NCBI GenBank assembly: GCA_951394045.1
Contig: OX595996.1
Coordinates: 1,674,001 to 1,738,000 of the forward strand
DNA from: Nitzschia sp. DOCU1
Lineage: Eukaryota; Bacillariophyta; Bacillariophyceae; Bacillariales; Bacillariaceae
DNA: 64,000 nt
Direction: 5' to 3'
The position numbers were made by a program, and so were the translations under genes. Below the pieces are notes generated by a model, which was not told the origin of the DNA, searched no databases, and saw only the letters and a program-made list of their open reading frames with translations. Positions 1-64,000 of this stretch are shown piece by piece. Numbering within the stretch: the stretch's first letter is position 1; the number at the start of each line of letters is the position of its first letter.

Positions 1-1
1 G

Positions 2-2809
2 GTGGAGCTGCGACGCTGTAACAAACGGGTCGATGGACGAAAGATTCGCCGATTGATGCAACAACTTCGGGAATTCGATGCTCTTCGCATCTCTAGGGAA
101 GAGGCTAACCTCCGTGCTGAAGCTGCGGTGGAAGCATGGAAGAATCTGAAGAAGAATCGGGATAGAAACAGGGAAAAGTTTGAAGAAAAGTTGGACGAAC
201 GACGAGCCCAAGCTACCGGCACCACCGTTCAATCTCAGAAACGCAGTCGACAGAATACTGCGGGTACTCGCCGCATCTTCAAAAAGATTAAGACTGTCAT
301 GAAACCTCAGGAGAGAATGGCGATCAGCACTCTAGAGTCTACTCAGCCAGACGGGACTATCGTTGAATGTCTTTCTCGGCTTGAAATTGAAGATGCCTGC
401 GTTCAAGAAGGCCAGCGTCGCTTTACCCAGGCAGAACATACTCCATTCCTTCAGGGCTCCCTCCTGCAGGACTTTGGATTTAATGCTGCAAGCGTGCCTA
501 CTCAGGCTGTCCTTCGGGGGGATTATGTCCCTCATGAGGATGTTTCCCACTACACTCGACTGTTCATTAAGGAGCTAAAACGGCCTGACGTAATTTCCGC
601 CCTGCCTCTTATCACGGGTGTGGCATCCACTGAAGAGCACACAAAAGGCTGGAAGAAGATGCGCGCGAACACAGGGTCCAGCCCATATGGCCCCCTCTTT
701 TGTGATTATATTGCTGGCACTCATCACTCCGAGGTTGCAGATGTTGATGCGTCCATGGCGTCTATCCCTTTCATGACTGGTTTCACTCCGACACAATGGA
801 GAGAAGCCACTGACGTCATGATTCCAAAAAAGAAGTCGTCCCGTCATGTCCAAAAACTGCGCATTATTGTTCTGTTTGATGCGATGTTTAACATGGGCAA
901 CAAACGCATTGCTAGAGATATGATCCGACGGGCTGGGCAGCTCGGCTTGCTTCCGGCTGAAGCATATGGAGGAGTTCCTGGTCGGCGTGCCACAACCTGT
1001 ACCCTGAATAAGATTCTATCCCTGGACATCATTCGACAGGAAAGACGTATCGCTGCGTTATGCAGTAACGATGCTCGTTCCTGTTATGATCGCATTATTC
1101 ACACTATTGCCTCTATTTGCATGCAGCGCATGGGCGTATCGGCAGAAGCATGCCATGTTATTTTTGGCACCTTACAGGAACTGCAGCATCATGTTAGAAC
1201 GGCCTTCGGCGAACGAGCCCGCGGCTATGGAGCTGTCCGTATCCCGCTACATGGTGTTGGACAGGGAAACGGCGCTGGCCCTGCCATCTGGCTAGTGATA
1301 ACTATTCCTCTGATTTCAATGCTGCGGCGTGCAGGCTTTGGGCTACGAGTTTTCACTCCTCTGACTAAGGAAGAGTGCCTTCTGTCCTGTTTTGTCTACG
1401 TCGACGACGCCGATTCGATACACGCTCCCTTAGCCGATCCCACCCTCACGGTGGGGAGGGTGTCTGCCGACATGCAACGGATGCTGGATCTCTGGAGTGG
1501 TGGACTCCATGCGACTGGGGGAATGATTGAAGGGGAGAAATCGTACTGGTATTTGATTGATTTTAAATGGAATTCACGCACGTTAGAGTGGGAATATAAG
1601 TCGATTGCAGAGACACCATCCACAGTGTATTTGCGCAACCCTGGGCAACTACCTCAGCCTCTCGCCCGCAAGGAGTCCTGGGAGCCCGATCCCGATGGCA
1701 CTTTGGGTACCTTCATTGCTATGGATGGGAACCAACGGGCTATTTTGGATAGCCTTCGAACAAAAGTGGATTTGTGGGCTGATAAGATTCGAACTGGCCA
1801 ACTCACTCCTACTGAAGGATGGCTATCATTCAAGACTGGATTACTGGCAAGTTTGCGCTATCAACTTAGCACTTCCAATCTTACCCGCAAGGAATGTCGG
1901 ACCATCACAGTGAAGTTAAAGCATGCTGCGCTACAAGCCAGCAAGTTACCTCTCACACTGCCTGATGCTGTCGTCTATGCCCCTCGAAGTTATTTGGGTG
2001 TGGGAGTCCCTGAAATTTGGCATGATCAAGCCTATCTGTTCATTGAACACTGCCTCCGTCATGGATCGTTATCTGATGATCCCACTGGGGTTCTTCTTCG
2101 CAGTGTCATTCAATCCATGCGGCTTGAGATGGGCGTGCAAAAATGTCCTCTGCAATATCCACACTCCCGCTGGTTTCGTTGTGTTACGAAGAACCAATTT
2201 TTCGCCATGTGGGAGTACGCATCATGCGCATCGCTTGAATTGCGAGATGGCTTACCCGATCTGGAGGTGGGCCGCGACAATGACGTATTCCTTATGGAGG
2301 CCTTCGAACACCATGGTTACTCGCCGGTGGAGTTGAAACAGTTGAACTTGTGCCGTCTTTATTTACGGGTCTACTTACTCTCTGACCTCACCACCGGGAC
2401 TGGTACTCACTTGGATGAGACTCTGGCTACAGGAAGACGCCCTCTGCTCACCCACGCTCGGCTTCGGTGGCCCAAATCAGGCACACCTTCCGCACATTGC
2501 TGGCGGCTGTGGGAATCAGCCCTGGTTCGGTGCTTTGTCGGGGATCATGATCAATACCCCTGGAAACTGCGGGTACAGCTCGGTGATCGCCCGCTTTATA
2601 CGGCTCGGCCTTCTACTCGGTTAGTCGGGACTGTATCTACTGCCCGGATGTCATTGGACGATTTCAGCAATTCCGAAGAGCAGGGCGAGTTGGGGCCACG
2701 CGGCAACCCACGTTCCAACGCTTTACTACCTGCTCAGAGTTACCAGGTGATGCCATTCCTACTACTACCAAGGGATCGCTTACTGCTATACGTCATACTG
2801 GGATTGTGA
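2..2809 (+). CDS. LINE copy A ORF2, reverse transcriptase part (5' partial)
   Basis: Partial ORF2 protein; the reading frame is already open at base 2. Residues 1-110 are a charged helical linker like the endonuclease-RT linker of copy B. RT motifs follow: SCYDRI near residue 360, GVGQGNGAGPAIW near 420 and the catalytic YVDD near 466. The frame ends at TGA 2807-2809, but its last 60 or so residues look like an out-of-frame tail. From about 2640 the +1 frame (RFQQFRRAGRVGATRQ and onward) matches copy C and leads directly into the RNase H ORF. A frameshift therefore lies between about 2580 and 2640. RT and RNase H were originally one protein. Confidence 0.85.
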   Translation: MELRRCNKRVDGRKIRRLMQQLREFDALRISREEANLRAEAAVEAWKNLKKNRDRNREKFEEKLDERRAQATGTTVQSQKRSRQNTAGTRRIFKKIKTVMKPQERMAISTLESTQPDGTIVECLSRLEIEDACVQEGQRRFTQAEHTPFLQGSLLQDFGFNAASVPTQAVLRGDYVPHEDVSHYTRLFIKELKRPDVISALPLITGVASTEEHTKGWKKMRANTGSSPYGPLFCDYIAGTHHSEVADVDASMASIPFMTGFTPTQWREATDVMIPKKKSSRHVQKLRIIVLFDAMFNMGNKRIARDMIRRAGQLGLLPAEAYGGVPGRRATTCTLNKILSLDIIRQERRIAALCSNDARSCYDRIIHTIASICMQRMGVSAEACHVIFGTLQELQHHVRTAFGERARGYGAVRIPLHGVGQGNGAGPAIWLVITIPLISMLRRAGFGLRVFTPLTKEECLLSCFVYVDDADSIHAPLADPTLTVGRVSADMQRMLDLWSGGLHATGGMIEGEKSYWYLIDFKWNSRTLEWEYKSIAETPSTVYLRNPGQLPQPLARKESWEPDPDGTLGTFIAMDGNQRAILDSLRTKVDLWADKIRTGQLTPTEGWLSFKTGLLASLRYQLSTSNLTRKECRTITVKLKHAALQASKLPLTLPDAVVYAPRSYLGVGVPEIWHDQAYLFIEHCLRHGSLSDDPTGVLLRSVIQSMRLEMGVQKCPLQYPHSRWFRCVTKNQFFAMWEYASCASLELRDGLPDLEVGRDNDVFLMEAFEHHGYSPVELKQLNLCRLYLRVYLLSDLTTGTGTHLDETLATGRRPLLTHARLRWPKSGTPSAHCWRLWESALVRCFVGDHDQYPWKLRVQLGDRPLYTARPSTRLVGTVSTARMSLDDFSNSEEQGELGPRGNPRSNALLPAQSYQVMPFLLLPRDRLLLYVILGL

Positions 2810-4323
2810 CTCATCGTCCTTGCCCCCCTACTCTCCCAGATGAATGGTGGGCTATTTTGACTGACGACAGTCTTCCTTTGCAGGATCTTCTAGATGCGAT
2901 TCTCTCAGGAACGGCGATAGTCCTTACTGATGGATCCCTGAAGGATGAATTTGGCACTGCAGCTTTCGCCTTTAAGTCCTCCATCGAGGATCCTCGTCGG
3001 TTGGCCTTTGTGCACATGACCCCTGGATTGCCGCATTCTATGACTCCGTATCGTGCAGAACTTGGAGGACTATACGGCGTGGCTGCCTTCCTGGACCGCC
3101 TCCAGCAACATCCCTCCTTTCCATCGAACGGCTCTATTACCATCGCGTGTGACTGCAAAGAAGCTCTAACCCACACCTTCTTGGATCGGCCACCTGCCCC
3201 TAAATTCGCTGATATGGACTTACTGTGGGAAATTTTTCTTTTCAAACGCTCCTCTCGCATCACTTGGCGAGACCACTGGGTCAAGGGTCATCAGGATAAT
3301 CACGTGGCCTACGTGGATCTGGATGCATGGGGTCGATTAAACGTTGATATGGACTCTATGGCCAAGGATCACTGGAGGCTGTTGCAAAATCATCGCGCGC
3401 CATTCTCGCTCGAACCGTCTCCAGGCGTGTGGAGTCTTTGGCATCAGGGGAACCGAGTTTCCCAGTGGACAACCGGGGTAGCAGAGCGCTACTATTTTAA
3501 TCCCATGGCTGAACACTATTGGACCACGAAGTATACAAACTTGGAAGTGTTGGATTTTCCTGCCGTTCGCGCGGCCTACCAGTCTCTCTCTCTCTATTAT
3601 CAGCTTCGTATTCCGAAAGTTCTATGTCGACGCCTGCCAGTGGGATCCGTCATTTCCTCTTGGTCGCCCTCGAATTCCTCTGCGTGCCCCCGCTGCGGGG
3701 CACCCGATGAGACCCATCGTCATGTCCTTTGCTGCCAACATACTGGCGCTTCCAGTCTCGTGAATAAGTGGTTGGATCAATTGGAGCTGTGGCTGGTCAA
3801 GCAGAGCACTCACCCGACCCTCCGTCGTGGCGTCATCACGTTGCTGCGGTCCTCTTTTCGGGGAATGCCGTGGGTGCCACCTGACACCAATAATGACTCG
3901 ATCCGAACAACGTTCCTGCGACAAAGCCAATTCGGCTCATCTTCGGTGCTTTTCGGGTGGTGGACGAATGGCTGGGCAGAGGCCCAACACGCGTATTATT
4001 TGTCGCTTCAGCGCCGCACGACCGGCAAGCGGTGGCTCACTCGACTGATCACCAAACAGTGGGAGATTGCCTGGGACCTTTGGAAGCACCGCATGGAGAT
4101 CGCCAAGACTCCCGACTCCTTTTCCTTAGCCCATGAAAATGCTCTACTCGATGCGGTAGTTACGGCTGATTATCATCGTCTCCATGACTCCCACCCACCC
4201 CAACTTGATCGCTGGTTCCGGTTTACACTGCAGAATCTCTTGAATTTTCCGCTTTCGTATAAGCAGGAGTGGCTGGACATGGTCCGCTCATTTGATCCTC
4301 CTCCACAGGCTCCCGATGCCTGA
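2806..4323 (+). CDS. LINE copy A ORF2, RNase H and C-terminal part
   Basis: Continuation of the LINE polyprotein. RNase H catalytic pattern: Asp in LTDGS (residue about 43), Glu in YRAELGG (about 85), Asp in ACDCKEAL (about 116) and the VKGHQD segment (about 159). A zinc-knuckle-like CPRC...HRHVLCC motif follows near residues 300-315, and a Trp-rich C-terminal domain (WEIAWDLWKHR) matches the C-termini of copies B and C. The apparent start is a GTG created by the frameshift; the real frame is open upstream to at least 2640, so this is not an independent gene. It ends in TGA, then the 3' UTR. Confidence 0.85.
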   Translation: MTHRPCPPTLPDEWWAILTDDSLPLQDLLDAILSGTAIVLTDGSLKDEFGTAAFAFKSSIEDPRRLAFVHMTPGLPHSMTPYRAELGGLYGVAAFLDRLQQHPSFPSNGSITIACDCKEALTHTFLDRPPAPKFADMDLLWEIFLFKRSSRITWRDHWVKGHQDNHVAYVDLDAWGRLNVDMDSMAKDHWRLLQNHRAPFSLEPSPGVWSLWHQGNRVSQWTTGVAERYYFNPMAEHYWTTKYTNLEVLDFPAVRAAYQSLSLYYQLRIPKVLCRRLPVGSVISSWSPSNSSACPRCGAPDETHRHVLCCQHTGASSLVNKWLDQLELWLVKQSTHPTLRRGVITLLRSSFRGMPWVPPDTNNDSIRTTFLRQSQFGSSSVLFGWWTNGWAEAQHAYYLSLQRRTTGKRWLTRLITKQWEIAWDLWKHRMEIAKTPDSFSLAHENALLDAVVTADYHRLHDSHPPQLDRWFRFTLQNLLNFPLSYKQEWLDMVRSFDPPPQAPDA

Positions 4324-4498
4324 GGGCCCTGCTGCTTTGCGAAACTTTCCATAATGTTAGACCCGGGCTTCGGCCCGCGGTCTTCCGTCCGCGTTACACT
4401 TCGACACGTCATTAACGTGGGTAGATGGTCGAACTTCTGTGCGCTGCCTTTCTGGGGCGATAGACTTGGCTTGTGCCTAATGTTCTATAAATCCTTGT

Positions 4499-4522
4499 GT
4501 TGTTGTTGTTGTTGTTGTTGTT
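4499..4522 (+). repeat. (GTT)8 microsatellite, LINE copy A 3' tail
   Basis: Eight perfect GTT units directly after the 3' UTR of copy A, followed by an imperfect GTGTTGTC. Position and T-rich composition match the simple-repeat tails of copies B and C. Confidence 0.75.
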
Positions 4523-4746
4523 GTGTTGTCGGTGACCTTATCATGTCTTGACTAAATTCGCCATGATATCATTGGACTTTTCGTGTTTCCGATGGGTCAT
4601 TTTTGTACCGTCTGGCTTGGTACGAAAATGAGATGTTTACGCGCACTTTGGAACCGCTAGATTCATCCGTTTCTGTCCGTCGGACGACCTGCATGACCGT
4701 TCCTTGTCGGTTCACAACAAACGTCCTGAGCAGTTCATTAGATCGA

Positions 4747-5866
4747 TTATACCACGTATTTCTTTCCCTCGTTAGAATCTTGACGAGGTGCCGGTATGAT
4801 GCACCCGCCTCGCTCTGGAAAGATTACTGTCACTTCGGTTCGCAGCTGCTGTGGCGTCCACTCGATTTCACGAATCTCTTCCCAAGAGTATTCAGGAGAA
4901 TGATCCGGAACATTCCCCTGACCGCGCCACCGGCGCCGCCTCAAAACTCCATCCTCGTCAATTACGGGAAGCTTGTAAAGTTTGGCAATTGCAAGAGCAA
5001 TCTTCCCCTTTCGATCTTCTAGTGGTTCTTGCTCCTGCTGCTGCACCGGCAGTGAGATTTCTACCGACTCTGAAGAGGCACCCGTTTGGCCGTCACGTTG
5101 CTGCCCATTTTCATCGTTAGGCGCAATAAAGAACTGAGTCGAACGAACCGATGGTCTCAGGACAGATCGATGTCGTAGCAGCTGCTCCGATCGATTGTTA
5201 CTCTCGGGCGGATTTGGAGTTTGCAATGCCATGCTGGACGATGCCTCATCGTCAGGTAAGCGTTCATTAATGAATGCGGACGAGCTTTGCTCCATCGTCG
5301 ACGACTCTGGTGCGGCAGTAGTAGAATCCTGGTGGTTCGATGAGTCCGATCTTGTTTGTTGAGTGGTATCCTCATTGCTAGCATTATTGTTGGTAGCACT
5401 GGCACGATTAGGTCGACGCACGCCAGTTGGCAACGTAGCCTCATACAAGAGTCCCGGCAATGGACGAGCCCCTGTAGAGGTAGCTAGGGGCGGTGGCCTC
5501 TGCGACAACGGTTGCTGGGACAATGTCACCTGACTCCTCATACCTCAGAAATACTTCCATCCCAGGAGCGAAGATGCTGCGTCGAGGATTCGTTGGCCCT
5601 CCTCGTCCACCTCGTCCACTTCGCCCTCGCCCTTTTGGCGCTTCGGCATTTTGGAAGAGATGGTGATTAGGAGGGCTGGTGGCTCTTCCAACAACAACAC
5701 GTCCACCACCACCACCACGTCCCCCATGGCCACCATAACAATGACGACCACAACCACGACCGTGACCCCCTTGAGTGAAAGATTCCATGGTAGGAAGGAG
5801 AAAGTTGAAAGTCACAAAGAATGTGGTCAAATGGGTGCGCACCATTTTTTGAGTTTTGTGCAGCAT
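4747..5866 (-). pseudogene. Frameshifted ORF with RGG-rich N-terminus, function unknown
   Basis: Two overlapping minus-strand frames appear to be one broken coding region. The upstream frame (5866 to 5441) has a Gly/Arg-rich stretch (GGHGGRGGGGG, GRGRSGRGGRGG) then PGMEVFLRYEESGDIVPATVVAEA, a small beta-like pattern. The downstream frame (5541 to 4747) continues with LLYEATLPTGVRRPNR, a Ser/Asn/Gln-rich low-complexity segment and a C-terminus rich in charged and aromatic residues. Joining needs a one-base shift near 5441-5480. The small-beta pattern before a disordered tail loosely recalls chromo/Tudor-like ends of retroelement proteins, but this is weak. No family is assigned. It lies between two mobile elements. 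Confidence 0.35.
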
Positions 5867-6633
5867 CGTGAAAAGTGGAGCCGGGTACGTTCATTGGGCG
5901 AACTGATGCAACGGCCATGTGAATCCCGCCTTGGCATCAATCCCGTTTTCATCCCAAGAACTTTGGCGCAGGCCAAGAACTTTGGCCTGAGGCCAAGAAC
6001 TTTGGCCTCGGCGCGCGTGGCATGCCAAATAGAAACGTCAAGTCGTGCGGTAACGGAATTCCGTTATCGCGCGGCCGACGCGCGAAATTGGAAGTTCCAG
6101 TATTACCGCATCCTCCAGCCCTTGGAGGGCTTTGCCTCTCTTCCTCAGAACACAAAACTGGCGTTTGTCCGGATGTACCTGGTATTGGAATAGTCGTCGG
6201 TACCGCACAGCACGAGGGGGCAATGTTCCCAAGACATTGGAGGGAGAGAACATTCCAGCGCATGTCGTTGAATTCTCTAATTCGCTTGTGAGCGAGAAAC
6301 ACCAACCAAGAATACCTCAGAAGAAACTGACCGTTACCCACTCTTATTGGCGGGTTTTTCAGCGAACAGATGGGATAGCAGATGACGACAAATGACCGGT
6401 CATGAGACTCTTCAGAGTCACAAGAAAGATCTTCCAAAGAGTCACAAGACCGGTTCCGAGCAAAGTGAGGTATGAAGAAAACCTCACTTTTCCGGGAAAA
6501 ACAACGCCTGAAGGGCCTTGTTTTCGTGATTTGTACAACCTTAGCAACGCTTTCCGCTGCTAGGGGGTTGGTTTGATCGTCATCTCTCATCCACAACTCG
6601 TTCTCTGTCCTCTGCTCTCGTTCTCTATTCAAG
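5867..6633. other. Leader region before the DIRS-like Gag ORF; repeats and palindromes
   Basis: No convincing gene. Contains three copies of CCAAGAACTTTGG (5954-6005), a 16-bp palindrome TAACGGAATTCCGTTA (6051-6066) and an ATGACCGGTCAT palindrome near 6392. This is probably the 5' non-coding end of the DIRS-like element or an older insertion; the boundary was not located. Confidence 0.4.
5954..6005. repeat. Three tandem CCAAGAACTTTGG units
   Basis: CCAAGAACTTTGG occurs at 5954-5966, 5973-5985 and 5993-6005, a 19-20 bp period. Each unit is a near-palindrome. Confidence 0.8.
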
Positions 6634-7443
6634 ATGACTCGCGTGTCTGTGACTACTGGTTCTCCGACCTCGGCTGTCGGAGGAAGTTTCGAAGAAGTCT
6701 CCCCGGATGGGCCCCCGCGAAGGGGTGTCACCATCGACGGTTCTGTCCCCCGCCAAGGCGATGCACCTGCATCTGAAGGTGATGAGCCTCCGGTTGAAGC
6801 ATCCGAAGCCGGAGGAGGCATCGGGACTGATAATTCATCCGGCGAAGACACGGACTTCGACAGTGCCCACGGAAGCGAACTCGGTTCTACCGGGAACGCC
6901 TCCGACGGGGACTTCTCTACCCTTCCCATGGGGCTTGGCATTTTGTGCCACCTTCGGGAATTCCACTGCCGATGCATCGGAACAATGACGGTGCCATCGG
7001 GGAATCGCGACGAGACTATCAAGCTTTCGGTCATTTGTGCTCGCAAGGCCTCTATTTGCAAGAGGCACCGCCGCAAGCGTGACGCCAATCCCTTGAACCG
7101 ATGCTCTCCTGGGTATTACCGTTTGTTGAAGGGCAATGGAGATGCCGAAGGGCCCTATTACACCAAAGCTCAGATGCAAGAAATCAAGGCGGCCGAAGCC
7201 GAAAGATTGGCACGGGCCTTGGAAGCTCAAAATGCAAATCTTCCTCCCGAAGATGCTCGTGAACTGGAGAGCCTCACCGGGGACCTTCAGGAACCAAACG
7301 GTGCAAACTTGGCAGATGGCCAGGAAGACTCTTCGGCTGAAAGTGTCACACCTCCACCCCGTCAAGTGAGAGTCACCCCAGTCCGGACTGGCAGGGTTGC
7401 AACCAGCTCCAACCAGGGATCCTTTCGTTGGACAAGAGTTTGA
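6634..7443 (+). CDS. DIRS-like element, N-terminal part of Gag-like protein
   Basis: A 269-residue frame starting at ATG 6634. The first 100 residues are acidic and Gly/Ser-rich with no domain. A Cys/Lys/Arg cluster (CARKASICKRHRRKRD) follows, then an Ala/Glu-rich helix around residues 175-200. The frame stops at 7443 but overlaps the next frame (7397 onward), which continues with a more structured sequence. A frameshift in 7397-7443 probably separates two parts of one protein. Placement before RT identifies it as Gag-like; there is no direct motif proof. Confidence 0.55.
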   Translation: MTRVSVTTGSPTSAVGGSFEEVSPDGPPRRGVTIDGSVPRQGDAPASEGDEPPVEASEAGGGIGTDNSSGEDTDFDSAHGSELGSTGNASDGDFSTLPMGLGILCHLREFHCRCIGTMTVPSGNRDETIKLSVICARKASICKRHRRKRDANPLNRCSPGYYRLLKGNGDAEGPYYTKAQMQEIKAAEAERLARALEAQNANLPPEDARELESLTGDLQEPNGANLADGQEDSSAESVTPPPRQVRVTPVRTGRVATSSNQGSFRWTRV

Positions 7444-9076
7444 ATTTTTCTTTGGGCTTGAAGGAAGTACTCCGGCCACCCGAATTGTCACCTCAGATAC
7501 CGAAGCCATCGATCAGCTCCAGAGCATTGGACTCAAGATTTTAGCTACCTTCCGCTCAGAAGAAGAGGGACGGGCCTGGGAAATTCAAGGCAGAACCATC
7601 ACGATCTCAGATGATAGTAGCGAAGAAGAGAATAAAGCATCTGCAAAAAGCAAGAAGAAGAAAAGCCATTCCAAGGCAACGGCCATGAAAGATAACGATG
7701 TATCGGAAGAGGACGACGATTTAAAACTTTCTAGTGGCAAGAAGAAAGCCAAAGGGTCTACAAGAAAGTCAAAGAAGCGAAGTGGCCGCAAGGGGGGTGG
7801 AGGAGATGACTCCTCTTCAAGCTCTTCTAGCTCGTCTGACTCCACGGAGACTTCTAGTGACTCTAGTGATGAATCTAGCTCTCATTTCTCTGACTCATCT
7901 GAGTCATCTGGCTCTTCCAAACGTGGTGGTCGAGGAAAGAAGGGGACTCGCCATTCGACCAAGAAGACCAAATGGGGCCACAAGAGCAAGGCGGCACGTC
8001 GGCGTCGCAAGACTTTGAGTGGTCCAGATCCTTCTGTGGGCAACAGCGAGCGCATTTACAAGAAGCGGATCCAAGGGACGGAACTAGACAAGGTGCTGCT
8101 GCCCCAGGGGCTGCGCAGCAAGGATGGAGAAGGTTTGTTTGATCAGGCGGTAGATGTTACCGCTTTGCCAGGTATGTTGAGTTTGGATCAAACTACGGAT
8201 TCTGTCAGTGAAGAAGCCGCAAGGAACACTGAGTTTGCAGCTACACTTTTGGCCACCTCCATGGGGTCCAAGGGACGAGCTGTGATTTCGGATACTCTTT
8301 GGAGGACAGGATGGCGCCATGGGCTGCATGTGGTCAAGAGTCGAGACGACCTTTACGAATACGTCAAGAATGTGGAGGAGGCTGAGCATCAAGCTTTCCG
8401 GTGCCAAGCAGATGGACTGGAGCATTTCTTGCTCCGGGGCATGAGGGATCCTGACGAGGTGGATGAATACATTCGACACGGACCTCTCACTCGTCTCACC
8501 CTTGAGAGCTATCGATACTACTGTCAATTCCTCAACACCGTCCGACAACTGGCCTATGAGCACCCAGATCTATGGGAGAAGGGCCCAGCACAGTTGATGC
8601 TGGAATTTCATTCGAGGAAGCTACTCACGGTGCGATCGAATGCCATCTCAAAGCGCCATCTCGTCTTGGAAACCTATGCCTACTTACGGGACGCCCATGC
8701 CAAGAGCTTTTACCACGACTCTCTCAACAAGAGCATGTGGACCCAAATGGCGACACTCACCACTCTTATCCGAGATAACAAGGATACCAAGACCAGCAAT
8801 GGTGGAGGTGGGGGTGCGTCCAGTGCATCAGCAAAGGGCAAGGAAACGAAGGGCCGTGATACCAAGGAGACCAAGAAGGCGGGTTGTACCTGGTGTAAAA
8901 GCCACGAGTTGCATGAAGCCTTTGGAGCCAAGGTAGGCAAGGCCCACTGCCCTTTGGGTGAACAAGCTCCTCCCAAGGCCCGCAAAATTGGCGGACTCTT
9001 CATGACCAAACGACGAGAAAACCCTTCTGGCGATGCGCAAAGCACCCTGGATGAGTTGCTTGCTGAAAATGCTTGA
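7397..9076 (+). CDS. DIRS-like element, Gag-like protein
   Basis: A 559-residue frame opening with a TTG, so the true start is probably in the upstream frame. Residues 60-200 are a highly charged Lys/Ser tract (KKKKSHSK, a run of nine Ser, RRRRK), probably nucleic-acid binding. Residues 230-460 are a helical region rich in Leu and aromatic residues, a plausible capsid-like fold. A C-terminal CTWCKSHELHEAFG...CPLG motif (about residues 497-523) resembles a Cys/His zinc-binding segment. It lies immediately upstream of the LINE copy B insertion. The Gag assignment is inferred from position and composition. Confidence 0.6.
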   Translation: MQPAPTRDPFVGQEFEFFFGLEGSTPATRIVTSDTEAIDQLQSIGLKILATFRSEEEGRAWEIQGRTITISDDSSEEENKASAKSKKKKSHSKATAMKDNDVSEEDDDLKLSSGKKKAKGSTRKSKKRSGRKGGGGDDSSSSSSSSSDSTETSSDSSDESSSHFSDSSESSGSSKRGGRGKKGTRHSTKKTKWGHKSKAARRRRKTLSGPDPSVGNSERIYKKRIQGTELDKVLLPQGLRSKDGEGLFDQAVDVTALPGMLSLDQTTDSVSEEAARNTEFAATLLATSMGSKGRAVISDTLWRTGWRHGLHVVKSRDDLYEYVKNVEEAEHQAFRCQADGLEHFLLRGMRDPDEVDEYIRHGPLTRLTLESYRYYCQFLNTVRQLAYEHPDLWEKGPAQLMLEFHSRKLLTVRSNAISKRHLVLETYAYLRDAHAKSFYHDSLNKSMWTQMATLTTLIRDNKDTKTSNGGGGGASSASAKGKETKGRDTKETKKAGCTWCKSHELHEAFGAKVGKAHCPLGEQAPPKARKIGGLFMTKRRENPSGDAQSTLDELLAENA

Positions 9077-9339
9077 GATCACTCCCGGTAAAAGTCCGCG
9101 CAAGAGCAAATCATGGCCTTGCGTCGAACTCAGATTTTGGATAGCTCATCATGGCTAGGATTCCAAAGCTGCATTCGGCCTGGTTTACCTGTAACTGGCG
9201 CCGCCTTTTACTCGGACACATTCATTGTTTGTCTGTTCCTTCACTCGAAAATTTATCTGTTCCCTTTTGGCCCCACTCCTCTCTCACTGTCCTATAACTT
9301 GATACTAACCACCGTTTACACTTACTCCTGTGTAGGTAA
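9077..9339 (+). other. DIRS-like element spacer between Gag and Pol, up to the LINE insertion
   Basis: No long open frame. Pyrimidine-rich tracts lead to CTGTGTAG|GTAAG just before the target-site duplication, which looks like a 3' splice site directly followed by a 5' splice-site-like motif; its use is not shown. After removal of LINE copy B, the frame reading KKESIIK continues into the Pol region at 17091. Confidence 0.45.
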
Positions 9340-9357
9340 GAAGGAGAGTATCATCAA
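9340..9357. repeat. 18-bp target-site duplication, left copy (LINE copy B)
   Basis: GAAGGAGAGTATCATCAA at 9340-9357 is repeated exactly at 17090-17107. The two copies bracket LINE copy B. Confidence 0.95.
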
Positions 9358-9476
9358 AAAAAAACAGAAGTCTATTTGTTAACCGGCAGGATAGCGTCTA
9401 CCCAACCCGGCCCTAGCACCTACCGCCTGTAGCGATGCGAGGTTGCTTCATACCCGTTAGGGTGGTGGAAAGGTGT

Positions 9477-12400
9477 TCATCCCAAGGGGTTTGCGTTGCG
9501 TTTTGCCTGGGCCATGCTCGCTGTGATCGCCGGCATCCAGATACCGATCCAGTCTTCCAATTGGTCCGGGGTGGGATTCGTCGCCAAGTGTTGAGCTAGC
9601 GTAGGATAGTACATGTGGCGGTCGGTAGGCATGGTTTGATCTCGCCATTCGTAGAGTTCAGTCAGTCTGGAGCGTAGGAATACCAGGCGCAACTCTCTTT
9701 GTTCAGTGGCGTCTTTCCCATGGCGTGCTTTGTTGCGGATTTCCCATAGTTCGAACCATTTTTGTAGAAACTTGCTTCCAATTTGGCGGACCCAAGCTGA
9801 TCCGTCAGAGGCTTTCTGATCCAAGTGCAATCATGCTGCATATTCCCGGTGTAGACGGCTCCACTCTAGACTCCAGCGTGCCCGAAAGAGGTGTGACCAT
9901 CCGATCCGATTCTGCGATATGATTAACCCTCGGTAGGGTTCGGGGTATTCCAAGGGATTGATGTCATCTAATTCCTGAAGCCAGCGTTGGGTACCGTCTC
10001 GAAGGATATCACTGAGGATCGGGTCTGAGGATGTGTACGTGGTGAAATTTGTGATGCATGTGGAAATACTTTGGCGCCAGACACGACGAGTGTCGCATGG
10101 GCATAACATGATGTGGTCGTTTGACTCCAGGGGGCAATTGCAGCTTGGGCATCCTGCAGGATAATGTGCGTTGTTGCGATGGGCAATTTGACCAGTCGGG
10201 GCGATGAGATGGAGATGCTTTACAAGAGTTGTTTGTTGCTTGCGGTGACCTCGGAGGATCTGTTTGTAGGTTGGCCAGTCAACGTGATCGTGAGTATCTT
10301 CGGCCCATGTGAAGAGCTTTTCATAATACTTCATCAGTTTGGGTATAGTTGCCGCGTCGCGGATCCGAGTTTTATAGTAACTGGAGATGGAGTCATTGCC
10401 GATACAGAATTGGGCCTGGGTGGATGGTAACATAGGGGCGTGGGGGATAACCTGACCATGCGTCAGTTGGAAGTCGCTGGCTTGGTCGTCCGCTTCGCAG
10501 TTCAGGTTGGCAGACAGAGAAAGTGTTGCCCGAGGACGAGATTCATCCTGGTGGCCCTTGACCCATGTCAGTACACCGACTGTGGGCAGCAGTTGCCGCG
10601 ATTGCACAATCATGTCGATCAAATCCCAATCTGGAGCAAGGGTAGCGTTGGGGACATGATATTTCCATTGGGCTTGTTTTGTCACCCGCTTGATCACGCT
10701 GGTGTTGTCGATGTAGTGCCTGAAGTCAGATAGAAATGCGGTGCCCGTGAATTGCGACAACCGATACAGAAACCGATAAAGAGCCAAAGCGCCATAACCT
10801 TCAGCCCGAAAGGATTGGGGCCGAGAGCCTGGGGCGGGTCCGCGACCTCGAAATAGACGGGTGCCGTTGGAACTCGCGCAAACGTACCCAAAAGTAGCAG
10901 AGAGAGCGATGACCGAGCCGTCAGATGCAACGCTAAAGGGGCCGATATTTAGCTGGAGCATTATTTCTTCAGGAGGGGCGAGCAGTTCAAAATGGGTAAG
11001 CAACTGCACTTCCCACTCAGGAAGGCTGGCGACCATTTCAGCAAATGTGCCTGTCACATCAATTGTGGCTACGTCGGGTACCCGATAATTCAGCAAAGGG
11101 CGATGATCGAGGCCAGTAGGGAGGGCATAGCAGGGGAATCCAACGGCGTTGGTGGGTGGCAGGGTCGGATCTGGATTTTGATAGCGTCCTGGTTGGGTTG
11201 GCAGCAATCGATGGTATTGGTTGTGGTCTATCTGGACATACAGGGTATCAGTCTGGGGGTCATGCACGTATTCAGGACGCCGGCGGCAGTGGTCATGAGG
11301 CACAATCCATTCGCGCAAAAACTGGTGGAGTCGTCCTTGGGGGCTCGAAAAGGTGCGCAAGAACTTACGCCAAGTTAGCCATGCAGGTGAAAACGGGCGT
11401 GCTTGGTTGAACATTTCTGTGGCAATGGTGTGGCGAGTGGTCACAGACGTTCCATCCTCAATCCCCGGCAGAAGATGGGATCCCATGGCATTGGAAATAT
11501 CAGCAATGGTCACGGCCTGAAGAAACCTTCGGCAGCTGTTGATCCGGTCGAGGACGCGGGGGGAGTAGCCTTGGTCGATGGCCATTTCCATCAAATACTG
11601 GTCGTGTTCGCGGAGTCTCGGTGGGACGATGTCGCTCTCTGCCGGTAGGATTATACTTGCGTCTATTGATCGGAGGAACTCGGTGACGGCGTTGATCCAT
11701 TCGGCAGGGTGGTGTGGTGAAGCTTTCGATGGATTCGACCATAAGAATTCGGACGTGCCAACATACGCTTGTGCCCAACTTAGGGCTATGCGGAGGAGCT
11801 TCCCCGGTTGCCCGCCTGGTGATCGCAGATGTTTGAGGGCCATCAGATTTTGCAAAAGACCTTGCTCGATATATAGCCTTCGGAAGCCCGCCCCTCCAAA
11901 ATGCAACGGGCCGTATCGGATGGACAGGTGCATGTGGCTGTTGAAGCCACTATTACGAACGATAACTTGCATAAATCTGTTTTGGATGTCATCACAATCC
12001 GATGATCGAATACATGTTATCGGAAAGGGATATGTCAAGGACGGGAGGTACATGCTCACGTAGTAAGTGCGAGCTTCGGAGGGCGTGAGAATGTTGCTGG
12101 AAATAGTGTGGGCTTCCCGGTCGCTTTTTATTGTGAGTTGTGGCTTTTGCGTTCCCATTCGATTCGCCGGATTGACATAGCACCCTAGAGTCTTGTGCGA
12201 TTCGTAGTTGGATTTCTGGAGGACCTGAGAGGGGACGAGTCCATGGAACAGGGTAATGGGAGGGGCTGTGCGTCCAGCCACCAGGAATGGTGTACCATCC
12301 TTTCTCCAATCACTTTGAATTAAGTGGAACGAACACTTCGAAAATTCCAAGGCGCCTCCGGAAGCCCACAGTAAGTCGCTCCATACTTTGGCATCTTGTT

Positions 12401-15239
12401 GCATGCGAGCGCAAAGCGCCTCCGCCGTTGGCTGGACGTCGGCTGTAAAGTCATTCACACGTTGGGTGCAATCGTCCACAAACCCAATCATATGAATAGT
12501 CAAACGATGTCGGCCGTTATGAGACACGAACGTGGCGCCGGTGGTGGCAGAGGCAAATGCATCAAAAAGCACCGAGCAGATGAAGCACCAAATTTGGGGG
12601 GAATTACCCGAGCCTTGTCCCGTTCCATGGATAGGAAATGCTTCACAGTGCTGGTACCAACCCGCAGATATACCCAGACTTGTCTTCAGCTTAAACTTTG
12701 CTTCTTCGAGCGTGTTGGCATTGACAAGCACCACATGTCGTGACATGCCCATCCGCCGGCTCGAAATGGACGCGATGGCAGCCAAAATTCTATCGTAGCA
12801 AGAAGTAGCATCCAGATCGAAATTAATGCCAGATTTCATCGAGGTCATGTAGATGTCATTTTGTAGAACTTCGAGGAAGACCGGTTCGTGGGCCGACCGG
12901 CCAGCGCGGCTCCCATACAGGCCATCGTTGAGCAGATGATGATCTTCCGCATGATGCATTGCTTGCCGCCATTTGACGGCGAGAAGGAGATTGTAATCCG
13001 CCTCATAGAGGTGGATAACTCGGAGACGGTGGATTTTTGGGTCACCAATATCCTTTAATAACATGACATTAACTACGGCAGTCCATCGGCGGTAATGGTA
13101 GCCGAATTTCAGTGCGTATTGCAGAAGTGCAACATGGGCCTTGATCAGCAAGGCTTGACCGGATTCAACTTCTTGGGCTTGCGGTGTGTCAGGACTGAGA
13201 CCGTGATGACGAACTAGGGCGTGGTAGTGCCCCAGGTGGATACCACTAGGGGATGTGGAGGTCGACTCTGGCCAGCGTTTAATCTTGGCAAGAAATTCCT
13301 CAGTTGTGATGGTTGCAGGTAGAAGTGTCGCCGTTTGTCGGCGCAGGTGGCTAACGAACAATTGGGTAGTCTCGTCGAGGGTCGAGGCATCAAAGTCTCC
13401 GTTTAAAATCAAATCGGCGGCGGGTCCATCCCCGTTATAATGCAGCTGGGTGGCGATACCGGGAGTAGTCAGAGGAGTGCCATTGGCTTGGCCGAAATGC
13501 TTCCGGTTGCGATCGAGGAGGAGACGTTCGATTTCTTCAGGGGCTCTCTCGGTGCGCCAGTGAGCCGCCGAGGGCGGGCACTGTTTTGGGTCCATGGCTG
13601 GGTCAAGAGGTACTCGCAGACTTGTGATCCCTCCTGATGCACCGCCTTTGCGACGCATGGCTTGAAGTTTGACATATGTTCGATGAATGGCTTCGGCTTG
13701 TTTCAACCGTTGAACAATCTTGGCTTTGCCATGGTCCTCGAGGGCGGTATACATTCTGGCTTTATCCTCCAGGTACTCTTCTCGAAGACGTGATGCTTGC
13801 TGACGGGCCTCGCGGAGCTGGCGAAGGGCATCGTTGTATCCGGCACGGGAGGCGGCTAAGTTTGTAGGAAGATCGGCCGGAAGGAAGGAATGCCGTTGTT
13901 GCCAGGCGGCGATCATGGGATCGTAGTTAATCATTGGGTTCCGGTGCTTGGAGATCAGTAATTTGTAGAGCCGGATGGTGGCCCAGGCCTGCGCAAAAAG
14001 TGGGCTCCATGGTGTGCGATAACCTTTCTTGGCTTTCTTGGCTGCGTATTGAGCGGCTCGTTCCATGTCACGATCCAAACTTTCGGCCAGGCGGTGGTCG
14101 GGTGTCTCGAGCTCCAGCAATTGTTGCAATCGTTCTTCAAAATTGTGCGCCTTCAATTCTTGGACCTTGGCTAGAACATAGGCGGTAACGGCCCCGGGTG
14201 TTCTAGAATTAAAGTCGCGCTTCGAAAACGGGGATATTGGTGACGGTTTGTTGCCGAAGAGCTGGTTGGTGTCGAAATCAATGAAAAAGCCGCGATGGTC
14301 GCTTGTCATTCGGTATCCGAAGGGATCATACCCGGCAGCTTGCACCATGGGGACTAGTTCGGGAGAGATCAAGGCATAATCGATGCGCTTGTGGCCACTT
14401 TGGTGAGTATGAGGTACCGATGGAGTACCCAGTCGAGCACTGAACAAATCCACGAGCCCACATTCGGTTGCAATTTGGGCCATTCCAGAGTTGGCGCTGT
14501 CAATTTCTTCGTTGAAGTCACCCACGAGCACGATGCGGTCGCCGTTTTGCTGTTGTTGACGGATGTACTGTTGCAGGTCCCGGATAAATGCATTTCGTGG
14601 ATTAATCCGCGTGATGGTATTATTATTGGCTGATTCTTCCAGCAACTGACTCACTTGCTGAGTGGCTGCCGTATTGGTACCTGCCGCATTACTCTGACAC
14701 ACTTGATAGGCCGCAATGATATTGATCGTTGATTCATTGCTACCTTGGAGGCGAGTTGAAACCCACCTACCCATGCGGTCCTTGGATGTTTCTTTGACCA
14801 GGCTTGTCGTATCCTGGACAACGAGCATTCCCACTCCGCCAGGCTTATAGGTCCGATTGGTGTCCCTTGTGCCGGTGCTGGTCGTGAATCTATGATGGTC
14901 AAAGAAGCGCCCCTTAATTTCCTTCATCTTTTCTCGCACGTGGAACTTGTTTACATCCTGATTCAGTTCGGTGAAGCATGATACATCCGCGTGTACCGAC
15001 GATATTGCATCGCAGGTTGCCGGCCAGTTGCCGCCGTCCTTGTCCCATTTAATGCCATTCAGATTTTGGGAGTACAATCTGGTCGTGGTGGCTGGTTTGT
15101 CTTCTTGTAAAATATCCCCAATGAATTCATTATTTTCATAATCTAGTGCATCCATATCGTCGTCATCAAAGTCATTCTCTTCCTCATCTTCTGACCATGG
15201 GGCCAAAGGATCATCAGTGTCCATCCATGTTGCTATCAT
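9477..15239 (-). CDS. LINE copy B ORF2: endonuclease-reverse transcriptase-RNase H
   Basis: Start ATG at 15239. Residues 55-330 are an APE-type endonuclease: SQNLNG, Glu in FTELNQD, VGDFNEEID, RIDYALIS and the catalytic SDHRG. RT follows: DLDATSCYDRI, GTGQGSGNSPQIW and the active-site FVDD near residue 921. RNase H: ASDGS near 1438, RAEGYGALALY, SDFRHYIDNTS and WVKGHQDE. A zinc-knuckle-like CPSCNCPLESNDHIMLC is near 1690. The frame meets TGA at 9831-9833 after REYAA and stays open in the same frame to 9477 (LHLDQKASDGSAW...KWFELWEIRNKARHG), the conserved C-terminus seen in copies A and C. The stop is probably a CGA-to-TGA mutation. The protein would nick target DNA and prime reverse transcription there. 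Confidence 0.92.
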
Positions 15240-16957
15240 TCTATCATCGGCTGGTCAGCGTGACCAGCTACGGACGAGGTTAATTCGGCTTCGTCAGGCT
15301 CTGTAGTTTTGGATCGCTTCGGGGTAGACGGATTGAGTTCCAAATTGGTTTGTTGAATGTGCAGCATCTGTTGAACCATGAGATGCATCCGTTCCGTTTG
15401 AGCAGTTTGCGCCTGGATGGTTGCAGTGAGTGCCGCCACCTGAGCCTGATTTGCAGCAGTAATTTCTGCTAGTTGGGCCTGGAATTCTTGACGGTCTTGA
15501 TCTCATGCTGCATTGGAAGCTGCAAGAGATTGAAGAAGCGCATTGTGTTCGACAGACGAGGATGAGCTGTAGCCACCACCGTGGCGTCCGCTATTTCTAC
15601 CGCCGCTTCCGCCGGAGCTGCGGCCTGCTGCCGACCTGTACGAACGAGGTGTTTCGAGCGTGACGGTTGAAGCCGGAGATGGGCTGTTGTTGGTTCGATG
15701 GACCGAGGGAGGGTGACTCGTCGGATAGGCTTCAGTGATGCTGGGACCAAACATTTCGCCCTCATCTAAGTCTTGATCCGATTCTACTGTAACCACGGAC
15801 ATTGCGTTGGTGAAAGCGGTGGCATACGAGTCTTCGTCTCCGTCTTTGGCATCGTCGCCGGTCGCTGCCGAAATAATAGCCGCCACTGGGTGGGTATTGG
15901 GAATTGAAGCTAATGCCTGAGGGCCAAGCGAAGTCATCAAATAATTCCAATGTGCTCCAAGCCATGTGCGGGTTTTGTAGAAGTGGCGTTCTTCAACTAG
16001 CAATTTCCATTCGCCACGGTCCTGTCGGTGGAAGGAGGGAATAACATTCATCACTCCGGGGCGATCCTTAATTTCCGGCCAGAGCTCATGCATGGCTTCC
16101 TCAGTAAGGCCCTCGATCTTAATAACCCAGGTGGTGGCTAGAGTGCGGTTCTGGCGCTGGATAGCCTTAAGAAAGGCATCCGGCTGTCGGCGTTTGTATG
16201 CGTAGGGGACAAAGGGCATGGACTTGCGGAACGGTCCGCTCTTCAACAATTTAGCGAGCTGTTTGGCGTCACTGCGAGCACACTGAATTTCGTACGCCGA
16301 TGTCTGGTGGAACGCGTGGGATTTTTGACCGGATTTAATCCTCGCGGTCACTACTTCGAAGGTGGGAACGTCATGAGTGAACGAAGCAAGATCGGCTTGG
16401 AGCTGAAGTTTGGCGGTGTGGCGGTGCATATGTTTTACGTTGTAGCCTTGAAGGAAGCCAATGTGGGCAATGTCCCAGATTTCAGGCGCGAAGTGATGAG
16501 CGTTGACGTAAGCACCTGCGGATTTAATGGCTTGGAATACCGCGTAATGCTGCTTGATAGTGGATAGGGAAACCCGTGAGACCAATTTGTGGACGCAGTA
16601 CCACCTTTCTAGTTCGCGTTCACGCGCCGAAGGGGCCGCATGAAATTGGAATTTTGATGCTAGAATAGTCTCAACCGTAGTCTCAGACGCCACGAGTTCC
16701 CTGTTCGTCTGATCGAGGATCACAATGTCTTCTTGGAAGTGCTGCATAATCGTCATTAACATGTCCGCATGGAGCTTCTTCGCCTTGGTACGATCCGTTA
16801 CGCGTTCGAGACACCAATTCACACAGATTTCCATCATTTTTCGCTCATTCTTCTTGCTACCGCCGGAGGCAACGGTGGTGACTTCGTCATCGGCCATAGC
16901 ACTAGGGCTAGATCGCGCAAGAGGGACGCCAGTCACTCTGGAAGGGTCGATCACCAT
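15236..16957 (-). CDS. LINE copy B ORF1 protein
   Basis: The frame is open further upstream but crosses the element's 5' end at 17089, so the start must be internal; ATG 16957 (MVIDPSRV) or 16897 (MADDEVTT) fit. The N-terminal half is helical with basic patches; there is no CCHC knuckle. The region around WVIKIEGLTEEAMHELWPEIKDRPGVMNVIPSFHRQDRGEWKLLVE (residues about 280-330) has a beta-alpha-beta look compatible with an RRM-like fold (inference). A Gly/Ser/Arg-rich tail follows. TGA at 15503-15505 interrupts; the same frame then continues through a Gln-rich predicted coiled coil to TGA 15238-15236, overlapping the ORF2 ATG. Likely role: RNA binding in the retrotransposition particle. Confidence 0.8.
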
Positions 16958-17089
16958 GGTCAGAAACGGCCGCAGAGGGAGGGAGCGAGCAGCAAAGCTA
17001 CGTAGAAGCTGTGTAAAAATCCTACTAGGAATTTTGGACAATGTTTTAGTAATAAACCGCGCTGCGCGATTCGCTCTACTGAAAATTGT

Positions 17090-17107
17090 GAAGGAGAGTA
17101 TCATCAA
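17090..17107. repeat. 18-bp target-site duplication, right copy (LINE copy B)
   Basis: Exact second copy of the sequence at 9340-9357, adjoining the LINE 5' end. Confidence 0.95.
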
Positions 17108-18600
17108 GACAGAGGAGGCAGAGGGAATTGAGGTTAGGATATTGGAAAATTTTGAGGAGTCTCCGGCAGTCACTTCCTTTGGAACGATCGACTGCGGCTG
17201 GGAGACAATGCGGATGTCGTGGCCCAAGCTCCGGCACCATTTCTCGCTCCGTCGGAATGAAGATCCGACTTTGGATGCGGATCGTAGGCTACCCTTGTAT
17301 CCCCCGAGGGTTACTCTCCAAGTCACCAGTGGATGTGTTGATTGTGGAACGAGCCCATCTACATCGACCAACTGGAAACAATTTTGATGATCATGTGCGC
17401 GATGAAATCGAGGCAACAGAGGATGGATCTCGGCCTCTGTTGGTGATTGAAAGCTGGTTGGGAGGAGTCACAACTTGGGCACATGGACCGACCAGTAAAT
17501 CACAAGTAGCCCGTTGGGAAAAGGCAGGATACTCGACACGGGCACAATTCCTGAAGGCGACTAGCCTTGGTGGAGCCATAGATCAACGGCGGACATTTGT
17601 AGTTCGAACCAAGGTGTCCAAGAATTTGAAATGGGAGTGGCCGGCAGTGGATCCAACAACTACTCGGCCAAGACCCATGTCAAATCTGTTGACTCCAGCT
17701 GGATTCATCGGCAAGAAGAGCTTCCTACCAGCCGAGAAACATGCAGCTCGTTTACATATTCCCACCCAAGAAGATCCAATGCCAGACCAGTGTGGTGCTC
17801 TGATTCAAACGGACAGAGGGGTACGGCGACTGATGCCTGACGAGCTTGGTCGTGGATTGGGCCTGCACAAACCAAGTGCTAGCCTTGCCACGGCCAAAGT
17901 CTTAAACCGGTCTACCAGCGTCTTTATTTGGGAATACATTGGAGGTATCTTCCTACAGACTGGTGCCCCAAGGAACTGTGGAAGGACCGTAATGGTGCCC
18001 ACGAGAAAGCACGTTTTTGAGGGGCTAGAACAGGGGCTAGGTGGCCCCATTGTGTCGGATTTCCAGTGGAAACCTCCTGATTTATCCGTGGGAAGCAAGT
18101 TCTATCAAGACCGGATTGCAACACTGCGTGAGGCTGTCAAGACATGCAAGGACCCGGCAGCAGCCTACGAAGAAGGCTTAAAAATATTGGAGGTGCATCG
18201 CAACAACTACAATGCCGAAGGGCCCAATTTACAGGAAGTGCAGTTAATATGGTGGGAATACCCCGCGGAACATTGGGAGGCCATCCGAGAAGGAAGCCGG
18301 ATGAATTTTCTGAGAGAGCCCCCAGTGGGGATTGTCCCCAATGCGCCAATGGATGAAGAACAGCGGAAGGTGGCAACCGAGTTTGTGGAAGAACTACGGC
18401 AACTGAAGATTATTGGGCCCATGAAAAAGGAAGGGCCTATCTTATCGAATGCTCCTATGTTCACGGTACCAAAAGAAGGCCAACCGGGGCAATGGCGCGT
18501 GATTGCCAACATGCTGCAAGGGGGACAAAACGAGTGCATTGGTCCGTCCCGATCCTGTTATTCTTCCTCGTTTGGGCTTTATCCTCGACAAAATGTATGA
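17108..18600 (+). CDS. DIRS-like Pol, N-terminal region with cytosine-methyltransferase-like segment
   Basis: Coding runs in one frame from 17091 (KTEEAEGIEVRILENF) to about 17330 and then, after a shift, in the frame that ends at 18600. The segment RPLLVIESW ... VARWEKAGYSTRAQFLKA ... GGAIDQRRTFVVRTK, and later GVRRLMPDELGRGLGLHK, matches in order the ENV, GY, G-x-Q-x-R and RRLTPRE motifs of C5 cytosine methyltransferases. The catalytic PCQ motif is not visible; VERAHLHRP sits in its place, so activity is doubtful. From about residue 390 (VGIVPNAPMDEEQRKVATEFVEELRQLKIIGPM ... PGQWRVIANM) the RT domain begins. A frameshift at 18503-18600 passes to the next frame. Confidence 0.6.
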
Positions 18601-19021
18601 AGGGGGTTTCTCAGCTGTTGCAGATGCCTCTAAGTTCTTTTGGACTTTCAAGACGCATCCCGATGACCAACCCTATCTGGGGGTACTGCACCCAGCTACG
18701 GCGGAGATTCTCACCTACCTTGGGCTCCCAATGGGGTCATCGAATTCACCACCATTGGCGGGCAGGTATGGACTAAGTTTTATCCGACAGCTCCGAAGTC
18801 AAAATGTGCGATTCCAAGGGGACCCCATCGCAAATTGTTGGTGGACTGGTTTCCATGGGTCGGGATTCAAACCAAAACTTGGATATGGTTTGATTTATCG
18901 GGGGCGATTTGGTCTTGCAGTGAAAATATGGGTCTTTGTGGATGATTTTCTGATCCAGGGGCCCGACCAAAAATCAACTGAAGAGGGACTGCGAGCTTTC
19001 TTGGATGCGGCCCTGCAGTAG
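18503..19021 (+). CDS. DIRS-like Pol, reverse transcriptase part
   Basis: Continuation of RT in a shifted frame; the real join is near 18540-18560, so the nominal start is not meaningful. It shows PVILPRLGFILDKMYEGGFSAVADASKFFWTFKT (RT fingers/palm), YLGLPMGSSNSPPLAGRY and the catalytic FVDDF near residue 143. The frame breaks at TAG 19019-19021, exactly where a non-coding 0.5-kb segment begins. The coding sequence resumes at 19531 with the next expected residues (AALRCGMLCHPKK). Confidence 0.8.
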   Translation: MPTCCKGDKTSALVRPDPVILPRLGFILDKMYEGGFSAVADASKFFWTFKTHPDDQPYLGVLHPATAEILTYLGLPMGSSNSPPLAGRYGLSFIRQLRSQNVRFQGDPIANCWWTGFHGSGFKPKLGYGLIYRGRFGLAVKIWVFVDDFLIQGPDQKSTEEGLRAFLDAALQ

Positions 19022-19543
19022 GCACGATAATGCCTGGAATGGCGTGACAGGACTAATAGGACTAACGTAGACTAACAGGACTGGCTATAACGCATAGCAT
19101 ACAACCTAACATACGTACGTACAAATATATACTGCCGACGGACGGACACCGAGGCCACGTGACGTCGTCGAGCATGCCGGATGGCGCGCTTGCGCACAGA
19201 AAGTGCGACACACATATATGGTCGGAGCGAGGCGACGACTATGTCTATCTTGATGCTAGTCTTGACGCTAGGCGTCAGGACCTAGCGTCATGCTATAGGT
19301 GTTAGAAGGTCATAGGATGCTAGGCGTCACTAACTAGAGCAGTCACGCAGAAACACAACACTGCTAGTTAGGGACGGGCATGTCTTACCTTCTTGACAAC
19401 TATCTTGTCTACTAAGATATATAGTCGTGATCACGATCAGATGGGAAGATGGAGTCGATGCAACGATAGATCTAACTTTAAAATAGTCTCACAATTTCCA
19501 AAAACAATCTACTGCAGTTTCTAGCCTAGTGCAGCCCTGCGGT
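19007..19543. mobile_element. 0.5-kb non-coding insertion within DIRS-like Pol
   Basis: A segment of about 510 bp with no ORF splits RT from RNase H. It is flanked by near-identical 13-mers GCGGCCCTGCAGT (19007-19019) and GCAGCCCTGCGGT (19531-19543), 11 of 13 matching, an aged target duplication. The edges show a short imperfect inverted match (CTGCAGTAGGC on the left; complement CTGCACTAGGC on the right). The interior contains repeated and inverted TAGGCGTCA-like words (about 19265-19330). Probably a non-autonomous transposon; the family is unknown. Confidence 0.55.
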
Positions 19544-19548
19544 GTGGT

Positions 19549-20913
19549 ATGCTGTGCCACCCCAAAAAGCTAGTGACACCACGGCAACGAGTGCGGTACT
19601 GCGGAATGATCCTGGATACTACAAGAATTCCTATGATACTGGTTCCTACTGCTAAACGTGAAAGGGCAGTTGCTATGGTTGATCATCTACTGACATCGGG
19701 GGCAGGGACCGAGTTCTCTCGCTTGAGTTTGTCCGTGGTCGCTGGCACTTTGCAAGCCATGGTGGAGGCGACCCCCCGATGCATGGGGCAAACCTACCTG
19801 CATCACTTACATTCGCTTGTTCGGCCTGCTGGTCAAGATCTTGGAACAGGGTTGCAGCCTTACTGCAGTAAAACCAGCCTCACAACCGAGGTTCGCGAGG
19901 AACTTAGTTGGTGGCAACTGTTTCTCGAAGGTACCAAGGGACGGAGAGTGCGAGGGTCACGAGCAGCTACCCTCGTTCCAAGCTTTGGCGATGGAAGTGG
20001 GACTGGCACAGGTGGCACCATACGAATCCCGGAACAAGCCCTGAAGATGTGGAAAGGAACGTGGTCAGTCCTGGTCTGTCGCTTTTTGTCCAATTACAAG
20101 GAACTGGCCACACTGAAACTGACTCTGGAGCAGCTTTTGGCAGAACCACGAGAGGACATAGAGGAGACCACTATCTTCTATTTCACCAATAATTCGGCAA
20201 CATACTTCATCATGAGTGCCGGGTCCTCCAAGACTCCAAGGCTCCATGCCCTTGTCAGAGAAATCAAGCGGCTGGAAATTCTATTGGGTGTCTTTGTTAA
20301 TGTGGTCCACGTACCAGGCTTGGTCATGATCCAGCAGGGAACGGATGGACTCAGCCGGGGCATTTGGATGACACGACTCAATGCTCCAAGTCTCAATCAA
20401 GACGATATAACTCAGGCCATCTTTGCTCCAGTGCGTGTCAACTATCCATGGTTGTCCGAGTTGATTCACCATCTGCTTGGTGGGATATCATGGAGCTTCC
20501 GCCGGTGGGATCAACCCTGGGTATTTGAGGACTGTGTCGACAAATTGACTGTTTGGACTCCTCCCCCAGAAATTGCACGACAAGTCATGCAGTTTCTTCT
20601 CGAGGTGTGGTGTGAAAAACCACTGACTACGAGTGCACTCGTGCTTGTTCCCCGAACTTTGATCGCAACCTGGCGGGGATTATCACGACATTTTCAAGAA
20701 ATTCACACCATCTATCCTCTCGATACTCCAATTGACCCAGCCCCGCTTCTGCCAATCCCTGTGGTGGTTATGCACTTGGCGCCTCACACACGTTCTTTGC
20801 CGACACCCCACAGGATGGACCGCCCTACCCTTCCCCCCAACGCCAGGTGGCATCGGGAACAAGCGTCACAGATGCGTGGGTTGCACCCAAGATCTCTCAA
20901 CCCGACGGACTAG
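19549..20913 (+). CDS. DIRS-like Pol, RNase H part
   Basis: Coding resumes upstream of this ATG at 19531. The segment CHPKKLVTPRQRVRYCGMILDT is the RT thumb/connection. The RNase H-like region follows: LSWWQLFL, FGDGSGTGTGG (Asp position), NYKELATLKLTLEQL (Glu position) and FYFTNNSATYFIM (Asp-equivalent replaced by Thr-Asn-Asn), then GVFVNVVHVPGLVMIQQGTDGLSRG, the typical DIRS/Ty3 end of RNase H. From about 20600 the sequence is the linker to the recombinase (PLPLD...ARWHREQASQMRGL). A frameshift near 20880-20913 passes to the next frame. Confidence 0.75.
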   Translation: MLCHPKKLVTPRQRVRYCGMILDTTRIPMILVPTAKRERAVAMVDHLLTSGAGTEFSRLSLSVVAGTLQAMVEATPRCMGQTYLHHLHSLVRPAGQDLGTGLQPYCSKTSLTTEVREELSWWQLFLEGTKGRRVRGSRAATLVPSFGDGSGTGTGGTIRIPEQALKMWKGTWSVLVCRFLSNYKELATLKLTLEQLLAEPREDIEETTIFYFTNNSATYFIMSAGSSKTPRLHALVREIKRLEILLGVFVNVVHVPGLVMIQQGTDGLSRGIWMTRLNAPSLNQDDITQAIFAPVRVNYPWLSELIHHLLGGISWSFRRWDQPWVFEDCVDKLTVWTPPPEIARQVMQFLLEVWCEKPLTTSALVLVPRTLIATWRGLSRHFQEIHTIYPLDTPIDPAPLLPIPVVVMHLAPHTRSLPTPHRMDRPTLPPNARWHREQASQMRGLHPRSLNPTD

Positions 20914-21637
20914 GGTCTTTCGGTGTCGGTTTGCTGATTCAGGTTTTACAATGGAGGATGGTACCAAGCTGGCCCCGTGCCTTAGCACCTACCATGGGGA
21001 GTGCATCGCCATTGGAGCGCCCTTTGGAACAAGACGAGCAAACGGACGGGGCCTCAGCTTTCCACCCATTCAGCACCTGCCCAACTTTGTATGTGAAGCC
21101 TGCACTGTCCGGGCAGTCCTGGGGCGGGAATTGCTCTTGCCATCTGATGTGGATTTGATGCGGCTGGAACGAGCTAGTTTGCTTGATCGGATCTGGTACT
21201 TGGCTGAAAGTAGCCACAAGCACTACCAAGCAAAAATGTCACACATCAAGCGATTTCAACTTGCCTACGATCTGGAAAATAAGATTTTGGCTCCGACTGC
21301 TTTGAGTCGACCTGCGCATGGACCAGAAATACCACTCATGTGGTGCCAGGAGGCCTACAGTCTTCGGGCCTCAACAAGGAAGCGTGATTTGGAGGCTGAC
21401 CTTCGAGTGTCTTTCAGTACTGTCCGACAGCTACGGGCAGCCGCCTCCCAATATATGTTGTGGGACCTGGTGATGTCTAAGCCAGGGGAGGTTATCCTAA
21501 CTCCTCAACGGAAGCTTTTGGTCCAAGAGTGCCGGCCCACTGACAGTGCTGGCTATACCCTCCATGCTGCAGGGATGAGTGCTCGCCTCGGTACCCACTC
21601 CAATCCTGCCATGCCTTTACTGGACCGTCATGTATGA
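20732..21637 (+). CDS. DIRS-like tyrosine recombinase, N-terminal part
   Basis: The meaningful part starts near 20900. It contains several Cys/His residues (CVGC near the start, CLSTYHGEC, FVCEACTVRAVLGREL) that could bind zinc, then a helical segment (RIWYLAESSHKHYQAKMSHIKRFQLAYDLENK) like the SAM-like core-binding domain of tyrosine recombinases. The frame meets TGA at 21635-21637 and continues in the same frame into the catalytic domain (WLDSDLERRYRQATP), so the stop is an internal nonsense codon. Confidence 0.65.
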   Translation: MTQPRFCQSLWWLCTWRLTHVLCRHPTGWTALPFPPTPGGIGNKRHRCVGCTQDLSTRRTRVFRCRFADSGFTMEDGTKLAPCLSTYHGECIAIGAPFGTRRANGRGLSFPPIQHLPNFVCEACTVRAVLGRELLLPSDVDLMRLERASLLDRIWYLAESSHKHYQAKMSHIKRFQLAYDLENKILAPTALSRPAHGPEIPLMWCQEAYSLRASTRKRDLEADLRVSFSTVRQLRAAASQYMLWDLVMSKPGEVILTPQRKLLVQECRPTDSAGYTLHAAGMSARLGTHSNPAMPLLDRHV

Positions 21638-22402
21638 TGGCTTGACTCGGACTTGGAGCGGCGCTATCGACAGGCCACACCAGTAGCAGCCGATCGACAA
21701 ACCATGGCCATGGCTGGACTACTCAACCTTTTCTTGTGGCTGGGATGGTTACGCTCCACAGAGGCACAAGAATTGCAATGGTGTGACGTGGCCGTCACTG
21801 AACCAGCCAATTTTGCCTCGAAGGACCTCCCGCCAAATGTAGGCATTTTGGGACTGCGTCTGGGTCCCGAGACCGAATCTGACAGAACACGTAATGCGGA
21901 TGTTATTTTGGCATACCGGACTATTTCAGGATACTGTCCAGGGAAATGGTTTCACAGGCTCCGCAGGGGCAGTGCTTTGGTAGGCGGCTGGGAACACTCC
22001 ACTGCCCCACTATTCCAACAAGCCGATGGTGTCATCTGGACCTCCCACTTCTTTCGTCACACGTTCCTTTATCCAGCCCTGGAAGCTCAACGAGCAGGGG
22101 GTGATGCCTATCTCTGCGGGTTTGATGCTCGCATTGGGAACAGGTTGGAGGACATGTTCTGGTCCTTGCACTGTTACCGACGAGGGGCTCGCTCCCATGT
22201 TTCCAAGGGCGGTCACTTTGGAGCCCTTTGATTCAAGCGGGCCACCAAGGACCAAATCTACGAGCATGCCAGGTGGCGATTGCGACGGAGCGGGGAGGAC
22301 ATTGACAAACAGTATGACGAATGGACCGTCCGGCAGCGGGTAGAGTTGACCCTCTACTCGCATAATTACTACGCAACATTATTCAACATTATTCCGCCAT
22401 GA
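21638..22402 (+). CDS. DIRS-like tyrosine recombinase, catalytic part
   Basis: Same frame as the preceding ORF after the TGA. Catalytic Arg in LFLWLGWLRSTEAQELQW; the box FFRHTFLYPALEAQRAGG; H-x-x-R-R in LHCYRRGARSHVSKGG. The nominal frame ends at 22231. In the +1 frame from about 22235 the sequence continues with ATKDQIYEHARWRLRRSGEDIDKQYDEWTVRQRV, giving the expected W and the nucleophilic Tyr candidate (DKQY), and stops at TGA 22400-22402. All tetrad residues are thus recognisable, across one nonsense codon and one frameshift. This enzyme would integrate the circular cDNA. Confidence 0.75.
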
Positions 22403-22938
22403 GCGGGTCAGGGGGGGGGGAGAGAGAGACTGCTTTGATTTTATTGTTTTGATTGGGGGGAAGGAAGGTTCAAATTGGACTCGGCTGATGACACGAGAGC
22501 TACTAGGACCTTGGGTCCTAGTCTCCTGATATCTCCAGACGAGCCCTATTTGACCAACTGACTCGGACTGCGTGGGCCCTGGGCCCCACTAGACCACCAG
22601 TCAATACTATACTATCGCATGAGTCTCTCTAACCATCAAAGCATTCACTAAAGCCGTTTCTGCGGGCACAACACTGTCATGACTTTTGATAAAAATGAGA
22701 TAATGGCTGGTAGGCCATGTGGAAGCCCTGTTGAACCGGAGAACTTTTTAATCCGCGGCTCTGCTTTTAAAAATTCGACTCCGTCCAGACAGAAGGTGTA
22801 TGATAGCTTCTCGTTCCTGGACCCAAGACCGTCGGGCAATGGAAGTTCATTCCCCAATTCCTGGTTTCTTACTAGTATCATATGCACTTGATAAACTTGT
22901 AGAACAGACAATATGATGGCTACAGCTATGGAACTCTA
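22403..22938. other. Non-coding stretch, possible DIRS-like 3' end
   Basis: No supported gene. Contains a G/GA-rich run (about 22411-22429) and a short palindromic segment CTAGGACCTTGGGTCCTAG (about 22502-22520). Any terminal repeat of the DIRS-like element should be here, but none was matched to the 5' side. Confidence 0.4.
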
Positions 22939-23992
22939 GTGCCTCGCGCGGGGCAGGGCCCCACGTGGGGCCTCAGGCCCCACGTGGGGCCCAAAAATGT
23001 CCCCCTTTTGTCGTGGTGAAACAAGGTCAGATCCGACCCCCAGGAGCTGAAACTTGGACCCCTTAAAGTTTACGATATGAACTTTTTGGCAGAGTTGTCC
23101 GGAGTTGCCAGAACTCAGTAGTTGTTATCCCTGCGGGGGTTAAAGTTGGCTCAATCGGCAAATTTTCGTCGCACACATGTCGCGCGTGCCAGCCTGGCCC
23201 CACGGGCCCCACCGTAGAAAGTCTACTGTATTCTACAGAAATTTTGGGCAAAACGGCAAGCTACTACCGTCCGACGTTGCAGAGCTGGCACATACTCAGT
23301 ATTAACAAAAACTAAACATACCAATGAAAACTTTGCTAACTCCGCCAGCTTTCGTCTCATTTGAGCGACGCAGAAATCCAGCCGGAAGAGTTAGTTTGGT
23401 TGGCTTGAATGGTGGCTCCGCCATGAATTTTGTGAGCTCGAGGGGGCGGTGCCGGCGCGCATTAATTTCGTCCCGTGTTAATTTCGCTAACAAACCATAA
23501 GGCAAGTAGTAACCACTCATATAATATAGGACTAGTGAGCTAAACTAACAAAAACAATGTAACTAATCGATTAAATATGATGTTGAAACATCTATTACAT
23601 TAGTGTAGAGTCGATAGATTCGATGGGTGCCAACTCTGCAGTAGTCGACGTTTTGCCATGTGGTCAAAATATTTTCTTCCAAGCCCCACTCCTACTAATT
23701 ATCGCGGTGATTTACCGCGTGCGCGCGGTAACCAGCTACTTCCGTCCGACGTTGCAGAGTTGGCACATACTCAATATTAGCAAAACCGTATGATATCTAT
23801 TAAAACTGCACGAAGTCCGCTACCTTTCTTCTCATTTGAGCGACCAGATAATCCAGCCGGAAGGGGTCGTTTCGGTGGCTTGAATAGTGGGCCCCATTTC
23901 TAATTTACCGCGGTATACCGCGTGCGCGCCTCGAGCCCCATGGGCCCCACGTGGGGCTTGGGGCCCGTGGGGCACTGCCCCGCGCGAGGCAC
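22939..23992. mobile_element. 1,054-bp inverted-repeat element with TA duplication (non-autonomous)
   Basis: The ends are perfect inverted repeats of at least 18 bp: GTGCCTCGCGCGGGGCAG at 22939 and its complement ending at 23992. TA flanks both sides (22937-22938 and 23993-23994), as expected for Tc1/mariner-type insertion. It is GC-rich near the ends with CCCCACGTGGGGC palindromes. There is no transposase ORF. An internal direct repeat (23262-23400 versus 23732-23880, for example TCCGACGTTGCAGAG and CTCATTTGAGCGAC) is present. Confidence 0.8.
23262..23885. repeat. Internal direct repeat of the inverted-repeat element
   Basis: Two diverged copies, about 23262-23410 and 23732-23885, share CCGTCCGACGTTGCAGAG, TGGCACATACTCA, CTCATTTGAGCGAC and ATCCAGCCGGAAG in the same order. 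Confidence 0.75.
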
Positions 23993-23994
23993 TA

Positions 23995-24419
23995 CCGGTA
24001 GAATTGTCTTGACAACCGCAATATTGCCTCCGGTTTCTGGATAAATTTGCGAATTTGTTTCGTCATTTCATTAAGTGTGAAAGTTTCTCTTATTTAATGT
24101 TTTAGGTGATTTTGAGGCAGAGAACATTGAAGTTTCCCTTGAATGCTTCTGTTGCAGGAACTATTGTCCATTCTGCACAATGCTACCACCTTTCCCATCG
24201 CTTCTCTGCTGTCTGAGTTGTACCCCTTTGCCTCCGAGGGGCCTTTTGTTTCCGCACTGTAGTTGCGCTCAAACAGAACCTGTTTCAGCTTATTTGGCAC
24301 GGAAAGGCTCGGTGTTGACTCACAATCGCTGCGTCCGTTCTGGAAACCGGAAATCATCGTTGACGCACCACTTCCCGCCTCCTCATCATAAAACGAGAAG
24401 TTGGAAGAGAATCACTGGT
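23995..24419. other. Upstream region of the gene at 24420
   Basis: An in-frame ATG at 24180 extends the downstream ORF by 80 residues, but that segment is Pro/Cys-rich without domain character. No other feature seen. Confidence 0.4.
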
Positions 24420-25469
24420 ATGCTTCTTCAAACCATTTCATCGTCGTCCAACCACTTGATCCAGGAAAGCATGAACCGCACCTCTAGTAATACTACCCGC
24501 AGTGGCTTAGTGGCGGCCCTCCCGCATCCCGCTGCGAAGCGAATGAAAGCGGCATCGGGGGGACCTTTAATGGCTGCACAGTTTTCGCCGCAGATGATGT
24601 TTTTGCTAAACCGAGTCATTGATGAAAACAATCAGGGTGTTGATTTTTATGAGCGCCAAGAGTATATCAATGCCTTTCGGTGCTTTCGCCAAGCCCTAGT
24701 TCTCTTCAAGACGAGATTTCAAGAACAAGAATCTGCCGCCCCCGTTGTTCTTGCTAGTCAAAGAAGGAACGAGCATGGATCGATACGCCCACTATCCTGC
24801 TCGGCCGCCCGTACTGCCCTCGGTGAATGGTCCTCGCCTCCCGAGGAAGAGGAAGCGTCCGGGTGCTTTGTTCTCCACACGCAATGCTTTCGCTTGCTAC
24901 CAGGCTTGCCTGGCTTGCTATCTAGCGACCCACTCCAAGAAGACCGTCTGGTCTCTGCTATTCTAGTTTTCAACTGTGGCCTCGTTTTTCATCGGCAAGG
25001 ACAAGCTACATGTTCCGTCGCTCACATGCAAAAGGCGTATGCCCTCTATCAACAAGCCTTCACGCTGTTGGAAGATCAAATCCATGCCTACACTCGCCCT
25101 GCCTGTCACCAAGAAGCTACGACGGGGAATGCCCTCGTTGACTTTTTGTGCATGGCTATCCTCAATAACATGGGTCTTATCTTACGGTGCGACTTTCTAG
25201 ATCACATGCAATCCAAACGAATCTTTGGGCTGCTTGTGGCGTGTGCGCATGCCTTTCAGTCTGCGTACTCTACCTGTGCATTGCCCGAGAACGAGGAGGA
25301 TTCTGCCAATGCTGCCAACAAAAAGGCAAGGACCGGTGACATTTCTTCCACTACTCCATCTCCAGACGAACAAGAGTCCACCCTCTATCTGTTATCTCAA
25401 GTCGACGAATTCCTCTTGAACGCCGTTGCGCTCAATTGCTCCGATTCAAGGAGTGCCCCTGCGGCCTAA
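24420..25469 (+). CDS. Diatom-type helical (TPR-like) protein of unknown function
   Basis: About 349 residues from ATG 24420 (MLLQTISSSS); ATG 24180 is an in-frame alternative. After a Ser-rich N-terminus the sequence has paired helices with TPR-like spacing: NQGVDFYERQEYINAFRCFRQALVLFKTRF, SAILVFNCGLVFHRQG...AYALYQQAFTLLEDQ and LVDFLCMAILNNMGLI. These recall TPR helices A and B without a clean consensus. A Ser/Thr/Glu-rich insert precedes the C-terminal helix YLLSQVDEFLLNAVALN. No catalytic motif. Similar helical proteins are common in diatom genomes (general knowledge); the function is not known. No introns seen. Confidence 0.7.
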   Translation: MLLQTISSSSNHLIQESMNRTSSNTTRSGLVAALPHPAAKRMKAASGGPLMAAQFSPQMMFLLNRVIDENNQGVDFYERQEYINAFRCFRQALVLFKTRFQEQESAAPVVLASQRRNEHGSIRPLSCSAARTALGEWSSPPEEEEASGCFVLHTQCFRLLPGLPGLLSSDPLQEDRLVSAILVFNCGLVFHRQGQATCSVAHMQKAYALYQQAFTLLEDQIHAYTRPACHQEATTGNALVDFLCMAILNNMGLILRCDFLDHMQSKRIFGLLVACAHAFQSAYSTCALPENEEDSANAANKKARTGDISSTTPSPDEQESTLYLLSQVDEFLLNAVALNCSDSRSAPAA

Positions 25470-26518
25470 GTCGAGGGCGTTGAGCCGCCGAAAGCTACAT
25501 ACTTTCGGCCGCCTGCTGCTATTATGGCTATACTAATATTATTTTCTGTGCTTTGTCCACGCCGGTTTCTGCTAAGATGCCTCTTTAAACTAAGTGGTGC
25601 TATTCCTGCTAGTATATCTCAGCTCTATTTACTTCATAGTAGTACTCGCGACGAGATAGAAACAGCTAAGGTGGTGGTGGTGGTATGAAACTGTATTTCC
25701 GAAGAACGAGCCCCTGTAGAGAATGGCTGGTTATTCTGCATACGACCGCACAATGAGAGGCGCAGAAGGCACAAAGGTCGTTACATCATTTCATCAGGGG
25801 CGTTAGACCTTACTTCAGGTACCATCATGGCCCCCAGTGATGTACAGAAAAGGCAAAGTGAAGCCCTGCGACACGGGAGCAACTATGAGACCGTGGAAAG
25901 CGAAAGATGGACGCGGTCTCGTTCCCTGTCAAGCCTCCCGAGAGATGCTATTTTACGTAGCTATCGTATTATCCCGGCCGCATAGCATGCATCATAGAGT
26001 CCGAGTACGACTACGTAGACTCCCTCCTTCAAAGCTGAAACGTTCTATCAGTGCACTACGAGTGTGGTAGTAATAACACTCTTCTTGTCTTCTCCTACTA
26101 AGATCGCCAGGCATTGTTCGTTTCAATTTATTGCTACCAGTCAGAAATATGCTGCTGCGGCGTGAGCCTCTCTCCATTGTAAGCGCCGGTTCATTGTTGA
26201 AGAATGGTCGTCACGTAAAGATACGCTGCCGGATGACGATGTCTAAAGCAGAGTGGAGATGTACGCATTATGCAAGTAATAGCATCTACTTTGGCAAGCT
26301 CTCTTTGCTCGCCGAAGCGATATTGAACCAGTAGAACGATCGCCCGTCGGTCACAAGTGCGAGTAGTACGGCAATTTCCAAAAACCAACCCGTCAGATTT
26401 CGTATCAATTATTGTATTTAATCCACGTTCAATTACTTTTTTCTGCCTACCGTAGTCACGTTCGAGAAAGATGATCAGACCATATTGTCGGTTCGACCCC
26501 GCCTTTCTTGCTTGTTGC
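25470..26518. other. Intergenic, about 1 kb
   Basis: Short frames only; none looks coding. No repeat or RNA gene recognised. It separates convergent genes, so it holds both 3' ends. Confidence 0.6.
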
Positions 26519-27925
26519 TCAAATAATATCTTCGGGTTCCGGCGCTGGCACTGGAGGCGGCTTGGGCTTGTCTTCTTTTTTCTTGGTTTCTTTTTTAGAC
26601 TTGAGCTTACCAACGGTCGAAATTAGTTCGGCTTCTTGCTTGAGAACTTCTTCTTCTTGTTGACGTCTCATGTCTTGAGCTTGTTTGAATTCTTCTTCAG
26701 CTTTTTTGATGAGGTCCATACTTTCCTTGGCATTGCGTTCCTTAGCAGCCGCCAATCGTAAATTCATCATGCTTTGTTTGGTATCATCATGATTGCCTAG
26801 CACGGCATCATAGATACCATATGCCTTGGCATAAAAGCTAAGAGCAGTTTCGTATTCACCCTTTTCCATCAATATACCTGCTAATTTGGTATAAATTTGA
26901 GCGACCTTCACATGAAATTTACCCAACATGCGTTCATAAATCGCAATGGCAGCCTTGTATTCAACCAGACTGGATTCTAAATCACCCAATTGTCCAAATG
27001 CTTCGGCGGTACGCAAATACAAATCACAAGTCGTGGGATGCAAATCCCCCAAGATGCTCTCTTCCAAACTCAATGCCTTGCGATAACATACCATACCATT
27101 GGCATAATCGCCCTTGAGCCGACACAATCGATCACCTTCATTTTCCAACTCAATCGCTTGTAATACTGAAGTACAATAGTGCTGAATTTCTGTGGGGGTC
27201 ATGCCACCTTTGGCGGTCAAGACGACGCCTAAATTACTCACGACTTCTTTAGTGTCCATGTGATCCTTTCCAAAAATCAATAGGCGCGTTCGAAGTGCAC
27301 GTCGTAATTCCGCTAAAGCTTCATCAAAATCACCACGATCACTCAGAGCACAGCCCATGACATAATACGAGCGCGCAGTTTCCAAATGCGTCTTGCCCAA
27401 CAAGTGTTCTCGAATCGCCAACGATTTGCGATGTTCGATAATCGATTTGTCATAGTCACCCGAGCGCTGCAAAGCAACCCCATGTGAATGATGAGTTCGG
27501 GCCATGTTGAGTTTACAATCCAAAAGTTGTGGTTTATAAGGATGATTAAACCACGTGGCATTCTTCTTGTCTTTCGAACCTTCTGTTTCGTAAATGGTGA
27601 TAGCACGCTGCAAATGATACAAGGCAGCCTTGAAATCCTTTGTTGCACGAAAGCTTAACCCCAAAGAATAATGAGTCTTGGCTACTACGGTAGGATTGGT
27701 TTCGCCAAGCAACGGCTCTTGAATCGCCAAGGCCTTTTGAAATTCATCAATGGCATCTTGATAAAAGGCTTTGGCGCGCAAATTATCACCGATAATGTAA
27801 TGTTGAGAGGCAGTTTCTTCCATGGCCGAAGTGGAACGTTGGACCGAACTATCCAAGTAACTAGCGTGAGCAGACGCAAAACCACCACTAGAAGCGCCAG
27901 GAGTGGGAAGCAGATCCGTAGGCAT
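26519..27925 (-). CDS. Kinesin-light-chain-like TPR protein
   Basis: 468 residues from ATG 27925 (MPTDLLPTPG); the upstream extension to 28042 opens with GTG and is not favoured. Tandem TPR units of the kinesin-light-chain type (about 42-residue spacing) fill residues 40-430: AIDEFQKALAIQEPLLGETNPTVVAKTHYSLGLSFRATKDFKAALYHLQRA, then units with SLAIREHLLGKTHLETARSYYVMG, LRTRLLIFGKDHMDTKEVVSNLG, ALSLEESILGDLHPTTCDLYLR and AIAIYERMLGKFHVKVAQIYTKL. A charged coiled coil (KAEEEFKQAQDMRRQQEEEVLKQEAEL) and a Lys/Pro-rich tail end the protein. TPRs of this kind bind partner proteins; the partner is unknown. Single exon. Confidence 0.85.
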   Translation of the reverse strand: MPTDLLPTPGASSGGFASAHASYLDSSVQRSTSAMEETASQHYIIGDNLRAKAFYQDAIDEFQKALAIQEPLLGETNPTVVAKTHYSLGLSFRATKDFKAALYHLQRAITIYETEGSKDKKNATWFNHPYKPQLLDCKLNMARTHHSHGVALQRSGDYDKSIIEHRKSLAIREHLLGKTHLETARSYYVMGCALSDRGDFDEALAELRRALRTRLLIFGKDHMDTKEVVSNLGVVLTAKGGMTPTEIQHYCTSVLQAIELENEGDRLCRLKGDYANGMVCYRKALSLEESILGDLHPTTCDLYLRTAEAFGQLGDLESSLVEYKAAIAIYERMLGKFHVKVAQIYTKLAGILMEKGEYETALSFYAKAYGIYDAVLGNHDDTKQSMMNLRLAAAKERNAKESMDLIKKAEEEFKQAQDMRRQQEEEVLKQEAELISTVGKLKSKKETKKKEDKPKPPPVPAPEPEDII

Positions 27926-28274
27926 AGTATAGTAAGTGCGGACTCTACCTGGTACGCTTCGTTGACGAAAGTAATGAAATGCAGCAAGGAGCTCTGCGTC
28001 GGAATGCGGTACGTTCGCATCGGAAGCACAAGCAAAACACACATTAGCTTACCTTTACGGGACACAATGCGTGACCCACATGAGAAATGCGGGACAAAAC
28101 GTCCCGCAAAAGTTCTCCTGATAAAAATTTTCCCCTATGTAAAATAGCGCTTAAGTCATCATTCCAACAATCAGATGAACTTTACGGGACAATTGTCCTC
28201 CATTCGATTTTTGCCAGGATCGTACGAATCATCACTTTTACATCAACACCGACATACAACCAACACCAGGAAAA
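27926..28274. other. 5' flank of the Crypton element and of the TPR gene
   Basis: Contains the promoter side of the TPR gene and the left part of the Crypton. GGACAATTGTCCT (28187-28199) recurs downstream of the Crypton ORF. A second word GGGACAAAACGTCCC lies near 28093-28107. Confidence 0.5.
28187..28199. repeat. 13-bp direct repeat left of Crypton ORF
   Basis: GGACAATTGTCCT, identical to 31184-31196; the inner 12 bases are palindromic. Confidence 0.7.
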
Positions 28275-31025
28275 ATGATTGCCGATGGTGCGGTCGTCAA
28301 CGTGGATGAAATGCGGGAGGCCATTGTAGGTCGCAACACCTACAATAGCTACAAACATGACATCCTGAAAATCATCGATGCTGCAAACTCCGGAGAATAT
28401 CTAGAAGGATGGTTGACGCCTGCTACAGAAGAGTCCTACAAGTCACTGCTGGAGGAAGTTGAAAGTCTTGGTTCCACACGACAAAAGCAAACACGGAAGC
28501 ACGAGTGGGTCATCGAGGTTTTGCGTAACTGCGGCCAACAGCCTATCCTCAATGTTGATAATTGCACTGCCGCTTCATTCATGAGGTGGCTGCAAAGTGT
28601 ACGTGACCATGGCGGGCATTTTTTGTCGCAATCAGCATATAGCAACAGAAGTGCTGCTCTGCACCATCTCTTCCGGTGCCATCCAGACATGGAAGGCTTT
28701 CCTCCTACATTTGCAAGGGAACTGGCATCCTTGAAACGAGGATTCTTCCGCATTCTTGCCACCAAGCAGCAAGATGATGGTGATACTGCTGAAAATGGCG
28801 GGAAGAAGGCGTTGTCATATGAACTGTACGCCAAATTATGCGAATGGTTCCTAGCCGAGGGGACCCAGACAGGCATTTTTGCCCACTGCTTCCTTGTAAT
28901 GACTTGGAACTTAATGTGCCGTTCCAACAACACTACACGTATCCTCTTTGAACATATCACGTTTGAGTGGGATTGTATCATGGTCAAGTTCGCACAGCAA
29001 AAGAATGACACGCACGGGCATACCAAAAAGTACCCCCGTCATCTATTTGCGAATCCATTCCGTCCTGCTGTGTGTCCCTTCCTTGCATTATCCATGTATA
29101 TTGCCACATTTGGGGTAAACATTAAAGGAAGCGACCGGCTTTTCCCAGGGAAAAGTCAGTACAATCATTTTGCGAGGCATATGGAACGAACATTGAAGAA
29201 TCATGAAGACGAATTAATTGCCATGGGTTACAGGTCCTACAATGATCTCGGCTGCCACAGCATCCGAAAGGGTGCTGCCAAGTGGCTTAGTGGCCAGCCT
29301 GGTGGCCCATCCGCAATGGCAATTTGTATACGAGGTGGATGGACTCTTGGGGGGGTGAAGGACGTCTACATGACGTACGAGGCAGAAGGAGACGCCTTCT
29401 GCGGTCGCATGCTGGCATTGTTACCATTGCTCCAAAGCGACTTTGCAGCAAGCCCCCCCAAATTTCAGGGTGTGCCTCTTGCATTGGTGCAAACTAGTGT
29501 CGCAAAGGTTTATCCTACCCTCGTAAACTATGGTGAATTTTCAGCAGTTGCTCACCAATTATTGGCAAGGCTGGCGAGAGCCAAGGAATTCATCCTTTCA
29601 TGGCCACCAAGCCATGTTGTTCGACAAACAAACCCTCTCTTCTCCGACTTACCGCTACTTGAGCAATTATCAGGAGCTGCTGTAGTGCTATACCCATGGG
29701 AAAGCAATGATGGGAATGAGGACAACAGTGGTGATATGCAATTTGGATCCGGAATCCCACCACACGTGGTGCTACTGTTGACCAGCCGAAAGCTACTGCA
29801 TGAGTTTCGTCAATTTGCATCAAGCCATGATGGTCGAATGACCAATCTCATCAATGGTATCTTTGACGATCGCAATGTAGCAAATGGCAGTATATCCGAA
29901 CAGCGTATTCGGAATATTCTAACGACTACGCAAGAACAGTTCTATGACAGACTGTTCCAAGAACTCAACAATAATCAGGGTATGACTGATTCAATGACTA
30001 ATATTAACGAGGCTGCAGAAGATCGGCATGGTCGTCGAGGATTCGCACCCCATTTTCACCATGGCAAGTATTGGAGGCTACCTGCTAATTTTGGGTTCCC
30101 GAAGGGCACCGCCAGGGATCTATGGAGGCGTTGGAATGTTGGTGATACTGTCAATAACGTCCCCCCATTGCGGTCGCTAGACGCAAGGGAGTACAAGTTC
30201 ATGGATGGTGTTGAGGGGCAGCGCCCATCAAGGAAGCTTGTAGCGGACATGAAAATGGTCTGCGATTTTATTGAGAGAGAATCAGGGGTTGATTGTCGGG
30301 TAGCACTGACTGAGACTCAGTGCTTTGAGATCTTTGATAGGGTTGCAACCATGGAAAATGGTTTGCAATCGACTTCGAAGAGAAAAGCCCACACCCAATG
30401 GCGGACAGCTGTGAGGAAGATCCAGCGGATCAAACAAGCAGCTGCAACAACAATCGACCCAGCACCGAACCCACCAGCAATGGCCACTGCAGCTGCAACA
30501 ATCCCACAGGCTCCGGCGACTGCAACAATCCCACAGGCTCCGGCGACTGCAACAACTGCAACGACTGCACCGGTAGCAGCATCAGCACCAAGAGTCAGCA
30601 GACCAGCTCATCCAACAGTAACCCCAATTCCTCCTCGAAGAAGAAAGCGTGGCCGCCCCCGTAGAGTGGCAGCTCAAGATACCAGCGACGCATTTGCAAA
30701 TTCATTTCCTGCCTCGGAGCCAACTGTGTACCAACGACGGAGGGAGGCACAAATAATTGCCCAAGTGGCAATTGAAGACAGGGAGCAGAGAGACAGGGAC
30801 GAACAGAGACAGCTGGTTGAAACCGGCACTATTGTTCGTGATGGAATGAATAACGTTGTCCGGACTATTGGGCGATGCTGCATCGGAGGCTGCAACTTTG
30901 CAACGATGCAACTGTTGCATCGATGCGACTTCTGCAATAAGTATATACATGTTATATGTGCTGAACCCTTTTCGGATGCCTCACGGGACAAGTGGTCGTG
31001 TGGTTGTCGACGCCACACGACTTAG
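28275..31025 (+). CDS. Crypton tyrosine recombinase with AT-hook and PHD-like zinc finger
   Basis: 916 residues, uninterrupted, ATG 28275. Residues 15-160 form an N-terminal helical DNA-binding region. The catalytic domain has Arg216 in WNLMCRSNNT, H328-x-x-R331 in CHSIRKGAAKWL, Trp356 in RGGWTLGG and a Tyr nucleophile at 365 or 368 (VKDVYMTYEAEGD), the Crypton pattern. A basic AT-hook (RRKRGRPRR, about residue 790) follows an Ala/Pro/Thr-rich repetitive linker with a near-exact duplication (IPQAPATAT). The C-terminal Cys/His cluster (residues about 868-912: CC...C...C..C...H..C...C.C) resembles a PHD/RING-type finger. The intact frame suggests recent activity or a retained host function. Confidence 0.88.
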   Translation: MIADGAVVNVDEMREAIVGRNTYNSYKHDILKIIDAANSGEYLEGWLTPATEESYKSLLEEVESLGSTRQKQTRKHEWVIEVLRNCGQQPILNVDNCTAASFMRWLQSVRDHGGHFLSQSAYSNRSAALHHLFRCHPDMEGFPPTFARELASLKRGFFRILATKQQDDGDTAENGGKKALSYELYAKLCEWFLAEGTQTGIFAHCFLVMTWNLMCRSNNTTRILFEHITFEWDCIMVKFAQQKNDTHGHTKKYPRHLFANPFRPAVCPFLALSMYIATFGVNIKGSDRLFPGKSQYNHFARHMERTLKNHEDELIAMGYRSYNDLGCHSIRKGAAKWLSGQPGGPSAMAICIRGGWTLGGVKDVYMTYEAEGDAFCGRMLALLPLLQSDFAASPPKFQGVPLALVQTSVAKVYPTLVNYGEFSAVAHQLLARLARAKEFILSWPPSHVVRQTNPLFSDLPLLEQLSGAAVVLYPWESNDGNEDNSGDMQFGSGIPPHVVLLLTSRKLLHEFRQFASSHDGRMTNLINGIFDDRNVANGSISEQRIRNILTTTQEQFYDRLFQELNNNQGMTDSMTNINEAAEDRHGRRGFAPHFHHGKYWRLPANFGFPKGTARDLWRRWNVGDTVNNVPPLRSLDAREYKFMDGVEGQRPSRKLVADMKMVCDFIERESGVDCRVALTETQCFEIFDRVATMENGLQSTSKRKAHTQWRTAVRKIQRIKQAAATTIDPAPNPPAMATAAATIPQAPATATIPQAPATATTATTAPVAASAPRVSRPAHPTVTPIPPRRRKRGRPRRVAAQDTSDAFANSFPASEPTVYQRRREAQIIAQVAIEDREQRDRDEQRQLVETGTIVRDGMNNVVRTIGRCCIGGCNFATMQLLHRCDFCNKYIHVICAEPFSDASRDKWSCGCRRHTT

Positions 31026-31823
31026 CATCTTCATGTAGAAATGTTGTATGATAATGATAATAATCAATTCAATTCATCCCGCCATTGCCAAACCTTACAA
31101 GTCGTGTGGAGGGCGGCGGGAAATATTTAATAATATTTAGTCATTTAAGTCATAATAAAATATTTGAGTATTTAAGTCACGAAGGACAATTGTCCTGCAA
31201 AATTCATACTATAGACATCAGATTTTATTCTTGAGGAGGGTCATTTTGAACCGGTCATTCTAGTTCATGTCGGGCAGAGTACAGACGCTCCCACGCGGTG
31301 GCGAATGCCGTAGTGCGACTAGTCGATCCAGTCGAAAAATGAGTAAAGATAATATTATATCTATCTTCCATAGCTATCATGAAAATAGACTCAAAATACT
31401 CCACACAAAATTCCACACACAATCCCGTGTAACAAACGATCGTCTATGTCGGAAGGGTTCGCATCAGTCGAACGGCGTTGCCACCACTCAAAGGCAAGGA
31501 GTCGGCGCAAAATTGCGTGTTGATCAACTGGATAGCCGACACCATACCATTCTCTAGCTAGGTAGCTACAGTAGCTATTTCTGACAGGTATCGTACTGTT
31601 CACTCTATTCTCTACACAGTAAAGTAATTTGGTGTACATGCTTGCTACTGATAGCTGGCAACAAGGAAAGAAGAACTCATCTATTCCATCATGTCGCGTC
31701 TGCTGCTAGCGCTGCTTTAACTCTAAATTTTAGTACCTAGTAGTAGGATGTTAAATTCTACTCTTAGTTTGCAAACTCTACAATTCCTTTTTCTTTCCTG
31801 CTGCTGACCATCTGTCGTCTTTC
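31026..31823. other. AT-rich region, Crypton 3' flank
   Basis: AT-rich stretches with TTAAGTCA repeats (31141-31180) and the second 13-bp repeat at 31184-31196. No gene supported. Confidence 0.5.
31184..31196. repeat. 13-bp direct repeat right of Crypton ORF
   Basis: GGACAATTGTCCT, identical to 28187-28199. Confidence 0.7.
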
Positions 31824-32485
31824 TTATTGCATGGCAGCAACAGCAGTATCCCCCTTACAGCCACATTGAGCAATATTAATGGCTGCTTGGGCCATGGTCT
31901 TGTCCATAGAGCTTCGCAGTCTCCAATAAAATATTGCACTTTTCTTCTTGCCTGGTCTTCCTTGTCTGTGATTTTTCTTTGGATCGCAACAAATCATTGG
32001 CACCGCTGTCGTACTGGCCAAGGCATTCATGCTCCTTACTTCTTTAAAGCTAACTGCCCATTGTTGTTGGCAATTTGTTCTTGACCCATCTATAGTTTGG
32101 GGGTCAACTCCATTTGTAGGACCATTGTCATCGTCAGATGAATCATCGTCATAATCGTTTCTCCCAGCAGCAGCAGGTTGATTGTTGATGCAATCCTTCA
32201 GCCCGAAGTACTCGATTGGGGTGGGGGCGCCTTCCAGCAACTCGTTTGGTGCAAATCTAAAACCTCTTGATTTGCACCAAGGCGTACAATCAAATCATGC
32301 CGATGGGTGCATTTGATTTGCTGTGCAAGTGCCCCAGGTTTGCAGTCCGGATTGGCACATGAGCAAGATGCATTGGTGTTGTCATAGTTTGTTGTTGCGG
32401 TTTTGTCATTCTCAAACACACATGTGCGAGAACGGAATTTGGTATTGCGGATCATATTGTGGAATTTTTGGCCCCTAAACTCCAC
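31824..32485 (-). pseudogene. Degraded ORF, unknown (possible transposase remnant)
   Basis: Two minus-strand frames overlap at 32198-32240. The first (from 32485) has a Cys cluster (CSCANPDCKPG...CTHRHDL). The second continues with FAPNELLEGAPTPIEYFGLKDCINNQ, an acidic DDDSSDDDNG run, and a basic HRQGRPGKKK segment ending near 31824. Length and Cys/His content suggest a fragment of a larger protein, possibly from a mobile element. No family recognised. A frameshift near the C-rich tract at about 32225-32235 separates the parts. Confidence 0.35.
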
Positions 32486-33282
32486 GATTCCTGTCCACTC
32501 CGCAGTGGATTTGCCACATCAACACCATGAGAAATCCACAAACTCCAATGACGGTATCGGTATTTCTACATACGGGGAAATGGAATTTTGGTACAAAAAG
32601 TACCACATGGGTGGAATTTTGGGCCTTACATAATGGTAATAAAAAGAGTTGACCTAACCGACTGCTGATTCTCCTTCGTCCATCACGCTAGCGGTATTTC
32701 ATACGACGGCAGACCTTGCAACGATGACAGCAACCTTGCTCTAGTCGAGAGCAGAAGTATAAGTATCAAACATGGTCAAATTAATTCTTTACTTCCGTTT
32801 TAGTAAAAGGGAGTTGGTGCATCGTGATACAATCCTGCTGTACTGAGGCCTGATTTCTCCTCGTGAACCATCAGTAGCCATTCATACCGACTATTATATC
32901 TACGTACCATCGATACGGTGATAAGTTTCCAGTCTTGTCTGACGCGATCTTTCCTTCGCTTGAAGAGCGACACGTCAGCTAGTAAAACAGCTGCGGGACA
33001 GAAAATCCACCAATCAAATGAGCAAATATCCACGTCTCACGAGCCATGTCTCGCAATGATCCAATTGAAACAGACTCTGCTTTGTTCGAAAGAACCTACC
33101 CGAGAAAAAAGGCGCGCAGGTGGCAGGTGGTGCTATTATCCTGTTTCTTTCCTGCGGCGCCTTCCGACACTGCTTCCATTGTCCATCGTTCGATTCCAAT
33201 TGACAGCATCAACTTTCCAAGAGTTCTTGTCGTTGTTAAAGTTATTCGATTTTGTTTCGTCTTCGAAATTCTTTCTCTGACC
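32486..33282. other. Intergenic/5' region of the plastid protein gene
   Basis: An in-frame extension upstream of 33283 exists but lacks coding character. No repeat or RNA gene recognised. Confidence 0.5.
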
Positions 33283-34560
33283 ATGATGCAAACCAACTTC
33301 TTGGTCACTTCCTTCTTGGCGCTTGGCGCGGGCAATCCTTGGACTGCCCAGGCATTTGTTCTTCCTGCTATTAGTACTGACCGAACCACCTCGACAGCCT
33401 TGTCGAGTACTCGATCTTCACCCTACTCGACAGTCGACGTCTCGGGACCTCGTTGGAATGGTGAATTCTGGGAAAATCGGCGACCGAGTCACTACGAACA
33501 ATTTGCTCGCAATCGCGCTGGTCTTGGAAATGCCCCCACCTCGTCGACGCCAACCAATACACTTGACGACCGCACAACCAACAACTTTGTTCCTCCCGCT
33601 CCGCCCGCCCCTCCTCTCGTGAGATACAGTACCTTACCAGAAGAGGCCAAGGCGGATATTGCTGATCCCGCTGGACGTAGTCGCAATCGCGTTGGTCCCT
33701 ACTATTATAGTCCGCCTCCTCCTTCGATTCGTTTGCCCGAAAACTCACAGGAAATCTCGGGAGGGTCTCGTGGAACTTGGTCTTCCGATGGAACATTACA
33801 GCATGATACGGTGCAAGTGACCATGACTACGGATGGGCGTCCCTTGAATGCTGATCTCGAAGTCTACCAGGGTCCAGATAACACTCCGCAAAAAATGCGC
33901 ATCTATACCGAAGATGGGCGGTTACGTCCTTTTACAACCATGATTCAAACTCCCCAAGGAGCGGCAGCCAATGCCCACGTAGCCACATCTTTCTCATCGA
34001 GGAGCTTGCGAGACAACTTTTCTTCAAGTGCAGTAGCGGCGATCAATAACGCCGGTGCCAGTCATTCCATTTCCATCAAGAATATTGGTCCTTTGGAATT
34101 CCCAATCATTGCGGGAGTCGAAGGCAAAGGGCCTACACCAGATGAAGAGCGGGCAGCGTCCATGGCAGACTATTCGGGTCGTTCCATGGGATCCTTTTTG
34201 GGTCGAAGTCAAGAAATTCATGGCGGGCACCTCAAGACGTTTCCTTTTGATCCGTCCGTTGCAAGTGTCGAAGTCAAGATTCATTCGCAAGGATTGCCCA
34301 TCATGGCCATTGTGGAACTTTGGCAAGGTCCGGGAGATGTCAAGACGGTTGCCCAAATCTATTGCGACGATGGTCAAAATAAGCCATTCAGTGCCATCAT
34401 TGAAACGCCCGGACCTGGCAATACGATTGCCATTCGTAACATGGGACCCACTGCCTACCCGATTGAAGCCGAATTGGACGTGCACAGTGTAGACAACTCC
34501 GCTTACTCCTACAGTTACCCGCGTAGTACCTTTGAGAACAGCTATTTCGGGGGATACTAA
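33283..34560 (+). CDS. Plastid-targeted protein with a duplicated domain, unknown function
   Basis: 425 residues from ATG 33283. The N-terminus MMQTNFLVTSFLALGAGNPWTAQAFVLPA is a signal peptide ending in an ASAF-type site (AQ|AF), the diatom plastid address; the next Ser/Thr-rich stretch would be the transit peptide. A Pro-rich linker (FVPPAPPAPP) follows. The mature part holds two homologous units: VQVTMTTDGRPLNADLEVYQGPDNTPQKMRIYTEDGRLRPF...SIKNIGPLEFPI, and VEVKIHSQGLPIMAIVELWQGPGDVKTVAQIYCDDGQNKPF...AIRNMGPTAYPIEAEL. The pattern is beta-rich (carbohydrate- or ligand-binding like). It lies next to the thylakoid cyclophilin gene on the same strand. The function is not known. The frame is open upstream to 33046, but only this start gives a signal peptide. 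Confidence 0.8.
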   Translation: MMQTNFLVTSFLALGAGNPWTAQAFVLPAISTDRTTSTALSSTRSSPYSTVDVSGPRWNGEFWENRRPSHYEQFARNRAGLGNAPTSSTPTNTLDDRTTNNFVPPAPPAPPLVRYSTLPEEAKADIADPAGRSRNRVGPYYYSPPPPSIRLPENSQEISGGSRGTWSSDGTLQHDTVQVTMTTDGRPLNADLEVYQGPDNTPQKMRIYTEDGRLRPFTTMIQTPQGAAANAHVATSFSSRSLRDNFSSSAVAAINNAGASHSISIKNIGPLEFPIIAGVEGKGPTPDEERAASMADYSGRSMGSFLGRSQEIHGGHLKTFPFDPSVASVEVKIHSQGLPIMAIVELWQGPGDVKTVAQIYCDDGQNKPFSAIIETPGPGNTIAIRNMGPTAYPIEAELDVHSVDNSAYSYSYPRSTFENSYFGGY

Positions 34561-35359
34561 GACCTCTGGTGAGAAGCAAGAATGAATTATGACGGATGGG
34601 GGAACGTCTTCTACCGATTAGAATACACTTGGATACTTTTTGTATAATGTTGTAAGCTGCTTGTTTTGTACGTGTACGCAGTGTGTTATAGAGTGGAGCA
34701 GGGATCGACAGGCTTGGTGGATAGATTCGTCCTCCTCTTTCCTTTATTGGTAGTGGCGGGGCCACCGGATGCTCAAGATGACCTTGCCCAGTAGTACTAC
34801 TCAGCAGAGGAGCTCGTCCAACGAAGTCCACTAAAAAGTCTAGTAGCTAGAGCTGAGCAAAAACTGCTGTGAGGAGTTCACAATAGAGACGGAATAGCTA
34901 TATTGATAGAGTTACCCCTCAATGGAGAGTCATCCCTACCCCGTCCTTCTGAGACTACAAGCAAACGGGATAGTACGAGTGATCATGATGAAGTCAGCCC
35001 GTCAGTCCCAGCCCAGTAATAGTCTTGCCTCGCCGAGCGAAAACCAACGTGCGGGCGACGGCCAGATCGTCAACCGATCTGTGTCGTCAGTCGATCCAGA
35101 AAAAAGTTGAAAAGATCCAATCACATGATGCCATTGAGGGCAACAACACATCATCGACCAAGCAAGGCTTCGCAAGTCGAATCACTTTATTGACATCATT
35201 CAGCCTCCTTGTCCTCTTCGAACTGGAAGAGTCACCGAAGAGTTTCGTTTGATCCAACTAAAAGTCAGTCGCCTGGGGTCGTCAAAGAGAAACCAGAACA
35301 AAAACGACCAATCGTCATCTGATCCAAGTACAAAAAGAAGCTCGACTAATCCAGAAACA
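34561..35359. other. Intergenic; 5' region of the cyclophilin gene
   Basis: No convincing ORF, repeat or RNA gene seen. Confidence 0.5.
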
Positions 35360-37284
35360 ATGAAGATTCTATTTAATCTTTCCGTGGCCATTTGCCTGGT
35401 GCACCAACATCAGCCGGCACCAGGGGTCGTGGGATTCACGATTGCTCCATTGATTTCTTCTACTCCTGCAAAAACTCGCTCCGCGTCTTTGCACAGAGCT
35501 ACGAATTCTGATCAAAATCAGCCTGACGCAGTCCCCGCCGCCACTGCAACCAAACGACCAATACTATCAACCTGGGTTGGCAAAGTAGCAGCGACGGCTG
35601 CCATGGCGGTCTCTCTGTGGGCCGGACCCACCATGATGGCGGCCGAGCAAGCAAGTATTTTGGGGGGTGGCTATCCAATTACCACGTCGTTTTCAGCTTC
35701 TGCCAAGGAAATGGCATCGGGAACGGGCTCGCGTGTGAATAAAGATGCTGAGTCCTTACTGAGATATGGATTGCCAATTCAAAACAAAGAGGTGAGCACA
35801 GTTCTATTGCGATTCGTCCTGTGGATCCTTCCAGAAATAGGAACCTTGCTGTTGCTTGTAGGAGAATCAAAAAGTTGTTGGCGGCACCGGGTTCGATACG
35901 ACTAGCACTCAGTCGAACAATGTTTGTCAGGTTTTCGTTTTCGTTTGCTTATCATGGTTCTCCTTGTACTTTTCATGTCTCCACCTCGGTCACCCTAACA
36001 GTCGTTTCCCTTTTGTTTCTGTTCATCACAATCACTGCTATCTTTTAGGTGCGTTCGTTGCAAGAAGCATTGGAAACTATCAAATATGATATTGCAAGTA
36101 AACGCAAGGCTGCTGCGATCGATGGTGTCAAGAAGTCCAAATCCTTCCTGGCTGGTAAAACTGCCGACAAGATGGTGGCCAGTTGTCGCGATGCCAAGGA
36201 GTGCACCAAGCTACTCCAAGATATCGATGCTGCCTTGGGTCCCCTATCCAGTGCACTCAAGGACAGTCAAGATGCGTTTACGGGAAGTGAACAAGAACGA
36301 GATGCCCTTGACAAGGCCTATGTCGCACAAGAAAAAGCTTCTGATCTATTGACATTGTTGGAAGAACAAATGGTACCCGCCAACTATGTTACGCCCGTAC
36401 CGGCCGAATATGATGATTTGCCACAACTCAAGAAGCGCGCCACTGTCGAAATGATTATTAAAAAGGCGACACCAGGAGCTGTATTTGATGTGAATGGAGT
36501 CAACTATCCGGAAGCCAAGCTCGTCATGGTCATCGATGGATATACTGGTACGTTTTGTTTACTCGCGGGCGTTGCTTGTTTGCCCGTCGGAAGACATGGA
36601 CTCACTTATGCTACAATTGCGGCTTTGTGTTGTATCTATGGTTATCCATACAGCTCCCGTGACGGGTGGTAATTTTATTGATTTGGTTCAAAAGGGCTTT
36701 TACAACAATATGAAGATTCAACGCAGCGATGGCTTTGTCGTCCAGACAGGTCAACCGACTGACACCAAGGCCATCGGTTATGTGGGTAAACCTTGCAAAG
36801 CCATTGGTGCTGGCCCCAATGGAGAACGTCTGATCCCTACTGAAATTTTTGTTCGTGGGGACAAGGGTCCCTTTTATGAAAGCACCATCGAAGACGAAGG
36901 AAGAGGCGGTACGTTTTGTTTTTGCGGGCGTTGCTTGTTCGCCCGTCGAAAGACATGGACTCACTTTTGCTACAATTGCGGCTTTGTGCTGTATCTATGG
37001 TTATCCATACAGGAGAAGCTACGGTTTTGCCCTTTTCAAGTTATGGTGCCATGGGATGGGCCCGTGATGAATACGATGTCAACAGTGGCAGTTCTCAATT
37101 TTTTTGGCTCTTGTTTGACAGTGATTTGACGCCGGCTGGCAAAAATGTCTTGGATGGACGCTACCCCTGTTTTGGTTATGTAGTGAAGGGTTCCGACTTT
37201 TTACAAGATATCAAAGAAGGCGATGTAATTGCATCGGCCAAAGTAACGTCGGGATTGGAGTATCTGGTGCAACCCAAAGACTAA
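35360..37284 (+). CDS. Thylakoid-lumen cyclophilin-type PPIase, CYP38/TLP40-like
   Basis: Four exons (35360-35791, 36049-36547, 36654-36908, 37013-37284) give 485 residues; all introns are GT-AG. The N-terminus has a signal peptide with a VVG|F plastid site, then a Ser/Thr-rich transit part and a second hydrophobic signal (TAAMAVSLWAGPTMMAAEQA) for thylakoid import. The N-terminal helical bundle (EALETIKYDIASKRKAAAIDGVKKS...LLTLLEEQM) is the CYP38-specific region. The cyclophilin domain runs from [60 protein letters not shown] to SSQFFWLLFD...GRYPCFGYVVKGSDFL. In plants CYP38 assists photosystem II assembly; catalytic residues are often degenerate. Introns 2 and 3 are nearly identical in sequence. 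Confidence 0.9.
36548..36653 (+). repeat. Intron 2 of the cyclophilin gene, copy of intron 3
   Basis: 106-bp GT-AG intron in phase 1. It matches intron 3 along its whole length with about six substitutions and a 2-nt length difference; flanking exons do not match. Confidence 0.9.
36909..37012 (+). repeat. Intron 3 of the cyclophilin gene, copy of intron 2
   Basis: 104-bp GT-AG intron, also phase 1. Shared words include GTACGTTTTGTTT at the start, GAAGACATGGACTCACTT-like and CTACAATTGCGGCTTTGTG in the middle, and CTATGGTTATCCATACAG at the end. Confidence 0.9.
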
Positions 37285-37312
37285 GAAACAAACTAATAGA
37301 ACATTGTGTGTT

Positions 37313-38241
37313 TTACTTTCCTTGTTTCTTTCGTTCTTCCAACCACCCATGATGATCGACTTGCATGGTTCCTCCAATTTCAATGGGGAGCATATCTGGT
37401 GTCAATCCGAATTCGTCTCCCAAGACTTGAACGACTTCTTCGGAACTTCCGGAGTGAAACCGAATTCGCTGTTGCATGCGAGTGGGCATGAACATCTTTA
37501 CGATAGGCAACACCATGGATACAAAGTAAGGTGGATAGCATATGTGAATGCCACTCAATCGTAATGGCAACACGCCACTCATACTGTTCATGAACAACTT
37601 GCCCATGGTCGAATCGAACTGTGACAAACTAGCCCGTTGTGGATCCACAATGACGATAATCCCATGTTGTTGTGCTTCTAGATCGTCAGTAGCAGCGTGC
37701 AACACGTACCAAAAGGCACGAACCATGGATTCGGTTTCATATTTGGAGGAATCCAAATGACTCGGATCCCAGTACAACAAGGATCTACCAGAGGGATCCT
37801 TGGCCTTGTGCAGCAAAGTCATGACACCTAGACCGACAGCCACCTCGTCTTCCGACAAGGCTTCGGAAAGCGTGATCGGTAAAAAGGCTTTGGTGGGTCC
37901 AAAGATTTCGACTCGCTTTTTCCAGTATTTCACTAGGCGCTTGGCGGCGAGCTGAATGCAGCAAGAACGATTAGAACGATTGCGTCGTGCGATAGGAGTT
38001 CGACACTGGCACTTACATCCGCATTGAAAACTTCACAACGCAAAAATTTGAGTTTGAAATCATCGCCTACGAAATCACATTTGGCTTGGGCTTCTAGCCA
38101 ATCCGTCTTTTCCTCGGGAGGGATCAAGTCCAGCTCTTGCTGGAGCTCGACCTTTTTGCTTTCGAGTAATTCGGGGGTTTCGACGGGATGAACTTGCCCG
38201 TACACATCGGGAATTTGTCCTGCCGTTGCTTCACTTGTCAT
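37313..38241 (-). CDS. Sec14-like (CRAL-TRIO) lipid-binding protein
   Basis: Two exons (38241-38017 and 37951-37313) around a 65-bp GT-AG intron give 287 residues. The N-terminal helices (EFNADLAAKRLVKYWKKRVEIFG) match the CRAL-TRIO N domain. The lipid-binding domain has YWDPSHLD, MVRAFWYVLHAATDDLEAQQHGIIVIVDPQ, LPLRLSGIHICYPPYFVSMVLPIVKMFMPTRMQQRIRFHSG and the terminal LTPDMLPIEIGGTM, typical of Sec14 (LPxxxGG). It would bind or transfer phosphoinositides or other hydrophobic ligands at membranes. No signal peptide. It is divergent to the CoA-transferase gene and convergent with the cyclophilin gene, whose stop codon is only 28 bp away. Confidence 0.88.
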
Positions 38242-38980
38242 GGTAGTAACTCAACTATTTTGAGACAGCGAGGAAATACAAAACTGCAAGAATGACAGAT
38301 GACTCCCGTCGCGACGATGGCGACAAGTCCAACAAAAGGCCATGGTGCTACGCTGGGTGGGAAGTTGAGGAAAGTCCTTGCGGGCCATTCATGTGCACGC
38401 CGGCACCCATCGGCATCACAACGCATGCCGCGTCATTGCTTGCCCGGCTGGCGCGGACCTTTTGGGTACTACTTCAGTACTTTCCGACTCATATGAATAC
38501 AACCCTTCCGACTACATTACTCAAACCAAAAGTCATAGATTTTCTCCGACGCACTACTTCGGTCGTGGTGTGGGAAGGGTTGACCAACATTTGCGATAGT
38601 GCTCGACCTTGAGGATTCACACTAATTTGATGATAGCCGGACATGATATGGTTGGGAGGCCTGGTGTCGAGATGTGTTGCGAAACTCGACTACATCGATC
38701 AATAGTCTTCGAGCTAGTCGGAGATCCTGGCCGTCGTCCGTGTACTGTCGGGACGGACACAGAACACACGGGGTTCGCTTCGATCCCACGGGAACCAAAA
38801 ACAGCAAAGATCCAAAAAATCTTGTTCGCGGCGCAACTTCATTCTTGTTCCTTGCTTCGATTGTGACGATGATGCTGATGCATCCTTTCACTTTCTGCGA
38901 CACGACACGACACGACACGACACGATCCGAATCACAATTTGTTTCGTTTATGTCTCACCTTCTTCTTCTTGATCAAAATC
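38242..38980. promoter_or_regulatory. Bidirectional intergenic region between divergent genes
   Basis: 739 bp between the start codons of the Sec14-like and CoA-transferase genes, so it must contain both promoters. A CACGA pentanucleotide repeat (about 38898-38926, five units) lies close upstream of the CoA-transferase start. No TATA box or other site is claimed. Confidence 0.5.
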
Positions 38981-41024
38981 ATGTCGTATTCGCAACAGCA
39001 AGACGAGCAGTGGGCGTCGAAAGAGATTTCTTTAGAGCAAGTCGCCTCCAAGATTTCCAATGGATCCAAAATTTATATCGGCTCCTGTGGTGCTACGCCG
39101 GAAGCGACACTCCAAGCCCTCGTCGATGATTACCAGTTGGCCAATATTCAAATTATTCAAATGATTCCTGGAGGCAACTTGCCTCATCTCAAGGAACGCT
39201 TGGATCGATTTCGTACTTCTAGCTTTTATTCCTTCGGAGCCCAAACGGGATTTTTTGACATGATGGAATACGCCGAGTATCCTAGCAACAGTAGCAAGAA
39301 TGAAGAAGGACTCAAAGACTACACGCCAGTTGGTATCAATCAAGTTCCACGATTACTAGAAGAAAAGAAATTGCAGGTGGATGTGGCAATCAGTAAGTCT
39401 ATCGAGTCGCCATTGGTCAGGACTTGACAGAAAGGTTATCATTTTTCACTTCGTCTCTTTTCCCTTTGCAGTCAAGGTCACTCCACCCCACAAGGGATTT
39501 GTGTCGCTGGGTATTGGATTGGAAGCAACACGAGATTTCATTCGACATTCGCAACTTGTCATCGCCGAAGTCAATCCACACATGCCATGGACCGAAGGTC
39601 CGTCTAAAATTCCTACCTCGCACATTCACTATTGGATTTCCACGGATAAACCGCTCTTGACTACTGAAGAATTATGGCCCGAACTCGCGACATCACCACG
39701 TTTTCCAAAAGACGTCACGGATCAAATTGGACGCAACGTCATTAAAGAAATTCCAGATGGAGCAACGATACGATTGGGTGTGAGTCCTTTGGTCTTTTCG
39801 GTTGTGCCCTTTTTGCGAGAAAGAAAGCACTTGGGACTACACACAGACTTGTTGAGTGAAACCTTGTATCGACTTCATTTAGAAGGCGTCATTACGAATG
39901 AATTCAAAACCATTGACAAGGGTCGATCCGTCGTCAGTCAAGCGCATGGCAGTGCCGCCCTATATCAATTTTGCGATCGCAATCCCGCGATTGAATTTCA
40001 TCCCAGCAGTTATACATGCAATCCTACTACCACCTTGTCTCGAATAGACAATTTGATTTCGATTGTGGGCGCTCTCAAAGTGGATGTGACGGGACAAGTT
40101 GCAACGGATTCCATTGCACACAAATTTTATGGCGGCGTTTGGAGTGATGACGATTCGATAAGAGGAGCCAAAATATCCAGAGGTGGCAAACCCATTATTG
40201 TACTTCCCTCGAAAAGTATAGCAGGGCGATCCAATATTGTTTTGGATCTACCACCAGGCACTGGTGTTAGTATTACTCGAAGTGATGTGGAGTATGTCAT
40301 TACAGAATTTGGGACTGCTTATCTGTATGGCAAGTCGATACGGGAACGATGCTTGGCTATGATTGATATTGCACATCCAGATTTTCGACAAGAACTGTTG
40401 GAACAAGCCAAACAGAACAAGTATGTTTCCAAAAGTCAACCTGGTCGTTTTGTCAATTCAGGGACCATGTACCCATCAGAATTGGAATGCCTCCATACTA
40501 CCAAAACTGGAAAACAAGTACTGGTCAGGCCCATTAAACCTGTCGATGAAGATGAATTGCGCAACTTCTTTCACAAACTATCGGATCATTCGGTCTACTT
40601 GCGATATTTTCGAAAGCTCAAGAGTATGCCTCAATGTATCCTGCAGAAAAGTGCAGACATCGACTACTCCAACGACATGGCTATGGTGGTGCTGTATCCA
40701 CCCGACGAAGTCAAGCATGACATTGTCGCAATTGGTCAATGGGTCAGTGATCCTCGGGGGATCTCTTCCCCTGAAATGGCATTTCAAGTTCGAGATGATT
40801 GGCAAGGAGAAGGATTGGGAAGCTATCTGTTTCGACGATTACTCGAGATTGCTCCAACCTTGGGTGTGACAAGGTTAAAGGCTGATGTATTAAGCGACAA
40901 TAAAGGCATGAATACAATTTTGCAACGATCGCCCAAGCGGTTTCGCAAACAATCCGATTTTGGAGTTGTCACTTATACCTTTGAGTTAGATGCGGTGGAA
41001 GATCAGTCGTCGGTAAAGAAGTAG
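38981..41024 (+). CDS. Acetyl-CoA hydrolase/transferase fused to GNAT acetyltransferase domain
   Basis: Exons 38981-39392 and 39472-41024 (79-bp GT-AG intron, phase 1) give 654 residues. Residues 10-430 form a class I CoA-transferase/acetyl-CoA hydrolase: SKIYIGSCGATPEATLQAL, TPPHKGFVSLGIGLEATRDFI, HYWISTDKPLL, GATIRLGVSPLVFSVVPFL, then GGVWSDDDSIRGAKISRGGKPIIVLPS, GVSITRSDVEYVITEFGTAYLYGKSIRERCLAMIDIAHPDFR. The C-terminal 190 residues are a GNAT domain: LVRPIKPVDEDELRNFFHKLSDHSVYLRYF...FQVRDDWQGEGLGSYLFRRLLEIAPTLGVTRLKADVLSDNKGM, with the acetyl-CoA loop QGEGLG. This fusion is known from bacteria. It probably moves CoA between acetate/butyrate-type acids; the GNAT substrate may be a protein lysine. 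No obvious targeting peptide. Confidence 0.9.
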
Positions 41025-41260
41025 AAGGGCGAAAGGCAACAACGCGATAGAGAAGTCAAACTACTATTTCTAGGTTAGGACAATTCGTGTCGCAGTAGAA
41101 AAAGAAGCGTCGCCAGCTAAGTAGTAGGAGTAGTTCACCCGCATCAGCAGTTCTACTCGGAGGAGATGGAGTATATCTCTGGCTTGCTAGCTTGGTAGTT
41201 TCTAGAGCTCTACTTTTCGTAGGAGATTGTAGTAGTATTCTTATCATGTGTTTACATTAT

Positions 41261-42454
41261 TCAAAATTTTGTCATATTCGCCTTCAAAGGAGATTGCTGT
41301 TGTTGTGGACGTGGTTGCTGCTGTATGGGAGTGGCAACTGTGGTTTCGCGCCACAGTAATTCTCGAATTTCCATGGCTGTGGAGTACAATCCTTGTATAA
41401 GGGGTCCCAAACTCACCAGAATAATCAAGGAAATAATAATGGCACCCCATGAATCCGCATCGGCGGGTGATAGCCACGTGGGAAACGCAAAGGACAATCC
41501 AGCTGCCACCAAAGTCGTAATACTTCGCAAGGTGTCGGCACAGACATGCGTCCATGCCGAACACATGTTGAGATTCAAGTGATTGGTAGTCGAATCCTCC
41601 GAACTGGTAGTAGAATGATTGTCACTTTCAAAATTCTCGTCGTCGCAATCGGTAGTACACGGCGTTGTATAGGAGGTAATGTCCGTTTCCGTGCCGGCTG
41701 AAGCAGCAATACTTTTGTGGAGTAGGAGACCCGTCAGTTCAGTATCGCCATGCCGATTTTGTTGTTGATGATTTGCATGTGTCGTATTAGTGTTGTCGTG
41801 ATGATGGTATTGGTCCATTGCAAGTAAATTGGAAGGTATTCCCACCACATTGTCTTCCGCGCGTTTGGCAAAACAAAAGACATTGACTCCATCCAACGCC
41901 AGGTTCAACGCCGAAAATACGAGCATGATGAACACATCTGGCGAGACAGCGTCGTCCGCATCATCTTCCAAAAGCACTTGAATGGCTTGTTTGAACGAAA
42001 CGACAGTCACAGCAATCAGAGTCGTGACACTGATCGAGGGGGGAATCAATTCCAAATAGAGCACTTGTAATTTTTGCCGCGTCGTTCGATGATGATGATG
42101 ACCATGGTGCTGCAAATGTTTCACGTGTTCCGCCCCATAGTTAAAGAGATAAGTCATGGCATCGACTGCCATGGCGGCACAGTCGGCCATCATGGCTTGG
42201 GAATGGGCTCCCAAGGCAAAGGCAAACTGCAGCAAGGTAAATCCGAAAAAGGAAGCAAATGCCACATTCTACATAGAAAGAGAGTGAGCGACTGAGAGAC
42301 AGGAGGACGATCTGGGTAGCAGTGAAGCCCCTGTAGCCGTTCGTGCACTCACCAAGACGTATTCATTGGATCCGTGCTCTAGGACGTGGGAGGGTTCGTG
42401 ATCATGTTGATCGTGGGCTGCTTCTTCTTCGTCTTCTATATGTTGATGAGTCAT
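41261..42454 (-). CDS. Cation diffusion facilitator (CDF/SLC30-like) metal transporter
   Basis: Two exons (42454-42353 and 42268-41261; 84-bp GT-AG intron) give 369 residues. The His/Asp-rich N-terminus (HQHIEDEEEAAHDQHDHE) may bind metal. The TM2 motif AHSQAMMADCAAMAVDAMTYLFN carries the conserved Asp pairs of CDF proteins, followed by a cytosolic His stretch (HHGHHHHR). Hydrophobic segments SVTTLIAVTVVSF and VFIMLVFSALNLALDGVNVF follow. The TM5 motif HVCADTLRSITTLVAAGLSF has H-x-x-x-D, the metal-site signature. A long Thr/Asn/His loop lies between TM4 and TM5, and a Gln/Pro-rich tail ends the protein. The H-x-x-x-D pattern favours Zn2+ efflux or vesicular loading by proton antiport. Confidence 0.88.
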
Positions 42455-42939
42455 GGGTAACGTGCTATGTGTATATGTATGCGTATGCTACTGATTTTGA
42501 AACAAAACTGAAGAATGGCTATGCTATCATGGTCGTTTTGGTGGTTGTTTGGGAAACTATGACATCTAGTGGGAAATGATGAGGAGGATCGAGGCGGATG
42601 TGTTGATGTTGAAGCGGTATTGCGTCAGACAACAAAAATGGAAAGCACACGTTGAAATAAACGTGTGCTATGGAGGATACACGTTTGGTCCGGCGAATCG
42701 AATTATGGGTCAAAGAAGTCGAATCTCGGAAATGACTGCGTTACTCCGGGATGACGTCAACGCAAGAAGAAGGAAACCATGCAGAGAGGCACGCGACACG
42801 ATGAGACATCTTGTATCGCAAAACGTGACTTGATTTTCATTCCGAACTTCAACGGACGAAGCTATGCAAGATTAGATCATGATCAGACCTGATCACAACC
42901 TTCCTCCCTTCATTTCTTGTTTCTGTTATCACCTCCACC
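42455..42939. promoter_or_regulatory. Intergenic region between divergent genes
   Basis: 485 bp between the start codons of the CDF transporter and the repeat protein; both promoters must lie here. No specific element identified. Confidence 0.45.
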
Positions 42940-44520
42940 ATGCCTCTTTCGGTCAAATTGATAATCGTACCCAAGGAAATGGCCTCGGCACAAACCGAGG
43001 CCATGGAGGCCCGATCCGACATTCCGCAGGGTATGGTCATTGAGCAAGTCCTAAAGAAGAAAAGTGACGAGGAAGCGCCCGAACCAGAGCCAGCAGCTAC
43101 GACTGCGGCTGAAGTAGAACCAGAGACGGCAGCTACGACTGTGACTGGAGAAGAGCCAGAGCCAGCCGCTACGACTGCGGCTGAAGTAGAACCAGAGCCA
43201 GCCGCTACGACTGTGACTGGAGAAGAGCCAGAGCAGGCCACTACGACTGCGGCTGAAGTAGAACCAGAGCCAGCCGCTACGACTGTGACTGGAGAAGAGC
43301 CAGAGCCAGCCGCTACGACTGCGGCTGAAGTAGAACCAGAGCCGGCAGCTACGACTGCGACTGAAGAAGGAGAAGCTAAACAAGAGGAGGAATTAGACCT
43401 GAAAGATGCGACCGACGCCAACGCGTCCAGCTCCAGAAATAAGGACTTCCAGGCGAGTTCCGGGGATTGGTCCAAAGGCTCTATTTCCATTGACGAAGAT
43501 CGACAACAAGAATTGGACGATCAAAACATGTTTTACGCCATGAAAATCGAAAGCTCAGGTAAATATTCACGCAAGGCGGACCTGCAAGACATTGCCAATT
43601 TTGCAAAAGTGCCTACAATGGATAGCGACAAACTCAAAGAATGGCTCAAGTCATATTTGGAACAAAATTTTCCCACACAGTTGGAGAAACCCAACTGTAT
43701 TCCAAGATCAGCGCACATCAAGGATGACGTCAAAAAAGGATTTGACTGCTATAAAACTTATGGATGGAAACCGATCAAATTGAATTTACAGCCCGGTCTG
43801 ATTGATGTCAAGGACCAATGGACCAAACAGGTTACCCTCGAACAATTTCAGCTGGATTATTCGACAGACTTGGAAACGGCACTCAAAGAAAAGGGCGACA
43901 AGGAAATCGTCAGTAGCTTGCGCAAGGGAAAAATGCAAGGACATCCACTAGCAATGGACTTGTTTCAACAAAAAACTTCCAAAAAAGGAGAAGAATCCAC
44001 ACAAATTGTCACGGAATTCCGTGGAATGGATTCTGTCGTATTTACCTTGGGCAATAATCAAGGAGCTGGCAAGATTGATGAAGAAACGGGAGATATTGTG
44101 TGGCAAGATGTTAAGAAATTACGTGCCCTTCTCAAGGACAAGCCACTTCCTCAAAAGACGGGCAAGGGCGTTGCTCGTACTGTCGATGTATTGGCTTTGG
44201 AAAGTTGCATGAAGGCACGCGTCTATTACAAGGCATTCTTTACCGGAACCGTGTCGACAGATCATGGAAATGAACAATTCGATGGACGTCGATATTGGAA
44301 TTGGGATTTGAAATATCTATTGAGATATAATGGAGTTCCAAATGCTATCGTCATTTATCAAGATATCGAATTGAAATTCTACAGTCAAGTCCAATATGCC
44401 ATGGAAAATGAAGATTGGGAATGGAAACGAGTGGGTGGGGCATGGACCAAGGTCAAACTTAGTGACGCAGCGGTTGCGACGGAAGCTCTGGCAAATGCAG
44501 AACTAGGAGACGAAGTATGA
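42940..44520 (+). CDS. Repeat-containing protein of unknown function
   Basis: 526 residues, ATG 42940, single exon. Residues 46-141 are eight tandem 12-residue acidic units alternating EVEPEPAATTVT and GEEPEPAATTAA. A Lys/Glu-rich linker is followed by a globular part (residues 190-510) containing DLQDIANFAKVPTMDSDKLKEWLKSYLEQNF, CYKTYGWKPIKLNLQPGLIDVKDQWTKQV, RARVYYKAFFTGTV-like and YWNWDLKYLLRYNGVPNAIVIYQDIELKFYS. The final EDWEWKRVGGAWTKVKL is Trp-rich. No catalytic motif or membrane segment. Function unknown. Confidence 0.75.
   Translation: MPLSVKLIIVPKEMASAQTEAMEARSDIPQGMVIEQVLKKKSDEEAPEPEPAATTAAEVEPETAATTVTGEEPEPAATTAAEVEPEPAATTVTGEEPEQATTTAAEVEPEPAATTVTGEEPEPAATTAAEVEPEPAATTATEEGEAKQEEELDLKDATDANASSSRNKDFQASSGDWSKGSISIDEDRQQELDDQNMFYAMKIESSGKYSRKADLQDIANFAKVPTMDSDKLKEWLKSYLEQNFPTQLEKPNCIPRSAHIKDDVKKGFDCYKTYGWKPIKLNLQPGLIDVKDQWTKQVTLEQFQLDYSTDLETALKEKGDKEIVSSLRKGKMQGHPLAMDLFQQKTSKKGEESTQIVTEFRGMDSVVFTLGNNQGAGKIDEETGDIVWQDVKKLRALLKDKPLPQKTGKGVARTVDVLALESCMKARVYYKAFFTGTVSTDHGNEQFDGRRYWNWDLKYLLRYNGVPNAIVIYQDIELKFYSQVQYAMENEDWEWKRVGGAWTKVKLSDAAVATEALANAELGDEV
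43075..43362 (+). repeat. Eight 36-bp tandem repeats inside a coding region
   Basis: Units of 36 bp encode 12 residues each and alternate between two types, so the higher-order unit is 72 bp. The reading frame is kept throughout. Confidence 0.9.
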
Positions 44521-45312
44521 GCAAGTAATCGAACCATGTGCTGCCCGTAGGCCATTCATGGTGCCCACTAGAATGATGTTGTTTTCTGGTGGGATTTGAG
44601 TTTCGTTCAATGCAACAACAGCATCAAGGTATGATGGCAGCTTGGAATTTTTCTGTTCTTATCCGTAGCTTCTATGTAGATACTCTATCATTAAAGCAGC
44701 GAAAAGTGCATACTATCCTTTTAGCAACTACCTTGACAATCGAAGAGGAAGCGGATCAATATCTTTTGTTTGCAGGAGCGATGCCAACCACAACTACTGG
44801 TAGTGAGTACGAGTAAAAGGATATCTACTGGTCCTTGCTACGAACCTGTAACTGCATAGGTACGACATGGTAGCTAGTATACCTATGTATGCACACGTCA
44901 CTCACCCTCGCCCAGATTTGACACCAGGCACGCCGGGCCGCCATGAGAATATTGGGCGCGAGATATCGTCGACCAAAACGGACCAATTACGACCTTAAAA
45001 ACAACATGTTTGAAACCAGAGTATTCATTTTTATCATGTTAATCGATATATCTCAAACAGTCTCTAAATAACTGCTTTAAAATAAGTTCAGCTGCGATAT
45101 CTAGAAAAATGAGAACGCATATCCTTTTGCTCACAACAAAAAACGCTTTCGCTGGCTTCGCAGAATTCACACTTTGACACCAACATATCCATCTCACAGA
45201 CACCGAAACACCAAAAGATACTCTTCCTTGTCACCTTGCTTGCATTGTTGCTTCATTAGGACATCATCAATCACTCTCATATCAACGCGACGACCTGTCT
45301 TTTGCCTCAATC
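44521..45312. other. Intergenic, about 0.8 kb
   Basis: No supported gene or repeat. It holds the 3' end of the repeat protein gene and the promoter of the following gene. Confidence 0.55.
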
Positions 45313-46266
45313 ATGGCTCCAAATCTCCGTTTCGATTACCATCATCCGCGCGGTCGACATGTTCATCAAGATTCTGCTGACAGCAGCAACACCAGCAGTG
45401 AACGGACAAGCGCTTTCGCGGACGACAAGACGCAAATCGGTCGTCATCTTTGGCACGACCTTCTTCGCAGTCGTGATGATGCAACAGCGTCAGCAGCAAA
45501 CGCTTTGTTGCTACAAGCGCTTCAAAGTGTGCGAATTCTGAATTGTGCCCAGGATCATCAAGCGTGGCTCGAGGAACATCAGGGCGAACTCTACGAGGTC
45601 CCATTGCAACTCATCCACGCCCTGGCCGCCAAGGCCCCCCAGCGACGACTAGCTGCTCGAGTGGCAGACTCTAATGAAAACTTGCTTTATGAGATGCAAT
45701 CTCAAAGGCGCTTAGAACAAGAATTGGGCGTGGTGGAAGACTTGCAATCGCTTGTTCCCTCCAACGAATATGTGGGGTCCTTTTTGACGACGGAATCGAC
45801 CGTCCCACAACCAGCTCATGTTGACTACTCATGGGAAGTCCTGGAGGGAGATTGCGAGGGATGCTTGCGTCTAGGGTTCTTTCCTCTTACCAAAGAAGGC
45901 ATGTTTTTGCAAGTCTGGCCTCGAAAGGATTTTGATGGCGACCAAGATGCTTTGACTAAAAGCATGATGATTCCTGGTGAGTTGATCTTTATTCCACATG
46001 GAAGCTTGCTAGTCCTACCAGCATCGACTATTCATGGCGGTGGTTTTCGAACAACAAGAAAAGCATCATTGGAGGACGAGGATGATGATGATCATTTTCA
46101 TGGTAATCTTCGCTTTCATTTGTACATGGCGCGAGGCAATGGATCATCCTTGCCGACGCATCAGACCAACAAATATACGGAACCACACGATAAAGGGCGA
46201 GAGCTGTGCGAACGATATGTCAATGCACCATATATGGAGATCTTGCAACAGCACTTGTTTGTGTAG
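45313..46266 (+). CDS. Candidate 2-oxoglutarate/Fe(II) oxygenase-like protein
   Basis: 317 residues, ATG 45313, single exon. The N-terminal 120 residues are helical and polar. The C-terminal part reads like a double-stranded beta-helix: PQPAHVDYSWEVL gives an H-x-D pair, GCLRLGFFPLTKEGMFLQVWP and MIPGELIFIPHGSLLVLPASTIHGGGFRTT provide the distal His, and NLRFHLYMARG follows. H-x-D...H is the iron-binding triad of 2OG oxygenases and the arrangement fits, but identity to a named family is not clear. No signal peptide. An acidic run EDEDDDDH lies in a loop. It stands just upstream of the Harbinger insertion. Confidence 0.6.
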   Translation: MAPNLRFDYHHPRGRHVHQDSADSSNTSSERTSAFADDKTQIGRHLWHDLLRSRDDATASAANALLLQALQSVRILNCAQDHQAWLEEHQGELYEVPLQLIHALAAKAPQRRLAARVADSNENLLYEMQSQRRLEQELGVVEDLQSLVPSNEYVGSFLTTESTVPQPAHVDYSWEVLEGDCEGCLRLGFFPLTKEGMFLQVWPRKDFDGDQDALTKSMMIPGELIFIPHGSLLVLPASTIHGGGFRTTRKASLEDEDDDDHFHGNLRFHLYMARGNGSSLPTHQTNKYTEPHDKGRELCERYVNAPYMEILQQHLFV

Positions 46267-46408
46267 TAGCTCGTCTAAGACTAGTTTTATGCTGATCATT
46301 GGAATGGTCGTACTGTTACTGCAAGTGATGTGCTATGTCAAACGGTATGAGTGAGATCATGATTAGCAAGCGAGGATCATATCTTTGCTACCTTGGCACC
46401 TTTCACCC

Positions 46409-46411
46409 TAA
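46409..46411. repeat. TAA target-site duplication, left (Harbinger element)
   Basis: TAA directly before the terminal inverted repeat; the same TAA follows the right repeat at 52133-52135. Three-base TWA duplications are characteristic of PIF/Harbinger. Confidence 0.85.
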
Positions 46412-46452
46412 GACGTTGTACTTTCGCTTGTTTGCAATTTCGTACTTTCGTA
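46412..46452 (+). repeat. Left terminal inverted repeat (41 bp)
   Basis: Matches the reverse complement of 52092-52132 without mismatch. Confidence 0.93.
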
Positions 46453-46701
46453 ATTTCATACGTACGATTTCGATTTCCCGCCAGAAATCCGCCACCATCG
46501 TACTTTCGCTCAAACGCAAAATCGTACTTCCGTAATTCCGTACCCCCCACTTCAGTCCATCCAGTCCTCGAAGCGGAAAAATTTCAAAGCGGAATTTGTA
46601 CGGAAAAACCCGTTGAAATCTGCCAGTAGTCGAAAGGGATGTTTACTTGTAGGTTCAGTCCATCCTCCTGTTACAATAACAATGCACCTCACAACCAACA
46701 G

Positions 46702-46941
46702 ATGAAGACTACCTTCGCTCATGCAGTTTGTTATGCAGCGGCATTTGAGGCTCTCCTTGATGACGAGAGGAGCCACCGCCGCCATCGCCTACCGAATCGC
46801 CTCAGAATTGGGCGAAAGAAGAAAGTGAAAAGATTCCGTTCCGTTGCCGATGTCTATCATTTGCTTGGCCCTGTTTACTTCCGGCGCGCCTATCGGATGA
46901 CCTATGAAAACTTCTGCTCTTTGGTGAGGGTAGCGGTGTAG
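46702..46941 (+). pseudogene. Harbinger transposase, N-terminal fragment without DDE domain
   Basis: An open frame of 100 codons (46639-46941), with ATG 46702 (MKTTFAHAV) a likely start. The segment KRFRSVADVYHLLGPVYFRRAYRMTYENFCSLV is the conserved N-terminal region before the DDE nuclease of PIF/Harbinger transposases. The frame ends within a few codons, and the accessory gene's stop codon follows 20 bp later, so the DDE catalytic domain has been deleted. It cannot catalyse transposition alone. Confidence 0.75.
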
Positions 46942-47238
46942 TAGGTAAGTAAATTAATAACGTTAGTTCTCAAACAAAGATTCAAGTTCTTCAAGTTGTT
47001 TCACCGTTTTCTCCAATTCTGCCTGCGCAACTCTCATGGCATTGGTGTCTTCCTCAATGAATGACAGGTAGCGCTGTTTGATGCCTTCATCCTCGCATTT
47101 TCCAATGTCGCTCATGAAGTTCCTCACATTTGCCTTCAACTCACCAATTCTTTTTTCAAGGAGGTCTCTCCTTGCACTAACGCGGGCAACACGTCCCTCC
47201 AAGCGGTTGAGGCGACCCTCCTTTTCCTGACTAAGGCG

Positions 47239-47255
47239 AGTAAGGTGGCTCTCCT
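47239..47255. repeat. 17-bp target-site duplication, LINE copy C, 3' side
   Basis: AGTAAGGTGGCTCTCCT at 47239-47255 is identical to 50557-50573. Confidence 0.92.
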
Positions 47256-47426
47256 AAATAAATAAATAACTCATAGATTAACTACAACGTAGTTGTCCTC
47301 TTGGGACTTTACCGTCGCCGGGATGGAGGCCACCAGTGGCAGCACAACTCTTCGAACGACCCCAGGGGAACTGGGTGAATATAAAACATGTATCTGATAT
47401 GCATATTCTCATCGTATGAGAACGTC

Positions 47427-47441
47427 TTTTTTTTTTTTTTT
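47427..47441 (-). repeat. Internal A15 run in LINE copy C 3' region
   Basis: Fifteen T on the + strand (A on the coding strand) about 60 nt after the RNase H stop codon, well before the actual 3' end at 47256. Confidence 0.85.
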
Positions 47442-47503
47442 CATTTGTTGTAGATCACGAAATGATCTTGTGTGTTGGACGATAGGGTCCAACTCCAGGG
47501 TGG

Positions 47504-49090
47504 CTAGTCTTCCTCGGGCTCTTGGCGAAGCCACCGCCGCAAAAGAGCTTGTTGTTGTTTATGTGTTTGGAGTCTGTGATCTTCTATGGATGGAGCATAC
47601 TTTCGAGCGGTAGTGACGAGGTTCAACCACCGTTGTTGCGCTGTAGCATCTTTGGAGCACAATTCCTCGAGTGTCACCTGCCATAGGTACGCATGCCGTG
47701 GTCCTGTGGCTCCCGGTCCGTCGCTAAACTCTTGAATAAGTTGGGAGGAAAGCAGCTCAGATTTCTGTTGGGCCGCTGGTCCTCCAGGAGCGTGTAGCAC
47801 TCGATTCCGATGATCCCACATATCCCAAGACATCATCATGAGTTGATGTAAGATTGCAATGATCCACCGACGGGAGCTCTTTTTTGACCGTTGGTGATCC
47901 AAGTATTGTTGTTGGCAGTCTCGCCAAGCTGTATGCCAAAACCCGAAAATAAACCCGGTCCATCCTATATGGGATTGTCCGAGCAATGCTGTACGTAAAT
48001 CCCATGGCAAAGCCCAAGAAGGTTCTGGATTCTGGTTCCTCCTCCAAGCCTGCAGGCACCCAATAATTGTGGTTGAGATTTCGGGGGCAGTGTCATGTTT
48101 CAGCATGACGGCTTCTAATTTTGCCATGGATGTGGACCACTGGGTTTGAGCCTCCGGGGAAGGGCACTGGAGCACGTGGAGTTTGTCTTCTGGGCTGGCA
48201 TTACATCTAGGGCATTGATCATGACTCTGTTTTTTCCTTTGTAATTCCACGCTCCCGGTCGCAATATGTCCTGAGAGTAATTTCACGCGAAATCGTCGCA
48301 AACCAAAAGGGAGTCGTTGAAATGCTGCACTTGCCTCCGACCACATTATGGTATGAATGTGATTTACCGGGAGGTCAAACTTCTGTTTCCAGTATTCTGT
48401 TGTGGCTATCCCCATTGTCTTAGCGTACAGAGCTTTTTTGTCGAACTGGGCAAGCTTGCACCCGTCCAACCTGATTGAAATTGCTTCATGCCGGAGTTTG
48501 CGTGGGCTGTTATCTTTGTGTTGACTGATGCAGTCATTCCAATACTCCTTTGCCATTGTATCTGCCAGGTCATTTGCACGTGCCCACCAATCCTGAGTTT
48601 TTCCTTTTTCCCGTTGGTGCCCCTCTACCCACCGCCACTTTACCTCAATAGGGAGCTTTTGCACAGTGTTTCGGATACACTGTAGTAGGTCAAATGCCGT
48701 CTGACCTGCATGTAGGGGAAATGACCCTTTAGCTTGGTTAAGAGCAGATGAGCCATCCAGTGCGATGGTAATGGATCCTTTCTTGATGTTGTGGTCTTGA
48801 ACCACTGCCTCGGTAAAGTACAGTCCCATAAGAATCCCTCCAAGCTCGCTGCGGTAGGCACTTTGGTCAGATCCTACCCCAGGAATACACGCTGCCATCA
48901 CTGCGCCATCGTGGTCTTCTTCATTTGCAAAGGCTTTTCCTGCCGCTGTCCCATAGGCGTCCTTGAACGATCCGTCCGTCACCATGCGTGCTGTTCCATC
49001 CCTGATACCCTGTGCCAGTGCTAGACCTCCGTCTTGGGGAAGAGACAGCTCGTCGATCAAAATAGTGTCATCCTCTACAAGCAAGGTCAT
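47504..49090 (-). CDS. LINE copy C ORF2, RNase H and C-terminal part
   Basis: 528 residues. RNase H: Asp in MVTDGSFKDAYGTAAGKAF, Glu in YRSELGGILMGLYF, Asp in IALDGSSALNQAK and WRWVEGHQRE. Zinc-knuckle-like CPRCNASPEDKLHVLQCP is near residue 295. The Trp-rich C-terminus WTGFIFGFWHTAWRDCQQQYLDHQRSKKSSRRWIIAILHQLMMMSWDMWDHRNR matches copies A and B. The ATG at 49090 is only two codons after the TAG that ends the RT frame and lies in the same frame, so this is the downstream half of ORF2 and not a separate gene. Confidence 0.85.
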   Translation of the reverse strand: MTLLVEDDTILIDELSLPQDGGLALAQGIRDGTARMVTDGSFKDAYGTAAGKAFANEEDHDGAVMAACIPGVGSDQSAYRSELGGILMGLYFTEAVVQDHNIKKGSITIALDGSSALNQAKGSFPLHAGQTAFDLLQCIRNTVQKLPIEVKWRWVEGHQREKGKTQDWWARANDLADTMAKEYWNDCISQHKDNSPRKLRHEAISIRLDGCKLAQFDKKALYAKTMGIATTEYWKQKFDLPVNHIHTIMWSEASAAFQRLPFGLRRFRVKLLSGHIATGSVELQRKKQSHDQCPRCNASPEDKLHVLQCPSPEAQTQWSTSMAKLEAVMLKHDTAPEISTTIIGCLQAWRRNQNPEPSWALPWDLRTALLGQSHIGWTGFIFGFWHTAWRDCQQQYLDHQRSKKSSRRWIIAILHQLMMMSWDMWDHRNRVLHAPGGPAAQQKSELLSSQLIQEFSDGPGATGPRHAYLWQVTLEELCSKDATAQQRWLNLVTTARKYAPSIEDHRLQTHKQQQALLRRWLRQEPEED

Positions 49091-49104
49091 CCTCTACAAG
49101 CAAG
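49067..49104. repeat. 19-bp perfect tandem duplication at RT/RNase H junction
   Basis: GTCATCCTCTACAAGCAAG occurs at 49067-49085 and again at 49086-49104. The RT frame meets TAG (49094-49096) inside the second unit. Confidence 0.95.
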
Positions 49105-50556
49105 GAGCAGCGGATGGATAGAGTGGCCCGTTTTGGAGGATAGAATCGAGGGTTAAGGTTTCACCTTGTGTAGAAAGTGATGCCATCATAGATGCATGTG
49201 TGGGCTTTTCCAACAATAGTTCATTATGGGGACAGAATCGTCTCCGACGAGAGCGTTGGACCCGTCCCCCAGTGCCATAGACACGCCACATGAGGCCTTC
49301 TTTTTTGTATACCCGTTCGTCAAGTGGAGAATACCACTGGGGCCATGATTTCACTGCTTCTTGATCGGTCCAAACCCCGAGTTGCTTTCGGAGCCGTCTG
49401 TTGGAATTCGGGGAGTATGGCAGGAGAAATGCCTTCTGGAGTGCTGTTCGCCATAGTTGCCAGAAACTGGGGCTGAGGGTTGGAATCCGTCTTGGCCATT
49501 GGAGTTTGCGTAGGGTTGGGGCACGAATCCCAGCTAATGCGTTGACGGTAAGGAATCTTCCGTCGCTGGTGGTGATGTCAGCCAGCGACACAACTTCTAG
49601 AAACAGGCGGCAGGTGTTAAGGATCTTGAGGTCGTTCCCCCCTCGGAAGCCTGCTTGCACAAATGCCGGGATTAGGAAAGTGTCATGGATACGTAACAGC
49701 TGGAGTTGAGACCATGGGCCCTCCACCGTTATGTCGGAGTTGCTAACAAAGCGCCACAGAGCTTTCATCCAGGAGTCAGTTACCAAGTGTTCCACTCGTT
49801 TATAATCTTGCCGACCAAGATGCCCTGCACATCCTAATTCCAGGAAGAGTTCTTCAATATTGGCTACTTGAAGCTGACCCGTGAGGGACTGGCTGCCAAT
49901 TTCTTCAAGGAGCGATTGGATGTGCGTAAGCTCTTGGTTGTACCATGGGTGCATGAGGTTAAGTCCTTGATATTCCGAGGGCCCGTATACCACCACACGG
50001 GGAAAGGTACGGGCCAGCCCAGTTCGTGGAAGGAGTTGTTGCAGCACTGGGCTCAGAATTGAGTCCCATTGCTTCTTGGATAGTGTTGTCACTGTCGTCG
50101 GGTACTCTATTGTCTTCATGAAAGAACTTTGAAGTGCGTACCAGATATCGTTCTTGGATGCCCTTTGCGTGCGGAGAAGGTCTGCAAACTCTAGGGCTTT
50201 GCCTCGTAAATATTCGTATTGGGCCGCCTCATTGCCATCCATCGATAAAAATACTCCAAGCGTTTTTTCTGCATGATTAACATCGAATCGTCTCAGTGTC
50301 TGTCTGGGTCCTTCAGGAGATCTGATCGAAATCTCACCCGGGGTGTCTTCCACCTTCTTGTAAATCCATTTATTACCCGTCCATTCAAAATCAATAAGAT
50401 ACCAGAAACTTTTGCTGGGGACAAGTGCACCGCCTGATGCTCTTAGTCCTCCCTCCCACCTATCGGCCATCTCCTGCATGTCTTGAACAATAACGTGGGA
50501 TGGTGTGTCAACGTTGGACCCAGTGTGCACTAGATTGGTATCATCGACAAAGGCAA
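49094..50556 (-). CDS. LINE copy C ORF2, reverse transcriptase C-terminal half (5'-truncated)
   Basis: The LINE sequence opens at 50556 with YFAFVDDTNLVHTG, which holds the catalytic FVDD; the nominal ATG at 50530 lies downstream of it. The following thumb and linker resemble copy A: DMQEMADRWEGGLRASGGALVPSKSFWYLIDFEW and the stretch LGVFLSMDGNEAAQYEYLRGKALEFADLLRTQ (compare LGTFIAMDGNQRAILDSLRTKVDLWADKIRTG). It stops at TAG 49094-49096. The fragment lacks fingers and palm and is not functional. Upstream transcription could fuse it with the Harbinger accessory protein, since that frame reads a few codons into the LINE (TLPLSMIPI). Confidence 0.85.
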
Positions 50557-50573
50557 AGTAAGGTGGCTCTCCT
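50557..50573. repeat. 17-bp target-site duplication, LINE copy C, 5' side
   Basis: Identical to 47239-47255. Confidence 0.92.
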
Positions 50574-52091
50574 TTTCAGCACTAATGCGTGTCTCACGGC
50601 TTTCCTCTGCGATAGAGTCAATTGCACGAGCAATCTTCTTTCGGGCACCATCATCGTAGTCTTCGCTGAAAGTGGTGCTTGGGCTGTCACCTCGTTTGCC
50701 ACGCTTTCTTCCACTATCGCCAACAACAGAAGGAGGAGAAACCCCATCCTTGGTAGATGTTGCATCATACATGACCTGAATGCAATTCTGGAGAAGGTTA
50801 TATTTGTCGAACAGTTCCCACAAATACAAGTAATAGGTGGGCAATGGTGCCTTATTGTTCTGGCAGAAGTTTCGACGCTGGTCAAGGGCCAATTGACTGC
50901 GTCCCTCTAGGCGCCCAAGCTGGGTAGCTGATTTAAGGCCATGTTCAGAATCTTCAAAGCTTTCATCTTCGTCGTCGACATCAATGCGGCCCCCCTCCCC
51001 TTGGCCACTCCTTTCCCAGTTTTTGATCATACGATAGAGGGGAGACTTAATTTGAGTAAGATGATTTGCCACATTTTCTGTTGTTGCTTTTCGATACTTG
51101 CTGCAAACTTCCCAGCCAATGTCGATGGGCCGGGCGAAGTCTTCATGGCAGGTCATGACAAGAGTAGTGGGATTGAAGTCAGGATCATTCCATTTGTTGG
51201 CAATTAGTTCATAGGCTGTGGGGGGGCGACAGTCCGAATTACGTCCATCAAGCTGTGCACGAGATAGGACATTATCTTTTTCTAGGAAAGCTTTCTTGCA
51301 GTCATCTTCTAAGATACAATGGAAGAGTCGTAGCCACGGTTGGGGCGACCTCCAACTAGCTTCCATTGCATCTTCTTCTAGTTTACGCGCCTCTAACTCA
51401 GCCGACAATGTAGAGGACATAAATGCGACCCTCCGGCGGATGTAGAGAATACTCTCTTTGTTTGTGATGGGGTGTGCTTGCAGCCAATCTTCAAGCTTGT
51501 TTTGCCTCCATTGATTTGGTGCTGGCTCCTTTTTAATTATCTCCTGGTACTACAATCGCCAGCGACGAGTGATCTCTTCAACCAAATCAGAACTCCTTGG
51601 TTTGAAATGCTTCTTGGGTTGTTCCTTAAAAGGAGTGCAGTTGTTAACATCCATCAGGGGTGATGTTTTGTCATCATCAACATACAACCCAATTGCCATG
51701 CAAGCAAGCTTCTTTGGATCGAAGCATACACTGATATAATAGATCTCTTCAGCAGTTTTTGGTACTCCAGGTTCACCAGAATCTTCTGGGATAACAGAAG
51801 TGTCATCATCTTCATTGGTCGTAGCCATTGTTGAATAATATCGTTGTAGTGTGGCTGTCTTTTGTGTTGTCATTGTCATTGGCACCACCGTGTTTTTGAA
51901 TTGTCATTGGCCCCGCCGTCCTCAGTCGAATGATTCCAGGGGGTATGTCGGTCCGATTCGAAGGGGTACGATTTTTGATGCTTCAGGACCCTATGGTTTT
52001 TCCCGGTCCCAAAGAAGCCGGCGAAGAAATGAAAATCGTACCCCTGGAATACTTGGATTAAAACAAAAACCGGTTATGGGCCCTACGAAAG

Positions 52092-52132
52092 TACGAAAGT
52101 ACGAAATTGCAAACAAGCGAAAGTACAACGTC
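52092..52132 (-). repeat. Right terminal inverted repeat (41 bp)
   Basis: Exact reverse complement of 46412-46452; followed by TAA 52133-52135. Confidence 0.93.
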
Positions 52133-52472
52133 TAAAGCGGCCGAGTGAGAGTTTCACCGGACCGATGATAAGTGCAGTCAAGTTAGTCAGTATTTCAACT
52201 GACAGAGGCACAGACGCGAGATATGCGACATGCGCCCCCGCCCAGCCGCGCTCGCGCGCAGTCCGAAGTGGTAATAAATAGAGAAAAGAATTTGAGACCG
52301 AGCAGGGCGGGCGACCATGACAGTCGAAGGCGGCGATCATCATCTCGCGCGCGTGCGTTGAGTTTTGGTGGTCGCCGACGCAATTTGCGTTTTGGGAGTG
52401 CTCCACTAAGGTGATATCGAATTGCATCCGTGCCGCTTCTCTTCACATCAGTACCCTACATTTGACTTGAGA
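52133..52472. other. GC-rich upstream region of the fucosyltransferase-like gene
   Basis: Contains the right TAA duplication, then a GC-rich stretch (about 52230-52260 and 52340-52380). No ORF supported; probable promoter/5' UTR. Confidence 0.45.
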
Positions 52473-55166
52473 ATGGTCGTTCCTCGACTGGACAGTCCCA
52501 GTCGTTCTGGCCGTGGTAGACGGAAGCTAAAGTTATTTTGTCATCATCGTCGGCGGTCAGCGGTATCGTCCGTTGGATTTGTGGTGTTTGTGTCATGCAT
52601 GGGCTTGTGGCTGATTCAGCAACAACCGAGTTTTCCATCGTTGATTTTGTATGAAGCAATACACGACTTGCCAGTAGCAACGGTGCCTACTCCCACTATA
52701 AGTAGCGCCGCGAGTCCACGGAAGAAGGAAGTGTATGGATTGCCACGTACTTCTAGCACCAAGAAAGTGTATGGGTCGAAGAAGCGAATAGTCGATGGCG
52801 ACGCCAGAACAAAATCAAACACAGATCTGGCGATTGCACCGTTTCATCCAAATCCAAGGGTGTATCCTGGACCTCCCAGAAAGTTTTCACCACTTCCGTT
52901 TGATGGAGACGGCGTCCCGAATGTCGTTCATGGCTGTGTGAGTGGTGCCAATACAAATGCTACTACCAACACGGAGCTGATGATTGATCAGATTCAAATA
53001 CACGTGCACGTTGCATCCTCGTCCTTTTTATTATGGGAATCGCTACAAAAGGCAAACTACTCAGGGTGGACCAAAGCGCTTCCCCTGTACATAATTATCT
53101 CGGAAGAAGCTACTGCGGCGGCAACAATACCCGATTCCTTTCAGTGGGGCCACGGACCTATGCATGTGATCCGTTCGAATGTGACATACACATGGTGGGA
53201 TTATCTGGCGCAGGCGGCAAGACAAGCTGGAAGCAATTCGCTGTTCATCGCTCTAAGCGAAAATACGCAACTCTCTCCCATATACTTTCAATACTTGCAA
53301 CACGTTTTGAGGAAATATGCGAAAACCCCACGTTGCCGAGATTCCAATCTGGTCGGATTTGCCTTGGCTCACTTGAGTGGTGGCGGCAAAGCTCTACGCA
53401 AGGCTCTAGATCAACAACGAAAACAGCGACGCTCACGACATGGAAATGGAAACACGGTCATCTTGTCCAATCGAGGTTCTACGAGCCCGGCCGCAATTTG
53501 GAGCGATCAAATCACACAATTCTATCCGTTTGCAAAGCGTCGAGTCAAGCATCCTAGGGCAGTTCCGGACATTCCAAACTTTCCTTCCACTACTACTGTC
53601 GATTGGAAGAGGGCTTGGATGGAATTTATCTATGGTCGTGGCCTTGTCATGCTATATCCAGTCCTAGTTAATTCTGGACAATTGGCATGTCGAGCAACGC
53701 AACCCCAATCCTGTTTTGAAGAGCTAATAGACAAGGACGATGGTGTCGATATCAACCTACCTACCTACGGAGACTTGAGCATTTTTAACATTCAAAATCA
53801 ATTGACGAGCAAAGAAATTCTCATGGCTACGGGAACTCATCATCTCAATACGATTTACAATGTCAGCCAAGGATCACAGGGTTTGCTTCGCTATTGGGCC
53901 CGACCGGGATGGAAAGTGCCCAGCATATGGAAAAATGGCGAAGGCGACGCCTCGAATAATCCATTGCTCTGCGTGGCGGACGCATATTCGTCTGCCGAAC
54001 TCATGAACAATCGAACTGCTGCTGACTCTACAAAAGCTTCCACTACGCGCTACTTTTTATTTGAGCCACAGTTTGGGACGAACAATCAAATTCATGCTAT
54101 TATGGAAGGGTACTATTGGGCCAAGCTACTCGGCCGTCAGCTGGTTCTACCACCTCTGTTGACACCTCGTGTCAGTGCCTTTAGCGATGCCGTCCAAAAT
54201 CGATCGCATTGGATTGACTTTGAACGATTTTATCAACTCTTGCCATTTGGTGATTCCCAAAACTTCTTTGGAAAGCACTTTCGACAGCCATATTTTGGTG
54301 GACGACATGAGCACGACGATTTACCTCCGATTTCATTTGCCAAATTTGAACAACTGAACATTCAACCGTGGCGGTTTTTGCGGTTGACACGTACGACTGC
54401 CTTTGATCAATTTGCTAGACTCTTGACGGAATCAATGGGATTGCCAGTCGATGGCGAATTGGTCCAATTAAAGCACCTGTTCAACCAAGTCGTTCCCGTG
54501 GAAAGAGTTCAACATTTGTTGGGCGGATGCAACGATCAAGTGTTGGCCGTGGACAGTATTTACTTCGCCGCCTTGATTGATGCGGATCCACGCAAACTCA
54601 TGGCAGAAACCCTGGCATTGAGTCCGGCAATCCAAGACGACATTTCGAAAGTCCAAGAAAGTTTGCGTGCCGAACTGGGTAGTTCGAATTATACGTGCTA
54701 CCATGTGCGACTTGGGGATTTTGCGCAAATGTGTGCCAGTATTGAAGATAGAAACAGTGATCCTGATCACGTAGGACAATGGCTGAAAAAGACGGCAAAA
54801 CGATTTCAATGCTCTGTTGGCAATGACGATTTGAAGGCTGAGTTACTTGACGATCCCCGACCCGCCTTGATTCTTTCCGACGATCCGGATGCCCTACGTG
54901 AGGCCATTGCGGCAAAGACCGCTACAGGTACTCCCGTTGTTACTTCGCACTGGATAAATAATGTCACACGTTCTGTTAGCGGTTTCGTGGGCGATGAATT
55001 GAATTTATTGTCCTTGGTGGTTGATCAAACGCTCTGTGCCAATGCAGAAGTGGCAATTTTGAATCGTTTCTCGACTGTGAGCCAACGTATTGCCAGTGTG
55101 CGACAGGAACAAGGCGTTAAATATTGGGAAAAGAAGGAGCGGCGGTACACTATTGGTGATGATTAG
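52473..55166 (+). CDS. O-fucosyltransferase-like type II membrane protein
   Basis: 897 residues from ATG 52473; single exon. A basic N-terminus and one transmembrane segment (AVSSVGFVVFVSCMGLWLI, about residues 29-47) give a type II Golgi topology. A first lumenal region (residues 170-400; QIQIHVHVASSSFLLWESLQ, LYIIISEEAT, SLFIALSENTQLSPIYFQYL) resembles a glycosyltransferase A-type fold but lacks a clear DxD. The C-terminal half carries GDP-fucose O-fucosyltransferase features: YFLFEPQFGTNNQIHAIMEGYYWAKLLGRQLVLPPLL, WIDFERFYQLLPFG and CYHVRLGDFAQMC (the H-x-R-x-GD-F motif), then ALILSDDPDALREAI. It would transfer fucose, or a related sugar, to secreted proteins. The two-domain arrangement is unusual. 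Confidence 0.8.
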   Translation: MVVPRLDSPSRSGRGRRKLKLFCHHRRRSAVSSVGFVVFVSCMGLWLIQQQPSFPSLILYEAIHDLPVATVPTPTISSAASPRKKEVYGLPRTSSTKKVYGSKKRIVDGDARTKSNTDLAIAPFHPNPRVYPGPPRKFSPLPFDGDGVPNVVHGCVSGANTNATTNTELMIDQIQIHVHVASSSFLLWESLQKANYSGWTKALPLYIIISEEATAAATIPDSFQWGHGPMHVIRSNVTYTWWDYLAQAARQAGSNSLFIALSENTQLSPIYFQYLQHVLRKYAKTPRCRDSNLVGFALAHLSGGGKALRKALDQQRKQRRSRHGNGNTVILSNRGSTSPAAIWSDQITQFYPFAKRRVKHPRAVPDIPNFPSTTTVDWKRAWMEFIYGRGLVMLYPVLVNSGQLACRATQPQSCFEELIDKDDGVDINLPTYGDLSIFNIQNQLTSKEILMATGTHHLNTIYNVSQGSQGLLRYWARPGWKVPSIWKNGEGDASNNPLLCVADAYSSAELMNNRTAADSTKASTTRYFLFEPQFGTNNQIHAIMEGYYWAKLLGRQLVLPPLLTPRVSAFSDAVQNRSHWIDFERFYQLLPFGDSQNFFGKHFRQPYFGGRHEHDDLPPISFAKFEQLNIQPWRFLRLTRTTAFDQFARLLTESMGLPVDGELVQLKHLFNQVVPVERVQHLLGGCNDQVLAVDSIYFAALIDADPRKLMAETLALSPAIQDDISKVQESLRAELGSSNYTCYHVRLGDFAQMCASIEDRNSDPDHVGQWLKKTAKRFQCSVGNDDLKAELLDDPRPALILSDDPDALREAIAAKTATGTPVVTSHWINNVTRSVSGFVGDELNLLSLVVDQTLCANAEVAILNRFSTVSQRIASVRQEQGVKYWEKKERRYTIGDD

Positions 55167-55179
55167 AGCAGCAACCAGT

Positions 55180-56025
55180 CTATTTTTTCTTCTTTTGTTG
55201 TAGATTTATCAATGAACGCAATCGCTCTCGAGTCGATTGTAGCTTCAGGAGTGGCACCAAGTCTCGTGGAAATTGCTGTGCATTCAAAAGTTTGGAGGTT
55301 ACAAAGAACGATAAATGTTCATTGTAGTAATTTGAATTGTCACTTTTAGTCATCCAGTCTAGATTCAAGGAAACCACAGAGGATAGGATTTCTTGGTAAT
55401 CCAACGGTGATGGTTGCGATGTTAAGGTCGCTTGCACTACTGCTAGTTCTTGTGGGGACCAAGCTTGATTTTGTTTTTGATCCAATAGTAACGTCGCATT
55501 TACGACAATATACGGCTTGTCTTTGGCACTTCCTTCACTAACGACGTGCTGAATCTGAAATCTAGCAACTCCAATGGCGTTGAGTTGAATGCGCCGTCGA
55601 CGTTCCATGTTGCCAACGGTCGGAATCGTGGCCTCGTTCCAGTCTAATACGGCAAACAAAGTTCCAACATCCCCTGGTTCCACCAGAGGAACGATGGAAC
55701 CCGTTCCCCCCTCGGTCACCAATTGAGGCTTGTCGGCCACGTAGAGGGCTCCGAAGAGTGGTGTTGATGGCGATGGTGACTCTATGATGGATTCCGCCAT
55801 TTTCAAGTAGCGATCTTCGTACAAATTCAACGTCAAGCGATCCGAAGGCAAGCGAGGAAATTTGCGCAGAGGAAAAATGGCGAGATTAGGAAACGCGACG
55901 ACGCCATCGTCATCATGATGAAGAGCTGGAAAAGATGACGACGATGCTGCCATTCTTCCAAAGGGAAAGACGTGATCATGATGATGGTGCCAAATCGTCA
56001 ACAAGAAAAGGAGGGCAGAAATCAT
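55180..56025 (-). CDS. LON substrate-binding-domain protein
   Basis: 281 residues from ATG 56025; the upstream extension starts with TTG. The N-terminus MISALLFLLTIWHHHHDHVF is a hydrophobic signal/anchor. Residues 45-260 match the LON N-terminal domain: LAIFPLRKFPRLPSDRLTLNLYEDRYLKMAESIIE, LFGALYVAD, GDVGTLFAVLDWNE, RRRIQLNAIGVARFQIQHVVSEG, and a C-terminal helical part ending PLLKLQSTRERLRSLI. It has no AAA+ or protease domain, so it is a stand-alone LON protein, as found in plastid and secretory contexts. Tail-to-tail with the fucosyltransferase-like gene; stops are 13 bp apart. Confidence 0.85.
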   Translation of the reverse strand: MISALLFLLTIWHHHHDHVFPFGRMAASSSSFPALHHDDDGVVAFPNLAIFPLRKFPRLPSDRLTLNLYEDRYLKMAESIIESPSPSTPLFGALYVADKPQLVTEGGTGSIVPLVEPGDVGTLFAVLDWNEATIPTVGNMERRRRIQLNAIGVARFQIQHVVSEGSAKDKPYIVVNATLLLDQKQNQAWSPQELAVVQATLTSQPSPLDYQEILSSVVSLNLDWMTKSDNSNYYNEHLSFFVTSKLLNAQQFPRDLVPLLKLQSTRERLRSLINLQQKKKK

Positions 56026-56582
56026 CGCGTCCCGGTTCCGTCGCTCTAACAACCAAGCAATAATCGCACGTCTATCTTCATTTCGATCATCTAGCTACCA
56101 TTGGTGTAGCTCCCAGGGAACACCGGTGATTCTGCTGGCTGATAGTGCTGTCTACGAAACAGGTAAAGCTGCATGGACACTGATCCTTTCGCACGCCTCT
56201 CGGTGGCGCCCATTGGCATCCCCTCATTTGTTCGTTCAACTGTTTCTTACGGTGAGATACGAGAGGTGGTACAGTACGATGTTCCCCGAAATTAGATGAC
56301 TAAAGCGACCCAACACACATCTGGTGTCGCAGCGACGTCTCAGCCATGATCGAAAGGATGTTCTCCAGCCGTTGGATGCAAAAAATGTGAGGAGAAAGGT
56401 AAAAGGAGCGGTCATGCTGGTCTCAGGAAGAAGTAAAATAACTTCCAAGGTCTATCATCAGACCCAACAAAACATTGCGTATTGAATGGAAATAGCACAT
56501 CAGCGCTGCAATTGACGTTTCGAGATCGACTGTTGCTTTAGTACTCGCAAAAAAGTAGGCTGCTTGTCCAGGCAGTGGAGGA
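56026..56582. promoter_or_regulatory. Intergenic region between divergent genes
   Basis: 557 bp between divergent starts (LON protein and exostosin-like protein). Both promoters must lie here; no specific motif identified. Confidence 0.45.
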
Positions 56583-57935
56583 ATGATCCCACCACAGAGG
56601 ACTTCGCAGCCGCGGCCGACGCGAGCCGTTTGTCGCACAGCCATTCCACTGGTTTGCCTAACCTTGTCATCCCTCTTCATTGCAACGATGAACTTGCTGG
56701 GTTCCATGGAAATCGTCCACGTAGATCGAATTTTGGAGGACCCCAATATGCTAATCGAATCTCCCATACTGCTCCGACCACAACCACTAGTAGCAGCACC
56801 AGCAGAAGAGTCTATACGACCAGCAAACGACGGCAATATTACCATTACCATCTTTATCAACGAAAAACCCCACAATAAAAGATGGTTTCTCAGCTTTTTT
56901 CAAACGGATCAATTGTCCTTGTACGGACGCTATCACTACAAGTATGAATACTTGTACTTTCGAGCGGATCCCGACCGACTCCGACACAAAGCTCGAGCAA
57001 CACAATACTGCGTGCTAGTGGCCCTTTCAGATCAAGTCATACATTTTCAGAAAAAGTATGCTCCCCACTGCTACACTATTGCAGTCAATGATGAGTTTTG
57101 TAACGGCACCGAGCCGGATGCCATTTCGGAAATCCAAGGTCGCTTTTACTACAATCAACATACCGCAGCCCCATTATCCAATCAAACATTCATTCCTTTG
57201 GGTCCGAGACTCGATTTTTGGAAGGCCTTCAAAAAGCAAAAGACGCAACGTATCCTTCCAACTTCCCAACGTTCGTATCTCTTCAACGCCATTTTTACCC
57301 AGGAAACGAGCCCTTCTCGAACCGTTCTGGCGGACTATTTAGCATCTCACAAGAATCTTTCCTCCAATTCCATCATCAATGTGGCCCCAACGTGGAATCG
57401 AGACATGAATCCAAGCGAAACTATTCATCCTACTGATTATGTCAAGATCCTGTCCCAATCTCAATTCACTCTTTCGCCCAGCGGTCACAATCCCGAATGT
57501 TTTCGTTTGTACGAAGCAGCTACATTAGGAAGTATTCCTGTTGTAGCATTTGATCATGAATATCAAACACATTCCTGTCCTCACGCCTTTCAGCCCCTTC
57601 ACATGCAACAAGACGACGGTGAATTGCCGTTTGTCATTCTAGAGAATTGGACCATGCTGGAGTCCACCTTGGATCGACTCTTTTTTCGAGAACCTCACGG
57701 GCGCCCATCGTCTCAGCAAAGCGTGGCGCGTCGATTGGATGCCTTTCAGTCACGACTGCTCCGATGGTATCATCCTTTGATGAGACGATATGTGCGATTA
57801 TTGGAGGACCAAATCGTCGAGCACGCGCATTGTTGTCATCGAATCAAAGTCACCCCGTATGATAGTGACGACTATGAAACCTACAAGCTGCAAAAGCGTA
57901 AAATGAAACAACAGCGAAAGAGTAAAAAAAGTTAG
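56583..57935 (+). CDS. Exostosin-like (GT47/RXYLT1-type) glycosyltransferase
   Basis: 450 residues, ATG 56583, single exon. A transmembrane anchor at about residues 20-40 (IPLVCLTLSSLFIATMNLL) gives a type II Golgi protein. The lumenal domain ends in the exostosin nucleotide-sugar motif: YVKILSQSQFTLSPSGHNPECFRLYEAATLGSIPVVAFD, followed by LPFVILENWTMLESTLDRLF. Upstream features are FINEKPHNKRWFLSFFQTD and FIPLGPRLDFWKAF...SYLFNAIFTQETSPSR. Potential N-glycosylation sites occur (NITI, NGTE, NQTF). A Lys-rich C-terminus (KRKMKQQRKSKKS) is present. The sugar and acceptor are not predictable. Lies near the fucosyltransferase-like gene. Confidence 0.82.
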   Translation: MIPPQRTSQPRPTRAVCRTAIPLVCLTLSSLFIATMNLLGSMEIVHVDRILEDPNMLIESPILLRPQPLVAAPAEESIRPANDGNITITIFINEKPHNKRWFLSFFQTDQLSLYGRYHYKYEYLYFRADPDRLRHKARATQYCVLVALSDQVIHFQKKYAPHCYTIAVNDEFCNGTEPDAISEIQGRFYYNQHTAAPLSNQTFIPLGPRLDFWKAFKKQKTQRILPTSQRSYLFNAIFTQETSPSRTVLADYLASHKNLSSNSIINVAPTWNRDMNPSETIHPTDYVKILSQSQFTLSPSGHNPECFRLYEAATLGSIPVVAFDHEYQTHSCPHAFQPLHMQQDDGELPFVILENWTMLESTLDRLFFREPHGRPSSQQSVARRLDAFQSRLLRWYHPLMRRYVRLLEDQIVEHAHCCHRIKVTPYDSDDYETYKLQKRKMKQQRKSKKS

Positions 57936-58393
57936 AGAAGCTGCTGCAAAATCACGACTCAGCTGCTACTGTGTGCACCTCACCAATGATATCGTCATCA
58001 TGTAGGTGGGGGGGGGGGGAGCAAGATGAATTGTGGTTTAGATACGCCTCTTGGTGCCTCACAAGCTTAACTTCAGTCGTAGACCAATCGCGCCCGTGCG
58101 TTTAACGCGGAACGTAGAAATAAACTGTTTCGCTTGGGAGCGAGGCCACACTCCTAGAAATGCGCCTCGCGCGATGCTCGTGTTATCCAAGTGGAAAGAT
58201 GTTTTGCGTACAACACGAGATATGGCGCTGGGAGTATTTTCGGAGAGCGTGGCCTCGCTTCCACGTGAAACAGTTTATGGCACGTTTCAAATTAAAAACA
58301 ACAGAGTTCCTGTGATCGAAAACAAAATGATCATAAGAAAAACAGCTGATACTGCAAGCAAAATACTCTTAGTTGCGGCGGAATTCTCTTAGA
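57936..58393. other. Intergenic; 5' region of Sel1-repeat gene
   Basis: A G10-type homopolymer lies near 58007-58019. A 113-codon open frame (58051-58392) ends just before the Sel1 gene's start, but it lacks an ATG at its beginning and has no domain; it may be a 5' UTR. Confidence 0.45.
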
Positions 58394-59740
58394 ATGGTTT
58401 TCTTTGTGCAAACGTTGACAGCACAAAAATGGAAGAAGGGGGCGAAATCAGGAGATGCCAACGCCATGTCCAATCTTGGACAGTGTCACTTCTTTGGAAA
58501 CGGCGTGCGACAAGACATGAAAAAGGCTGTTCAATGGTACGAAAAGGCAGCAGCGTTGGGACATGTCGAAGCCATGACCTGGCTTGGAGCTTGTTACCTC
58601 TTGGCATCAGGTACACGGAAAGATGTGAGGAAGGGGGTTGAATGGACTCAAAAAGCCGCAGAATTGGGAGATGCTTCTGGCATGTGGTTGCTGGGAATGT
58701 GCTATTACCACGGTTGCGGCGTCCAAAAATCTTCCAGACAAGCGACTCAGTGGTGGCAAAAGGCAGTAGTGGAATTGTATCAAAAGGTGACGGAAGAATC
58801 ACCACGCGCCCCCGAAGCCATGGGGAATCTTGGAGTTTGCTACGAACAAGGAAGTGGCGTGCAACAAGACATGGGACAGGCTGTTGAATGGTACAGGAAG
58901 GCAGCAAAAAAGGGGGATTCCGGAGCCATGAACAGTCTTGGTGATTGCTATTTCTACGGGAAAGGCGTTCCAAAAGACATGAAAAATGCGATGCATTGGT
59001 ACCGAAAGGCTGCAAACTTGGGAGATCCTCAAGCGATGCTCGATCTTGGCGTTTGCTACCTTAAGATTAATGAACTACACCAAGGGACCATGAGCAAGGG
59101 GGCTGCAAGGCATAACAACAACGTGGCTAAATCGTTGTGTACGAAAGCCATGTGCAGTCTTAAGCATTTCTTCCACCTTAGTGCTGCTACAAACGAACAG
59201 GCCGACAACAACACCGGGACCAAATGGATTCAGAAGGCTGCGGATGCTGGGATGGCCAGTGCAATGTGCATTCTGGGGGACTGCTACGAAAATGGAAATG
59301 GTGTGGAACCAGAGATGAGTAAGGCCGTTGAATGGTACCAAAAAGCAGCGGATTTGGGATTTGAAGAAGCAATGTTCAATCTTGGAAATTGCTTCTTCAA
59401 TGGACGGGGTGTGCAACAGGACATGAATCAAGCAGTTGAATGGTATCAAAAGGCTGCCAATTTGGGGAATACCAATGCCATGAATTGGCTTGGAAGTTGC
59501 TACCATCATGGACATGGTGTACATCTAGATATGAATCAAGCGGTGGAATGGTATCAAACGGCAGCAGATTTGGGAGACGCCAACGCCATGTTCAATCTTG
59601 GAACTTGCTATGAAGATGGGAGCGGCGTGCAGGAAGATATGGACAAGGCAAGTGAATGGTACCAGAGGGCGGCAGAATTAGGAGACGCCAGCGCCATTGA
59701 CATTCTTTTTGGAAGTTGCTGTTGCGCTCCCGCCGCTTGA
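58394..59740 (+). CDS. Sel1-like repeat (SLR) protein
   Basis: 448 residues from ATG 58394 (MVFFVQTLTAQKW); the upstream extension starts with TTG. Almost the whole protein is Sel1-like repeats of about 36 residues with the consensus DANAMxxLGxCYxxGxGVxxDMxxAVEWYxKAAxLG: about ten units, for example DANAMSNLGQCHFFGNGVRQDMKKAVQWYEKAAALG and NTNAMNWLGSCYHHGHGVHLDMNQAVEWYQTAADLG. A 60-residue non-repeat insert (KINELHQGTMSKGAARHNNN...) separates two blocks. It ends in a Cys-rich FGSCCCAPAA. SLR proteins act as scaffolds in ERAD or signalling; the partner here is unknown. The repeats are similar at DNA level, consistent with recent tandem expansion. Confidence 0.9.
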   Translation: MVFFVQTLTAQKWKKGAKSGDANAMSNLGQCHFFGNGVRQDMKKAVQWYEKAAALGHVEAMTWLGACYLLASGTRKDVRKGVEWTQKAAELGDASGMWLLGMCYYHGCGVQKSSRQATQWWQKAVVELYQKVTEESPRAPEAMGNLGVCYEQGSGVQQDMGQAVEWYRKAAKKGDSGAMNSLGDCYFYGKGVPKDMKNAMHWYRKAANLGDPQAMLDLGVCYLKINELHQGTMSKGAARHNNNVAKSLCTKAMCSLKHFFHLSAATNEQADNNTGTKWIQKAADAGMASAMCILGDCYENGNGVEPEMSKAVEWYQKAADLGFEEAMFNLGNCFFNGRGVQQDMNQAVEWYQKAANLGNTNAMNWLGSCYHHGHGVHLDMNQAVEWYQTAADLGDANAMFNLGTCYEDGSGVQEDMDKASEWYQRAAELGDASAIDILFGSCCCAPAA

Positions 59741-59960
59741 AAGGAATCTGCCTCGGAAAATGGCAAGCAAAAAGTGTTGCTCATGGCAACTACCCCGTGA
59801 GATTTCCAAGACACCAAGAGTCACACTTGTGACATTCTAGAATAGGAAATCGAAGTAGTACCAATGCAATTGTGATTCTTCTTGGAACTTGAAATTAATG
59901 TTCGGTGTCTCCCGATTCTCCTTTGGAATATTTCTGTGGCTTTGACTCCGTCGCGGTCGG

Positions 59961-62351
59961 TTACTGGTCCTTGCTGGTGGTCTCGTCGGCATCTGGCTTC
60001 CTTACCACGGCGAATTTCAGAGCGTCAGCGTATAGCGGCAGGTCATCCAGAGGATTTTCACTAGAAATGGAAGGAGAAAAAATGTTGCCATCGAGAAATG
60101 AAACCCCTGTCCGAATGGACAGTCGCAACTTTCCACCAACATTTCTTTTTCCCGTTCCAAGCAAAGGAAACTCGCCTACAATACAACCGTGATCCAACAA
60201 ATCTTTGGTTTCCAAGATGATCTTTCCCAAGTTTACAGGTGGAGTTGTTTCCTCTTGCCTTTTGCTGTTGTTGCTGCTACCACCACCGAACCATCCCTTG
60301 AAACCCGTCTTTTGGTGGTCCGAGATATTGGCATGGGCATGACAGACTAGTGCAATGGTAATTTTGCGGCGTTCCATTCGTCGGATAACCGCCTTCGCAA
60401 ATTTGGAATCGCCACGGGCCAACGTTACATGTTGGGCGAAAGGACCACCATTGAGGGACCAAAAGTCGACTCGACCTTGACGTTCGTACGGCTGTACTCC
60501 CGCCTCTTCGCCATTATCATTGTCCACTTTTACTTGCGTCTCTTTATTGGTCTTGCCATTGAGCAACTGGGCACGTTGGAAGGGCTGGGAACGAAAATGA
60601 AGATCAATGGGTTTGTCCGTTTCGGTTTCATTGAGAGGGAGTTGAATCGATACATGAACTTCCAATTGAAGCCACTCTGGAAAACTACTAGTACTAGCTG
60701 TTCCGGCAGTACCAGCCTTATGGCAGTCTTTGGGCATGTAGGCCGTTTGAAAGGCTTTGTTGGTATGCAGTTCCAAAACGTCTAGAATGGATAGTTCAAC
60801 TCGTTCCTCCGTTGGAATAGCATTTCGGATAATTTGAGTCAAATCTTCTTTTGGCACCAATCTCAATCTGCCCGCCGCAAGAGGCGCCTTTTCGTCGTCT
60901 TTGATGTTTGAAATAGTGACAGCCTTGGTTCCATTGGTTTGTATCAGCTCGGCAACTTTAGAACACAAATCGGCGTATCGCCACCAAGCCTGCAGTTGCT
61001 GTGTTCCACTCGTCGAGTCGACTAGGCGCTGGAAAAAGATGAACCAGTCTTGCTGTTCTTGTGCCTTTTGAACTTCATCTTGTAGTCGTCGGATTGTATC
61101 TTGCCGTTGTGCGAGTTCTGCTTGTTCAGCCTCTCTGGAAAGAGCTTGCTTGTACAATTTCAAAACTGCAGTGGCCTCGGGTATCTTTTTTTCGTCTCTC
61201 AATCGAATCGCCTCTTGCCTAAGTTCTTCAGACGACTTTGGTTTTAGCCGTTGGTGTTGAGCGGTATTGGCTGGCTTGTTGTTGCTGTTATCCTCCTTTG
61301 GAGCCGATGTCGCCTTTTCTTCGTCGAGTAGCAATTTCTCCAAGTCGACATCTTTAACCCTATAAGGACTACTGGTAGTAGTAGATGACCTTGCTGCTTG
61401 CTCTTGAATGACTTGTTCGATTGTGGATACTTTCTGCGACCACGTTTTGAATTTGGCAAGTGCCACCTTGGCTCCTTCCAAGTCCCCCGATTGCTTGCAT
61501 CGCAACGCCTGCGCCTTTTGCTCTTGGACTTGTTGGTGCATTTTCTCGACAGGGGGGAGTATCATTCCTAGGTCCATGGCATCTCGGATTTCGGAATGAT
61601 CCATATCGATCAAATCTTCCAGTTCGAGACAATGATCGACGATCGACGTCAGAGCATCAGCCTGCTCGTTGTTGTCTTCGTCCGCCATCAACTCTCTCAT
61701 CAGTGCCTTGTCTTCCTCCGTGTCGTTGTCATCGTGGAGTAATGACGTAGAGCCAGCTTGACCAGCACCAGCAGCAGATGCTCCACCAGAAATGCCTTCT
61801 AAAGCCTGCTGCACCGCTTGCAGCTGCTTCAAGTAGCGCATTTGCTGGAGGGCTTCTTTGGTCTTGTCTTGCTGCTTGAAAGCCAGTGCCGCTCGTTTGC
61901 AGTCTTCAATTTTAGCTTGATAATCTTCAAGCGAAGGAACCGGCAATCCTCCAGTGGCGAATTCCGTCATCATCTCCAAGTCCGTCATTTCGGCCAGAGA
62001 AAAAGCGGCAGTTCCAGTATCGTCTTCGTGACTATTGCTGGTCGTTTCGTCAAGCTGATCCAGCAACTCGTCGTCGGCGTTGCTTTCGGCTGAAGTATCG
62101 TCATCCTTCGCAGCATCGTCAGGCGACGACGGCGGCGGCGCTTGGACTTCCTCCCTCGTTCGCTTTCTTTCTTCCTCTTCTTGCTGCTGCTGCTGCTGCT
62201 GCTGCTGCAGTTGCAGCTGAAGGCGTTTGGACTCGAGCAAGGCCTGTTTGGCGCTTTCGATGTCGCCCTCGCGCTTCTTGGCCACTGCGAGCTTCTTCAA
62301 TTCCAAGATCTGATGGTCCAAATCTTCACTGGTCGTTATTACTGTTGCCAT
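59961..62351 (-). CDS. CC2D1/Lgd-like protein (DM14 and C2 domains)
   Basis: 796 residues from ATG 62351 (MATVITTSEDL); the upstream extension starts with GTG. Residues 5-45 and later units (DYQAKIEDCKRAALAFKQQDKTKEALQQMRYLKQLQAVQQAL; MHQQVQEQKAQALRCKQSGDLEGAKVALAKFKTW; RQEAIRLRDEKKIPEATAVLKLYKQAL) are DM14-type helical hairpins. A poly-Gln run (about 11 Gln, near residue 45) and acidic linkers lie between. The C-terminal 250 residues contain a C2 domain (LQLEVHVSIQLPLN...SKFAKAVIRRMERRKITIALVCHAHANI...LGKIILETKDLLDHGCIVGEFPLLG). In animals CC2D1/Lgd binds CHMP4/Shrub and regulates ESCRT-III; the same role is inferred here. Single exon. Confidence 0.85.
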   Translation of the reverse strand: MATVITTSEDLDHQILELKKLAVAKKREGDIESAKQALLESKRLQLQLQQQQQQQQQEEEERKRTREEVQAPPPSSPDDAAKDDDTSAESNADDELLDQLDETTSNSHEDDTGTAAFSLAEMTDLEMMTEFATGGLPVPSLEDYQAKIEDCKRAALAFKQQDKTKEALQQMRYLKQLQAVQQALEGISGGASAAGAGQAGSTSLLHDDNDTEEDKALMRELMADEDNNEQADALTSIVDHCLELEDLIDMDHSEIRDAMDLGMILPPVEKMHQQVQEQKAQALRCKQSGDLEGAKVALAKFKTWSQKVSTIEQVIQEQAARSSTTTSSPYRVKDVDLEKLLLDEEKATSAPKEDNSNNKPANTAQHQRLKPKSSEELRQEAIRLRDEKKIPEATAVLKLYKQALSREAEQAELAQRQDTIRRLQDEVQKAQEQQDWFIFFQRLVDSTSGTQQLQAWWRYADLCSKVAELIQTNGTKAVTISNIKDDEKAPLAAGRLRLVPKEDLTQIIRNAIPTEERVELSILDVLELHTNKAFQTAYMPKDCHKAGTAGTASTSSFPEWLQLEVHVSIQLPLNETETDKPIDLHFRSQPFQRAQLLNGKTNKETQVKVDNDNGEEAGVQPYERQGRVDFWSLNGGPFAQHVTLARGDSKFAKAVIRRMERRKITIALVCHAHANISDHQKTGFKGWFGGGSSNNSKRQEETTPPVNLGKIILETKDLLDHGCIVGEFPLLGTGKRNVGGKLRLSIRTGVSFLDGNIFSPSISSENPLDDLPLYADALKFAVVRKPDADETTSKDQ
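62186..62211. repeat. CTG/CAG microsatellite in coding region (poly-Gln)
   Basis: Eight or so CTG units on the + strand, encoding Gln on the minus strand in the CC2D1-like protein. Confidence 0.85.
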
Positions 62352-62671
62352 ACTGTGTGTGATTTGCAGTGCGATGTTTGGCTGACGCACCACTGTTCAC
62401 GTGCCTTGTTACCATCGCATCAACATCAGTCACCACATTTCTCTCCCATTGTCGTCCCGATGAGAGATGCACGACCCAATATCGACAATAACAGCATGCA
62501 TGAACACAAAAATCGACTCATTCGACCGTCTACCTTTGCGATGAACCTTTCCGACGTACCTTTACCTCGAATACATCGCCCAGACTTTTTTGGCATATGC
62601 AGCCCTGACTACTACTAGCATACTCGTACAATTAAATACAATTATCAATCTACTTGTAGCTAGCTAGCTAG
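62352..62671. other. Intergenic region with TAGC microsatellite
   Basis: 320 bp between minus-strand genes: promoter of the CC2D1-like gene and 3' end of the next gene. A (TAGC)n tract lies at about 62657-62679. Nothing else seen. Confidence 0.5.
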
Positions 62672-63892
62672 CTAGCTAGATTCATCCGTTGATACCTGGC
62701 TACCTGGCTGTTTCGCTGCCGCTTTGTATCGCAAGGTTTTCAAGATACGCTTTTCAGAGCACCGAAAAAAATAACGTCTCCAGAAGTCATCTGATGAAAC
62801 CTTGCTACTCCGGCTAGTGGCAACCAGCTCTTCATAGTATCGCCCTACCGAGTCGGCATACATGACAAGCGCCAATGCTTCATCATCCTCGTCGTGGTCT
62901 TCTAATTGTAACTTTTGTTGTGTCGCTTCATCATCACCCTCCGTCGAGGAACAATCATGAACATAATAGCAAGCCCTTGCTGGGTGTTCTTGCTTTGAGA
63001 ATTTGCTGTCCTTTGGCATGAGCAGCTCTAGTGGCTCGGTATAGGTTCGACTGTCCAGTCTACGCTGTTGCGCGATTTCCAAACTTTGCTGGGCCAATTT
63101 CTTTAGTAATTCGTCCCCATCGGCCTCTTGTTCTGCTGAAGATAGACTGACTGTGTCATCGGTCTTGGCCGTCACGTCGCCCGTACTGCCGTTTGGCGAA
63201 ATATAATTCTGCCTTGTGTGGATTTGAATCGGTTTGAGATGTGGCGCCGATTGGCTCTTTCGTCGTGTTTTGGGCACCAACGGAGAAGCCACACGACGGG
63301 GCGGAGACGGAATAAGAGGGGACAATGCTGCCGCCGACGATTGGGCCACGGTCGTTTGCTTGGAAATTGGTGGCGACATTGGATGTTCCAACTGAGGATT
63401 CCATCGTTCCATAGTAGCGAGTCTGGTAGTTGGAAGGTTTCGAAGACCGGTAGAATCGCTGTTCCGAAATCGTAGCCCCGGCCGCGGACATTGATCTTTG
63501 GTGGCATGGTCTATCACATGAGAGTCGCTGTTGCCACTTTTGCCTCCGTTGTAATAGTAATGTTGCATCATGGCATCTTTACCCATGGCAGACTGCACAA
63601 TGGTAGTTTGTAAACTGTACTGAAGATCATGTTCGTCGTTGTCCTCCAGAAGGGAACAAGATTTGGAAGGAGAGGGCATGGTGAGTAGCCCTCCTGATGC
63701 AATGGATGCTTCTTCGTCTTCGTCGTTGGGAGGGTGATCATCATCGATACTACTCGCTTCTGACCAGGAATCCATTCGTTTGGCTGGAGCCATGGGTCCA
63801 ATCGAAACGGTAGAATCTGAGGTATCTGATCTGTTTCTTCTTCTGCTGTGAGCGCTTTCTTCGCCTGCCTTGGATGTTTTTCTGGAAGGCAT
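62672..63892 (-). CDS. Ser-rich protein, possible BSD-like C-terminus
   Basis: 406 residues from ATG 63892 (MPSRKTSKAGEES); the frame runs slightly further upstream without ATG. An additional 5' exon beyond the window cannot be excluded. Residues 1-240 are low-complexity Ser/Pro/Asp-rich (acidic DDDHPPNDEDEE; RRKSQSAPHL, a candidate phospho-site for basophilic kinases). The C-terminal part has an acidic EDHDEDDEALALVMYADSVGRYYEELVATS and SSDDFWRRYFFRCSEKRILKTLRYKA, whose FW-x-RYF pattern recalls the end of the BSD domain. This is weak evidence. Function unknown; the disordered N-terminus suggests a regulated adaptor. Confidence 0.65.
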   Translation of the reverse strand: MPSRKTSKAGEESAHSRRRNRSDTSDSTVSIGPMAPAKRMDSWSEASSIDDDHPPNDEDEEASIASGGLLTMPSPSKSCSLLEDNDEHDLQYSLQTTIVQSAMGKDAMMQHYYYNGGKSGNSDSHVIDHATKDQCPRPGLRFRNSDSTGLRNLPTTRLATMERWNPQLEHPMSPPISKQTTVAQSSAAALSPLIPSPPRRVASPLVPKTRRKSQSAPHLKPIQIHTRQNYISPNGSTGDVTAKTDDTVSLSSAEQEADGDELLKKLAQQSLEIAQQRRLDSRTYTEPLELLMPKDSKFSKQEHPARACYYVHDCSSTEGDDEATQQKLQLEDHDEDDEALALVMYADSVGRYYEELVATSRSSKVSSDDFWRRYFFRCSEKRILKTLRYKAAAKQPGSQVSTDESS

Positions 63893-64000
63893 TTGAAGCG
63901 GCAATAAAACATTTTGGGTTTGTGGATGGCTAGGATCATCCCAGCGTTTTCGCGTATGTGCACTGTCGGTTTCTTTTTTCAGTAATGTCGGCAGAGAAGC
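63893..64000. other. Window end, upstream of minus-strand gene
   Basis: 108 bp, too short for a call; may hold a 5' UTR or splice junction of the Ser-rich protein gene. Confidence 0.4.

Follow-up and report, generated by a model that had tools for sequence, protein, structure and literature searches.

Where introns come from is an old open question, and few cases show the donor intron, the new copy, the direction of copying and the insertion site together. The nearest precedent for the locus examined here comes from Oikopleura dioica, for which the passages of PMC3879977 on this subject report, among about 75,000 introns, four pairs of nearly identical introns (NIIs) whose two members lie in the same gene, with reverse splicing suggested as their origin (Denoeud et al. 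2010). Near-identical introns also occur as the introner elements of Micromonas and the introner-like elements of fungi, which the relevant passages of the literature describe as families across many genes (PMC3879977; PMC9860276; PMC8469720), the fungal elements being without target-site duplications and terminal inverted repeats. In Mycosphaerella, new introns likewise copy existing ones, forming large families in unrelated genes (Torriani et al. 2011, as cited in excerpts of PMC3443670, PMC3488318 and PMC8469720). The tally given in the corresponding part of a 2012 review stands at 14 unambiguous intron-transposition events (PMC3443670).

In this study, we analysed a 64,000-nucleotide stretch of DNA from Nitzschia sp. 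DOCU1 (the window) and describe a cyclophilin gene that offers donor, target site and direction all in one gene. Like the Oikopleura NIIs, as far as these are portrayed in the passages cited, the case consists of two nearly identical introns in one gene, with few such introns in the genome; unlike them, it belongs to a genome that is diatom-like, and the intron positions of relatives tell its older copy from its newer one. The resemblance to Micromonas and fungal introners extends to near-identity and, for the fungal elements, to the lack of target-site duplications and terminal inverted repeats, which is shared by intron 3; in contrast to those families, introns 2 and 3 amount to two copies in one gene. 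Similarly, a new intron appears to copy an existing one as in Mycosphaerella, although here the copying would have stayed inside one gene, whereas there it spread across unrelated genes and built up large families. We regard the pair as a new case of a known, rare kind, that of same-gene nearly identical introns. It seems to be one of the rare intron births that can be traced, as opposed to one copy out of a mobile intron family present throughout the genome. In the open-licence literature that we searched, we saw no diatom case of such same-gene intron copying.

The cyclophilin gene and its matching introns

The gene, which codes for a CYP38-like protein-folding enzyme, occupies positions 35360-37284 of the + strand, where it encodes a joined open reading frame (ORF) of 485 amino acids with three introns. 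Exon 1 (35360..35791), with its start codon at 35360, is supported by the joined ORF and by homologs, and is followed by intron 1 (35792..36048; 257 bp, GT..AG). Exon 2 (36049..36547) is supported by the alignment of relatives, by protein search and by the joined ORF, and exon 3 (36654..36908; 255 nt) by the alignment of relatives and the joined ORF; between them lies intron 2 (36548..36653; 106 bp, phase 1). Intron 3 (36909..37012; 104 bp, phase 1) separates exon 3 from exon 4 (37013..37284), which ends with the stop codon of the joined ORF. A scan of the closest homolog (P0002) scored a Pro_isomerase domain and a CYP38-type PsbQ-like domain, and precomputed annotation places both domains in all 120 homologs listed of a total of 712. 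Named homologs include those of Cylindrotheca, Seminavis, Fistulifera and Mayamaea, which we take to be diatoms, consistent with the diatom-like genome proposed in the initial annotation. A DNA search with the 551-bp cyclophilin locus identified one place in the genome, and a protein search of the genome with exons 2-4 returned the gene once and, at other places, three weak pieces with E values from 2e-7 to 7e-4. Viral contigs held no exact match to the 22-base core of the introns; a peptide pattern from P0002 matched three stretches there, none of which encoded a relative.

Removal of all three introns yields a single open frame of 485 amino acids, and a premature stop would arise at residue 352 if intron 2 were retained and at residue 469 if intron 3 were retained. 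Because ten relatives, three of which carry an MMETSP source label, align over both junctions free of gaps, excision of introns 2 and 3 at the predicted splice sites is well supported at the level of sequence.

Introns 2 and 3 share 99 identities over 104 aligned positions, with 5 substitutions and one 2-nt indel (93% over the full length), which corresponds to a Jukes-Cantor distance of approximately 0.05. Their local alignment score of 176 compares with 25 for the best of 300 shuffles, and in an all-against-all comparison of 264 kb, comprising the window and twenty 10-kb stretches, the match had an E value of 1.17e-38. It starts 1 nt before the GT, at an exonic G found in both places, and ends exactly at the AG, as would be expected of introners, which resemble each other from splice site to splice site. 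The exon flanks (150 bases each side) score at shuffle level, with 14 on the left and 15 on the right against shuffle means of 15.4 and 15.0, so that the two introns are near-identical amid unrelated exons, as same-gene nearly identical pairs are. Intron 1 is equally unrelated, scoring 18 against intron 2 and 21 against intron 3 where the best of 300 intron-1 shuffles scored 26 against intron 2, and the rest of the window gave chance matches only, of at most 14 bases. These results bear out the initial annotation, which had described two nearly identical phase 1 introns matching from splice site to splice site, with unrelated flanking exons and an unrelated intron 1; its 2-nt length difference stands as well, and its "about six substitutions" become five. 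Its remark that the introns of neighbouring genes are unrelated was checked indirectly, through the comparison of introns 2 and 3 with the rest of the window. Rfam gave nothing at 35000-38000 at E <= 5, nor at gathering scores anywhere in the window, so that the similarity is not accounted for by any intronic RNA gene known to date. Folding z scores of -2.23 for intron 3 and -0.85 for intron 2 were not taken as evidence of a conserved RNA.

From the near-identity, the initial annotation had proposed that the introns were introner-like elements; by introner we mean a family spread across many genes. In the 52.08-Mb genome (63 contigs), a search with the DNA of intron 3 at E <= 10 recovered introns 3 and 2 alone, and three pattern searches allowing up to 3 mismatches (5' hairpin region, middle and 3' end) each led to exactly two places with 0 control matches; for repeats, match counts of this kind set a lower bound, and strongly diverged intron copies could be missed. 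Instead of many near-identical copies in different genes, we thus see two copies in one gene, and this pair falls outside the rule by which a large survey, in the part that states it, recognizes an introner family, namely at least four copies whose encoded proteins are not similar (PMC9860276). Of the earlier interpretation, the recent copying of one intron into another finds support; the introner family does not.

Within the 264 kb, the all-against-all comparison yielded 175 repeat pairs on the same strand with lengths of 40-600 bp, 14 of which pass a loose GT..AG or CT..AC filter, and 13 opposite-strand pairs, 3 of which pass it. Thirteen of the 14 filtered same-strand pairs are listed, the remaining one being from stretch L010 or L014. 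Besides introns 2 and 3, those listed comprise neighbouring copies within L008, a repeat of 239 bp in L009, short elements of L011 and L026 and a 52-bp repeat in L020, and by eye none of them resembles an intron pair.

Age of the two intron positions

To place the two introns in time, we turned to relatives in the form of proteins predicted without splicing from metagenome contigs, in which the reading frame departs from the known protein wherever an intron lies. A search with exon 3, extended at either end into the adjoining intron, retrieved 91 proteins, and exon 4 with the end of intron 3 retrieved 205; the best 120 of the latter contributed 84 new ones, giving 175 distinct ORFs of mixed origin, with 0 confirmed sister species among them. 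At junction 1 (GYT|APV, the site of intron 2), 21 ORFs have unrelated residues before exon 3, a count that takes in P0148 (a labelled transcript) and P0196 (a weak case), that was lowered from 23 by leaving out the distant isomerases P0211 and P0212, and that is not a frequency of intron 2, as the length limits of the ORF search favour ORFs starting at that intron. In all 21, the last unrelated residue can be encoded by NNA, which an AG acceptor needs in this phase, compared with 12 of the 26 ORFs that continue at junction 1; the test is a weak one, with 12 of the 20 residues passing it.

Junction 2 (GRGG|EAT, the site of intron 3) presents a different picture. Here, 131 of the 175 ORFs run through (127 under a stricter rule demanding a match on both sides), 44 do not reach the junction or are not judgeable, and 0 break. 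Two apparent breaks proved to be misfits of the pattern within other motifs, and seven further possible breaks were rejected as stretches in which the relatives' residues are divergent yet aligned; another seven ORFs, P0213 among them, that begin at or just around the junction are not judgeable and could hide an intron there. The 131 include five distant ORFs (P0223, P0224, P0227, P0249 and P0266) whose frame breaks five residues upstream of junction 2, which indicates an intron near, not at, the intron-3 site in other lineages. Regarding the outcome that the initial annotation had set against introners, in which further copies are missing and relatives already carry both introns, the former is what we found and the latter is not borne out, with 131 of the 175 ORFs running through junction 2 and 0 breaking there.

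As transcripts too would run through, we kept a separate count of ORFs showing signs of unspliced origin. An ORF was placed in this set if it breaks at junction 1 or at YP|CFG, a third site, at which reading through yields W, the residue expected of a TG|G codon. Of 43 such ORFs, 39 reach junction 2 and all 39 run through, the other 4 not reaching it; for the junction-1 breakers, the figures are 17 of 21 and 17 of 17. Three of the 43 (P0128, P0147 and P0158) continue at junction 1, so some relatives are without intron 2. The YP|CFG intron site is found in many relatives (ORFs P0122-P0192) and a further site, GAM|GW, was seen by eye in a few of them; both are absent from the cyclophilin gene of the window.

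In exon 4, the closest of the best 120 of 205 proteins is P0213, an 86-residue ORF from a 1,223-bp contig that is 99% identical to the exon, starts inside it and differs from the window in its first residue. It may represent another strain or allele, and its start would fit the presence of intron 3 in another strain, although this proves nothing. The closest named-source relatives in that exon among the same 120 are P0142 (93%) and P0127 (91%), both of which run through junction 2, on contigs that may be transcripts. Taken together, 21 breaks at junction 1 and 0 at junction 2 indicate that intron 2 is old and intron 3 new, one site being old and the other newly gained in a set of ORFs of mixed origin with 0 confirmed sister species. 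Intron 2 thus occupies a position that is old and shared with relatives, the position of intron 3 being new, and the direction of copying is read from position and not from derived bases.

Reverse splicing and its rivals

An old site 2, a new site 3 and a shared sequence together make it the simplest history that intron 2 was copied once, from site 2 into site 3, which lies 255 coding bases downstream. We consider it probable that intron 3 is a recent intragenic copy of intron 2 that arose via reverse splicing (intragenic intron transposition). In such an event, the excised RNA of intron 2, with its splicing signals, would have been reverse-spliced into the downstream G|G site, the target being its own transcript or, alternatively, template DNA lying exposed. 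Fixation would then have come about via reverse transcription and recombination over a local tract, and the retention of introns 1 and 2 means that this tract must have been short. The gene would have tolerated the new intron because working splice sites came along and because removal of that intron restores the frame exactly. An ORF at 9831-15254 of the window may have been the source of the reverse transcriptase. Reverse splicing fits best on account of the exact splice-site ends, the sense orientation of intron 3 (the same as transcription), the lack of a target duplication at intron 3 and the nearby donor, with orientation and boundaries carrying limited weight in what is one copying event. 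The insertion site of intron 3 itself is G|G only, and no target-site duplication is seen there, the ends matching in register at 3 of 24 bases. The 2012 review describes how an intron can be reverse-spliced into the mRNA that it came from, with partial recombination, and in the same excerpt has reverse splicing demonstrated under non-physiological conditions only (PMC3443670). By analogy, the Oikopleura same-gene pairs attributed to reverse splicing in the passages at hand would count in favour of this origin (PMC3879977).

The excerpts of PMC3443670 also give the signature of intron gain via tandem genomic duplication, a duplicated sequence with AGGT at both ends. This route was rejected, as no tandem array is present at 35000-38500 and the exon flanks are unrelated.

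The main rival, which we hold to be unlikely, moves the copying to the DNA level: the region of exons 3 and 4 would have suffered a double-strand break and been repaired from intron 2, through a synthesis-dependent patch or a template switch, with selection keeping the exact intron ends. DNA repair commonly draws on nearby templates, which as general knowledge speaks for this route, and donor and acceptor are 255 bp apart on the same DNA and share a G of 1 nt at the left end of both sites. However, that one G is all the homology the exon flanks have, both ends lie exactly at splice sites and 0 duplicated exon bases were carried along. Weighing against reverse splicing in turn, selection alone could reduce DNA-level copies to those with exact splice-site ends in so conserved an exon. 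That an unrelated intron was already present at site 3 and was overwritten by intron 2 through gene conversion strikes us as very improbable, since it needs a lineage-specific gain plus an exact-ended conversion and no ORF breaks at site 3 (131 of 175 continue across it and 44 cannot be judged), even if both copies are in one gene and mutually accessible and the five distant ORFs breaking five residues upstream indicate that introns occur close by.

Least probable in our view is an introner family, with a mobile intron at site 3 or at both sites whose other copies were lost, have diverged or lie outside the assembly. Near-identical introns are the signature of introners, which are commoner in aquatic taxa according to the pertinent passages of PMC9860276, and at intron 2 the exon end ATACTG stands beside the intron end ATACAG (5 of 6 bases in register), a likeness that could be a worn target duplication. 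The likeness is possibly the trace of a target duplication and possibly chance. Against a family, the searches of the genome, one by DNA and three by pattern, recovered two copies only, although strongly diverged ones could escape them; site 2 is an old intron position, intron 3 has no target duplication, and no terminal inverted repeat of at least 5 nt, the mark of introners of the DNA-transposon type, was found within the outer 20 nt of either intron.

If reverse splicing did produce intron 3, a wider suggestion follows that we offer as tentative: the spliceosome could return a just-excised intron to its own gene, and the gain of introns could commonly begin with such cis re-insertion, from which introner families could then grow. 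In the passages on its filters, the large Introner survey removed pairs of similar introns with similar encoded proteins and kept families of four or more (PMC9860276). As worded, these filters would drop a same-gene pair; that this happened in practice is what we infer. The blind spot is testable; cis re-insertion is invisible to any survey in which pairs from similar proteins are dropped.

Other features in and around the window

The ORF at 9831-15254 lies on the - strand, is 1807 amino acids long and contains an Exo_endo_phos domain along with a reverse-transcriptase match slightly below the Pfam cut-off, features that make it a probable non-LTR retrotransposon as judged from its predicted protein. 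On the + strand, a 948-aa ORF (28179-31025) has 0 Pfam matches and by eye presumably resembles tyrosine-recombinase elements. A pair of direct repeats of 158 bp, 82% identical, is located at 23259-23415 and 23734-23890, and a tandem repeat with 72-bp spacing lies within a long ORF at 43081-43369. Outside the window, stretch L014 (1-10000) contains many repeats of ~400 bp throughout, and 54-bp elements with inverted-repeat-like ends (GTCTTATG..CATAAGAC) occur on two contigs (L011, 9872-9991; L026, 7968-8425), some copies being direct and others inverted.
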